Notes under the pieces: generated by a model | What the model was told of the DNA's origin: nothing | Database searches by the model: none | Seen by the model: only the letters and a program-made list of their open reading frames with translations | Origin: Rhodamnia argentea | Lineage: Eukaryota > Streptophyta > Magnoliopsida > Myrtales > Myrtaceae | NCBI RefSeq assembly: GCF_020921035.1 | Contig: NC_063151.1 | Location: 18,854,934-18,918,933, forward strand | Length of the DNA: 64,000 nt | Reading direction: 5' to 3' | In this document: positions 1 to 64,000 of the stretch, one piece after another | Numbering within the stretch: position 1 is the first letter of the stretch | Layout: the number at the start of each line of letters is the position of its first letter | Made by a program: the position numbers and the translations under genes

Positions 1-584
1 GAAATAAGTCATTTTTATGGAACGATGAGGAAAAACAAATGAAATCATTTTGTCTGACTAACTCTTTGTTTAATTTATTAAATGGGTCACTTTGATGAGA
101 AAAAGATAATTTCACAAAAATAAAACTGACTCCTGAGAAAAATATGAGCATTATCTTAGTATTTAAAAAACAAATAGTAAGAACAGGCAGACATAAAATT
201 CACTGTTAGTAGTGCTAGGACAAATGAAAGATTGAGACGTGATACAGCAAGTGGTGGCCCATTTTAGACAAACATGTTCGTGACGTACAGATCAATTAGG
301 ATAAAATTATTGATATTGGCTACATCATTTGAAAATAATATTGAAGTATTTTTTGGGTAAAGATAATATCGAAATATTTTATTTTTGGTTATGTCTAAAT
401 TTTATTATTGATTAACAAATAGATTCAAAAAAGATGAAACAAAATTTTCGTGTTTTGAGTTAATTGCAAAATATATTTAGACATCTATCAACAAATAAAA
501 AAATAGAAAAAAACATAAACTCATAAAAAATACATGGGTGATTTGATTTGGAAATATGTAACTACAACCTTATGCTCAAAAAAT
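1..584. other. AT-rich intergenic sequence, no gene seen
   Basis: This is AT-rich sequence with stop codons in all frames. I see no exon, RNA gene or clear element before the inverted-repeat element that starts at 585. Confidence 0.5.
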
Positions 585-1223
585 GGAAAAGTACAAAAAA
601 AAGCCTTAAACTTACTGCATAGTATCAATTCAATCCTAAACTTTTTAATTACACTAAATTTTTTTTGGATGAAATTACACCGATTTAGTTTTAAACCTTT
701 TTGCATTAATACCAATTGAGCTCATTTGATCAATTTTGGCTCGGCCGTCCTACGTGGCATGGGTGACTCTGATGTGGACATTTTTAATTTTTTTATCATT
801 CTGTTTTCTTTTCTGATGTTTAATTTCTTTTGGCTAAGGGCCAGCGAGGGCCACTAGCTGCAACGCCCTTGCTCAAGACCGACAAGGGCGTTGTGGCCCT
901 CGCGGGTCTGGGCAAGGAGCCACGGAAGCCCTCGCACACCCTCAACTGAAAAAAAAAAAAAAGAGTGAAGAAAAGAAAAGAAAAGAGAAAATCCAAAAAA
1001 TTATTAAAAAATTAAAAAAATACTAAAAAAATATCCATGTCAAGACCGACCATACCATGTAGAACGGTCGGCATCAACGTTAGTGATTTTCACCCAAAAT
1101 TAGCCGGATGGATTCAATTGGTACCAGTGCTAGAATGTTTATGACTAAATTGATTTAATTAAAAAGGTTTATGATTGAATTGGTATCGATGCACTAGGTT
1201 TAGAACTTTTTTGGTACTTTTCC
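585..1223. mobile_element. Terminal-inverted-repeat element with GC-rich core (non-autonomous, MULE-like)
   Basis: The left end reads GGAAAAGTACAAAAAAAGCC and the reverse complement of the right end reads GGAAAAGTACCAAAAAAGTT. The similarity continues for about 100 bases into both arms, through degenerate units of the type 'taaaccttttaattaaattcaatt'. The centre (about 835-935) is GC-rich, with palindromic 'gagggc/gccctc' stretches, followed by a purine-rich run. The flanks CTCAAAAAAT (left) and CTCAAACGAT (right) look like a worn 9-10 bp target duplication, the size expected of Mutator-like elements. There is no transposase, so it would be non-autonomous. The family assignment is inference; the inverted ends are seen directly. 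Confidence 0.65.
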
Positions 1224-2990
1224 CCTCAAACGATAGGTTGAGAAACATAGAAAAGCAAAGATAAATTTATCTTTGAATAGATAAAATAAAATAAAATAAA
1301 GAAGGAACCAAAAGAAAGGAAATAGTGGATATGTTTGTTGAGAGGAAAGAAGAAGAAGAAGAAGAAGAAGAAAACGAATTAATTTGGCAAAAGAAACGAA
1401 AAACGAAAAACGAAAAACGAAAAAAGGGGAAAAGGGGCTGGAGAAATGTGAAATGGAACATTCATCATCTTCATGTATATTTATTCTAGCTAGCTTAGTA
1501 GAATTGGCTAAAGTAACAATGAAATAGATTTAAATAGGTAAAGCTCAAACATGATGATGTCACATGGCGCAATAACGTGCAAGAACTATCCATCATGGGA
1601 AATCACTAATAAGGAGCCTAAATTAAAGTCCGTCAATAAATTCAGTTAAATTTACTGTCGCTTAAAAGCTTGAATCGAAGATTTATTGATCAATTAGGTC
1701 ATATTAACTGTTCCACATCACACCGTTTTCTGATGTGAGACCGTTGTCTTACATACTAAAAAAGATTGATGTAGATTTGATCAATAGTCTCTCGGACCTA
1801 AGTAAGTCCTTAAACTGCTTCATCTGAGGCCTTGTTCGGATCTCGAGATCCCTTAGACGTGAAGCACTTAGAGGACATTCCCTGCCACCACTCATAAAGT
1901 AGGAGAGGCTTAAATGATGTTGTCTATTGCACAAGCTTTGTGATAGCCTTTGAAAGGGGAGACACCTTTGATGTGTATATGTACCAAGTTAGACCGTTGT
2001 CTAACACATTCTTAACAAATAGATGTGAGGATCTTTCATAAAGCAGGATAGGATTATATGATGTCGCCTTTCAGACAATCTTTGTAAGCAGGATAGCCTT
2101 TGAAAGGATAGGCACGTCAAGACACTATTTTGTAAGGGTGGATTTGATGACCTGATCCTCTAGGAGAAGTAAAAACTTCTATTGAGGTGTTTCGTACATA
2201 CACATACCAAAGGTATTGTGGCTGACCTCCAAACAAAACTATGGAGAATCTTGCAGTAAATGACGAAGCAATTTTGTTATGAAAAGGGTCTAAAGAGCTC
2301 TTAAAGCTGCAGTTCCTAAAGCACCTGTAAACTTATACAGCCAACTTCCTTAAGGGTCGTGGCTTTTGATGGGTTGTCAAGTACCATAAAAAACAAAGCA
2401 TGTTCGCAAAAATCACAATTGCTATGAACACATCTACATGTTCACGTCTCAATGGGAACCAGCTGCACCAATTTGTTGTAAAGAAAAGCCTTGGACTCCA
2501 AGTGCTCACCACAAACCCTTGTCCGTTTAGTGGCTATTTTGTATACGAGGCCTCATTGCAAAGGAAACAGACGTCGAAACCGAACACGTCGATCCCTGTT
2601 ATGAATATATAGTCGTTCTACCCTTTTCTTATTTTGTTTGACGAACCAAACATGACATTAAAGCGATCGTGTCATCATCATCTCTTCTCAGAGGCATTCC
2701 GTTTCCTCCATGCGTGCAGAGATCACTCGATTCGCACCTTCATCGTCATGCGAATTGCTTTCGCCACCAGAACCATCTTGCACGCTTTTGGCTCTCAGAA
2801 GGCACACTGCTCCCCCTGCACAATGCATTGCCCATCCACTCAAGTCCACTCTATTCGTATATATGTGCACAAGGACGACGGGTATCTCCCCACATCCATT
2901 TTAAGCAAAGTCTTGCATGCACGAGCTACATGCTCGTGGTCCTTAAGCTCTCGGACATTGCTTCTTGGGCGTGCCTCTTAACAATCTCCC
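1224..2990. other. Intergenic region with a (GAA)n microsatellite and a diverged tandem duplication
   Basis: No gene is recognised. A GAA microsatellite lies near 1349-1370. From about 1738 to 2130 a block is present twice: both copies contain 'gaccgttgtct', a 'cataaag.aggagagg' stretch, an 'atgatgt.g' stretch and 'atagcctttgaaagg' in the same order, with the later copy near 1990-2130. The rest, up to the glycine-rich protein promoter, shows no sustained open frame with family resemblance. Confidence 0.45.
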
Positions 2991-2993
2991 TAC

Positions 2994-3001
2994 TATATTA
3001 A
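2994..3001 (+). promoter_or_regulatory. Probable TATA box of the glycine-rich protein gene
   Basis: TATATTAA lies about 235 bases upstream of the chosen start codon. It would place transcription start near 3025-3030 and give a leader of about 200 bases. A CATGCA motif (RY-type element) occurs about 80 bases upstream, near 2915. Assignment is by position and consensus only. Confidence 0.4.
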
Positions 3002-3229
3002 CCAGCCGCACCGGGGACGACAAATAGAGAGGTGAGAGACTCGCGAATACATAGATCAGGACAGAAGTTTCGATATTTTTTCGTCCACTAGTTGTTTCCT
3101 ACTGCTCTTTTTTGTTATTATTATTTTTCTGGAAAAAGAACATATAAAGATGTTGTTAAGAAAGGCTACAAATTACATCTTATCTGTTAATTTGGATAGT
3201 GTGATATGCATCATAGGCGAGAGGGTGTC

Positions 3230-3940
3230 ATGGGAAAGCAGAATGAGGTTGCACGGAGATTCATCCTCATCTGGTTCATCCTGGGGTTCCTAGTAGTGGA
3301 AGGTAGTAGAGGGAAGAGGTTTCTGAGCAAAGATGACGATTATGACATGGCCAAAGAGTTGCAAAGGAGGGTTCAGGATCAGGAAGACGATGCCTACAGA
3401 GCGGTGATAGCTGGCAGATTAGGAGGAGGCGGCAGCGGTTTTGGTGGTGGCTGGGGGATAGGCAAGGGAGGTGGAGGTTATGGGTCAGGTGGTGGTATGG
3501 GCAGCGGCTACGGTGGTGGCTGGGGAATAGGCAAGGGAGACGGAGGTTACGGGTCAGGTGGTGGTATGGTCAAAGGCTACGGTGGTGGAAGTGGAACAGG
3601 GGGTTGGGGGGTTGGCATGGGTGGAGGAAGTGGTGGCGGCTTCGGAGGTGGCGGAGGATCCAGCTACAACAATGGCGGATATGGCTACGGGGGCGGAAGT
3701 GGAGGCGGGTATGGTTCTGGTGGTGGAGGGGGTGGTGGCTTTGGGGGAGGATCTGGTTGGGGCAGTGGTTATGGATCGGGCTACAGCTCGGGATATGGAA
3801 GTGGTGGAGGCATCGGCGGATTCAGTGGAGGAGGAGGTACGGTCGGAGGTTATGGGCCCGACGGAGGATATGGACCCGGGTATGGCTCCGGTGAAGGCAA
3901 TGGAGGAGGCCCTTTTGGAGGTCCCGGCAAAAAGTACTGA
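3230..3940 (+). CDS. Secreted glycine-rich protein
   Basis: Single-exon gene encoding 236 aa. The N-terminus (MGKQNEVARRFILIWF...) has a basic n-region and a hydrophobic core to about residue 23, typical of a signal peptide, so the protein should enter the secretory pathway. A short charged segment follows (RFLSKDDDYDMAKELQRRVQ, residues 30-49). From about residue 63 to the end the protein is almost all Gly with Tyr, Ser, Trp and Phe in GGGYGSGGG-type repeats, as in structural cell-wall glycine-rich proteins. One unit (WGIGKG.GGYGSGGGM) is tandemly repeated near 3450-3570. I chose the ATG at 3230 because it sits in a better context (GTCATGG) and starts directly before the signal peptide. An in-frame ATG at 3206 would add eight residues. 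The gene converges with TAF4, about 1 kb between stop codons. A cell-wall role is inferred from composition only. Confidence 0.85.
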   Translation: MGKQNEVARRFILIWFILGFLVVEGSRGKRFLSKDDDYDMAKELQRRVQDQEDDAYRAVIAGRLGGGGSGFGGGWGIGKGGGGYGSGGGMGSGYGGGWGIGKGDGGYGSGGGMVKGYGGGSGTGGWGVGMGGGSGGGFGGGGGSSYNNGGYGYGGGSGGGYGSGGGGGGGFGGGSGWGSGYGSGYSSGYGSGGGIGGFSGGGGTVGGYGPDGGYGPGYGSGEGNGGGPFGGPGKKY

Positions 3941-4951
3941 TTCCACTTAGATTTTTACTTTTAGCGGAGAAATAAGGATGACCATTAGTGTTGCCCAACA
4001 TATATTTCGTCTAATCCCCATGGTAGTCTACTGCTATGTCCTTCACCGCAACTGTGAGCAGATAAATCTAACCGTACAATGTAATCCTCAATAATTTTTA
4101 ACGGTAATAGTATGCTATCTTGACAATACGATGAACATGTCAAACTCTGACAGAGTGCCATAACGATCTTATCAGAGAATCCTCTGCAGCCTGTAGCACC
4201 TTTGGAAATCATGGTGAGAGCTCACGCTGATAACTGTAAAACAAAAAGTACATATAGACATGCCTCCATCATCTCAGAGTAAATTGGAGCAATGGAAGAT
4301 GCTATGTCATTAATCTGCCTGCCACCTTGGAGTCTAATTCACCTAATAACTCAGATGTTTCGCTTACAAAAAGATGCAAACACAGATTGAACAGGAAGAT
4401 GAGAGTCCAAGCGATGAAATTCTGAAGAAGAAAAAGGCCGGTGGTTTTATTCGAGGCTACATAGGACCATATTCCTTTTAGCAAGTTGATGTAGCCTCCA
4501 AAATACGCGTATAGACTATAGAGAACCTTCTCATTCACCTAATTCCCAACAATTTACTCTCAATGAAATATTACTGCGAGTTGGCAATGAAAATCCTAAG
4601 AAGCCACTACAACAACAGAGATATACCAGATATGTACGAGGAAACCCACTACTGCATATATATATATATATGGCAGAGCGATTTCTGCTAAGTACGTACA
4701 AAATCAAAAGACGAAAAGCTATGATTCAGATGATATACCAGGAAAATGCACTAAACACCCCTAACTTCAAAGAGGCTGAAGTAAGATTAGTGTCTACCGC
4801 AACCAAAAAAGGATGCCTGTTTTCCCCGTCACGAATGAGTACACTGGCGAGACTCGATCTGGATCAACAGCTTTTTGCACTTCATTGAATGATTTGAAAA
4901 GGTAGCTGGATTAGGAATTAAAAATGGCTGAGACCAAGATTGCCACTTCAA
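3941..4951. other. Convergent 3' regions of the glycine-rich protein and TAF4 genes
   Basis: These 1.0 kb should hold the 3' untranslated regions of two convergent genes. A short (TA)n run lies near 4656-4672. No other gene is recognised. Confidence 0.5.
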
Positions 4952-7900
4952 TTATTCGTGGCGAGTTTCAGAATGAACTTTATTGTGAAGGCGGTAGATG
5001 AGACTAGACTTCGCCATCTGAGGTTCCCTTTCCAGAACAGCAATCACATCCTTGACAGAAATTGTACGAGCTACCTTCGGTTGTGATGCAATAGCTTGGT
5101 TCCTTCCTAATTTTCTATTGGCCCCTGTAAAGCACAAAATCTGGGTAAGAGGACTGAGTAGGACGAGGCACCACACATCAGAGATAGGGAGATTACAATA
5201 ACACCCAAACACAGTGGTTTTTTTGCATGGTTAGTTTGTTGAATCAAGTACTTGCTCTCTGTCCAGCATTAGATTTTACAATGAAGAGTTATTTTTGGCC
5301 ACTGTTTATGCTATCAAAACCAGAACTCCAACACAGCTAATTAGCAATGATTCCATGACATACCAGATGCAGCTTGTCCCCTTTTTCCTGCTTCTTGATT
5401 GTCTTTATTGTTTCTTCCAGAAATTGAAGATTTTCGGCTATCTTGACCGACCTGAGATGCCGCCTCCAATCCTCCCTCACGTTTTTGACGCGCTCGTTCA
5501 GCCATAAGCTGCCACTTGGACAACATGTCATCTCCTCCCACAGCAGCTCGGGCAGCAACATTTGCAGCAGTCGCCCTCATCTTGTCGTCTTCCTCTTTGT
5601 TTGCCTAAGTATAGATAAAACATAGCAAAATATCCTTACCAAAAAAAAAAAAAAACATAACAAAATATGATCGGGCTGGATCCATGAGGTGTGATGTGAG
5701 CAAGCTTAGCTAGTACAATCACTTGATTGATGAACATTGGAATTCAATCCTCATTTCAACCACTAAAACTAGGGATTTCAAGGGCAGGGAGGCCCCTGCC
5801 TAGCAACGTATATCGCATCCAAAAAGAGATCCAATATTACCTTCACGGATTTTCCACGGCCTTCGTCCTTTTCTTTATCACCATCAACTCCTTGACTGCC
5901 CTCAGGCTGCAATGATGTAGACAAATAAGCATTAAACAGAGAACCAGAAAGGGAGGTGAAGAAAAGAGGGAAAGAGATCGACTATTCAAACATATTTGTC
6001 TACATAGACATATTTGTTAGATCTGAGAACATGCCCATACTCCAGCATAAGTTTCCTAGTGGTAAAAGCCACGTCAGCTAGGTGAAATGGCAAAAACTTG
6101 CCTCACTTTGTTTCCTTAGCTTTTCTGCTTCAGCCTGTTTCTTATCCCATTCTTCCTTAGCTCTGTGGTTCAAAATCATAAGGTGCTGCTGGGCATCTGA
6201 AGTGACAATGGTCCGATGTCTGGGCCTCTCAACATCAACCCGCTATAAAAAATAACTTAATAAGGAGAGACTAATATACTTGAACCAAGTTAGTGGAAGG
6301 GGGAAAAACGCTCACCTGCTTTGAGACTCTAATTAAATTGCACAGTAGGCCACGCAACCTTTCCTCCACACTCTGGAAAATGAGTTGGTTAAGACACTAA
6401 ACAGGAAACATTAAAGAGCAGAGAAGCTACATCTCACCAACGAGAGACACCTCTCCACGTCATTGCTTATATTCTTCACACCACATTGGACCACTGGCAC
6501 AAGCATAGAGTTGAATATCTTTACCAAAGAGTATTGGGGCATAAAAGAAGAGAATCAAAAAATTCCATAGATGAAGAAGGAAGAGAGGAATAAACTGATC
6601 TCCGCCAATTTTTTCTGCAGGGGAGCCCGCTGCAATATCAGATTTTCTTCTTCCTCTAGGACAACTCTCCGGGATGCTTCTGAGACTCGACTGTCTTCCT
6701 TAGGCCCAGAAAACAGCTGTTCTTCTTCTTCCTTGTTCCGATCACATTTTCACAGATAAAAAACCAATTACCAGAAATTTAATAATAGTTAAAAGGACAA
6801 AATATACAGAATTGTCAGGTCAATTCCTACCCTGAGATTGACCCCACTAACAGCAGTGACATCAATGAGTTGTTCAATGCTTTGATCTGCAAAGGTCCCA
6901 GATACCTTTTGCTTCTTACTGTACAGATTCGGTAGACAACATTAAATTGACAAATGTTAATATTAAAAGTAAAATTTCATACTCAACTGATCAAGATAGG
7001 TATAATCAATCGAAGCCAGACCACCTTGAGGGAGGAGGCGAAGAACCAAGCGTTTCAAGAGGCTTCTTCTGGCCAACAGAAGTTTTTTTAGAAGGTGTCC
7101 TTGCATTATACCCAGCTGGTGCAGATGCTGTTCGGGAGCCTAGCTGATAGATTCAAGGCGAATAACGTCTTTCAAAAAGGGCTTACTTGCAGTCAAATCT
7201 TTGTCTGATATCATCAAGGAGTGAACTTTTGCACTTATTATCCCAAAAAGAGCTGCCAGTTTTGTTTCAAAACATAGAGCAAAAGGAACAAAAAAACAAT
7301 GCTTCAGAAGTAAATTTCTACAATATCACTACTCCTGTAGGGGGATAATGCAAATTGTGCAGTCAATTCCAATGTGTCTAAAACATGTACGCAGGATAAA
7401 TGAGAGCAGAAGTTTGTGCACTAAGCATCTCCTCTATATTCGCAGTTGTAGCTGCAACGTCGTGTCCAATAAATAATGTGATATTTATCAACCCTAGTGA
7501 CAATGTCACAAAAGAATTCCTTTCCTGAGTAGGGTCGTATTTAACTAGTAAATATGCTCTTGTAACATGTCATTCTTCCAAATTTTTTACCTCATTAACT
7601 TTTTATGCTTCCAGATAGAAGCCCAGTCCAGTATGAGGTCTGTTAGCTGCTGTTTTGCTGCCTAGTGATAAACAGTATTTTCAAACCTCTTCAATCAAGC
7701 AAATGAAGAGGAATGGCTATCAAGTAGTTTTACCACCTAAAGCATGGAGATAAACCTCCCAACAGCAAACATCTCCTAGCCATGGCATTTAATGTGATTA
7801 ATTGTTTAATCCAGGGGTTGCTATCCATATTTTCTATTCCCACATGCATATGAAGGAAATAAATGCATTCAAAGAAATTAAGTGGATTAAATTGCAAGAT

Positions 7901-10900
7901 AGAAGCATGGTTGAATTTAAAGGACCACCTGGATATTAGAATCCTGAGCTGGCGTTGTGGAAAGAGAACCCTGATGCGAAGTCCCAGTAATAGCAGGAGC
8001 CAAGAAACCCGTTCCTGGGGACTGCTGCTCAAGTGAATTGTCCCTTGAGGTTTCTGGTATGGAAACTCTTTGCTCTAGATGTCCAGCTGAAACTGAGGAC
8101 AGTCCGTTAAGGGAAGACAACTGTGGTTTCTGTTGATTGCTGGAATGATCAACAGGTTCATGTTTTACAAAGGCTGATGATGAGGCGGCACCCGAACTTT
8201 GGTCTTTAGCAGTAGACAACTTCCAAGGAACCGAATTTTGTTGGAGTGGTACATTACTTGCAAATGGTGGGAGAGCAGAAGATTGCCCTATCTTGTTATC
8301 ATTGTTAGGATGCTGCTGATTGAATTTTGGTGCAGTTACCAGGCTCATTGTCTGAGCTGCCCCTCCTGGCTGAATTGAACCCAAATTTTGATGAATTGGA
8401 ATCTGCTTCATTTGTAAATCATTAGGTTCTGTTTTGACAGAAGGAGCAGCACAGTTTACATTCTTCCCGCTGAATGGATGAACTCCGCCAGGACCTCCAT
8501 ACTTAGGAAATGTCTGCATGTTCTGAAAATGCTGCTGCTGCTGCACTAATCGAGACTCTGGTTTCTGCTCCACTTCTCCAGACTTTGGACCAGTTCTATT
8601 CATTGGGACTTGGCCTGGCGGAGATGAGTCATTGAACTTTGAAACGCTAGCAGGCTGCATTCTAGGTTGCGGCTGTAGAGCTGAAGTCGAACCTTGAATA
8701 TGCAACTGTGGGGGAGGCTGCAAGGGAGAGACTATGGAGCTTAGTAACAACATGGCATCCATAATCCCGTGTACAACATCAATCATGCTAAACACACCTG
8801 TGTTTGCATTTTCATAACTGCCAACTTCAGCATCTGATCTCCAACAATTCCTCTCATGATCCGCACAAACCCTTCCTTGGGAATATCATTTTTCTACAGC
8901 AGCGAGACCAAACAAGTGACTGACAAACCTCATTTCCCTCAAAAAGTAAGATTCAGAAAGAGCTTTACCAAAGACTCACCTTCAATTTGGCATAGAGGGT
9001 TTGTAGTTGCATGGCTCTGTCCTTATCAAGCTGGGGAAGAATCACTGGGAGCAACAATGCAAATGGCACTTGTTTAAGATGGTTTGGCCTATTTGGTGCT
9101 TGCTTGGGAACCTTTGCCTGTTGAATGCTCATTTGCTGTAACTTTAAGTACTGAGATTCACTGTCAAGGGTATGCACTCTACCTAGCTCACTCGTAGAGA
9201 CGGAATTCTTTTCTGACAATTGCATCCCAGGAGATTGCATGATCTGGATAGAATTTTGTTCTCCCTGCCCAAGTGGGTGACCATCTTGTACTTGTTTCTG
9301 CTTCAATTGCGGGTGATTGACTTTCTCCAAGGTGTTACTTTTTTGGGGATCAGCAAGAGATTCATGTTGCTGCAGTTGCATCTGTGCCAAAATCTGTTCT
9401 TGATGTTCTGAAATTTTTTGCTCTTGGTGAGTATGAGAATTTACATTTGCAGCCTGGTTAGTCGGTTTCCAACCTGGATATGATTGGCCGGGCATACTAA
9501 TATCTCCTTGTGAGACACCTGAATTATTATAGTTACCTCAAAAGTAAGACCCTTTGAAGCAAGAGATATAAGATCAGCAGCCAAAAATGAGAGAGAAAAG
9601 AAAGGAATGTCGAGGTGACCTAGATATTAGGAAGCAAGTTTCTTTATACTACTTCTAAGCTGCTCACCAGTATGCATATTGACCAAGATTCTACTTTTGT
9701 TTTGCATTCTTCCAAACATAACTTCAAAACAAGGAGCACATACCAAGCAAATAAAGGTGTTAAATCTCCCACGTATGTCAAGTAGCAAACCAGTATAAGG
9801 GACTTTTTTTGGCTAAGCACTGCATTTGCACAGCACTGGCTAAAAGTATTATCCAAAACTACACCACAAGCTTAGGAAGGACAAATAACTTTTTTCCTCT
9901 GTAACCATATTATACGTGTTAACAAATTCGCTTCTCATCCCTTTCAGACATTTAATGGTTCCATCCACTATTTGCTGTTTAACTTCTGTTGCTTTCCAAT
10001 TTTTGTGGTCTTGGGAGAAAGGAGGAGGTCAAAAGTCTTATTTTGTTCTTTTGTCATCCTTCTTTTAGATCAAAAGGAATCTACAAAATGTTTTGAATGC
10101 CCTTCCTGGGTCTCGGATTTCAGAAGCTGGAGTCGGCAGGGGACAACTTTTGCTTGCGGCATGACTTCTGCCTTTTATAAGTTGGCTTTTGATGCTGGAT
10201 GCAGATTGGATGAGAAGCAGAGAGGTAGGCACCCCCTGAACAATCTCTTAGTCACGATATCAAATACCTACCTACTGATCCTCCTGGTCACAGAAAATTT
10301 CTCCCACATAAATTCAGTCCCCGTTTATAAGAGGCTCGTGTTTATGGCTTCATCAAGGAAATCCAAATTCGCAAATAAGACAAAGAAACCAAAGAACGTC
10401 TCACCATCTCATCCTCACATGCTAGTAAATAATTATATCACATCAGCTCTAAAGTAAGTTCACAGATACTTGAACTAATGCATCCCCAACAAATTTGAAC
10501 TATTAATATAGGCCAAATTTAAATTGGGGATTTAAATATTTTATCCCCTTTTTTAATTTCTCAATCAAGAAAAATCACAGCTTGAGACAAACAAGGTTGG
10601 ATCCATCAGAATCTTCCCCAGCCTGATTTTCCTTCAATCTCATGGTCAGTAATTCATAATCTATGATTTCTCCAGTCATGCAAGATTTGAAGTCACCACT
10701 GATTTACCACTATTCTACAACACAAATGAAATTAACCAGAACTAGCCCATCAGACTGAAAATCACTTGCTTCTATCTTATCCGCACACCCAACATCTGAG
10801 AGGCCTGACGCTAGTCCCACATAAACTCAATAGTTGTGACCAGGGATCCAGTTACTCGATCAACAGGTCAACAGTAGTTCTCAGGAATCAACTTAGAGAC

Positions 10901-11568
10901 TGCGGGTTCAATGATGTCGCTCGACTTAACGTTCAAAGTTTAATCTAAAGCCCCAGCTAAGTCAAACAAGGCATATTAAGCCCAAACATTTAGCTATAAT
11001 GACATCAACATTTCTTAAACTAAGGTGACACAAAGCAGTGAACTTGAAAGACATGACACATCTTCATGCTATTCTGATCCAACAAAGGTGCTGTACTAGA
11101 CTTGTTAAATTCAAGGCTAGCTACTATCAATGTGTTGTAACAGGATAAAAAGTACCATGTATCATCTCTGCACTAACTTCATTACACAAAACCCCATAAG
11201 CTAGTCGTCATCACATAAATACGATGTAAAACATCATACTGATAACCTAACAGTTTGCACCAAAACTACCAGGAAAAATCCTTGATTCCTAGAAAGCAAT
11301 AACTTAATGCCAACAATACCTTTATCGGATGATGATGGTTGAGAAGTCGACGTATCACCTCCAATATCCCGATTAAGGGCAGCCTGGAAAGCCTCCACGT
11401 CAGCCCCCAAGTGCATGCTTTCGTCCTGTAGACATAAAAGTAACAAAATAAGAAATCCCCACCCAAAATCCATGGCGAGAGCAGAATTTTTCCATAAGAA
11501 TACGGTAAAGTAAACAAAACAACAAAGACCTCATCTTCTTCCAGGAGCTTCATTATCGAAGGATCCAT
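4952..11568 (-). CDS. TAF4: Transcription initiation factor TFIID subunit 4 (TAF4)
   Basis: Fourteen coding exons, read from the high end: 11568-11530, 11425-11320, 9518-8980, 8893-8798, 8717-7929, 7143-7025, 6918-6831, 6731-6596, 6493-6438, 6372-6316, 6242-6102, 5906-5841, 5604-5364 and 5124-4952. Phases agree at every join, giving 881 aa, close to plant TAF4. The start [13 protein letters not shown] is the conserved plant TAF4 N-terminus. Exons 3-4 carry the RST domain (about residues 195-255, ...[20 protein letters not shown]...). The middle is Gln/Ser/Pro-rich, as in activator-binding TAF4 regions. The C-terminal TAF4 domain (about 570-881) includes the histone-fold-like segment and the motif [18 protein letters not shown]4 pairs with TAF12 inside nuclear TFIID and supports Pol II initiation. 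Intron 1 has a weak donor (GTCTTT), and intron 11 appears to use a GC donor. A telo-box lies at 11888-11896 in the leader or promoter region. The upstream region has been interrupted by two transposons. Confidence 0.93.
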
Positions 11569-11887
11569 AGCGTCCAGCACTCCTTCAGTGAGTTCGTTTG
11601 CCCAATTTCAATGACCACCGAACCGAAACACCCTGTCTTTTGCAGAGAAAACTTCTCAATCGAACAAGTAGCGGGTCGCAGACGGTCATAAGAACTAATT
11701 CTTTTTATGCTTGAGGTCGAAGTCGACTATTAGACAGTCGCGAGCATCTCCCCTTGTTATCAACTAAAATTCAGCAGCCAAAGAGCAAACCAAGAAAGCT
11801 GTCGACACAAATCAGTGTAATGACGATGTGTGCCTCGGAACGTTCCCGCGAACAAACTATTCGATTGCCCGAGGAAGAAAACCAGTA

Positions 11888-11896
11888 AAACCCTAA
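11888..11896. promoter_or_regulatory. Telo-box (AAACCCTAA) upstream of TAF4
   Basis: AAACCCTAA lies about 320 bases upstream of the TAF4 start codon, in the 5' leader or its intron. Telo-boxes are common near the starts of plant housekeeping genes. The function here is inferred. Confidence 0.35.
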
Positions 11897-12150
11897 CCTT
11901 AAGCTTCTTAATAGAGACTGCGAAGCTCCATTCCTCGCGTGATCCTCGATCGCAAGCAACAGCAGCCTCCCAGCTCCGTCTATTCTTGATTTGATGGCAT
12001 TGCCACTGGAGCAAATGCCGCCAACGCTTCAGAAAGCCCCTAGCTTCCGAGAGAAACAGAGACACAGAGTGTGCAACAAGAAGAGCTCGGCCATGAAAGG
12101 AAAGTGTCGAAGCTTTTAACGAGAGCAAGAGAGCGACCGAGACGGAGACG

Positions 12151-12175
12151 GAGAGAGAGAGAGAGAGAGAGAGGG
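12151..12175. repeat. (GA)n microsatellite upstream of TAF4
   Basis: An uninterrupted GA/CT run in a purine-rich stretch just before the 12.2-kb insertion. On the TAF4 strand it reads as a CT-rich tract, common in plant core promoters and leaders. Confidence 0.7.
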
Positions 12176-12203
12176 AGGGAAGGAGAAAGGGGGCTTAAAA
12201 TAG

Positions 12204-14518
12204 TGCAATTTTCCAAAATATGGTTAAAAAAAAATTACAGATTTACGTGATTTTAAAAAAAAAAAATTACCTGCCATAAAGGCGCACACGGCTTGTGGGC
12301 TTCCATGTCCCTTAATTTTTTTTTTTACTTTCTTTTTATTTTTATAGCCGCATATTTTATATTTTTTTATTTATAATATCGTTTATTTATAACATTTATA
12401 TTTATACAACTTTATAAATTTAACATTTTTTTCTTTTCAAACCTTCTTTTTATAACATAATTATTAATAATTAATTTAAAATTTATTAAGACATATAATT
12501 AATAAATAATTTAATATTTATGTAATTAATTTATTTGGTATGTGAATAATTAATAGATATAGATAAAATTGCTAAAAAAATAAAAAGCAAAATGCATAAA
12601 ATAAATTGGTAAGATACATAAAGATGAAATATCCAGATAAAAAGAAAGTGCTATAATAGACAACAATTCATGAACTAAAAAAAAAAAAATCCGGCAAATA
12701 AACAGTGTAATAATATATAACAATCCATAACCCAAAAGTATTATTGATGATGTTGTCCTCCTACATGGCTTCCTGTTCCACAACCGAATTGTCTCCGTCA
12801 TTCGTCAGGTACCGAGGACGAGAATGAGATTCCGGATGAGTAGGAAGTGTAGATGACGATGACATATCCTGTAATGAGAAGCGTGGCTATGATGTGGATA
12901 CATCATAAAAATAGGAAAATAGTCCCTAAGGCGGTACATATCCTATTGTAGAAGGACCTGGGTAAAAAGGAGAGAAATCCAATGACATATCTTGTCCATA
13001 GGAACCCCGTGACTCATCAAACGCTCCTCGAATAGAGAAAATATTTTGAGGGGGACTCTGGGACTGTCGATTGTCATGGAAGCCAAAAGGGGATCCCTCA
13101 TAAAATTGGTTGGCAAATTGGCCAAACCCTAAAGTGAAATCTGTCGTGCTACTGGAAACCGTGAAATTTGATTGTGTATGATAGGCCATGGGATAGGGGA
13201 CGGCATTATCAACTGGGTGAAGTCGAGTGGTCCTTCGAGTCTACTGAACCATCTCATGTGGGTCATCCTCATGCGGCCCAATGGACGACTTGGATACGTA
13301 ATGAGATGTTGCGGATACAATAGGCAAATTTGTGCTAGACGCAAACCGTATTAGAAAGAAAGGAATGTCCCGTGCATCATGAATATCATTGGGTCGTGAT
13401 GCATGGGAATGACCCACCCGAGACGGTTTAGTTAATCCGGAAGACCACTCGAGCTCATCCAGCCTATAATGTTGTCATCTACCCCGTGGCCTATCATACA
13501 CAATCAAATTTTACAGTCCCCAATAGCATGACAAATTTCACTCCAAGCTTTGGCTAGTTTGTTAGCCAATTTTATGAGGGATCCCCTGTTGGCTTCCTTG
13601 ACAATCGACAGTCCCGGACTTCAACTCAAAATAGTTTCTCTACTCGAGGAGCGTCTGATGAGTCGTAGAGTTTTTATGGACAAGATATGTCATTGGATTT
13701 CTCTTCTTTTTACCCAAGTCCTTTTAAAGTAGGATATATACCTTCTCGGGGACTATTTTTCCATTTTGATGATGTATCCACATCACACCCACGCTTCCCA
13801 TCACAAGACATGTCATCGTGATCTACACTTCCTATTCATCAAGAACCTCGTCTTTGTCCTCGGTATAACACTAGACCTACTGAATAACGGAGACAACCGG
13901 ATTGAGGAATAGAAGGCCATGTAAGAGGACGACATCATCATTAGTGATGCTTTTGAGTTGTTGATTGTTATCGATTATTACACTATTTATTTGCTAAATT
14001 TTTTTTTAGTTCATGGATTGTTATCTATTATTGCATTTTCTTTTAATCTAGTTATTTCATCTTTATGTATCTTACCAATTTATTTTATGCATTTTTATTT
14101 TTATTTTTTTAGCAATTTTATCTATATCTATTAATTTTTCATATACTAAAGAAATTAATTACATGAATATTAAATTATTTATTAATTATATGTCTTAATA
14201 AATTTAAATTAATTATTAATAATTACGTTATAAAAAGAAGGTTTAAAAAGAAAAAAATGTTATATTTATAAAGTTGTATAAATATAAACGTTAGAAATAA
14301 ACGTTATTATAAATATAGAAAAATATATAAAATGTGCAGCTACAAAAATAAAAAGAAAGTAAAAAAAATTTAAAGGGGTGTGTAGGCGCATAATGGTGTG
14401 GAGGCGCATAGGGCATGTGCACCTCTTTGGGAGGCGGACATGCCCTAAATAGGTAATTTTTTTTCAAAATCACCTAAATCGGTAATTTTTTTTTGAACAT
14501 ATTTTAGAAAATTGCCCC
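12204..14518. mobile_element. 2.3-kb long-inverted-repeat (foldback) element, MULE-like, with 9-bp target duplication
   Basis: The element is flanked by exact 9-bp direct repeats TTAAAATAG at 12195-12203 and 14519-14527. Its ends are inverted (TGCAATTTTCCAAAATATG against GGGGCAATTTTCTAAAATATG on the reverse strand). The symmetry runs through nearly the whole element: the left arm (about 12204-13286) and right arm (about 13381-14518) are reverse complements at roughly 75-85% by eye, with a loop of about 95 bases. The inner arms carry matching, decayed protein-like sequence facing outward from the loop (for example SNFTVSSSTTDFTLGFG on the minus strand near 13150 and a stop-containing partner near 13510 on the plus strand). 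I do not recognise that protein. A 9-bp duplication points to the Mutator superfamily. The element sits in the shared upstream region of TAF4 and the Mpv17-like gene. Confidence 0.85.
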
Positions 14519-14608
14519 TTAAAATAGGCCTGAATGCTTAAGATTGGCCCGGTGCTATTTGGATTCGGTTTGAGTTTGGTTCTTTCGCTAAACCCCGCAT
14601 AAAGTTTA

Positions 14609-15567
14609 GGAAAAATTTTAAATAAGGGCTCCAAGTGCCCCGATTTTTTCAAATAAGGGTTTAAAGTAAATTTTGTTTTAAATAGGGGTTTAAAGTGCGT
14701 TCATTATTTCAAATAAAGGCCTTAAGTGGATATTGTTTTAAATAAAGGTCTGAAGTGACCATATTAATATAAAAAAAGGGCCTCTCACTAATTATTTATG
14801 GGCACTTTCGTCATTTATCCTTTTTTTATTATTTTTCTACCTTTTTTTTTTCTGCCTCTTTTGTTTTATAAAAATTTAAAAAAAACTGAAAAAAGGAACA
14901 ATAGGCGGGTGGTCGCCCTCCCGCCTATGGAAGCCACCCTAACGCCGGTGGGGCGGCATTGGTGGCCATCAAGTCGGCGACCTCACCGACTAGCGGCGAG
15001 GGCCAACGGGGCCTCGCACATGTCGGAGGAAGGGTCGCGGCCCTCGGTCCGACTAGCATCAAGATCGCCGACTCTCACCTGGGTCAAGTCAAGGGCAACG
15101 ACCCTCGCCCAAGTCCCGTTGAGGGTCGTGGCACTCCCAAAGATGCGGGAGGGGGTCGCAGCCCTCTCCCACTTCGGCGAGGGCCAGCAGGCCCTCGTCG
15201 TTAGTCGGCGTGGTCGCCGGCCCCCGATGAGGAGCCGGGACCTCGACGGCCACCAATGGTGGGGCAGCTTCCATAGTCAAGAGGCTGCCCTTCTACATGT
15301 ATTCCACAGTTTTTTTTCATTTTTAGTTTTTTTATTTTTTATATAATTTAAATAAAAATTATGTCAAAATCATATTTTGACGAAAATACCCTTAATCGGC
15401 CAGTCATCATGCCTTTATTTGAAATAATAATGATCACTTTGGGTCTTTATTTTTTTTTAAAAGGACACTTTATACACTTTTATTTGAAATAAAATTTATT
15501 TTAGATTTTTATATGAGAAAATCGGGGCCAAATAAAGGCACCTGATATACTTATTTGAAATTTTTAC
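14609..15567. mobile_element. GC-core inverted-repeat element with exact 9-bp target duplication (MULE-like, non-autonomous)
   Basis: Flanked by exact 9-bp repeats TAAAGTTTA at 14600-14608 and 15568-15576. The ends are inverted (GGAAAAATTTTAAATAAGGG against GTAAAAATTTCAAATAAG on the reverse strand). The arms carry degenerate units such as 'tttcaaataaaggtctgaagtg', repeated about every 35-40 bases. The core (about 14900-15290) is GC-rich, with 'gagggtcg/ccctcgc' palindromes. Long open frames in the core are a base-composition effect, not genes. It lies 69 bases upstream of the Mpv17-like start codon and 81 bases from the neighbouring foldback element. Confidence 0.85.
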
Positions 15568-15636
15568 TAAAGTTTATGCCATAAACACGCGCCTGCCTAC
15601 CAGAAAGGCCCCCCCCAAAACTCAAGGGGAAAGAAA

Positions 15637-18283
15637 ATGGCGACGGGCTCCGTGTTGAAGCAGCTCCGCAGGCGTTCGACGAAGCTCTTGGTCTCGCCCG
15701 CTGATCTTGCCGCCTTCTTCGAAGCTCCGTCGCTCGCGAGCTCACAGCGGCACAGGGCCTACACTAGCTCGCGGAACGGAACTCGCAGCGGTGGAGGCGC
15801 CAAAAGCTCGATCCCTTCCTCCGAGCCCTCTCTCGCTCGCTCCGCTCCTCATTGTCGGCCGAGAAAGAATGGATTCCTCGCCTGGTACCTGGGCATGCTC
15901 GAGGCTCGGCCTCTCGTCACCAAGTGCGTCACGTCCTCGCTCATTTACGCCGCCTCTGATCTGACTTCCCAGGTAAGTGCTGAAACAATGCCGGTTGAAA
16001 CTTTATGCGTGTTTTCTGCACGAAATACCCTAGTTTTGATGGTCCGGAGGGCTTGAATTTTCGGAGCGTTGGAGTTGAACTTGCTTCTGATTCTAGCTAG
16101 TGTCTGGTAAGAGATTGCTGTGAGGTGAATGATTCATTTGGCGGGGCTTGGGAAAATATCCGCTCAAAATGTTAGCATAAATTTTGCCAATTTTATTACG
16201 GGAAAAACGAATGATTGGGAAAATATTTTCCGAAAACATCGCTCGCATTCGTTAAGAACAAAAGTTTATTATAGCCAATGAAAATATTTTTTGTTCCTTC
16301 GGTATTGTAACGAACTGTTAATTTTCTGTGCTGCCCAACTTCTGTATTCTGATTTCTTCGGCTAATATGAATTTGCTGACAGCTGTTTATCGATTCTTTT
16401 AGATGGTTACATTGCCGCCTTCCGGTTCTTTGGACCTGATAAGAACGCTGCGTATGACCGCGTATGGATTGGTTATATTGGGTCCTAGCCAGCACATGTG
16501 GTTCAACTCTGCGTCGAGAGTCCTACCACAGCGAGATGTGGTTACTACTCTGAAGAAAATATTCATGGGGCAGGCAATATATGGACCTTGCATCACCACG
16601 GTCTTCTTCTCATACAATGCGGGTCTACAAGGTGATGAGATGCTATAGCGATCTTTTTTCTTCTCACAAGCCCTTTGTCTATCGCATACCACAACTGTAA
16701 TGGTAATTCTTCCTTTATACCGTTCCCGATGAGTGATTGTATTGCAAACTATTGACAAGTTTTATTCACTTCTAAGCCAAGAAATTTAACTAAATCCATC
16801 ACAACAAAAAACTAATAGATATCTGTGAAGGTAAGAGATAGTTCTTTGGTGTTCTCTTTTCTGAGGTAAAGCCAACTAATTGGTTGGATAGTTGACTTGC
16901 CGCAAAGCCTATTCCTCATTCTTTTCACATTTAATATGTCTCTTCTGGATGATTGAGGGACTTATTTCTGGTTCATTTTTTAAATTTTAGCTTTTCAAGT
17001 TGTTAATTGCATGCAATATCCTATCTTAACACACCCGAGTCAATTTCTCTGTTGTGGCAAAGTATTCATCTATTCCTTATAGGAAAAGTGGGTTAAACCG
17101 CTCATGTACAATAGATTATAATGTTGATGCTAGCTCTTTGTCAAATGCACAAGTCTTAATAGGCTGGTGGATTGTGATGGTCTTAATGTACTTCGGACAT
17201 TCTGCTCTATTTGACTGATGGGCATGGTCAAGAATCATTAACTTCTGCCCTGGAGTTCTTTGCCATGATATTGTAAGACTACTAATGAATAATAGCTCTT
17301 TGAGAAGATCCCAATAGTGGTTGGTATTGATGATCATCACTTATCACTAAGTATCCTAGTATTGCATAATCTATTGAAGAAAAAAGATTTATGGGACTGA
17401 TTTGCATATGAGTGTTTTGTCAAGGGTGTTACCTTAGCTAAATTTCTTGATTTGATGGGGATGTCATATGGTTCCGGTTATGCTGCTGAGAGGCTATGGC
17501 TTATGTTATCTTTAGTTTCTTCCTATTTCACAATGTCAATTAAAAGTTTGAGTGACCCTTTCCTCTGCAGCTATTGGTTAATTAGCATTAGTTTGAACCT
17601 CTCTTTCTGTGTGCTTGCACACGTCCCTGCTTGTACGCTCATGCCTGTGTTTAAATTCTGCATTCATTGTACGATTTTGCCCTGATGATTCAGCTTGTAG
17701 TTCTCAGTCGTGGTACTAATTGACATATATATATCTTCATTGGATGTATCAAGTGACGTCAAATTTCCTGTGAGATAATGTTCCCAAGCAGGAAATGCAT
17801 TTTTATTAGTGAACTTAATTTCTGACTGATGCAGGTGAAACTTTTGGTGATATTGTTGGCAGATTGAGGAGAGATCTGCTGCCGACCATAAGAAACGGCG
17901 TTTTATTTTGGCCTATTTGCGATTTTTTCACATTCAAGTTCATCCCTGTGCATTTACAGGTATTTTTGGTTGCTTTAAGCATGCCAGAAGTTTACATTGT
18001 TGACATACGAAGAAAATAAACTTCTTCAACTAATGTCACTCGTAGGGTACTCATTAAATTTTAGCTGGACCTGATTGGATTGTTGGGAGAAGTTACTAAT
18101 AATAAATAACATATTAATTCTTTTCACTCTTGTGTTCTGATGATGGCAATGGCCGAGGGGAGAGTGAGCTATTAACACTTCTTGTCGTATTGTTGGCAGC
18201 CATTGGCGAACAGTTCTTGTTCATATGTGTGGACCATTTATTTAACATACATGGCGAGCTTGAAAAAAGCGAGTTCTGACTGA
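15637..18283 (+). CDS. Mpv17/PMP22-family membrane protein
   Basis: Four exons, 15637-15972, 16403-16631, 17835-17959 and 18200-18283, join in phase to 257 aa. All introns are GT-AG. The N-terminus (MATGSVLKQLRRRSTKLLVS) is rich in Arg and Ser without acidic residues, which suggests an organelle transit sequence. The Mpv17 domain begins near residue 83 (WYLGMLEARPLVTKCVTSSL) and shows the family hallmarks: a D.. segment after helix 1, R.TAYG....GP..H.WF in helix 2, and the C-terminal signature FWP.CDFFTFKFIPVHLQPL followed by S..W..YL.YMAS. These are small four-helix proteins of mitochondrial inner, peroxisomal or plastid membranes (yeast Sym1, animal MPV17 and PXMP2). Substrates are not settled. 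The compartment here cannot be fixed from sequence. The gene is head-to-head with TAF4. Intron 1 contains a fragment of a dispersed repeat near 16150-16300. Confidence 0.92.
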
Positions 18284-19726
18284 AGATGGGATTTGCAAAC
18301 TCCAACTGCATACATTGTTTACCTCCAAACTTGGGGAAGTGAAGAATGCAAAAGATTAGTTTGTCCCAAGTTCAATCCTTGTCGACAGCGCAATCAATCT
18401 CCATGAATGGTTGGGGTGTAGGATTCATTTAATCATGCCATGTCATATTCTCTTATCAGTTTAGAAAGAAAATTTTGCTAAGTTTCGTCATCCAAACTTT
18501 TCAAATTTGAAGAGCTGTTGTATCATTGTTATCATCAAGAATCAAGCATTCATTAGTTCTGTGGCCTTTGATAACCATGGTCTCTGATGGTATGAACAAC
18601 ATTTAGCTTGTTTCCCTCTGGACTGATCGATAAGGATGATGAAGCGTGTCCAGAGTAGCACAGAACAGTTGCAGCAACTAGAGGTTTCTGTACTTTTTAT
18701 TTTTACTTTTCATTTTCGTGTGACCTCAACTACGCCTTTGGTGTATTGATTACTCTCTCACCAGAGATGGTTGAAGCCAAGTTCTTAGTCATTTGAGTGA
18801 GGCTCCTGATATTAAGTTTCTGAGGCTGTGTGGTTGTTTTCGGTTTTCTGCATGCTTAGTTGCATGAAACTCAATAGCTGTGAACCACCCTGAATATTTC
18901 TGATTTAATTCTGATGGATAATGGGAATCAGATCGAGTATAATGAAATTCCATGGATGTTATTTGGATTGTATTTTAGTTGGTGAGGTGATGGGAAGTGT
19001 GTTCGAGGTTATAAAAATGTGTTCTTATATGGAAAAGATGCCATGTGCTTTTCGAAATGAAGCATGTCCCTTTTTTCATCTTGCTAATAAATGTTTCATA
19101 GCTGCTGGCTAACTATGTGATGAAATACATACCGACTAAGATGGATCAACATATTTTAGCAGAGCAGTTACAGCTTGTCGGCTCGGACGACATGTATATA
19201 AGGTGTGCTGTATTTCAGATAAAGAGCTTTTCTCTTTGCCTTAGGGAAGCAATTAGAACACTTGTCTGGTAATGGGAAAGCCAAAAGCTTGCTCAAACAA
19301 TCGGTCAGCCATCAGAAACGACGGTAGATGGAAAGGGATGATTTTATGTTCAACATGGATAAAAAGCTCCCATCATTTTCTTGGTATGTACAACCGCACC
19401 TTGCTGACTACGAAGCCAAATACGGTACCAGCCAAAAAGAACCTCTACCTCAGTATGCCTGACCGATTATGTCGGTCCTTTCTCCGCTGTCTCCATCTGT
19501 ACCAGATTTGTTGTCCCCATCATCAGCCATTCCTAAGAAGTGGCCGAATAGCATGCAAAAGCCCTAGATGAGGCGGTTGCTGATCAGAAGGGATTACAAG
19601 ATTTACAGTTTAGTTTAGTTTAGTTCGTGGAGAAGCAAGTGTTTGTGCTCGCATTTGAATTGGTGACTTTGATCCCCCCCGTCTTCTTCACTAGCTTGAA
19701 AGTGAAATGCGCTGAGATTGCTTTTC
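18284..19726. other. 3' region of the Mpv17-like gene and intergenic sequence
   Basis: The first few hundred bases should be 3' untranslated region. Beyond that I see no convincing exon. A 99-codon open stretch near 19272-19571 has no family resemblance that I can recognise. Confidence 0.4.
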
Positions 19727-19804
19727 GGCCCAAAAAGACATCGCTTTGATAAGGAAATGGGCCAGATTTTCAAGCCCAATGGCCTCAGCTAACTTTCATG
19801 GGCT
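19727..19804 (+). promoter_or_regulatory. Cluster of four site II elements (TGGGCC/T) upstream of RPS29
   Basis: Four site II motifs in either orientation: GGCCCA at 19727-19732, TGGGCC at 19758-19763, AGCCCA at 19773-19778 and TGGGCT at 19799-19804. Such clusters, bound by TCP-class factors, are typical of plant ribosomal-protein and other growth-linked promoters. Together with the TATA box and telo-box downstream they form the expected layout. Confidence 0.75.
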
Positions 19805-19893
19805 TGCTAAAGAAGGCTTGCGAGACTCTGGGGAGCCGGCTTCTGCCGGAAGTCCATGCACACCGAAAACGCGGCGTTTTGGGACGTGGAGCG

Positions 19894-19915
19894 TATAAAA
19901 GAGCTTTTAGGGTTT
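19894..19915 (+). promoter_or_regulatory. TATA box and telo-box of RPS29
   Basis: TATAAAA at 19894-19900 is followed by the telo-box TAGGGTTT at 19908-19915. Transcription would start near 19925-19930, with a leader of about 65 bases. The telo-box close to the start site, plus upstream site II motifs, is the standard arrangement in plant ribosomal-protein genes. Confidence 0.75.
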
Positions 19916-19993
19916 CCCTCAGCTTTCCTGACAAGAGCGGAAGCGATCGAACTGCGCGGTGAGCTCAAGGATTTTCCGCCCGAGGAAGAGAAG

Positions 19994-21047
<1,054 letters not shown>

Positions 21048-22546
21048 TTAATGGGGGGGTCATGTTAGCGGCACTTGGAGGAGATTATGCTAAAAGTTTT
21101 GTCTGGATGTGTAATGGCGAACTTCTTTGATTTTCATGCTCCAAGTTAGGTGTTTCTGAGAATTCATTTGGATATGTTTTGTTGGCTGTTGCCCTTTGAA
21201 CGCTGTTCTGCCCTGGTCTAGGCGAGGGGTGCATCAACACGGTTTATTTGACCAAAAACGAAATCAGCACGAGTACCTCTCGAGAGATTTAAGATAATTG
21301 GCTCGGTTATGCTAGTAATTTGTCTGCAACTGATTATCCAACCTTTGTGTGGTTTTCTTCTACCTCCACCCCCACCCGCACTCTTCACAGACATCTCCAG
21401 TGTGGTCAGGGTCAGACACTGATGTTATTTTCTTCTTAACCACGAGACTTGTCTAGATTAAATTGGCATATCAATAAATGTTCCAGGAAACATGTGTCTG
21501 CATTCTTATTTTGGAATTCGGACTGTGAATATGGGTTCTAATTCTGTCTCAGTAGTTGCTAGCATTGTGATAGATTCATTTCCTGCTGGATCCAGACATT
21601 GACGCTGATTTTGCGATTCGTCGAATCGTCTGCATGGGCAAACCGAGTACATATCGTTGACTGAGTGCCCAGGCTTGATGGAGATATCGGATACTAGATT
21701 CACTTCACCGTCTATTGAAACGGTTTATGTCCTATGTGGATGGCTTTTCATGGAAAGGAAGAGCTGTCATGGGGATGAGTCTATTTTCTAAGTTGTACTT
21801 CTATTTTGTCTTTCCTCTGCTGTGTTGTCTCCACGCCTATCTATTGCGTTATTGCTGCTAGCGATTGTGACATTGCTTGATCCGCGTGGGTCAAGCCATC
21901 CATTTGGTTGCTTTGCCTTGCCTCGTTAGGAATTTTTTGAAGTCAGATATGAGGAGGCAACGCCTGATGGTGGGAGAGAGAAGCTCAGGAGACCCTACAT
22001 TGCGTAGTTGACCATGTTTCAGACCACCAAATTAACTCAAAGCATAAACGGAGAATAGCTTTGGTATGTGCCAGATTGAAGGGACGAAGCCTTTGCTGGT
22101 GATCCGAAACCTAGCGCACCAATAAATGTCCACTCGTGATTTTGATTCTTCAAACTGTAAGCCGATTGTCCCGATTGTCTTCTACCCTAGTTAGAGTGGC
22201 GGAAGGACGTTCATCATCACGCGATCACGTATGGAGCGACAACATTCCTGTATCCTCTTGTTACTCTCGAAGGTGCCATTGCTCCAATTTCGTCACTTGT
22301 TTTCTGAAGAAACCTGTGAGCTGTAAGTGAATCTTTGCATAACTCTATCATAGGATAGCAAAGTGATTACCTCGGTGCCACCTGATCCGTGCGAGTTAAT
22401 TATAATGATTGAGGGCCTAATTTCACTAAAAGAACCTTCAATTTTAGGTCTAACCTGAATTTTCCCCAAACTTTTGTTTATCACATAAAAGCAACCAACT
22501 TTTAATGGTTTCCTCAAATCTGACCTCTCTTAGATTTCCATTCCAT
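21048..22546. other. 3' region of RPS29 and intergenic sequence
   Basis: I see no further exon or element. The first part should be the RPS29 3' untranslated region. No box C/D or H/ACA RNA could be supported by eye. Confidence 0.4.
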
Positions 22547-22562
22547 TTAAACCATTGAACTC

Positions 22563-23020
22563 GCCGAAAAGGTGGAGTAACACCGATGGCAAAAAAGATG
22601 AGAGAACATAGAGTGAGATGGTTTTGGTATATTTTTCAAAGATCCCTAGATGCTCCGATAAGAAGAGAAGTTTGTTACCGATAGTATGACATGAAGAAAG
22701 GAAGAGGTCGGCTGAAACTTATCCGGGAAAAAGTAGTAAAACAAGATTTAATGTAGTGGGCAATAGATTGGTGTACGGTTTGTCTTAGGACGGAACGGAG
22801 GAAAGCTCTTAGTATTATGGAAAGGCAAAATTTTTATGTTCCGGATTGTTCTTTTTAGTCTTTTTCCCTATATGTATTTATATATTTATTTTTATATAAA
22901 TGGTCGGCCGAAACTTCTCGATTTTTTTCCTCAATCGGTCTTGCTTTCATTTTATTTATTTTTGGGTTCATAGGCTGTCGACCCAATTAGTTTGGAATAA
23001 AGGTGATGTTGATGTTGATG
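22563..23020 (+). mobile_element. 5'-truncated RTE-clade LINE (3' end only) with 16-bp target duplication
   Basis: The insert is flanked by direct repeats TTAAACCATTGAACTC (22547-22562) and TTAAATCATTGAACTC (23021-23036), 15 of 16 identical. It encodes the last part of an RTE-type ORF2: KKMREHRVRWFWYIFQRSLD followed by APIRRE, then stops and a shifted GRGRLK-like stretch. The 3' end has the RTE-like 'gtcgacccaattagtttggaataaagg' sequence and a short simple-repeat tail of GATGTT units. The clade assignment rests on these motifs from memory of the family. The copy is inactive: only 458 bases remain and the frame is broken. Confidence 0.85.
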
Positions 23021-23036
23021 TTAAATCATTGAACTC

Positions 23037-24049
23037 AACATTCTATTGCTTGTGATTTGTTTTTAACCCTTATTGGGGCATTTTTTCTTTTATTCAATTC
23101 TTTTTTTTCAAATTGAAAGCGTATTTTATTCTTAGTTAATTGATATCATTCATTTTCCTCGATTGATTTTTCATTGATTCTTCATATTTAGAAGTAAAAA
23201 GTATAGTCTTCGACCAGCAGTGGCGATGATTCCATGATTAGAGAAAAAAGAAATCCACCTTTTTTTTTTCTCTAGAGAACAAACTCTCCGTTCTACCAAA
23301 GCAGTCCAAATATAACAAGGAACTAGAGTCTACATTAAGATTACAAATAAAAGAAAACTCTACTAACAATATAGTTTACCTCTAGATGGGAGATCATCAA
23401 AAAGAAAAGAATAGCACAATTTGCAAGCTCATGAACAGTATTACTGGTTGTATTAGCCCGCTTCAAATTCCGTCCTAGATTGTCCCTAGGATGAGTAGGA
23501 TTTCGAGGTAAAACCGAGAACCGAAGAACCAAACAAGTGGAAACTTGGTAGGTTTCAAGTTTTAGGATACCCGGGGTAGATTTTAGATTTTAAATATTGG
23601 GGAAGCGATTTCGATGAGTACGTTCCACGGTTCTAGAACCTAGAATAAGTCTTTGTGCTTTTCTTGTTCTATGTATTCACGCAATCGTGCGATATTCTTA
23701 ATTTAATGTGATCATTCAATTAATAATATATGTGAACTTAGATAGACTTTAAAACCGACCCTAGAACCAAGAACATGGGAGGTTGCGGGGTCTAGAATTT
23801 GTAGAGTAGGTTCTAGGTCCAAAAAAATAGAGAACTAATTCCGACGGTTAGGTTCCAAATAAAAACTTAAAACTTGTAAGGAATTTTGAACTGCTCACCC
23901 CTAATTGTTCCTAAGTAGGAGACGATAGTTTGAGACAAAATGCTGAATACACTAAGGGCAAAGGCCTCTTTGTTGAATAGCATCAATTAGCACCTTGAAT
24001 CACTTTTAAAGACCGTTATGTGGATGTTGAGGGATTGAGAAGCTTTGTA
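23037..24049. other. AT-rich intergenic sequence, no gene seen
   Basis: No gene or well-bounded element is recognised. Phrases such as 'gaaccaagaac...ggttctaggtcc' near 23630-23840 recur locally and may be worn repeat units. Confidence 0.4.
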
Positions 24050-24175
24050 TGCTAAAAGAAGAGCTGCAGCTACCACTTCCATTGGTGAGTTCCATCATCA
24101 TCGTCCTGTCAACACTTGAATTCCTTCGTCAAACCAATGGTTGAAATTTAATGTAGACGGTGCATGGAAGGAAAT
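24050..24175 (+). pseudogene. Possible LINE RNase H-domain remnant
   Basis: The short stretch ending near 24173 reads W-LKFNVDGAW in one frame. The pattern W..P..G..K.NVDGA is the start of the RNase H-like domain common in plant LINE ORF2 fragments. The upstream part (KRRAAATTSIGEFHH...) has an in-frame stop. It is too short to be firm and could be chance. Confidence 0.35.
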
Positions 24176-24569
24176 CCACCTACTCAGTATATAGAGCACA
24201 AATTTTGGACGAGACATTCACATGTCATAATCGCAAATTGACATTCCCAAGATCAGAAATTTTTACAGTCTTCACATTAAGCAATCCATCCAGACAACAC
24301 ATGACAGATTTGAAGGTCAATGTACCTCAGTTGGGCAACCAACCGAGAGAAAGAGGCATTGGCATATGTGACATAGTCCGTTGTGTGGTGTCCAAACAGT
24401 CTCTTGGGTATAATCCAAACAACAAGACGAGGCTTTTGTGACAGCATAAAGAAGACAATTGCCATCAAGAAAGGTGTGTGGGGTAGGTTCGCGCGCCGGC
24501 CGACAAAGTGTAGTTGTGGAATATTAAATTTTTGGTTTTATTAGTGTACTAACATGTCATTTTTTAATG

Positions 24570-25442
24570 GGCAAAAGGACATCAGGAGTATCAAAAGTTT
24601 TGTATGGCTCTCACTTTAGTGTCAAAAGTTTTCGCCGGATCATCTAAATGCCTAATCCAAGAAATTTCTGTCAAATTGATTACGTGACATTTATAATTAA
24701 ATTTTCAATATGACGCAACATATTTTTCCAAAACAATTCAATCCACGTGAACTTGTAAGCTTAAAATTAAGCTAAAAAATGAAAAAATAAAAATAAAAAT
24801 AAAATAAGCTAAAAATTAAATTTTTTATAATACAAACTTAATACAAAATTTATCTGAATTTATATTTAATAAATGGCTAAAAAAGGGTGGGAACTAGGCG
24901 GCAAGGGTATGCACAGCCCTCACCGCCTCCGCCCCACCATTGTTGGTGAGGGTCGTAGGGCCTCGACTTGTGGCCGGCGGGGTCGTCGACAACCGACCGG
25001 GGCTCAAGAACCCCCGCCGGCCATCCCCCACCCTCGCTCGCAATGGTGGGGTAGCGATACTTGCCACTTGGTTCTCAATCATTTTTTTTATATAATTTAG
25101 CTTATTTGTAATTTAATATAAAGAAAATTTGTAATCATATCTTCCTTTTTTGAATTTTAGTTTTTTAATTTGTTAAATCAAATTAAGTTTGTATTTTTTT
25201 GATATTTTTCTTGAACTTTTGGCTTTTTTTTTTAATTGCTGAGTGGACCTTTGGCAAGTCACATATGTTTCAGATATTAGTAAAAAAAAAAAAGCCATGT
25301 TGGATTTCTGGTCAAGCAAATTGGAGTTGGCTATGAAAAGATCGGTCTTCAAAAAATTTGATACTTAAGTAATCTGTCGAAATTTTTTGTACTAAAGTCG
25401 ATGTCGTACACAACTTTTAATACTTTTAGTGTCCTTCTATCA
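24570..25442. mobile_element. GC-core inverted-repeat element with exact 9-bp target duplication
   Basis: Flanked by TTTTTAATG at 24561-24569 and 25443-25451. The left end GGCAAAAGGACATCAGGAGT and the reverse complement of the right end, TGATAGAAGGACACTAAAAG, then match through 'gtat(c/t)aaaagttttg'. The core (about 24885-25080) is GC-rich with 'ggggt...accccc' palindromes between AT-rich arms. This is the same layout as the elements at 585, 14609 and 48636, though the sequences are not closely alike. No transposase is present. Confidence 0.75.
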
Positions 25443-25524
25443 TTTTTAATGTATTGTATGATTTCTTAACTATCCTATACTCGTTAGGAAAAAAAGAAAA
25501 AAGAGAGAGAGAGAGAAAAAAAAG

Positions 25525-25528
25525 AAAA
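25525..25528 (-). terminator. Pol III terminator of tRNA-Ala
   Basis: On the tRNA strand a TTTT run lies 12 bases after the discriminator base, and more T-rich sequence follows. That is adequate as an RNA polymerase III stop signal. Confidence 0.7.
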
Positions 25529-25540
25529 GAATGTCAGGGG

Positions 25541-25613
25541 TGGAGGTGCGGGGAATCGAACCCCGTGCCTCTCGCATGCGAAGCGAGCGCTCTACCATAT
25601 GAGCTACACCCCC
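25541..25613 (-). tRNA. tRNA-Ala (anticodon CGC)
   Basis: 73 bases fold into a full cloverleaf on the minus strand. The acceptor stem GGGGGTG pairs with CACCTCC, including the G3:U70 wobble that is the alanine identity element. The D stem is GCTC/GAGC, the anticodon stem CTCGC/GCGAG with loop TTCGCAT (anticodon CGC, reading GCG), the T stem CGGGG/CCCCG with loop TTCGATT, and the discriminator is A. CCA is not encoded, as usual in eukaryotes. Internal A and B boxes are present and no intron is seen. Confidence 0.97.
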
Positions 25614-25842
25614 TTGTCTTGTCTGGTACAATTCATTTAAGCTAATTAACCTCTATTACATCGCGATTAATCCTAAAGAGAAAAGAGAAACATTCTTGGT
25701 CCACCCAAAAGGCAGTGAAAGCGTTCGCGGGTTTTCATTTCCCCCGGTTATGTCCTGCAACTCCAGAGAGACGTGCCCACCATCCCGCATTCCCACCACC
25801 ATTAATGTCACTCCTGCCCCTTTCCTGCAAACAAATTCAATG

Positions 25843-25866
25843 CTCTCTCTCTCTCTCTCTCTCTGG
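25843..25866. repeat. (CT)n microsatellite
   Basis: A CT run, followed near 25889-25905 by CTT repeats, about 500 bases upstream of the secreted-peptide gene start. It may be part of that gene's promoter or leader. Confidence 0.6.
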
Positions 25867-26359
25867 AAGACATTGAAGCACTCTTCTCTTCTTCTTCTTC
25901 TTCTTTTAGTTTAAACTCGCCACGCGTTTTCAAAAAAGTTTCAGTCTTTCGGGGGAGAGAGACGAGTACAACAGAACTGTGCTTTAGTTTATGTGAGGTT
26001 GGAGATATGGGCATTCATTTTACGTGCCGGCGTTGCCTTATCTGTCCAGATTTTCTGGTAGACTTTTTGGTGCGTCTCCTCTAAATCTGGGGGTGACGCA
26101 GGGGGACGCGCAGCTGCATTTCTTGCTATTCCTGGTCCACTTCTGCTCCAGCACGGAATTCCCACAACAGAAAAAAAGAAAAAAGAATTCCAGTTCGGTG
26201 AGCTGGGATCCTCATTCTTGAGTTCGCTTTTCGATTGGTTTAAAAAGGAGGGTGTCGTTTTGAAGAGAGAAGCTGCATTGTCCTGAGGAAAAAAAAAAAA
26301 ATCTCATCTGGGGTTTCTTGACATTGAGTGATTTTGCTGTGTTTGCATGCACTGGAATC

Positions 26360-28653
26360 ATGAAAATCTTGGCACCGCTTGTTGTGCTCTGCATGGTTGG
26401 AGCAACTTCTGTGTTGCTCTTCGGCTTCTCGGACGCCAAGACTGGCTCCTCAGCTACTGGCAAGTGCTCTCTTATATGTATGGAAGTTTGTTTTACGTAG
26501 TAATGTTCTTGTGATATGAACTGTGTTGGAAATTTGGTTTGCTTGATCTTCTTGTCTTCCCTTTTCTGTTGTTCTTGTTGTATATGCTCTGCCTCAATCT
26601 CAATAATTTGTTCTTTTGGGGCATGATGGATGTGTGTTGGTTGGATCCATTTGTTGTCGCCTGTTGGCGTTAGAGAAGTTCCTGGTTTGGTTGCAGTGTA
26701 GAAGTTCAGGGTCAGACTACTGTTACATGGTGTCGGTCTAAGTTAAATCTTGCCAAAAAGAGGAAAAGAAAATCTGAGTTAAATCACTTGTAGAAAAGGT
26801 AGAAATTCAACCAGATTCACAAAGTTTCTGTCTGTCTTGGATTGGTTCTGCTTATCCCCGGTGGACTACGCTATGGCGAGTCATTTTTATCGCAGAGACT
26901 TCTAGAAACACAAAGAGACAATCTAATAAATAAAAAGTAAACAACTGTTTGATTTATACCATATCAAAAGATTTAATATCACTGGTTAATCAGTTCAGGA
27001 AAATTGAGAGCTAAACTAAACAAAAATGGTTTGTTTACCCCGTGTATCATTTTGGTTCGGTTTGATTTGGTTGTTGAACATCCCTGGTTGGTGTGCAATC
27101 AGTTGATGTGATTCCATTCCATTGTGGGGAAGCCAAATTGTTGGGGCTAAAAAAAGTTGAGACCTTGATATACTGTCTCATTATATCTACTAGTGAAAAT
27201 GCTCCATGGCAAACTCTGGAGTAACGTGCTGTTCTGGGTTTGGCATGGATTATCTTAGATAGTAACATTGCTTGGAGAAATGATACATGAAAAATATGAG
27301 CCGAGTACATGAACTTCAAGCAGTTTCTTCTTGCAACTTACGCCCAGTTCAGTGCAGTGGTTCGAATCAAGTCATGTTGAAGTGGTAGCTTGATGTAGCT
27401 AGAGAACGTCGCATTGCCCGGTTATGCATAGCATTGCACCGATAGCTCATACTTGTCTCTTCTACCAGTTGTTATGTTGGACTTACGTTCACGTGTCCAT
27501 TTTCGATTGAAAATTCTGAATCATCCTGTGGAAGAATTCGTAAATATTTCTTCACATAGCCATTTTAGAATCGGAGTGAGACTTACTCTGAGAAGGCCAA
27601 AAGCCGAAGAAATCATCTTCTGTTGAAGCTTTCAAGGGTTCATTGTTAAATTGAAGGGGCTTGCTGTACCAAAGAGCACCAAATGCCAGATTGGAGAACA
27701 GAATTCCGTCCCTATTCTAGTTATGAACTAGCTCAAAAATAAGATTAAAGAGTATAAACTTTCTGGAAGATTTTGCTGCTAATGTCGTAAGGTCTGATAT
27801 TTGAAGTGACGTACCTCAGGTTTGAATTCTTTCATCTTAGTCAATCTTTTCCTTAGGATGCAAGAGCAGCCAATGCTAAGTTTGCATTCTCTATCATGTC
27901 ACAATTTTGATATTGGATCCTGTAGCGACTCATTATTCTTCTCAGTTTGGCCACATTTTCCGCTCGCTATTGTTTAAGTCTTGGCCAGTCGTGCCGACAT
28001 AATAATTGTTTCACGTCTTAAATGTGTTAGACACTAGGATACCTATTGAACATCAAAATTGCTTAAGCTATTTAATTTATAACCCTTAGCATGGGACCTG
28101 CTTTTAGAGCCATTTATGTTGCTAAAGTGTATGGATTCTTGACGTATAATCATCCGTAATTATATTTAACACGAGCAAAATCTTCCCATGCTGATTACCT
28201 CTTCTTTGCTCAGTAACTTCAGATGTTGCATCCACCCACCACGTTGATACGATGGTCAATACAGTCGCAGGCAGGAAGTTCAAGGTTTGTGCCTCCACAT
28301 CTAACACGAACACAAGTTGTTTAAGAGTCATAATCAGTTGAATTTGGCCACAGAAGTTTCTCCAAAGGCGTCACAAATTTTCGAGTTAATCTCTTTCTGA
28401 AACCCTGTATCTCAGGCTTCTCATCATTCATGGATTAAGTCTTCCCTTGAAATTGCAGGGCAATGGAAATAGTCTCAACTCTGAGTTGAAATTTAGTGAG
28501 GAAGGAAGTGTGAGTCTGGAGGATTACCGACCTGTCGACCCTGCTCCAAGCTCAAAGGCCTCCATAAAGCCGGGACCAATCGTGCATGGAGCTCCTTTTA
28601 TGCCATACATACCAAAGCCTTCACCTCCAGGTCCGCCTCAGCATGGTGGCTAG
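26360..28653 (+). CDS. Small secreted proline-rich peptide precursor, family not recognised
   Basis: Three exons, 26360-26459, 28214-28284 and 28459-28653, give 121 aa. Residues 1-26 (MKILAPLVVLCMVGATSVLL...) are a clear signal peptide or anchor. The middle is polar. The C-terminal part runs SLEDYRPVDPAPSSKASIKP and then a Pro/Gly-rich tail with MPYIPKPSPPGPP. The Asp-Tyr pair in an acidic context is the kind of site used for tyrosine sulfation, and the Pro-rich tail offers hydroxylation sites. Both are features of plant peptide-hormone precursors, but it does not match the PSK, PSY, CEP, PIP or RGF consensus as I know them. Intron 1 (1.75 kb) appears to be GC-AG: the donor G|GCAAGT alone keeps the frame open, while the nearby GT donor leads to a stop in exon 2. 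Intron 2 is GT-AG. Function is unknown. Confidence 0.75.
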
Positions 28654-29984
28654 TCCGTTAGCCCCACCCTTTGTTCTTGTTCATGCATTTTTATCTAGAT
28701 GTGCACTGCCTCGCAACTTGGTTGTTTTTTAGGGACGCTGCCTAGCTACTTGTTCATGTTTTCGCTAGTATACATGTGCTATTACCATACTTATCGTTAC
28801 TAAGTTCCTGTAACTTACACGAGAAATGAGACGCCTGTCCGTTTGGATGATTTATGTCTCGTTGTCATGGCTTGACTCTTGTCACTCTGCGGTTTATATT
28901 TGCATTGTCTAACAAATTTCGAAAGGTGGAACTGTCAAATTAATAGATGGGAAAAGCAAACGAATAGCATTGTCTAACTTTTGAATCCTATTCGCCCCAG
29001 TCATACCAGAAAATACCGCATTGAGTCAAGAATTTCATGTCTAGAGCTCATGACTCGCCAAAGTCCAGCATTGAGTCAAGAATTTTGTGTCTAGAGCTCA
29101 TGACTCGCCTGTGTCCGGCGACGAGTCAAGGCAATGTAAAGCCAATATGTGACCGATCGACCCGTATGCTCTCTTAACTTTTGAAAAGGAGTAACAGAGA
29201 TCAGCTGGGATAACCATATAAGCCTTGTTGTTTGTCTAGTCACGGCCTTTTTCTCGAATTTGATTCTTGGTCCTGGTACTCGTTTGAGAAAAACCAAGAA
29301 GCTTCAAACATGAGATCTCTTCGAACTCAAGCCAATCTCATTGCCAATGCCAATACCAGTCCAAATCATGCATTTTCGCAACTGTTTGGCAAGTTGAACT
29401 CCGTCGATCTCTCAGGTCTAATTGCATTTTCCTCTCCCCCTTTCCGATTAAGCATGGTTATGTCTGTGTCCTCATGAAAAGGAAAAAGAAAAAAAAATTA
29501 ACGACACTCGGCGAGCCTCCAGCACGACCTGTTCTTGACATACATCGCGACCCCGTCTCTTGACGGTTTAAACTTTTGATTGAAAAATAATAACAATGAT
29601 TTCAAGAAAGCAGCATGTTCGGTCAGATCGAAGAGGTTTAATTCTCAACACGTGAATTGATACTTGGCTTCCACTTTCAAGTTTGTGTTAACCAAAGGAA
29701 CTAATCGACATAAGCGCATGAAAAGATGATCAGTGTCCCAAGCACGTAGGCACACAAGGCTTCCAAAAGCTTTTCATGGGTAGGACTGGAAAGCAGATTT
29801 CATTGGAGATAAACTGTGTGAGTAAGAATTGTTGCGCGTTGGGTGATCTGCCTCGTTCATCACATGCACGAAAGGAAATGGGACATGTTATTTTCCAACT
29901 TAAAGTGGATTCAATTTAGAAACGATATGCACCCTTTCATAGTGGATCTCTAGCAACTTCGCCCGTCATTTATATTTGGTGGAG
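28654..29984. other. 3' region of the peptide gene and intergenic sequence
   Basis: No gene is recognised apart from the expected 3' untranslated region. A 50-bp tandem repeat lies within it at 29021-29130. Confidence 0.4.
29021..29130. repeat. 50-bp tandem repeat, about 2.2 copies
   Basis: TTGAGTCAAG recurs at 29021 and 29071, with a variant ACGAGTCAAG at 29121, each 50 bases apart. The intervening sequence ('aattt..tgtctagagctcatgactcgcc') is nearly the same. Confidence 0.8.
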
Positions 29985-30520
29985 GGAAATTACCAAAAAA
30001 AGTTTTAAACTTATTGTAATTATGTCAATTTAATCCTTTTTTTTTAAATCTATTCAGTCCTAAATCTTTTACATTTTTGCCAATTTAGTTTTAAACTATT
30101 TATATTTATGCCAATTTAGTCCTTCCAGCCAAAATGGACCAAAAATTATCGACATGACGTGACCGGCACCGACGTGGCCGGTTTTTAATTATATTTAATT
30201 TTTTTCAAATTTTTTATTTCATTTTTCCTTTTTATTTTCTTATTCTTCTTCCAATTGGCCGCTAAGCTTGGCGACCGGCCCGAAGCGAGAGTCGGTGAAG
30301 CTTGCCCTCGCCGATCACCGACCATCAACGAGGGCGAGCCTCATCTAGATCCGGTGAGGTGTGACCTTGCCGTGGTCGGATGAGGTCGGCCTCGCTAGAT
30401 TTGGGCAAGGCACCACCTCGCCCAGCGCCGGCCCTCCCTTCTGGCCGATCGCCAAGCTTGGCAGCCGGTCGAAGGAAGAACAAGAGAAAAAAAAAGAAAA
30501 AAAAAAATTTCCCCTTGATG
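29985..30520. mobile_element. Truncated GC-core repeat element (left arm and core)
   Basis: The left arm has repeated 'taaatcttttacatttttgccaattta'-type units. It is followed by 'accggcaccgacgtggccgg', an AT-rich spacer and a GC-rich core (30240-30475) with palindromic 'gccgatcgccaagcttggc' stretches, then a purine run. The expected right arm is missing. Same general family as the element at 585. Confidence 0.5.
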
Positions 30521-31029
30521 GGGGAGGAGCGATTTGACATATTTGCCCTGTCAGGCTTGTTTGATGGATTTACATTTTATCTGAATTCATTCTGTAGAAA
30601 AGGAAATGACATGTCATTTCCTTCGTTAAGGTGAATTAAAATTTAGAAACAAATTAGAACCTGCTTTCACTAAATTGGACTATTCTGTCCTTCATCATAT
30701 GCTTCGGTGGTGGGTGGTGGAGGGAAATTGCCCCTACAATCGGATGCACTCCATGCCGAGTCCAATGACTTCGACATACGTTGCTCTGCTCTGCCATGTA
30801 TATCTAGTTGGAATTCTTCCAATTCATCAAGAAAGGACTGTCATTTCTGCGCTATGATTTTGGCATTTAGTGCCCCCAATCTATTTCGCGACCATGTACT
30901 TCATAGACATGAAAAAAGAAACGTGTCCTCTGTTTTGTATAGAATTTGAGCGAGATTAGAAACGAAGAACATCCTTTTCGTGTTTGATCGGATAGATGGT
31001 ACCAACATTTGGAGCTCTATTTTATGTGC

Positions 31030-31125
31030 TGTTAACACCTGAATTTTACGATATTTGAGATTTTTGATAGCAAAGAATTTCGTTTCTTGACCTAAAATTT
31101 ATCTTAATATCCTTAGTACATTAAG

Positions 31126-31167
<42 letters not shown>

Positions 31168-32073
31168 TGTGTACAATTAGGACTTTAGATATTGAATTTT
31201 CATAAAAAAAAAATGACCAAAGGTTAGCTTTTTTTGTCCATCCGAAGAATTTGACTTTTGGTCGATTAATTAGAGCATCATCAGTTTTTAATTTTTTTTC
31301 TGTTAGATGTTTGATTTAGGGACAATGAAACTTGGAGATCTCGAATTCGATTGAAGAAATTTCAACCTCAAGGATCGATCGGCCATCTAAATGATGACAC
31401 CTGACGATTGCGTCAAGTGGCGCAATCGCACAAATCCCTAGGAAAAACTTAGATTATTCTACTCTTAGCAAGGAGGGAAGCAGCACAAAAGGGTAGAAAA
31501 AAGAAGAAAAAAAAAAAAGCTCTTTTATGTTGGCATTCGGACTCTCGCTGGGAGAAGGCCACAAGGAGACCATCTTGTAAGGTTTTCTTAATGTGAGCTC
31601 ATATTAATTGAGATTGTAATTGCCGTTTTACAGGATTAATTTATCGTTTACGGGATTGATCTAATAAGGAAATATATAAGGATTCTTAACCGGTTTAATG
31701 TGAACCTGGCATTGTGTGGTTCGAGTTGAGCTAAGCCTGTGATGAGAGGGGCCTAGCTGAAAACTCTATAAATAGCGCTCTAGTCCCTCATTTAGCATTA
31801 ATGAACTCATAACAACCTCTCATAAAGAACACCTACAGATTGACATCGTTGAGGGGTTATCTCATTAAGTCGGTGATAAAAAAAGTCATAGAGAAGAAGA
31901 TTTTGAGCATCAGAACATTGTGATTCCGCCTAAAGTAACGATGGATTTCAACCGCATCAACAAACGACGAATCCCAAATCAGGTGCACAAATTCCTTTAA
32001 ATCATTATTATGTTTCAAGGTTCTAGCTACGTAGATCCTGGGATTGTTAATGTAAGGTTTACAGCGGCTTACA
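31030..32073 (+). repeat. Probable 5' LTR of a decayed Copia-type element
   Basis: The segment begins TGTTAACACC and ends ACA just before a primer-binding-site-like sequence. It contains a TATA box (TATAAATA, 31767-31774) and a long (TA)n run near 31128-31165. The 3' LTR was not found, so the boundaries rest on TG...CA and the primer site and could be off by tens of bases. Confidence 0.55.
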
Positions 32074-32087
32074 TGCGGTATCAGAGC
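32074..32087 (+). other. Retrotransposon primer-binding site (tRNA-iMet type)
   Basis: GGTATCAGAGC at 32077-32087 matches the 3' end complement of initiator tRNA-Met, the usual primer of plant LTR retrotransposons. Confidence 0.75.
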
Positions 32088-35000
32088 TTTCCATAGTTTA
32101 GATTTGGAACTTTTGATTTTTGCCCGTTTTTGAAAAATTTAACGGATGAAAATTGTTTTTGAGCATATATGTGGGATTGGCTCGACGAAACGAGCATTTC
32201 GGTGGGTGGTGCGCCTTCGGAAGAGGCCACATGCGGCCCCATGCGTATGTACGCTCCGCAAGGGCGACGGCGCGTTGCACCACGAGCACACGCGCCCGCA
32301 CGGGGGCAACAGGAGCAGCTTACGCACGCCCACGTGCGTTCGAGAGCTCCACGAGGCACCTCCATTGAGGCGGTACCACTTCGCTACAGCCTGCTACGTG
32401 GCAATCGCCGCCTTGGTCGAGCGCGCTATATGGTAGATGACGTCATCTATGGAGGGTGCGGGTCAACCTGGGCCGTTAACCGACCCAACCCAACCCGGTT
32501 TAACTTGAACAGGGTTTTGACCCGACTGTTGACAGTTGACCGATTGGACCAGTCTACGGTTGGATCCGGTGGCCGGTCTAACCGGCTATAGGTTGGCTAA
32601 GTTGCTGCACGTAATTTGTTTTGGCGTGTACGTGCGTGTCCGATCTCCGTTTAGGGCATTCTTGGTACCGTTGCACTTGTACGAAGATTCGCTAAATTGT
32701 GGTATTTTTATTTTAAATATTTGGAGCTTTTAAGGATTGAAAAATGCATAAAAACCCTACATATGTGCATTTACGGGGGTATTGTTGGCCTTTTTTTTCA
32801 TGTATTTCCATATAATTTTGGAAATACTAAGGCTAACTCACATGTATATAACCACCACATATAGGATGTGTGCAATATTATTAAGTGTTAGCGTGTATAA
32901 GGTTTAACATAGATCATGAATGGAGCAATGTTATTGGCGTCACCTATGATTTTAGGATAAAGTGCCTCCATAATTAAGTCTAAAATCACATGTATATTGT
33001 AAATGTGAGACATAAAGTTTATATTCCTAGTATGATAATGTTTCAAAGATTCAATTAAATTGTAACCACCAAAGTGGCACACTTGATTGAGTTTGAGAAA
33101 TATCGATCTCATATTATGGTGAGATGTTTCCTGTTCTAATGCGTGGTCATACTCCAAAAGGGATACATGTACAACATATGGTTAACGATTGATCGATTCT
33201 AGTTATTCATACACCCAAAGGTAGTAATTCACAAAGATTGGAATGTATTTTCATAGCCGTTGTCATGAGAAGAGTTTACAAATGTATGTCATATATTTTG
33301 CCCAAATGTGATTATGTGATGATGTATGTAACTTTCCGGATGTGTACTTATGCGGTTTCAAGTTACACAATATTGGTTCTTGAAGGGTCACTTGTATAGC
33401 AGATGGTTTGAGGAGTGACTAATCCTAATGCTTCGTACACCCAAAGATGGTGATTCACGAAGGTTGGAATATACTCTCATAGTGGATGTCATGTATAAAG
33501 TGCATGTTATGTATTTTGCTCAAAGGTGATTACATGATAATGCATCTAACCCTCAAGATGTATACTTATATGGTCCAAGTTACACAGTACTCACATGATG
33601 CTAATTGTATACATTGCTTATTAAATTAGTCACATTCTCTGTAAACGGTAACTCCATTAAGATTGAGGTTCATATAGTTCAAACTTTGAGAAATAGGTAG
33701 AGGATTTTGTGTTTGGCCAAAACCGGCAAAAGTTCATATGCTCTTAATAAGGATAAGCCGACAGATTTTATTGTCGACAGATTGAAACCCGAGAAGGCAC
33801 ATTTTGTTGCCTGGGTTAAGAGCAATCGGATTTGCTTATTATCTCTAAAGCGATCCATTCGGTACCACTTGGAAAGTGGTTTGCCAACTAACCGCACTAC
33901 TATACAGATGATAGAAGCATTAGAAGTTAGAAACTATGTCTCGTCTAATACCGAGATTGTCATACATCCGCAATGACTGTTCAATATGAGGTTGGATGGT
34001 TCTGGTGGGATTAAAGATTATGTCATAAGAATGGCGGACACCTAGATTAAGAGGTCTAAAAATCATACTCATAAAGGAATTCATGAAACCTGGTAGTTAT
34101 AACATCCTTTAATAAGGATGGTGACCATAGTTTCTTTTGGAAGAAGAAATGTCACAAAAAGAAAGATTGCAGCAAATACAAAACTTGGTTGTCTAAGTGT
34201 GAGCATGCGGGCAATGATTCTTTGGCTTTGGTTTGTGAATTCAACATATCGGGAGTCCCATCCAATTCGTGGAGGCTAGATATTGGTGCAAACAATTTTG
34301 TTGTGCTTACCATATAGAAATTCATAAATCGTAAAAAGCCAAATCAAGATGAATCAAAGCTCACCGTAGGAAAAAAACAATAAAGTTGACGTTGAGTTCG
34401 TGAGAGATGTCATTTTAATTCCAGATTCTGGTTTTGATTTGATGTTAAGAATCGCATTTATGGTACCTTCTTTTAGACGGAACTTTATTTCGCATCAAGT
34501 TTGAGCATCTATGGTTACTCTTTTGAAATAAAGAAAAACGGTATTTCCGTGTTTTTAAGTCAAATAAGGCTGGGTGCTGTAATATGTCCAATCGATTATA
34601 CGGATCGTGTTTAACTCCCTATGGTACATGTCACTTCGACGACTAAAAATGTTGATTCCAAAAGATCTTTGCTTGAAGAACAATCTTATGCGTCGTGGCA
34701 TAAACGACTTGGCCACATATCTAGGAAGAAAGTAGGAGGTTAATAAAGGCTAACATCCTATCTGCTCTTAAAAGTGACATAGAGACTTACGTAGACTGTT
34801 CGAGGTAAGATGACTAAAATAAAGAAAATTACAGTCCAAAGTTTTGACCTGTTGGAGGTCATTCACACTAATGTTAGTGGACCCTATATGAAAACCTTGT
34901 GTAGAAATTTTTTATTTCAACACATTTATTAATGACTATTCCCGATATATTTATATGTACTTGATTAAGGAAAAGTCCGAGACTTTTGACAAGTTCAAAT

Positions 35001-36140
35001 TTTTTCAGATTGAAGTCGAGAAACAGTTGGGAAAAGTCATAGAGTTTGTCAAATCAAACCGAGGTTGTGAGTATTATGGTAGACATGGTGAAGCTGGACA
35101 GTTTAAAGGGCCATTTGCCAAATACTTGAAGGATTCCGGGATAAAGACTTAATTTACTATACTTAGGAGTCCTGAACAAAATAGTGTGACCGAAAAGCGT
35201 AACCGCCCTATTAAGCATATGATGAGGAGTATGATTAGTAGAACGAACCTACATGATTCTCTGATAGGTGAAGCTTTCAAAGCTGCTCTTTATCTTCTAA
35301 ACTGTATTCCCACTAAAGCTGTTCCATTGACTCTTTCGAGTTATGGACTGAACGTAAATCTAGATAAACCATCTAAAGATTTGGGATTGTCCTACAGAAA
35401 TGAAGTTATATTACCCAACATTAAGTAAGTTGGACTCCGGAACTACTCAGTATTACCTTGTATTTTCACCCGGATCATTAAAGATGTATTGGTATAATCC
35501 CAATAGATGTACAAGAATTGTGGAATCACAGATAGCAAAGTCTCTGAAATTTAATGTGGCGGAAAAGGATATCTCGCTACAAACTATTGAGGTTAACGGT
35601 ACGGTGGGATAAGCGTGTCGTTTTTTCTCTACCCATACAGGTAATCATGGAGCCTGCCACATCACGGATTGAGCTTATTGGAGTTCAAGATCATGATGTT
35701 TAGACAAATTCTAGTGAAGTTCCTCAAGCCTCACAGATTCAGGATGAGGTTGAAGTAGCTCAACTTAGAAGATCTATCGGGCATAAAAAACCAACTATCT
35801 TGCCGGTCTATATAGTCTATCTAGGAGAGCATAACTATAATATTGGTTTTGTGGTTAATCCACTAACTTATACAGATGATGTTTCTTGTCCTCAATCAAA
35901 GCTGTGGTTGGCTGCGATAAAAGATGAGATATAGTTTATGAAACATAAGGTGTTTGGGAGCTCGTTGAATTGCCGAGGGTTATAAGGTCATCGGCTGCAA
36001 ATGGGTGTATAAGACTAAAAAGAACTCCAAAGGAAGTAATTATAAGTTTAAAGTCAGACCGGTAGTCAAAGGTTTCACTTAGAGAGAAGAAGGAGACTAT
36101 GAAGTAACATTTTTTCCCAGTCTCTTCTAAAAATTCTTTC
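32088..36140 (+). pseudogene. Decayed, 3'-truncated Copia-type retrotransposon internal region
   Basis: Fragments appear in the Copia order. A zinc-knuckle-like CHKKKDCSKYK lies near 34150, and a protease-like NSWRLDIGAN near 34265. Integrase pieces follow at 34955-35152 (YLIKEKSETFDKFK..., with ..NRGCEYY) and 35186-35428 (NRPIKHMMRSMISR..., matching the 'tpeqNG.aERrNRtl' segment). A reverse-transcriptase start lies at 35880-36140 (WLAAIKDEI, then CKWVYKTKKNSK in another frame). Stops and frameshifts break every domain, so it is inactive. The long leader (32.1-33.7 kb) holds a GC-rich patch whose open frames have no meaning that I can see. The element stops in the middle of the RT domain near 36140, where GC-core repeat sequence begins. 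Confidence 0.8.
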
Positions 36141-36600
36141 AGAGTGACCACGACAACCATCGTCGTGCTCGTTATGGCCACTCGCTTGCCCTCCTTGTGG
36201 ATAACGAGGGCCGCTTCACCATATCCGGCATCGCTTGCCTTAGTGAGGGGCCACGACCCCTCACCTACAGCCAGCGAGGGCTTCGTGTCACTCCCCTAGG
36301 GGCTGGCATGGGTTGCGGTCCTCAACTAGTGGCCGGATCTTTGATCCAAAAAGGAAAAAAAAACAAAATTAAAAAAAAATATGAACATTAAAATAATATT
36401 AAAAATTATCTACGTTAGCATCGATCATGCCACGTAAAATGGCCCGTATCCACGTCGTTGATTTCGGGTCAAGATTAGCCAAATAAACTCAATTGGCAAA
36501 AGATAAAAAGGTTTAGAACTCAATTGATAAGATTAATAAATTTAGGATTGAATTGATAAAAGTACAACATATTTAGGAATTTTTGGACAATTTTCCCATC
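36141..36600. mobile_element. Truncated GC-core repeat element (core and right arm)
   Basis: A GC-rich core (to about 36335) is followed by a purine run, 'tgccacgtaaaatggcccgtatccacgtcg' and a right arm with 'taggattgaattgataaaag' units, ending near 'ggacaattttccc'. The order of parts matches the right half of the element at 585-1223. It abuts the broken Copia reverse transcriptase. Confidence 0.55.
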
Positions 36601-36772
36601 AATTGGAGGTAGTCTTTTCCACATGACATTCAAGTATCAATAAAAAAGAATGCCATAACATTATATCAGTAGATTGTTTTGCATTTAAAAAATATCGGAC
36701 TCTATGTAAATTTCACTCATGCAAGTGTCGGATTACCAATGTAGCTGGAGGTCTAAATTTTTCAATTAAACT

Positions 36773-37002
36773 CCATTTGTTTCGCGAAAAATGAATAATT
36801 CAGAAAACTTTTTTCAGAAACTAATCACTTATATTGTTTACAAAAATAAATGGACGAAATTTTTTTCATCGTTGACGAAAATATTTAGACATTATTTTTT
36901 GTCGACAATAAAAAAAATTAATTGGCTACTTGTTTCAAGCGATAAAAGTGGTATTTTTAGAAAAATATTTTTCAAGTGGTTTATTTTTTGTAAAACAAAC
37001 CG
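36773..37002. mobile_element. Small inverted-repeat element (MITE-like), 'gtttgtttcgcgaaaaat' family
   Basis: The left end TTTGTTTCGCGAAAAATGAA and the reverse complement of the right end GTTTGTTTTACAAAAAATAA are alike. Length is about 230 bases with an AT-rich interior. A second member lies at 41472-41712, and fragments occur near 16150-16300 and 54060-54210. I could not fix the target duplication. Confidence 0.55.
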
Positions 37003-37539
37003 AGCTTAAGGCATATTGAAAAATAGAATCTCATTGAAATCATTAAGAAAATGGATGACTTTTGGTGGTGCGGACATTGACAATTTAATTTTCCTAAAAC
37101 ATTTACTTGAGTGACTCAAGGCATTGAACTTTAATAATGAAGGCTAAGGGTAAAATCGTAATTTCAGTTTTTAAATACACAAATATAGATATATTATTGA
37201 CTATTGAAATGTAATTGAAGACAAACTTCAGGACATAACAAAAATAAATCTTTTAGTGCATGTGTTGACCTACAATACAGCCAGACCCTAGACAACATGT
37301 ACATAAGAATGATTTCTAATAATGAAAAGAAGGGGACCGTATGGGCAGGTAATACAGAAATACAAATATTCCACAAACTCGTTTGGCAATAGTTTTCTTT
37401 TTCAAAAGGGAGGGAGGACGAGGGTGCTCAATCTCAATATATGGAACAAAGTATTGCTAAGCAGCATGTTTGCAATCTCATCAATTATCCATCATCTTTC
37501 CTATGGATTAATTGGGTTCACATGTACTAAATGCATATG

Positions 37540-38170
37540 AACTCCAATTATGCAGCTCAACATTACGGGCAGCACGGCCTGGAGTTGGCAAGGTTTTCTT
37601 AAGTTGAAATCTGCTTTCACTTCGGCCATATCTAGCTCTAGATACTGTTATAAAGAGATTTATGACAAACTTAGACAAGTGGACCAATTGTGGAGTGGCC
37701 ATAACCTAATTTGGACCGATGGTATCAGCAACCATAATTTTATCGGTTGGCTTCTTCATAGAGATAGCTTCCAATAGCAGAGATCGTATCACGATGGTTA
37801 CCTTTAGTCGATATCCGGCTCAATTTCTATATGAACCGTTTAGAAAACTGAACACATTCATTCCTCCAGTGCAATTGGATTGGAAGTATATAATGTAGTA
37901 TCTTGGCACAACATGGGATTTGGCATTCTGTCGGAGGATGCAATGATGAACTCAAATGGATGATCACGCTACGAGGGGTAAAGGTTTGGCAGCAAGGCTC
38001 CTCAAGGTATCAATGTTATCAACTAACATATTGCATTTGGATGGAGTGCAACCGCAAATGTTTTCAAAACAAGTCAAATGATATCCATATTATTTTGGCT
38101 AAGGTGTGTAAAATTATTAGAGGTAGAGCTTCACTCTACAAAACCATCAGACCTTTCTAGGCTTATCGCT
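37540..38170 (+). pseudogene. LINE ORF2 C-terminal remnant (zf-RVT region)
   Basis: Two broken frames read like the C-terminal region of plant L1-type ORF2. The first (37550-37777) ends near IWTDGISNHNFIGWLLHRD. The second (37903-38160) has the pattern L.YCIWMECNRKCFQNKSND...I...IRGRA, matching the common 'iW.ERN.R.F' segment. Stops separate the two parts, and no RT domain remains upstream. It is inactive. Confidence 0.65.
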
Positions 38171-39790
38171 AATGTAGTATTGGCTACTTCCTATCTCCAT
38201 CTTCTCGCATTATCAGTTCTATTGATAATGTTGGGGTATGCCTCTAAACTTCTGTATTTTATTTGATAACTAATACTTACATTTTATAAATAATTAAAAG
38301 TGGGGGCATGCATGCTCAATTCGAATCTCACATGATATTGTCAACATGAGACTACCCCACTTTTGTTTAGTCACTAGCATTACCTAAAAAGAGAAAGATA
38401 TTGCAGTTTACTTTCACATCACTGTATTAAAATCAGCATGACCTATGTGGGACACTTTCATAAATACTCCTAACTCGTCACTTTTCATGAAATAACATCA
38501 GCTTGATCAAGTACCATGCCATTAATCAACAATTCTTCGACGTACACCTTAGTCTGTCTTTTCTCTTGTTTTCGCGTATTGTTTATGCTTCAACAACAAT
38601 TATGTATGCATTTACATGTCAAAATTTCGTGTTATCGAAAATATTTTTCGGGTGTTAGGAGTTGAGAAAAAGTCGAAATGCGTCCGTAGCACGATTTGGA
38701 TTATGAAAATGGTGAAAAAGTAGAAGGATATCCAAACACGTCATCACTCGCTTTAATGACCGGCACCTGCACTTCAGTTGCAACAAGAACTAACTAAACT
38801 CGGGATTAATTTAACAATCAAGAAACTAATTTATGTTTACAGATTGAGTGCATGACATAAACACATGAACAATTTTATAGTTTGAGCATATATGCGACGT
38901 TTGCCTCGTACCTGATCCGGTCTCCCGGACTAGCGAGATACTTCACACCCCGAGGTTTGTTCACCTTGAGTGGATTTTTTTTTTTTCCTCTTTTGTTTCA
39001 CATGATAAAAAATTTATACATCTTTCCATTGATACATTTTGTTATTAGCGTAGTACAACAAATCTATAATCTAAGTTGCAGTTAATGCACAAAGTGGTAA
39101 GCGTAAGCCCTTGTTTAATGATGTCTTTCTTTCGGTTGGGTTGTCTATTATCATTGCTATTTTGTTTGGGGAGGGAGAAACATCATCGAGTGCCATAATC
39201 ATAGTAATAAAATAAGTACTTAATCAGAAAGCTCTGTTGTATAATTAATGTATCATGCTTGACTCTTTTTTTTTTTTTTTCTATATGGTGTTGCCACTGG
39301 AACGAAAGTTAATGTCCATTGCATTTGCTTTTGGTCAATTGGAATATGTTTCAATAATAAGGACAATAGTAAGTTTTGACTATGTAAATCCCTTTTTCTT
39401 TTCTCGTTAGTCTTGTTTAGATCCTACTTAGCAAAATCACCTGGGTCGCATGGGAATGAGATTTGGGTTTCTTAAGATGTTTGCTTTTCACATAGAATTT
39501 CCGATCATCAACGGAACCTATCTCCCAGCTTCTTCTTGTTTCATATTACAAGGAAGTCGCTAGCCTGACAGTCTGACAGTATTGCTAGCGCGACAGTCCG
39601 ACAAGATTGCTAGTTATTTCTGACCATATAATCTCTCAATCAATGAGTGATTTAAGCAAAACACATGGTGATAGTGTGTGGATGTACGATTGAAATTATA
39701 TAATTCCTAACAGTACTATTAGGAAAGCATTTCCCTTTTTTGAATTACTTTTCTTTGATTTACTTTCCTATATGGCTTGCAGACCCTCCC
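38171..39790. other. AT-rich intergenic sequence, no gene seen
   Basis: No gene is recognised. Short direct repeats built on 'gctagc.tgacagt' occur near 39557-39612. Confidence 0.4.
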
Positions 39791-40075
39791 CCTCGCCACA
39801 ATAAAGAAAAAAAAAGGGAAAGAGAAAAGAAGGAAATAAAAACTAACAAAATTAAAAATCTTTTTAGAAAATTTCAAAAATTGTCCACGCTAAATAGTGC
39901 CACGTAGGACGACCGGAGTCCACGTCGGTGATTCCTGTCAAAATAAGTGAGATGGACTATATTAGCAAATTGTTGAAAAGCTTAAGACTAAACCGGCTTA
40001 ATTAAAAGTTTTAAGACTGAATTGACATAAATTCAACATATTTATGATTTTTTTGGTAATTTTTCCTGCTACATT
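39791..40075. mobile_element. Fragment of GC-core repeat family (right arm)
   Basis: A purine run, then 'gtgccacgtaggacgaccggagtccacgtcgg', then arm units 'taagactgaattgacataaa' and the end 'ttttttggtaatttttcc'. This is the right arm of the same family as 585-1223. The core and left arm are missing. Confidence 0.5.
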
Positions 40076-43000
40076 ACCAGCAGGCAGCAACCAAGAATAT
40101 AAGGCACTGCCCTCGACGAACTCTAAATGCTCAAAGCTCGCGTGTGCTTAAAGAGTTACTAACCAAATAATTTTAGGGCACAGAGCAAAAAATAGCATCA
40201 TTAGGTATCCGTGACTCATGTTGGTTAGATTTTGTGAACCACTGAGATCGCTTAACCAGCCTTTAACTAACAAAACGATACGCGACTGATCACCAACTTG
40301 GTGGAGAAGATTATGATACGCTTCCCATCACAGAACGAACCGTTCCGTAAGCAAGAATCCAACTTTTCTTCTCACTCAGCTTGCTCAGCACAGGATCAAA
40401 CTCGACGAATCTTTCGACGCTGCCCCGAAACCGTGCCCACCCGACTTCGGAAAATGGACCCCAATGTGCATAAAGTCGCCACGAGAAAGAAAAGGGTACA
40501 CCAGAAGAGCACACAATGAGACAGCACGGGGGCGAAGCATCATAGAAAAAGAAGCCCTTTCCTCTAATTTTTTTACTTCAGTTTCCACTTATTTTAATGG
40601 CTTAGCTTTAATAAAGATTGATGGTCTGAGGTGTGGGTGACCCGTGGTCTCTCTTTATGGTCAGGAGTGGGGCTGGATGGATGGCTGATCCCTTCCTCTT
40701 TGGCAATAAAACAGTGGGGATCAAAATCTCAGGGGCTTGGAGGAAAAAATGGGCAGCTTTCTCAATCAACTTGGCAGGTAATGATGATCACTCAATTGCT
40801 GCTTTAATCAGAAGGGTTTGCCTTGGAATTGAAATGATTGTAATTGATCCGGTTTGGTTATGTGGTGGGGATGCAGGGATTAGTTTACAGTTCAACCAAA
40901 TCAAAGCTCCCAAAACTCAGTCAGTTGTAAAATTTTGGTCAGGTGTGGTCTTTGGGGTTTGGTTACTTCTGCTGCAGGCAAGGAGTTAACAACTTGTCCT
41001 GATCAAGAAATGAGTTTTAAAGCATGGTTTTTTTTTTCTTCCTCCTTTAGTTTTAAAGGAAAAACATGGGGTGTTTGGTTCTGAGATTTTTTCTTTCTTT
41101 CTTCTCTTCTCACCTTGAGTGTCCAAGAAGGAAAGAGCATGCTTTTTCTGCCATTCCATTTATGATCTCACCATGTCTTGCATCTGAGTGTGGAGCTTGA
41201 TTCAATGATTTTGACATGTAGACCTTTTACCATATAATTGATGTTATGCCTTGTCCACCCATTTTGAGTCTCAATCAGCATTTCTTAAGCTATTGGGAAA
41301 AGTTGCACAACCCGGCCAACCTTAAAAAAAAAAGATTAGAATAACACTAATTACGCTAAAATTAGTTCGCCAGATCGGTATATTAAAGGGGCACGATAAT
41401 TTCTCTTATTTAATATGGATTACGGCTCGCTTATTGTCTATTTATGTCACGTCATTTAGTACGTTATTTTAGCGTTCGTTTGTTTCGCGAAAAATAAATG
41501 ATTTAAACAATACTTTCCTAAAAATGATAACTTGGGTCGCTTATGAAAATGAATAGCTGAAAAACATTTTCGTCATCCATGAAAATGTTTAGACATAAAC
41601 TGTTGTTAGTAATGAATATATTTCCACTGACTATTTATTTTAAATGATACAAGCGATTGTCTTAAGAAATTTTTTTTTTTTTCGAATCATTTATTTGTCG
41701 TGCAACAAACATAATCTCATTATATCGATCTTAGCCCTAAACTAAGAGCCACTTTTCTTACCATGTTCCATTAGAAAAACAAACAACCTACGACGGAAGG
41801 TGGTTAGTAGTTACCCTGCAGAATGACTTGGGTTGGTGAAGGCATCATTACTTGCTAAACCACACACATTTATTTGTTTTCCTAATTACTCTTCCACAAC
41901 TGCTGTCTGGTCAACAATGGATATCTAATCAAAGTCAAAACGTGTGGAATGAGGTAAACTTTGCAACTAAATCATGATTAAGCACCAAAGTTTCCTTTGA
42001 ACCCACAAAAGCAATCAGTGTGACTTGAGGTCTTATTAAAGGCGGGTACCGTTCATCATTGGCAAAGGAGGGCTCCCCTTTATCTCTTTCCTAAGATCCA
42101 ATAACTTTGTCACCCTTTGCTTAATGGGGATGCTAGTGACCCCCAATTCTTAGATTTTAATGGAGTTTTTGACTACGAAATTCGGGGGGTGCGAAGATTC
42201 GGACGCGAAAATCTCCAGTTCCGATACCCACTTGAAGTTTAGAGTGCGACAATTTTATCCCGAAAATGAGATATTAATCTACGGCGTGGAATTCAATTTT
42301 TTTTTATATATATATTTTTAGTAATGTTGTGCTTGTCAATCTTTGTTAGAAGAAAAGGAACTATAGAGGATTGAGCAATGAGATAGTTAATTATAGTCAA
42401 TGAGCTACTCATTTGCATAAGCATAATAATTATTTTTTTTTTGTCACGTTACCTGGGTTTCCTTTTCTCTTTACTAAGATTAGAAGTTTGTGAGCCTTTG
42501 CTCCATAATGGTGCTAGAAACTTTTTCGAATTTTAAATCTAACTTGGGTTTTGTCATTAAGAATTCGTAGTTTTTCCAAGAGAATATAATCATGTGGAAT
42601 CAAGCAATTAAATGATCCATAGCAGCAGCCTCATCTTGACAATATCAGCTTTATTAATGGGATTCGAGATTCCATCCTCGAAGAATTTAGTAATTTTTCC
42701 GATCGTGCCACCGAGTTACGAGCGATAAGAATTGTGTTTTGATCGTATCTTCCATTGTATCTTTTACTATATTATCCAACTTACCTTTTGGCCGAGGTGG
42801 TAGCGAAAAATTCGGAACCTTTAAGCTATAATGGCTTCAAAAGGCTTTTGATTATGCATCGTAAGGAAAATATTTAGTGTTGACCCACGAAAATAAAATT
42901 GAAGCTATTATTGACTATACATCGAGCACTTTTGTAGGTTGGCACTTTTGTCATATCTCATTATGTCTGTGTTGATAATTCCAATCACCATTAGGATGCC

Positions 43001-43980
43001 ACAAGCTTCAACCAATGCAACTAGAAATTTAGCATATTTATAATTTTTTTTTCTGAAAATAAGACGAAAGCTAAATGCTGAAAGATCAAAATCTCATGAA
43101 ATTGCTTAATTGGGATCTACTATGCCCCCAAAACGACAAGCTAAAGAAGATAAAAGCTGGGTCGTTTTTGTCGGTGTCCAATCTATGCAAAAAGCCCTCC
43201 CTTGATCTCATTTTGCAACGGAATTTAGACTTTCTGTTTTCTCGTGAATATTTTTGTTTTTACTTTTTTTTTAAAGTTCACACTCCGTTGCGGGATATAT
43301 ACATAACATAAACTTAAATCAAATGAATAAAAAATTATTAGCATAGTGATAGATTTTATGGAACCACTATTAATCTTCGGCTCTGATATTATACGAGTTT
43401 TTGTAAGATCACAGTTAATTATTTTAAAGTCTAAATTGTATGATTTATTTTAATATATGAAATCAAGGAAATTGATGAAAATCAATCTCTTTTTTCAAAA
43501 AGAAAAAGAAAAAGGAATCGTGCTTTAAAGACATGGGGGTTGTCGTTACTCGATAGCGTAACGTCTCTCCGAAGATTCACACGACTCGACGACATCCCAT
43601 TCCCTCCGCGAGCGTGCAGCCACACACTATTCGCCACGTGTCCTTCTGCCCCCGGGCTTCTTCCTAACTTCCCGAAACTACCCTTACCTACGCACCTCGC
43701 CGCTCTCGGGCGCCAACCTGAATTCCCCCTTTTGCCCCTGCTCCCGTGCGTCAGCAGCACCCGCGGCATGATCTCGGTCCTTAAACTCGACAGTTGTGCT
43801 CTCAAAATCTCGCCTTAAAAAACCACTTCACTCCACACTCTCTCTCCCTCCCTCTCCCGGCCAGTCGTAACGGTCATCTCCGATCTTCCACTTTCTCTCT
43901 CTAGAACGCGATTTTACCTCGATCCTCGTGAGGAAATTCCTCTCTTCAACACCGACATTCTGGCAGGATTCCTCGCGTTA
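40076..43980. other. Gene-poor region and QWRF gene promoter
   Basis: I see no supported gene in this 3.9-kb stretch. It contains the MITE-like element at 41472-41712. The last 400 bases are CT-rich and probably hold the QWRF promoter and leader, with a TATA-like TTAAAAAA near 43815. Open stretches at 40298-40519 and 40633-40989 resemble no family that I know. Confidence 0.4.
41472..41712. mobile_element. Small inverted-repeat element (MITE-like), same family as 36773
   Basis: The left end GTTTGTTTCGCGAAAAATAA and the reverse complement of the right end GTTTGTTGCACGACAAATAA continue to match as 'ATGATT'. Length is about 240 bases, interior AT-rich, with no coding. Confidence 0.6.
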
Positions 43981-44036
43981 ATGGCTTTTGGCTTTCGCGC
44001 TGGAGTCGGTTCAGCTCTCCTTTAATGGCGGTTTAA
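43981..44036 (+). promoter_or_regulatory. Two short overlapping upstream ORFs in the QWRF leader
   Basis: ATG at 43981 opens a 14-codon frame ending TAA at 44023-44025. A second ATG at 44025 opens three codons ending at 44036. Both lie 65-120 bases before the main start and could lower translation. The alternative is that they fall in a leader intron ending at the CAG just after 44036 (ttaattgcag). Confidence 0.4.
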
Positions 44037-44100
44037 TTGCAGGAAATTGTGGTTTCTCTTCGCGTGTGATTCCGACCGAGGCCGGCTTCGATCGCACGCG

Positions 44101-47100
44101 ATGGTAGCTGCAGTATCCGCCCCGGTAAACCCTAATAAAGCGGCGGCGCTGGCGCCGGCGGCGACGACGAGGAGGGCGACGGCTCGAGGAGGAGGAGGCG
44201 GCGGCGCTCGTGCGAACCATTCGAGGCCTCCTCTGTTGCCTTCCGAGCCGGACAATGCGCTCGCCGCTCGCCGACCTATGGGCCGAGAGGTCACTTCTCG
44301 CTACTTGTCCTCAGCTTCCTCTACCACGTCTTCGTCTGCTTCGTCCACGTCCTCTTCCGCGTCGTCTTGTTCGTCCAGGGGGTGTCCGTCGCCTCTGATT
44401 TCGAGGACGGCGGCGATGACGCCGAGCTCCGCGGCGGCTAAGCGCTCGCAGTCGGCGGAAAGGCGGCCGGCGACGCCCCGGCTGAACAAGGATGGTTTGA
44501 GGGGTGGTGGCGGTGCGAAGGGCGGTGAGTTGACCGCGGCGCAGAAATTGCTGCTCACCTCCGCTCGGAACTTGTCCGTGTCGTTCCAGGGAGAGTCATA
44601 CTCGCTTACAGTCAGCAAAGCGAAGCCTTCGCCGGCTCCGAGCAGCACGGGGAAAGGGACTCCGGAGAGGCGGAAACCCGTGGCTGCAGCGACTCCGCGG
44701 AGAAAACAATTGGAGAATTCGAAGCCGGTAGAGAAGCAGAGGTGGCCAGGAAGGTCGAGGCAAGGGAATTTCATGAGCAGGAGTGTGGACTTCGGTGATG
44801 ATAGGAGGAGGACGGGCGGATCTAGGGGGAATGTAGTTGGGGCACTGCAGACATCAATGATGGTCGATGTTCGGGCTTCTCGTGATGGACGATTGCCTGA
44901 CTCTGATTCAAGTGATCACGTGCTGGGAAAAGCTAACGAGGTTGACGTGGAAAGAAATTCAGGTTTGCAAACCAACGGACGCACCGACTGTAGTTCTTCT
45001 GATAGTGAGAGTTTGTCTTCTGGTAGCACTTCAGAGGTTCAGGAATGTGGAAGTGGACAAGGGCAGCATGGGCCTAGGGGAGTTGTGGTACCAGCAAGGT
45101 TTTGGCAAGAGACAATTAACCGGATGCGACCCCAGCCAGAGGATGGCACGCCGCTGTGGACTGGCCCTGTCCTAAAAATGTGCTCAACACCAAAACTTGT
45201 CGTGCCTAAGAAGCCTGGTTTCGGTAGCCCAGTCTCTTCTCCGAAAGGGATTTTGAGTTACCGGGGACAGGCATCTCCCGTTCATGGGGCAGTTCGACCA
45301 GCATCGCCAAGTAAACTTACTCATTTGGCAGTATCAGCAGGAACTCCTCTTGATGTTAGTGCGAGCAATATACCTTCCATCTTGAGTTTTGTTGCTGAGG
45401 CTAGGAGAGGGAAGATTGGGCAGAACCGTATAGTTGATGCACTTGTTCTGAGACTGCTGCACAACCATCTTTTGCAATGGCGTTTTGTGAATGCCAGAGC
45501 AGATGAAGCACTGTCTGCCCAGACATTACACGCAGAGGTATGACTACTTAAGCCAAATTTTTTCCTGAAAGGGTGAGATTATTAATATGGACTGCTACAC
45601 ATTGAAATGCCGCATTTCATCATCTGTAAGTGGTTTTAGTAGGTTCAATCAAAAGGGCGCTATGTACATCTAAAAACTTTTAGCTATTGGTTTATGCTGA
45701 ATTTTGTGTAATGGATTGGTCATTTCAGATTATTTATCAGCAATGTCGAAAGTGAACTTAATTGATTGTCATGCATAAGAAGTGTAGGGTCCATAGACAT
45801 GCATCAAATGAATTTGATTGGGGCAGAATTTTGTTTCTGGATCTTCATACTTATTATATGGAAGCAATGTATGGAGAGAGGTTGAAGAAAATGAATTGAA
45901 GAAACAGGGGACATGGCATGTTATGTGCTTGATGATGCAAGATGGCTTTTGTATGGATTGCTTTGGCCCCTACAACCCCCTTTTGTTCGAAGTTAAGATC
46001 AAGATGGAAGGGGAAGACAATAGCCAAACCTAAGATTTATATCTTGGTCAGGCTGGATCTCCACCAAGCCAAACCCGTGTTCTTTTATGTTTGTGCGTAA
46101 TTCTCCATGGAAAAATGCCCCTTTGTGACTCGGATATATGGTGGATCTATCATAATGGTTGCATTGAGCTTCTGAAAATGTGAGGCAAACTGGTTGCTGG
46201 TTAGTATTTGAGCTTGTATGCGTGATTCGTCCATGAAATTGCTCCATGGATTGAGTCCATGGTGCTTATTTAGAAGTTTAAACGGATGTAATGCCAATAT
46301 CTTGCTGATAGATTTGGGGAATCTATATATGTTTATGTAGTTTAGACAATACAGGCACACATACACATATAGGCAAATAAGCTGGCTACAAATGTAATGT
46401 TTGAGGGTCACTTAATGGATGTCGTCTCATCAACAAAACAAAGGCCTCTATTGAGCATCACTATTAGGGGCACGAGATTGAATGAGGAATCCATTTTAAG
46501 ATGTTTGTTAAAGTTGTCCCACATCGCTTAACAACGGGTCCTATATGCTATTTATATTCATGTGGTCTCCCTTTACTTGTTAGCATAAGCTTTTGGGGGT
46601 GGATTTTCTAGCATGGTATCAGAGTTATTGTTGTCCCTTTCACGAATGTGCGTCCACCCCCCATTGTCTTAAGACATTATTAATGTATGTAATGGCATGA
46701 CACTGAGTAATTTAAAGAAATTCATGTGTGGTGCATCCGTTGGTTCTCCTGAACACACCTTGGAATAGGGAATCTGGAAGGTGTGCAATTCCTCCAGCCT
46801 CTTGTGTACTTGAGACATGATCTACTAACAATGACTGCGTCCGTTTAGCCTAATTGTGTTATACCTTGCTTCTCTATTCTTAAACTTCATTATGAGTTGT
46901 GTTAGAACCATGCATGGTTTTCTCAACAGTTCAATGTCTGAGGAAGCACTTATGTCCCTTTCATGTTGTGTTTTACCAGAGAAGCATCTACACTGCCTGG
47001 CTGAGCATCTTCAAGCTGCGAGAATCTGTTAAAACCAAAAGAATCGAGTTACAGTTGCAGAGGCAAAATCTGAAGTTAACCTCTGTTGTCCATGGACAAG

Positions 47101-50100
47101 TAAGATCCACTTGTAGAATAACTGTTGTGGTTCAATGTAGCCCACATGGATCCATTTATCAAGCTTGAAAGTGGAGGGGCTAGCTTGGAGAAGTTGTATT
47201 AGTGCAGATTTCAAAAATGTATTGGGTGAACTGAGTATTGTGAACTTTAAATGGTGTTTGAATTTGCTTATGTGATTAACTCTTAGCTCGTACTTTTTAT
47301 TTTAGCGTTTGAATCTTGACTTTTAGTTGGATACTGAATAAATCTTATAAAGAACTGAATATTAGTATGAAATAGTCAAAGCATATTAGTTTCCTATTCC
47401 TTGCATAACTTACGGAATGACTTTTGTGTATGCTTGAGCGGAAAGAAGATATGTTTACTGGTATTTACCTCCGTCTCCTGTAAGTTCTAATTTGATGTTT
47501 ACGCTCCTGGAGAACAGATTAGATATCTAGAAGAGTGGGCTTCAATAGATCAGGACTACTCAAATTCTTTGTCAGGAGCCACTGAAGCCTTGAGGGCTAG
47601 CACTCTTCGCCTTCCCGTCATTGGTGGGGCAAGGGTATGTGCTAAAATTTGTTACTAACTCCTCACAGAATCATTGCTTTAAATGGGCATTGATACAGGT
47701 TAGTGACATTCTTTGATATTCAGGTTGACATCCAGAAAGTGAAGAATGCTATTTCTTCAGCAGTTGAGGTGATGCAGGCCATGGCGTCCTCCATCTGCTT
47801 ATTTTCATCAGAGGTGATCTTTCGTTCCTTATAAAAATAAGTAATTTTGCGTTCCAATTTGATATATAAGTCTCTGTTTGGTGATGCTTTCGTATGAAGT
47901 AGAAGAAAATCTTGAGGACATGGTACTTAGTGCGGAATGAGGATTTATTTATTGGGGTTTGTGTGCTTCACCTCTCTGAGGGAGAGAGTCCATGTGCTGA
48001 GGGATCTCCTCCTTATTAGTTCTTATAGTACTCCTATATGAAGTGGCATGATATGCTTCTCCTTATTTCTTAGCTTAGTTGCTAACTTCTTGTGATAGGA
48101 GTTTGTTCCTCTGAACATTCTGCTATTTCACATACGGTCTTGTTAAAGTATGCTTTACTTGAAATAATTCTATTTTCCATGACATTGATTGTGCATAACA
48201 CGAGGCAAAAATAATACATTGGAAACCGTAAGTTTCTATGATTGGTTGTTTAACAAGTGCATTTGGGACACTCATTAACAAATTCTTCATAAAACATAGA
48301 ATAGAGCATAACTGCAGTTAGTTGACATTTTAGAAAATTATGACTGTCACAACTATGGTTTAACAAAATTGTGGTTTTTGTGTTGTAATATCTTACTTCT
48401 GGCCATGTTCCCCCTTTTAGTTGGTGGGGTTAGTTCAAGTGTATATAAATAGAGTGAGGATTCTGCTTACTTCTAGGCATAAATTTAGGATGACTCTTTT
48501 TTTTTTGTACCTGAAAAGAAAATATGTTTCTTCAATACTGCAGCATTAGTAGTGCTTTCTCCATTCCTCACTGTAGCGTGGAGTAAAGTGCAATTGGGTG
48601 ATTTATTTGAAATGGTAAATTAGCATGCTTTTATTGGTGAAATGATACCAGTGGTCCTTCTACATTAGCTCCAAATTAAAGCATTGCTATATTTTTTTGC
48701 TGGTTCAAAATGGTCCCTTACTTTCTAAAAATTGTCACCATTAGTGCTCGATTAAACTTGGCAACCGGGGTGCTGGCAGTTGGAAAGCTAACTGAGGTGG
48801 CAATCTGAGTACACTTGTCGCGCTTTTATTGGTACGTTTGTTGTTGATGTGGCATACAATTAAGAAGTGAAAAAAAAGTTCATGTACAGTGGACAAGCCT
48901 GGTACTGCCAACCCAACGGCGACCGCCAACCATCTTGGTTGCCTGTCCATGGTGACCACTGTGCCAGTGCTTGTCGCGTCTGTTTCAGTGGTGACACTAG
49001 CACAGCAGATCAAGATCCTTGATCTGGATCTCGGTTGCTATGCGGTCATTGCAACTGTGGTCGCCTGTCAAGGCCGACCAACATCATGGTGTGTTGCCAT
49101 GGTGGTCTCAAGTCCAGCAGCCACGCACAGAAAAGTGGGGCACAAAGCTGGTGGAATTCTGAGGAGACCAGCCTAACGGTGGTCGCTTGAGTTGTGGGAC
49201 CACTATGACGCGGTCACCCAGCAACACCTATAGTGGTGTCACCTGTCGCTTGTCAACGGCGACCACAGTGACAGTGGTCTCAAATCCAGCAGCCACGCAC
49301 AGAAAAAGGGGGCACAAAGCCAGCGGAAATCTGAGGAGACCACCGCATCGGTGGTAGCTTGAGTTGTGCGACCACTATGAAGTGGTCGTCTAGCAACACC
49401 AATGGTGGCATCGCCTGGCGTATGCAGCTCTTATATCTATTTATTTTATTATTTTTGCTATCGCAGAAATGAAAAAACGTGGTTCATAAATCTAGGTCAA
49501 ATCCAAGTCAGCTTTTTTTTTAAATGGAAAAGTACGTATTAGTTTTTAAGGGGTCAGAAAAGAAATCTGTCACAGGAATGGCACTTTAAAATAGGACAGT
49601 GACCATTTTGAGCAAAAAGAAATAGAAGGTTGGTTTTGAATTTTGGGTAAAATTAGAAGGACCACCAATACCAATTCACCTATTTTATCAATTCTGGCTC
49701 CTTTAGTTGAGCACTTATTTATTGATCTCTTCTTGGTAAAATATATATCATCTCTGATAGTTAGGGATGGCTAATCTACTCTTATGTGTTGGCTGAGCCG
49801 ATTGAGTACCTCTCTTGAGAAACTTGGTGAGCTTTTCTCTTGCATGTGCCTGGGAAAACTTAATCCACTTATAGGGACAGTCAATTCTTACTTTCAACTC
49901 CACCAAAAGCAGCTTCAACTTTCCCGCACTTTAAAGGGGACCTCTCATTTTTGTTTATAACCTAGACATTTGTGAGGACCTTCGCTGATGAAAACTGCTC
50001 AATGAATTTTGCCCCGCACACTGTCATGGGCTGGTTCTCTCCTATTGCTATTTCTCAGACGTCTGCAGTGGCCTTCAGCTTAGATAAAGTTCATGTGAAA

Positions 50101-50632
50101 CCAACCATTCAGCAACTCATGAGATGACTTTCTATTCTTTTGTGCTCATTTGTCTAATTATAAAATTGTTGATAGGTTGGGAATGTTAACAATCTTATGG
50201 CTGAACTCGCGAGGGCTACATCACAAGAGCGTGCGGTGTTGGATCAATGTAGAGATCTCTTGTCAACGATTGCTGCCATGCAGGTAATGTTAGTCGAAAT
50301 TGTTTTATTTCCTATATGTGGAATTTGGAATTGAACTACATTGATGATGATGCTGGACTCATATTGGTATGTCACAAGCCCCCCAGTGCACTTATAATAG
50401 TACGCAGCAGGAGTAATTATAACAATAAGAGAAGAAAGAGAGAGAGAGAGAGAGAGAGACTAACCATGAGTTAATCCTATGGTCTCCTTGCCCTCTTCCT
50501 GATTTTTGAAACTAGCCAGTATCTAGACTGACTAATTGAGTTAATTGCCAGGTAAATGAAAGTAGCCTCAGAACACACCTTTTGCAAGTACAATGTGCAC
50601 TCTCAACCTCAAGCATTACTGCAGAAAAGTGA
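44101..50632 (+). CDS. QWRF2: QWRF motif-containing protein (QWRF2/SCO3-like, DUF566)
   Basis: Six exons, 44101-45537, 46980-47099, 47518-47634, 47724-47813, 50176-50283 and 50552-50632, all phase 0 with GT-AG introns, give 650 aa. The start MVAA.. is usual for the family. The N-terminal two-thirds is basic and rich in Ser, Pro and Ala (SRYLSSASSTTSSSASSTSS; RSQSAERRPATPR), typical of the microtubule-binding part. A conserved VPARFWQETINRMRPQ segment lies near residue 335. The QWRF motif itself is at about 459-462 (LLQWRFVNARAD). The helical C-terminal region includes YLEEWASIDQDYSNSLSGA. Relatives bind microtubules or act as an augmin subunit (AUG8) in division, plastid and floral development. 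Whether this is QWRF2, QWRF3/SCO3 or another paralogue needs a tree. Introns 1 and 4 carry mobile elements. Confidence 0.93.
46506..46613 (+). mobile_element. TRIM-like LTR in intron 1 of the QWRF gene
   Basis: A 108-base unit starts TGTTAAAGTTGTCCCACATC and ends GCA. It is directly followed by the primer-binding site TGGTATCAGAG (46614-46624). A short LTR with the 'gtcccacatcg' motif and an immediate tRNA-iMet primer site is typical of terminal-repeat retrotransposons in miniature. I found no partner LTR downstream, so this is probably a broken copy. Confidence 0.65.
48636..49680. mobile_element. GC-core inverted-repeat element in QWRF intron 4
   Basis: The left end GGTGAAATGATACCAGTGGT continues CCTTCTA. 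The reverse complement of the right end reads GGTGAATTGGTATTGGTGGT and then CCTTCTA. Between them lie AT-rich arms and a GC-rich centre (about 48890-49430) containing a 172-base tandem duplication. The flanks GCTTTTATT and TATTTTATC share only TTTTAT, so the target duplication is worn or different. It accounts for nearly half of the 2.36-kb intron. Confidence 0.6.
49102..49425. repeat. 172-bp tandem duplication inside the intron element
   Basis: GTGGTCTCA starts copies at 49102 and 49274. Both continue with 'ccagcagccacgcacagaaa', 'gaggagacca' and 'gaccactatga', with a few differences. The second copy ends near 49425. Confidence 0.85.
50434..50459. repeat. (GA)n microsatellite in QWRF intron 5
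   Basis: An uninterrupted GA run in the last intron. Confidence 0.75.
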
Positions 50633-53330
50633 CGCTGATACATTTTGAAGCTAACATCTCATAACAGTACTATGCTTCGATTTGGCAATTCGGGGGTAAA
50701 AACAGCATGGAACATTCCGTTTTGGCTTCTGAAACCAAAGAGCGTAACTTTGGTCTTTCTTTGGGATCATCCTTGGGAAGGAGAAGGCATGTGGCGATGG
50801 GCATTATGAGCGTGCCAAAGCAAGGACAGTGGTTTGAACATCTAGTCTAGGTTCTATACGGATCATCTATAGGTTAGAAGGAAGTGTATATAAGCGATGT
50901 TTCCTTTCATTTTCTAGAGCCAGCATGGGAACAGAAAAAGAATGGAGAAGAAGTACGGACTTGTAGTCCGTTGCTTCTTTTTCTGCTCTCTCGTGTAACT
51001 TGCCTCATAGATCTTCGGCATGTTTTGTAAAGCATATATAGTAAGTCCATTGGGAAGTTTCAATCCTATAAGCATGTTGTGCCTATAGTCTTTGGAGGCA
51101 ATCTCTAATTGTATTAGCGGTTCTAATCACTTCGTAGTTTCGCCGTGACGGAGGCCATAGATTTTCATTTACCTTAAAACCTTTCTGATTGCCTTTTGGA
51201 ATGTCATAGAACCATCGACATGAGTAACATCTTGCATGCTACATCTTCGCCGGTCGATACCCTCAGATGCATGCATTTGGTCATCAGTCAATTCTGGCTA
51301 CCGGTTTGGGTCGTTTTTACATGATGCGTCTGCTTTCTGGCGTTTCTATATATTTGACATTTCACGAGGTCAACCTCGTGTAAAGCCGACTAAGGAAAGG
51401 TGCCCTCTGGACCGATGATAAGATACACCTCCTGCAAGGCTTAATGGCCTTAGTTTGCTGGAGAAGACAGAACATAAATGAATCCATAAAGTTGTTTTGA
51501 TCAAGTCTCGTTTGGAATTTGTTGTACCATTTTACAAAGTGGTAATCATCTGATATTCCTGATGTTATTCTTGTCCTACTATACAGAGCAGCTGACAGTC
51601 TTCTTGCACTTGAATTTTTTTTTTTTGGTTCGAAGCTAATTTACATATAATTTCCTCCAAAAACTTAAAAAATATCATCTAAACTAGAAACAAAATAATA
51701 TGATAAATCAATATATGCTCGCATATGTGACTAATTGCACATTTGCAAAAGCTTTCGGTGTTTCATTTGAAAATCAAAATCAAATTCACGAAAAAGGCAG
51801 AATAAAATAGAAGCCGCTCTAAAATAGAATTAGGTTTCTGAAAGAGCGGGGATGTTTTCCACGTTTTTGGCACGTGCTCAAAATGTAATTTTTTTTTTTT
51901 TTTTTGCAGATTACTATGAAATTAATATGTGGATGTGTGTGTGTGTATTTTTTGACGTGGAAAACGTGCGTTCCGCCCGCCAAACCAGAAGGGAGGTGCC
52001 AGTCAAGTCTTGACGTCGCCGTACGGTCAAAGGGTACAGAGAACTTGGCCCGGATCTGATCACTGAGAAGGTTCCTAAGCGTAAAAGGAATCTCTTGCCG
52101 TTTTCCATATATGGAGCCGCACCTTCGCACAGTAGAAATAAGAGGTTGTCAAAAGGAGGAGGAGGAGAAAGAGTTCCGTCAAATATGTTTCGATTAATTT
52201 TTGTTATTATCGGGGTATCTCAAAAGAAACCGACTCGCCAAATTAGTTAAACTTTAACGGTCCTCTTTATGGTTTTCACGTGATCAATAAATCAACTCCT
52301 AATCCGTATTAAAAGGCCGTAAGCCCATACCAACAGTAACTTTTGAACGAAGACGGGGCATCCTAACTTGCCCCTGCCTGCCCATAAAAATGAAATAATA
52401 GTTTATCACGTCAAATTAAAAAGGAAAAGAATGACAATAATTGTCCGGGTGCCTTCCGCTTCTAAATAGGCCACTCATGCGGTCAGCAAATCGCACCGTA
52501 CTCGTCTAATTCGGAAGTCCAAATACAATTGCTAAAGTTCGGGACAGAATCGGCGGCTTTAAAAAGTTCAAGACACACTACTACGTGATCTCAAAAGATG
52601 ATAAGAAGAACGGAAAAGGATTTGGTCACATGAACCGTCTCCTCACTTTTCAATTCGATGTCCTGTGGCCTACCAAAGCCAACCCAAAATTGCCGACTTC
52701 CTCCTAGGGGGACGGCTGGTTTTTTCCCTCTTTCCTCGGCCGACCAAGCGAATATAAATATAATACAAATTCATGCCGCCGAGGTTTCTTCTGTCGGCCA
52801 AATTGCGCCACTGAAGCTCAGCACTTTGATTCAGTGCCAGCAGCCACACATGTCCAGTCTTTGGCCACTGAAAACGTGGGGTCGTTTTGTTCATTTGAGC
52901 TGGAAAAAGTGGGAGAGCTTATCTGGGGAAAGAGAGGAGAAACTTTCTGCGATTACGCGTTCATTTGAGGCGCCTTTTCCCAGTGTCGTTTCGTGGTCAA
53001 GAATCGAAAAAATCCGGATGAGCACATGTGGGCGACCGGCAAATACGTGCGTTTAAGTGGGAAATTTGTTTTGTGTGTCCTCCCCATGTGTAAATGTACA
53101 CAGGCTGGGAGCCCACCTAGATCATGCGTTTGCTCATGGCTCTCGCTATCTTCTGTACTATGTCTGATTAGCTAGGCCAATTTTTTTCCTATTTCGGTGT
53201 GGGGGCATCGTCGCGCGCGGATGAAACGCGATTAGGGCGGCGAGATGAGTTTCGGGTGCGGCGGCACGAGCTTCTTCTTATGATGTTTGAATCGTGGTGG
53301 AGAGAATGCTGGTATGAAAGATAATTTTCC
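50633..53330. other. 3' region of the QWRF gene and intergenic sequence
   Basis: The start should be the QWRF 3' untranslated region. I recognise no further gene. Open stretches at 51236-51418 and 52658-53056 show no family motifs. Confidence 0.4.
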
Positions 53331-53339
53331 CTCTCGTGA

Positions 53340-54050
53340 GTAGACAAGATGTAACGAGTAATGTGCTTGTTGAGATTAGATATGTACTTGAGTTGAGTCG
53401 AGCCCGGACAGCCGAGCTCGACTGGGCTTGCAAGCTCGATGCTCAAAACTTGGTTCGAACTAGAATGAGTATTAAAATTTATGGTCGAGTTCGTCTCAAT
53501 TACAATAAATCGTGAAGGAACTCGAGCTTGACCTTGATCTTACAAAAGTTCAAATAGTGTGGGTGCGTGTTTATATTTTGGAAAAAACAACGAAAACTCC
53601 GTTACGCTTGCAAGCCTGTCGAGCTAAAAATCGACAAACTCGAGTACGAGTCGGCAAGATACTCGAGTAGCTCAAGCTTGACTTGATTTGAAGTTGATTT
53701 CAAAAGAAACTTAATATTGATATTTTATAGTATTATGTTTATTTTTATTTTTCTATTTTTCATCTTTTCCCTTGGCCGGTCGCAGGCCCTCACGGATCGA
53801 CGGTGACCGGCCATTGGCGCGGCCAGGCGAACTTGCTGGATTTGGCCTTGATCGCCGGCCTCTAGCTAGAGGCTTGCCGAGATTGATCTGACTCGAGCTC
53901 GTTGGGATCTAGCAAGCCTCGAGCTCGCTGCCATATGAGGCCCGGCAATTAGCTGAGGAAGAAGGGAGAAAAAAATAAAGAAGTTCAAAAATTAAAAAGT
54001 AATTTAAAAATATGAATTTTTTTTTTTTTTTTTGCCCTAGATAAAGTCAA
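53340..54050. repeat. Degenerate 'ctcgagctcgag'-rich repeat and GC-rich core fragment
   Basis: From 53390 to 53720 the sequence repeats variants of 'gagctcgagcttg' and 'actcgagt'. A GC-rich segment (53775-53950) of the type 'gccggtcgcaggccctc' follows, then a purine run. It looks like a worn non-autonomous DNA transposon, but no clean ends were found. Confidence 0.4.
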
Positions 54051-54519
54051 GAAGTTGAAATCATTTTCTAAATGAGATACAAACACCAGAAAACATTTTC
54101 AACCGCATTTCACCAAATAAAGACAAACTAACCATTTTCCTGAAAAATAATTTCCCGAAAAGTGTTTTCGTTTATCATAAATTTTTTCGTGAAATAAACG
54201 CACCCTAAAAGAATTCTTAAATATTTTAAGAAATAATTTGTTGATTTTAAAAATAATTTAAAAAAATTATGTGGTGAGTTGCGACTAGGAACGAGGAAGG
54301 AACCCATCGTAGTCGAGGCAAGGGGAGCAAGCGACCATGGCCACATATTTGGCAAGAGTGGCAACATGGTTGCCGAGAGCAAGGAAGGGTGTCGCGGCCC
54401 TTCTTGGTGAGGAGGGTCTTGTAACCTTTGTCTGATTTGTGCCAAGGGTAGCGTACGACCTCGCCCGCGGTTGGAGAGGATCTCGCCGTACTCTCAAGCA
54501 CCCCTCGCCACTGCTCCGG

Positions 54520-55751
54520 CGGTGGCGGCCAGTGGTTGCACCACCGCTCATTAACCTTTCCTCATCTTCACTTTTCTTTTCTTTTCTTTTTTATTATTGA
54601 AAATGATCCAATACAATCATGAAATATAAATATTTGATAAAACGTTTATTCAAGTAACATAAATTGGAATGGAAAAAATTCACCATGAATAAATAAGGTT
54701 AATTATGAATGAATAAAAATTTACTACAAATAGGTCATTGTTATTCAAGTTCACTTACTCGTAATGACAAGATTTAACAAAGGTCGTGTTGTCTATTCCC
54801 CTCTATGTCATGATGTGAGCGAGGGAATTTAAGTATACGTGTGCTTTGAGGTGGGCGGATCCAACTTGCGAGTACCCATCTCTCTTCGATGACCCGGGGT
54901 CACAAGTTTGAGAATGGGATTAATTTAAGACGGAAATCGCTAATTCTCCGCTTGACGCGGCAAGGAAAAAACCCACGTTCGCTTTGGTGGGCCTGACCGA
55001 CCAGAAAATCAGATGCTTCGAACCCGACCCCCTTTTTGGGTCTACGAGAAGATGGTTGGGTCGTCGTCAGCACCACGAGATCTGATCCGGAACCGTCCCA
55101 TGCAATGCCGCATGCGCGTCCCGGGTGGGGGGACGACCGGGTCCAAACTCTCACACGCCCCGTTTTGCTTGAACCGTTAAATAGCAACGACTTTTCATCC
55201 GGTTGCTCAACTGATTGTACCACAACTCAGCCCGCTCGTGCTTGCATGAATTACTTTGCTGCCATGCTCTAATACCGGAAAATCAAAACGCGTAAAGCTC
55301 CTAAGTCGGCAAAGATCGAAATGGGAATGAACTACAATTCATCCAATCAAATTGATGTAATCGGGTGCCCGTAAGCGACTTCAAGCCGCCTTCCCGGCTG
55401 CCGAGATTCGCTGACTGGTGACCGCCGGAGAGCGTCGCGGAGCAGCAAAAGCACGCCAGCCTCTCCGCGGGATGGTCAGATTCACACGTCTCCCTTTTTT
55501 GCTTGAACCGTCGATTGATCGATCAGCTACTGGACGGAACTCAACTCGGGAAGTTTCGTACTTTTCTTCAGATACGTAGCGAATTGGATCACCATATATA
55601 CTTATACTAATGCGAAAATCAAAACGTGGAAGTAAAGTGGGCGAGAATAATATAGAAAGAAATCGAATGAATTGAATTCCAACCAATCAATGAATTGACA
55701 TCGCCTACGTCACCGACTGAAACAACTAAGCAACTCCCCCGTGGTGGAAGC
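54520..55751. repeat. Duplicated unit, copy A (direct repeat of 61161-62550)
   Basis: Long stretches match copy B in the same order and orientation: 'gtggttgc', 'gtcattgttattcaa', 'gtatacgtgtgct', 'cgctttggtgggcctgaccgacc', 'gatggttgggtcgtcgtcag' and 'cgtcaccgactgaaacaact'. Similarity is roughly 75-80% by eye, with indels; about 340 bases near 55330-55670 are absent from copy B. On the minus strand GGTATTAGAGC near 55265-55275 looks like a tRNA-iMet primer site, so the unit may derive from an LTR element. The copy ends about 200 bases downstream of the zinc-finger stop codon. Confidence 0.7.
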
Positions 55752-55949
55752 TGTATGTACTATGTACACCTCCCACCCACCAAGAACTCTCTCCCCATCA
55801 CACAACCAACAAGAAAAGACGAACCATTAAAAAAAAAAAAACAAACAAATCGTTTCTAGTAAATTCCGTAAATTCTATCTGAAAATCTATCGAATTCCGT
55901 TTTGCCGATCCGGTTTTCTGTTTTCCGTGGGTTTCCGATTCGACCCATT

Positions 55950-56717
55950 TCACGCCGCTTCCATCTTCACCGGCTGCGCCAAGAACCGGGCCTTCTTGGA
56001 AGGGTGCGGGCTCTCCACCTCGTCGTCGGCGCCGGAGACCACGAACCTTGGGGAGAACTCCGGCAGCGCCGGGATGTTCAGATCGAACTCGCGGTGCCCC
56101 TGGCTCAGCGTGTGCGTGGAACCCACGCCCTCCGAGACGCTCACCCCGCTGGTGGCCGGGGCGGGGGCGGGGGCGGGGGCGAGGGGGCGGGCGGGGGCCT
56201 CGTAGTGGCATCGCTTGTGCCCGCCGAGGGCCTGGCCGGAGGGGAAGCTCTTGTGGCAGATCGAGCACTCGTGGGTCTTCCCGGAGGAGGTCGTGGCCGT
56301 GGAGGTCGAGGTGGTCGGCTGCTCGTCCCCGCTCCCGCATACGACGCCGTTGGCCGGGGACGCGAGCTTGCGGTGGCTGGCCTTGTGGCCGCCCAGGGCC
56401 TGGTAAGAGGAGAAGGCCTTGTCGCAGACGGGGCACTTGTAGGTCGCCTTGGGCTCGGAGGGGAGAGGAGGCGGGTGGCCGGCTGCGGAGGTGGTGGTGG
56501 AGGAGGAGGAGTTCCTGACGGGGCGGCTGCGGGCGAGCATGACGAGGCAGAGGGCGAGGTACTCCTCCTCGGTGGGAGGGTTGTGGGTGCGCTTGGAGCG
56601 CTTGCGCTTGGCCCAGGGCTCGGCGAAGTGGAGGTCGTAGGCGGAGGAGGAGGAGTCCTTCATGAAGTGGAAGGGCGGGGAGGGAGTGGTGGGGGAGCTG
56701 AGGGCTTCCAAAGCCAT
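55950..56717 (-). CDS. ZAT10: C2H2 zinc-finger transcriptional repressor, ZAT10/STZ-like
   Basis: Intronless gene for 255 aa with every C1-2i subfamily mark in order: a basic nuclear signal KRKRSKR at 37-43, the L-box [13 protein letters not shown] at 50-62, zinc finger 1 (C95, C98, H111, H115) and zinc finger 2 (C151, C154, H167, H171), both with QALGGH. The EAR/DLN repressor motif [10 protein letters not shown] lies at 211-220. These nuclear proteins bind A(G/C)T-type sites and repress or modulate genes in drought, salt, cold and oxidative stress. A run of APAPAPA lies at 180-188. The ATG at 56715-56717 has an ideal context (GCCGCCATGG) and matches the family start. The frame stays open upstream to 56960, but that part is CT-rich leader. 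ZAT10 fits best; AZF-type paralogues are possible. Confidence 0.93.
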
Positions 56718-56841
56718 GGCGGCGAGAAGAGAGAGAAGTTGGGCGGTGGAGGCGGCGGTTGTGGAGGGTAAAGAGAGAGAGAGAGAGAAGGTTTGTTTTC
56801 TAGGATGAGAGTGAAGAGTGAAGTGAGGCTGTGGAGGGATT

Positions 56842-56848
56842 CTTATAC
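56842..56848 (-). promoter_or_regulatory. Probable TATA box of the ZAT10-like gene
   Basis: On the minus strand TATAAGA lies about 125 bases before the start codon, giving a leader of roughly 95 bases that contains a CT-rich tract. Assigned by position and consensus. Confidence 0.45.
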
Positions 56849-56999
56849 AAAGCGAGAGGAGGAAGAGAGAGAGGAAGTTGCGTGACAAGTGGAGGGAAGG
56901 AGAGTGAAGTGGGCAAGGAGCTGTGCTTGCGTTTTCCCAAGTGGACCCCATTTTCTTCATTTTTCATCCCTTTTCCCCCTTTGGAAAATAAAATTAAAA

Positions 57000-59690
57000 A
57001 AATTTATTATATAATATATAAAAAAAAAAAAAAAAAGTGAGATGGGTGAGATTTAGGTTGGTGAAATTTAGGCGGTGAGGATTTGAGTTTGGTGGATAAC
57101 CAGAAATTGCTAAAAAGTCCATGCCGAGCTTCTTCTTCTTCTCTCTTCGGGTCAAAACGTGTACGGTGAAAAAGCTTTCCCCATACTAACAAGGAATAAT
57201 CGGAGCGCACGCTGCCGGCGTATCATCCACCGTCGATTCGAGGTTCAGTGAGAGAGAGAGCAGATTTGTTAACAAAAAGTCTCCGAATCCACCGTAAACA
57301 ACAACGTTTTTGCACCGCCGGCGACATGCTATAAATTTACTCCGTGTCGGAGTGCCCGGCAAAAAATTGATCACCTCATGACTACGTCATTTTTGTAACC
57401 CTTTTTCATGTTAGGTGGAGTATTGTGATAATTGAGTGCGATCGATCGAAGGAGGGGGGGGAGAAGTACCACTTGCCGTATGTTTCCAAGTTTCAAAGAG
57501 CGAGGGAGAGACCGGTTCAAAGTCAACAAGGGCGTACCAATTCTCTCAACCTCACCCGCCCCCCCCCACGCGGTTCGGAAGATTCCCCAGCAGCTGCCGC
57601 CGGCACCACCACCGCCCGCACATCCATCTCCGCCCCTTCAAAATTACGTGGAATCCACGTGAATGGATTCCCGCTAATTATTACGGGCTGATTACGTAAC
57701 CGGACAAACGCCGCGAATAGACCCCGAATTTTAATCAAATATATAATGCCGTCCTTAAAATTTTAAGCTATTTAATGTGATCCCCGAAGTTTAATTAAAT
57801 ATGCAATGTGGTTTCTAACTTTTAATTTGTTTAATGTGACTCCCGAACTTTAGCTTTATGTGTAACTTGATCCTTGAATTTTTAGTGCATCTTCAATTTA
57901 CTCCCCGCCATGTAAAAATATTCAATGTTGTCATTGAATATGAATGAATGGAACGATAAATTTGGATGTTTTAGTTAATTTGAAGACTAGATCGAGAATT
58001 TATCAAAAGTTTAAGGGTCTTGTTACACATTTTGTAAATGGTCCCCACGCAACTAGAGTATATGAACCATGATTAGTTTATGCTAATCAGCAGAGCATGA
58101 GAGGGAGAAGGGGAGGGAGGATTCGATGAACTCACCCGGCCGGTCTTACTTTTCTTCTCGTTCCGTGGCGACTGTAAAAAGTCAAAGGTCAAGCAGTTGA
58201 CTCGGCTTGGAGGAGGGTAAGCAAAGTTGACCGGTTCTCTTCCATTGACTTATGAAGTCGGCGTCATATGCCACCAGTAAAGGGGGCGAAAACGACAAAG
58301 AAAGGTTGCGTTTTGGTTTCGCGTCTCCGCCGGGGGGGAGTCGTGGGTTCAGTTCCAACTTCCCGCTGAAATTTCACCTCTCTCTAGAAGACGAAGAAGA
58401 AGAAGAAGAAGAAGAACATCGCACAGATTCGCCATTGTATCTGGAAAGTCACTTTATCTACACGTGCGATTTCAACCCCCACAAGAAAAGCAAACACAGT
58501 CGCCGTCCTTGGTCGTTGGTCTACTTTTTGAAAGGTAAAAAAAAAAAAAACAATATTAAACATATATTATATGTGTATATCTAAATTACAAGAACGCATA
58601 ATCAATTTCGAGTGAGAAACACCCTACCCCGTCGCGAGAAAAGGTCGAAATCTTCGCACGATTTCGATTTGTGAAGACTCCGTGATTAATGGTTGGTGGG
58701 TTATATATTATATTAGAGACATAACCCTAACCCACGTGACGAATTCTCTAAAAATAAACGTGGGTGATATTCATAGCTGTATTAGATCTATCGAAAAGGG
58801 AATTAGAGGAGAAGGAAAAAAAAAACACAAGAAGCGTAACAATATAAAGAAAGAGCTTCTATGTAGATCACTAACACCTAAAAACACGTGTCAATGGATC
58901 CTTTTCACATGTGCGAAGGCCAAAGCTACGAACAGCAAAAGCGCGTTAATTTGTACTCGTGGGGACGAGGATATGTCCGTTTATCGGATGGACCACATAG
59001 ATGCACCGATTTTTACTTACGTCGTTAAGAGCTTATGCGGTTATGCGATATAATTAACGGATGATGACGTGTACAATGAACACGTTAGCAAGGGGGAGAT
59101 GGCTATCATTCCTCGCAAACACAACGCCGTCGCTTTTGAGTCTTTTGATTCAAAGACGCCACGCGTTCCGGGAAGGAAGGGGGGGAAAGTATGAACAACT
59201 CCAAAGAGTTTTAGGATTCTGTCGCAACATCGAACTTTCATACTTATCATACCGACAAACAATTCCAGACCGAAAGAGAAGAACACGTGTGGACGAAATA
59301 ATACTGCTCTTTTCTGTGGAACACTACCACCTGTCAGCAGTGACGTGGCAAGGAAAGCGTCTACGTGGACGGCAAGTGAGGGCTACGTGTTCAAATTGAA
59401 TCCCAATAATAATAATAATAGGAGAAGCGAAGGGAGACAGGCGTGGAGACGTGGTAAAGTGCTGACGTGGGACATCCGCAGCCCCCCGGTTTGGTTTGGT
59501 CGTACTTGGATGACCCCGGAGGAGATTATCCAAGGCTTAGGATTATCCACCTTAATTCATGACACTTTTCAAAGACCTCGTGAAGGAAAGAGAGTACCCT
59601 CATTACACTATGCCAAAACTGAATTTAATGAGTTGGGTGCATCGCGAAAACCATGTTAGCTATTTAATGGTCAGTTGTTCACCGTCGAGT
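57000..59690. other. Upstream region of the ZAT10-like gene, no gene seen
   Basis: I see no supported gene. ACGTG-type motifs (ABRE cores) are frequent from 58730 to 59460, for example cacgtgac near 58733, cacgtgtc near 58884 and several 'gacgtgg'. Simple repeats include (GAA)n near 58390-58415 and (AAT)n near 59405-59420. The stretch 57725-57990 is a degenerate tandem repeat, listed separately. Confidence 0.4.
57725..57990. repeat. Degenerate tandem repeat, about 55-60 bp units
   Basis: Repeated phrases of the type 'cccgaattttaatcaaatatataatg.gtcc' recur about every 55-60 bases. The array at 61251-61671 is related. Confidence 0.55.
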
Positions 59691-59699
59691 TTGAGGAGA

Positions 59700-60040
59700 A
59701 TTGTCCAAGAAATCATAAACCAATTGTACGATCGTTCGATTCAATTATAAAGATTTCAATTGTGTTAATTTAGCGTTAAATATTCTGACTATTTTTCAAT
59801 TAATAAATATTTTATTTGCGTCAATTTAATCCTAAATATTTTAACAATTTGTTAATCTAGTCTTTTCGAACGATTATCCAAATAATATGTTTAGTACTAA
59901 ATTGGAAAAATTTCAAAAGATTAAGACTGAAATGACATAATTTAAAGGCTTGTGAGTTGTGACTAAATTGACAAATCAACGAAAAGTTTAGAACTAAATT
60001 GGCACAAAAGATTTAGCATCGAATCATTTGCCCTACAATA
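59700..60040. repeat. AT-rich arm fragments of the dispersed inverted-repeat family
   Basis: Many units of the type 'gactaaattgacaaatcaacg' and 'agaactaaattggcacaaaag', in both orientations. This looks like paired arms of the element family seen at 585, without a GC core. Similar units recur at 60520-60630. Confidence 0.45.
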
Positions 60041-61160
60041 TATTTTAGACTATGTGGCCAATTATCTTTCGAGTTTAATCATGTCGTCAAAATCGATCGA
60101 TCGAATTTGGGTAGCCAAGGACAGCATAAGGTATTCGTTCATTTACACGTTCCATGATACATGCACCGCGCGTCAATACCATACTCAATGGATGCTAATA
60201 TGGGTTCTTGAGATTTGTTTGCATGCGCGATGCCTCTAAGCTTTCTTGAATTCTTAACTAGCTTTAAGGTTCTTGCTGGCGTATCATTTCAATGCAAAAT
60301 AGTTTTTAAACGAAGAAACAATAACTTGAAGTTATTTCACATACATCTATTAACGACTACAAATGAATAGTATTCAATGACAAATTAGCCAATAGACATA
60401 CGACCCTACTGATAAAAAGATTGGGAAGTGAGGACGCTAATATTATAGGTGTGGGGTTCGATTTCTCGCGCTCTACAGAAGTGAGAGAAAGAAGAATTGA
60501 TGACATCGACACCCAAATTTGCCAAAATTGTCCAGACTAACTAAATTGAAAAATTATCGAAAGATTCGGATCTAAATTGATCAAATTAAAAAAATTATGA
60601 TGGAAGTGGCATCCATCCAATAGGTTTAAAACCCTTTTTTTTTTGTAGAAGGAAACGAAAGGTGTTCAACTGTTCATGAACGTGGCTTGAAGTTTCCAAT
60701 CCAAACACCAGGTGGCCAAGCCTGCCCCACTTGCTTTTTTCGGCCGGATACGAAGTGGGCTGCAAACTTGTGCTTCAAGCGAGCCAAATTCACCCAATTT
60801 TACTAAAATTTGAATGTGAAAGATTGCAAGAGCGCGGACCGACCGACCGACCGACCGACCGAACCCGAGTAAGCAGATTCGGCAATCAAAGTTGCCAAAA
60901 CAAGATGGACGCCAACAATGGCCGGAGCTGAAACCACAATCTGTCGACGGCCCACTGTTCTTTTGTTGATAAACCGGGGCTTTCTTGGGACTAAGGTAGC
61001 TACAAGCTAGTTCATGAGTAACAATTTAATTTGCAAAATGATGGTGTGATCGATCATTCATCAATGCCATTCGTGTGTCCGGCATATTCTAACAATTTAT
61101 GTTCATGCGTGTATATTCGAATTGGGAAAATTTGTTAAAAAAAATCCTAAACCCGTTGAC
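60041..61160. other. Intergenic sequence, no gene seen
   Basis: No gene is recognised. A (GACC)n microsatellite lies at 60838-60861 and arm-type repeat units lie near 60520-60630. Confidence 0.4.
60838..60861. repeat. (GACC)n microsatellite
   Basis: Six tandem copies of the tetranucleotide GACC/ACCG. Confidence 0.8.
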
Positions 61161-61250
61161 AATGGTGGCTAGTGGTTGCGCCGCTCCTCAATAACCTTTT
61201 CCCATCTGGACCTTTTTTTATTCTTTTTTATTAAAGATAATCCATTGTTA

Positions 61251-61671
61251 ATATATTTATGGATAATGATATAAATAGTCCATGAACTTTAACTCAATAT
61301 ACAATATAGTCCCTGAACTTTTAATTTGATCAATATAGTCCATGAACTTTAAATCAATGTACAATATGATCCTCGAACTTTTAATTTGACAAATATGGTC
61401 CCTAAATTATTGGAATATGTCCAACTTAATCTATGAACTATAGAAAAATGTTCAATGTATTCATTCAATTGATTCAAGTTCGGGGATTAAGTTTAACATT
61501 TTCCAAAAATTCGAGAACTATATTGATCAAATTAAAAATTCGTGAATCACATTGTACATTGGATTAAAGTTCATGGACCATATTGATCAAATTAAAAGTT
61601 CGAGAACTATATTGCACATTGGGTCAAAGTTTAGAGACCGCTTATGCTTTTTTTTTTGCCAAGAAATATAT
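61251..61671. repeat. Degenerate tandem array, about 60 bp units
   Basis: Repeats of the type 'tccatgaactttaatcaatatacaatatag' and 'tcgaacttttaatttgatcaatat', first in one orientation and then (from about 61490) in reverse. This gives a loose inverted-repeat layout. It is absent from copy A of the duplicated unit. Confidence 0.6.
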
Positions 61672-61679
61672 GATGACAC

Positions 61680-61908
61680 TAGAGATGGCCGGTTCGACTG
61701 AATCGCCGGTTCCGGTTCCACGAAAAGGTGGAACCGGCGATTCCGGGCCGATTCCAGTTTCGGTTCGGAACCGCCGGTTCCCGAGCCCAACGACTCTTTT
61801 CCCTCGGACCTCCCTTTTAAAAAAAAAAAATGAGTAGGAACCATGGGCCCGGTCAACGGGCCGGTTCCAGGCCGGTTCCGGGCCCCGATTTCATTTTGAC
61901 CATGTCTA
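61680..61908. mobile_element. Non-autonomous hAT-like element (229 bp) with exact 8-bp target duplication
   Basis: Exact direct repeats GATGACAC lie at 61672-61679 and 61909-61916. The ends are inverted: TAGAGATGG at the left, and TAGACATGG on the reverse strand at the right. An 8-bp duplication with TAGAGATGG-type ends is the hallmark of plant hAT elements. The interior is GC-rich with many 'ccggttccgg' units and no transposase. Confidence 0.9.
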
Positions 61909-62550
61909 GATGACACTATTATTCAAGTACCATCAATTGGAACGAAAAAGTTCGCCAAGAACTAATAAGATTTATTACGAATGAATGAATTAACTACTGG
62001 CAAATCATTGTTATTCAAATTTATAAACTCAAAATGAGAAAATTTATCTAGTTCAGATCCAGTTCTCGATATGCATTGATATGAGCGAGTAAATTAAAGT
62101 ATACATGTGCTCTAAGTTGGGTGGGTCCAAACTCGCAAAATCGGCTTTCATCGACGACCCAAATGGAAAGGTTGTGAATGTATCGGGATCAATTCCCCAA
62201 GGAAATCGCTAATCCTCTGTTTGACACGACAGGAGAAACCTACGTTCACTTTGGTGGGCCTGACCGACCCGAAAACCGGATGCTTCGAATCCGACCCCGT
62301 TTTGGGTCTATGAGATGATGGTTAGGTCGTCGTCAGCACCACGAACTCTGATCCCGAACAGTTAAGAGGAACGACCTTTCTAGCTGGTTGCTCAACTGAC
62401 TGTACTGCAACTCAACCCACTTGTGCAGCGTGAATCATAGCAAAGTCGGCCAACATCGAAATGGAATGAATCGAATTCCAACCAATCAGTGAATTGAGAT
62501 CGCCAACGTCACCGACTGAAACAACTAAGCAACTCTCCCGTGGTCGAAGC

Positions 62551-62986
62551 AACTCTCTTTCTCTCCATAGCCATAGTAGACACATGCGTTCCGCGCGCAT
62601 TCCAAAGGCTTCTTAGTCCAAAAATATAAAGAAAATTTGAAATAACGGTCTAAAGTGAGATTACTTTGTCAAAAGAAGGTCTGAAGTAAACATTTTTGCA
62701 AATAATGACGTGGAGTAACCAATTTATTCTGAAATAAAGGTCTAAACTCGCCAATCGGCCAAATTTTCGTCCATCGGTGGGCGCTTCATTTTTCCAGCGG
62801 TGGGAGCAAGACATCTCTGTCCAAAATAAAACCAAGATAAAGATTCAAAAACATTCAGCTTGACCTCTATTCTTCACTCCATCTTCCCCTCGGAACCGCA
62901 ATACATTTCCACTTCAAGCTTCAATCGTCAAGTCGTACTTGAAAAAGAGAGAAGATATTAATTTCAAGGTTCTAATTTTTGGGGGT
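62551..62986. other. Intergenic sequence with repeat-arm units
   Basis: No gene. Around 62640-62760 there are units such as 'aaataaaggtctaaactcg', like the arms of the element at 14609. Confidence 0.4.
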
Positions 62987-63119
62987 TTACCCGTCAACGA
63001 TGCTCACGTGGTAGAACTCCGGGGTGCCAGAGCTTGGGGTGAACTCAACGAGGGAGGCTGGTGGGGCGGCGTCGAGGCGGTCGCACTCGCCGGCAAAGTT
63101 GCAGCCGCTGGTGAGGAAG
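62987..63119 (-). pseudogene. Possible thaumatin-like protein fragment
   Basis: On the minus strand one frame reads ..TSGCNFAGECDRLDAAPPAS and then LVEFTP..., ending YHVSIVDG and a stop. The pattern GCNF......PP..L.EFT.......FY.VS(L/I)VDG is the middle of thaumatin-like/PR-5 proteins. Only about 40 residues are seen, and the sequence on both sides does not continue the family. This suggests a broken fragment. A chance match in GC-rich DNA is possible. Confidence 0.4.
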
Positions 63120-64000
63120 GAGTCGGAGAGAGGGAGAGAGCTTGAAGAGTGCACAAAGGCTTGGCATTGAGCTCGACCACGCCAAATTTGAAGTCGAGCT
63201 TCGTCACGACGTCGAGCGTCGGCCGATCATCAGTGGGGGGTTAACAGCAGTCACCGGCGAAGTCTGAACGACAGTGGCACGCACCTCCAACCAAATGCAA
63301 TCTCTCTCTCTTCTCTTGTTTGATTTTTCTTTTCTTTTTTTGTTTTTTTAAAGTTTTTCTTTTGGATTAATATCACGAAAAATCTTAAACTGATATATTT
63401 ATCATAAATTTACCCCAAACTAATCTTTGATCACAAAAAACCCCAAACTCATACACTTGTAGCAAATTTACTCAAATTAATTTTGTGACCTCCAAAAATC
63501 CCAAATTGGTATACTCGTGACAAATTTGCCATATGTTAGTTTCCGTTAAGTTGGATCGATACCACGAATAACTCCAAACCGGTACACATATAACAAACGG
63601 AAGGTAAAAACCTCAAAACGATACACTTGTCAACTATCACGTATTATCTAACTCAACAATCTGACGGTAAAATTTAACTTAAACCGACCTATGATAAATT
63701 TGTCTCAAGTTTATAAGTTCGGAATTTTTTGTGATATTCATAACTTCTATTGGACTAAAGAACCTTATGCCGATGGCCAAAAAAAACAAGTGCTCGGCGG
63801 CAGGCAAGCTCAACCTTATTTGAGACTCATTTGGTCGCATCATGCCTTGATGAGACTCATCTCTCAATCCTCATTTGAAATAATACCCATTCTGACCCAT
63901 CTTTTGAGAGAGGAGCCCCACCTCAAACACTTACTTGAAATTTTCCCAAAAAAAGAAAAATATGATGCTCGGTTTAAATGCACCCGAATCATGTGCAATT
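63120..64000. repeat. Intergenic end of window with degenerate tandem repeats
   Basis: From about 63370 to 63620, units of about 60 bases such as 'accccaaactaatctttgatcacaaaaaa' and 'cccaaattggtatactcgtgacaaattt' recur with much divergence. No gene is recognised to the end of the window. Confidence 0.45.

Follow-up and report, generated by a model that had tools for sequence, protein, structure and literature searches.

Two Mutator-type insertions in the compact spacer of a divergent TAF4/Mpv17 gene pair of Rhodamnia argentea

Introduction

How did a TAF4 gene and an Mpv17/PMP22 gene that stand head to head in Rhodamnia argentea come to lie 4068 bp apart, start codon to start codon, and what became of the promoter DNA between them? 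A first-pass annotation had proposed that a compact bidirectional promoter, shared by the two genes, was split here by two nearby transposon insertions. We therefore examine the insertions, the families to which they belong, and the sequence into which they went. The window is the whole stretch of DNA analyzed (64,000 nucleotides; C2:18854934-18918933), and positions are given in its coordinates. Searches of the plant's own genome covered 346.7 Mb in 74 contigs; the contigs met in these searches are C1 to C11, of 23.9 to 37.3 Mb each, sizes that together with the genes present suggest a plant of 11 large chromosomes.

Results

The two genes are divergent, as had been proposed. The minus strand carries the TAF4 start exon, an RST domain, and four TAF4 exon pieces matching PF05236 (E values from 3.6e-08 to 9.2e-07, with a single piece above the curated cut-off), and the plus strand carries an Mpv17 gene matching PF04117 (E = 3.7e-18). 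The earlier remark that both genes look intact holds over the whole frame for Mpv17, whose four exons join into one open frame of 257 codons with a TGA directly after it. For TAF4, it holds at the start exon and the domain pieces, from which intactness was judged. A second TAF4-Mpv17 pair in the genome was ruled out, the eight TAF4 domain matches being confined to C2 and C4; the 10 Mpv17 matches fall on C2, C11, and C4 (10.16 and 15.18 Mb). In Arabidopsis, TAF4 (AT5G43130) and an Mpv17 gene (AT5G43140) have consecutive locus numbers and may be neighbors as well. A literature search found no paper naming AT5G43140.

Table 1. Coordinates of the genes, elements, and remaining original DNA at the TAF4/Mpv17 locus.
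Feature	Position	Strand	Remarks
TAF4 gene (coding part, to the extent identified)	4952..11568	-	ATG at 11568; RST domain; PF05236 pieces
TAF4 leader/proximal promoter	11569..12194	-	Upstream part CT-rich; partly conserved in C4 paralog (blastn)
Left E1 target-site duplication	12195..12203	-	CTATTTTAA on TAF4 strand; aligned with paralog TATA box CTATATAAA
E1	12204..14518	.	2315 bp near-complete inverted repeat, MULE type
E1 arm A	12204..13285	+	Homologous to PMD-side end of larger element
E1 loop	13286..13400	.	115 bp; without counterpart in copies compared
E1 arm B	13401..14518	-	Same element end as arm A, inverted
Right E1 target-site duplication	14519..14527	-	Other copy of CTATTTTAA, oriented toward E1
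Original spacer DNA separating E1 from E2	14528..14599	.	Putative upstream promoter of TAF4; resembles paralog promoter (modest statistics)
Left E2 target-site duplication	14600..14608	.	Within GCATAAAGTTTATGC palindrome of joined site
E2	14609..15567	.	959 bp non-autonomous MULE-type element, subterminal tandem repeats
Right E2 target-site duplication	15568..15576	.	
Original DNA ahead of Mpv17 start codon	15577..15636	+	
Mpv17/PMP22 gene	15637..18283	+	Exons 15637-15972, 16403-16631, 17835-17959, 18200-18280, then TGA

Two elements, E1 and E2, lie between the genes (Table 1), and the 9-bp duplications attributed to them prove to be exact: copies of TTAAAATAG flank E1 and copies of TAAAGTTTA flank E2, each duplication adjoining an inverted terminal repeat. 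Each 9-mer has one further same-strand occurrence in the whole window. The E1 duplication is also readable as 10 bp (CTTAAAATAG), as the preceding base is C on both sides.

A long ancestral spacer in which these 9-mers happen to be repeated is extremely improbable. What such an account has on its side is the base rate of chance pairs. With the E1 spacing, an exact pair of 9-mers, each no more than 5 bases to either side of its end, was found at 84 of 100,000 random window places and 66 of 50,000 AT-rich places; with the E2 spacing, at 121 of 100,000 and 280 of 50,000, respectively. These rates, about 0.1% at random places and up to 0.6% at AT-rich ones, ignore the added demand that the pairs abut inverted repeats of recurring families, and they rule out chance 9-mers as the source of the duplications. 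The recurrence of the E1 and E2 families elsewhere in the genome also stands against a long ancestral spacer, as does, less strongly, a TAF4 paralog on C4 (below).

E1 and E2 thus represent two separate insertions of Mutator type (MULE-like), unrelated to each other, in the DNA that separates TAF4 from Mpv17, and a compact ancestral spacer is well supported. Without the elements, 72 + 9 + 60 = 141 bases extend from the E1 target to the Mpv17 ATG, where about 140 had been estimated, and the ATG-to-ATG distance falls to 776 bp, in line with the proposed stretching by about 3.3 kb. The head-to-head genes would thus have stood less than 1 kb apart, the distance by which bidirectional promoters are recognized. 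Of the compact bidirectional promoter in the first-pass annotation, the two separate insertions in a compact head-to-head spacer are borne out; that this spacer was a promoter shared by TAF4 and Mpv17 is plausible, and the rewired regulation that the annotation also envisaged is conjectural. A literature search on bidirectional promoters with transposons returned nothing on point. The joined E2 target (14597-14608 plus 15577-15579) reads GCATAAAGTTTATGC, a 15-base palindrome save for its center base.

E2 is, judging by its relatives, a member of a large non-autonomous MULE-type family that makes 9-bp duplications. The own-genome search with E2, in which the best 40 of 1317 candidates were scored, gave 107 matches. 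Over the matched part, the 29 other copies that were fetched share 67-80% identity with E2, and no close sister copy is among them. Family ends read about GGGAAAATTTCAAATAAGGG, and terminal inverted repeats are common to the family. Of 30 loci fetched for the duplication test, five fell short of the 5' end and were left out, and 25, the window included, were tested. Nine of these 25 copies (8/24 without the window copy) have an exact 9-bp duplication at the family ends, compared with 6/500 shifted controls. Inexact duplications with one, two, or three mismatches were seen in six, seven, and three copies, respectively; 44/500 controls had one mismatch. Elsewhere in the window, the sequence at 62632-62740 resembles the E2 5' end with its subterminal repeats (similarity about 70%) and is perhaps a decayed relative. 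Tandem arrays at 61275-61401 (unit about 60 bp) and 63406-63527 (about 58 bp) look like subterminal repeats of such elements.

E1 differs in architecture: it aligns with itself as an inverted repeat at 81.25% identity over 1120 columns. The own-genome search with E1 listed 146 matches (from the best 40 scored of 486 candidates), and no other copy of the hairpin junction is among them. Eight fetched long-arm copies run past the end of the E1 arm with each other's sequence and not with the E1 loop, one of them (L044) continuing with the shared sequence for about 210 bp only. Because no junction copy is among the matches listed, and because divergence between the arms dates the duplication and not the insertion, the E1 insertion could not be dated.

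One of these eight copies, a relative at C2:4070713-4077334, indicates where the arms came from. It is 6622 bp long, has closely similar ends, and is flanked by an exact AGTTAAAAG duplication. It contains pieces of a plant mobile domain (PMD; PF10536) and, with a match that exceeds the cut-off (E = 2.8e-05), a SWIM zinc finger; no MULE transposase domain was matched in its scanned pieces. Its PMD-side end aligns with arm A (229-1082 and 6-56) and with arm B (8-1118), whereas its other end matches the E1 arms over 56 and 75 columns only. Since the arms match the PMD-side end at length, E1 is, on this comparison, in essence a single end of a PMD-carrying element, present twice and joined tail to tail. 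The plant mobile domain of the C2 relative lies beyond the E1 arms, and E1 is without it. Over its outermost 56 bp, arm A is 91.1% identical to the other end of the relative versus 84.9% to the PMD side; the very tip of E1 may come from the other element end or be conserved.

Both ends were seen in six other copies of the E1 family, and one of these, the C2 relative, has an exact duplication. A copy at C4:23.4 Mb agrees at 6/9 positions, the duplications of L044, L047, and L049 are imperfect, and L036 lacks one; a scan of a seventh copy, L057, found no duplication. The outer flanks of L036 (C10:23395473 region) form an inverted, not a direct, repeat. Inverted forms recur in the E1 family: L057 and a further copy on C9 also have an inverted structure, in which arms 85-86% identical align over about 500 columns, and E1 has the longest arms of the three.

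The two arms of E1 may share a source. By raw identity, arm A is closer to L033 (88.0%) than to arm B (84.1%), which taken alone would suggest two sources. In a tree of 10 rows (the two arms and those 8/16 other aligned rows that cover the inner part), however, arms A and B group together, with support of 93/91 and 94% of bootstraps, just below the mark for a firm branch. A single source is thus somewhat favored by the tree. Two of the 16 other rows, L055 and L057, gave the same stretch. E1 positions 109-512 (12312-12715) and their arm B counterpart form an outer part in which the arms are 90.5% identical, compared with 80.9% in the inner part; better outer conservation is also seen when the arms are compared with the eight long copies.

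What did the E1 target look like before the insertion? An empty allele elsewhere in the assembly, such as a second haplotype, was ruled out, as a 63-bp probe taken from the original spacer matches a single place in the genome. The only TAF4 domain elsewhere in the genome is at C4:7284347-7286056, with its start at L068:4030. The 8.4 kb read at this locus contain no match to E1 or E2, and no Mpv17 lies within 4 kb upstream of the C4 copy. A TAF4 gene can thus persist without being paired with Mpv17. By blastn, the TAF4 leader matches L068 at 76.8% over 125, 73.6% over 280, and 81.8% over 55 columns, and the 72-bp (E up to 1e-3) and 60-bp original stretches have no match there. The window leader (minus strand) contains five upstream ATG frames and that of the paralog seven, some alike in sequence (e.g., MLATV and MLSTV).

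A gapped alignment crosses the E1 site, with AAGCATT...AGGCCTATATAAAC in the paralog and AAGCATT...AGGCCTATTTTAAG in the joined window flanks. At the E1 target, the paralog reads GGCCTATATAAAC and the window GGCCTATTTTAAG, with 3/10 positions differing. The paralog TATA box, CTATATAAA, aligns with the E1 target, CTATTTTAA, which is the poorer TATA of the two, and in the paralog the box is collinear with the conserved leader. Anchored at the box, an anchor picked after the alignment was seen, the alignment scores 16, reached by 4/1000 shuffles and 1/1000 random window places; the own end of E1 scores 0. In the unanchored test, 27/1000 shuffles score as high with the duplication and 74/1000 without it, and the score is equaled at 14/270 (with) and 34/270 (without) other places of the paralog locus. 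When 1.5 kb upstream of the paralog was searched, the best match lay elsewhere and was not significant (28/200 shuffles).

The C4 gene is likely a paralogous empty site, its promoter resembling the sequence beyond E1 and not E1 itself, and E1 probably hit the TATA position of TAF4; the comparison is good only when anchored, hence these grades. The search for empty sites that the first-pass annotation had recommended has thus been answered on the TAF4 side, by a paralog in place of a relative and with modest statistics. The insertions might also be real and their target merely AT-rich promoter DNA, with the TATA match a coincidence of alignment and expression unchanged. The marginal unanchored scores, the mismatches between the two boxes, and the AT-richness of both the E1 and E2 targets would all fit such a coincidence; the anchored scores and the collinearity of leader and box make it rather unlikely.

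Discussion

We consider it probable that a compact TAF4/Mpv17 pair took two independent Mutator-type insertions in core-promoter DNA, E1 landing at the position of the TAF4 TATA box. The 9-10 bp duplication made there would have copied the box. TAF4 probably still starts from the copy adjoining its leader, with modest or no change in output, and its former upstream promoter, together with the second box copy, would now lie 2.3 kb off and point into E1. TAF4 may in this way keep its core promoter yet lose close contact with its upstream elements, and the second TAF4 copy may have cushioned the E1 hit. The E2 insertion fell 69 bp ahead of the Mpv17 start codon. In maize, Mu elements make 9-bp duplications and prefer transcription starts (PMC2774946). 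Given this preference, two MULE-type hits in one short promoter need no special cause.

The case is ordinary in kind and unusually legible in detail. To the first-pass annotation, we add the identity of E1 and E2, the inverted-repeat nature of E1, and, via the paralog, its probable TATA-position target. The locus is a natural experiment, in which one TAF4 copy has a promoter that was split, probably at the TATA position, and another copy in the same genome does not. It raises the question of whether the copying of a box by target duplication lets a gene survive a hit to its core promoter. It also raises the question of whether inverted-repeat transposons beside active promoters become silencing loci.

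The second question bears on a distinctly unlikely reading of E1, as a hairpin locus resembling maize Mu killer. What was once the upstream promoter of TAF4 would, with a box of its own, drive a transcript through both arms, and small RNAs from the resulting double-stranded RNA would silence PMD-carrying transposons. Both arms derive from the PMD-side end, and the right-hand box faces E1. Folded as RNA, E1 has a predicted energy of -1319.6 kcal/mol, far below the -481 to -506 kcal/mol of three base shuffles; 943/1002 predicted pairs join the two arms, and 10 uninterrupted helices have at least 21 pairs. Mu killer itself is an inverted duplication with two ends from the same MuDR end, the same layout (PMC3440606). 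Against a hairpin locus, the E1 arms are only 84.1% identical, E1 could simply be methylated and silent, and other inverted copies exist elsewhere in the genome. Furthermore, the description of Mu killer ties its silencing to antisense transcripts begun inside the locus and places read-through sense transcripts from the flanking gene in non-silencing plants (PMC3440606). Layout alone therefore does not predict silencing, and E1 would act like Mu killer only if transcribed. It is highly doubtful, and in any event conjectural, that E1, by inserting at the TATA position, acquired the TAF4 housekeeping promoter, so that the duplicated box and host upstream elements made it a permanent supplier of hairpin RNA directed at PMD-carrying transposons and TAF4 kept the other copy. 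Such promoter capture, if true, would provide a second, natural example of a locus like Mu killer.

Several known systems resemble parts of this locus. MULE elements carrying plant mobile domain genes are a known kind, and relatives of E1 resemble them in carrying PF10536, the C2 relative also having a SWIM zinc finger. E1 itself, in contrast, keeps one end only, twice, without the domain. The maize allele Adh1-3F1124 reportedly has a Mu3 element in the TATA region of Adh1, with the box copied by target duplication, and is said to be a laboratory allele with a tested change in expression. E1 would share with it a Mutator element at a TATA box that was copied by the duplication; its insert, however, is a hairpin, known here from sequence. 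Maize Mu insertions resemble E1 and E2 in their 9-bp duplications and their place at gene 5' ends (PMC2774946). E1 and E2 are nevertheless of other families, two in one head-to-head spacer, and no close sister copies of either were seen in the genome among the copies compared. Mu killer is a parallel in layout: both of its ends come from one parent end, and it consists of two partial copies, tail to tail, beside a host gene (PMC3440606). Compared with the C2 relative, both ends and both arms of E1 likewise come from the same parent end. E1 differs in deriving from a PMD-carrying family and not from MuDR, in the 84.1% identity of its arms, in having its own target duplication, and in sitting within a promoter, so that the likeness between the two is one of layout.
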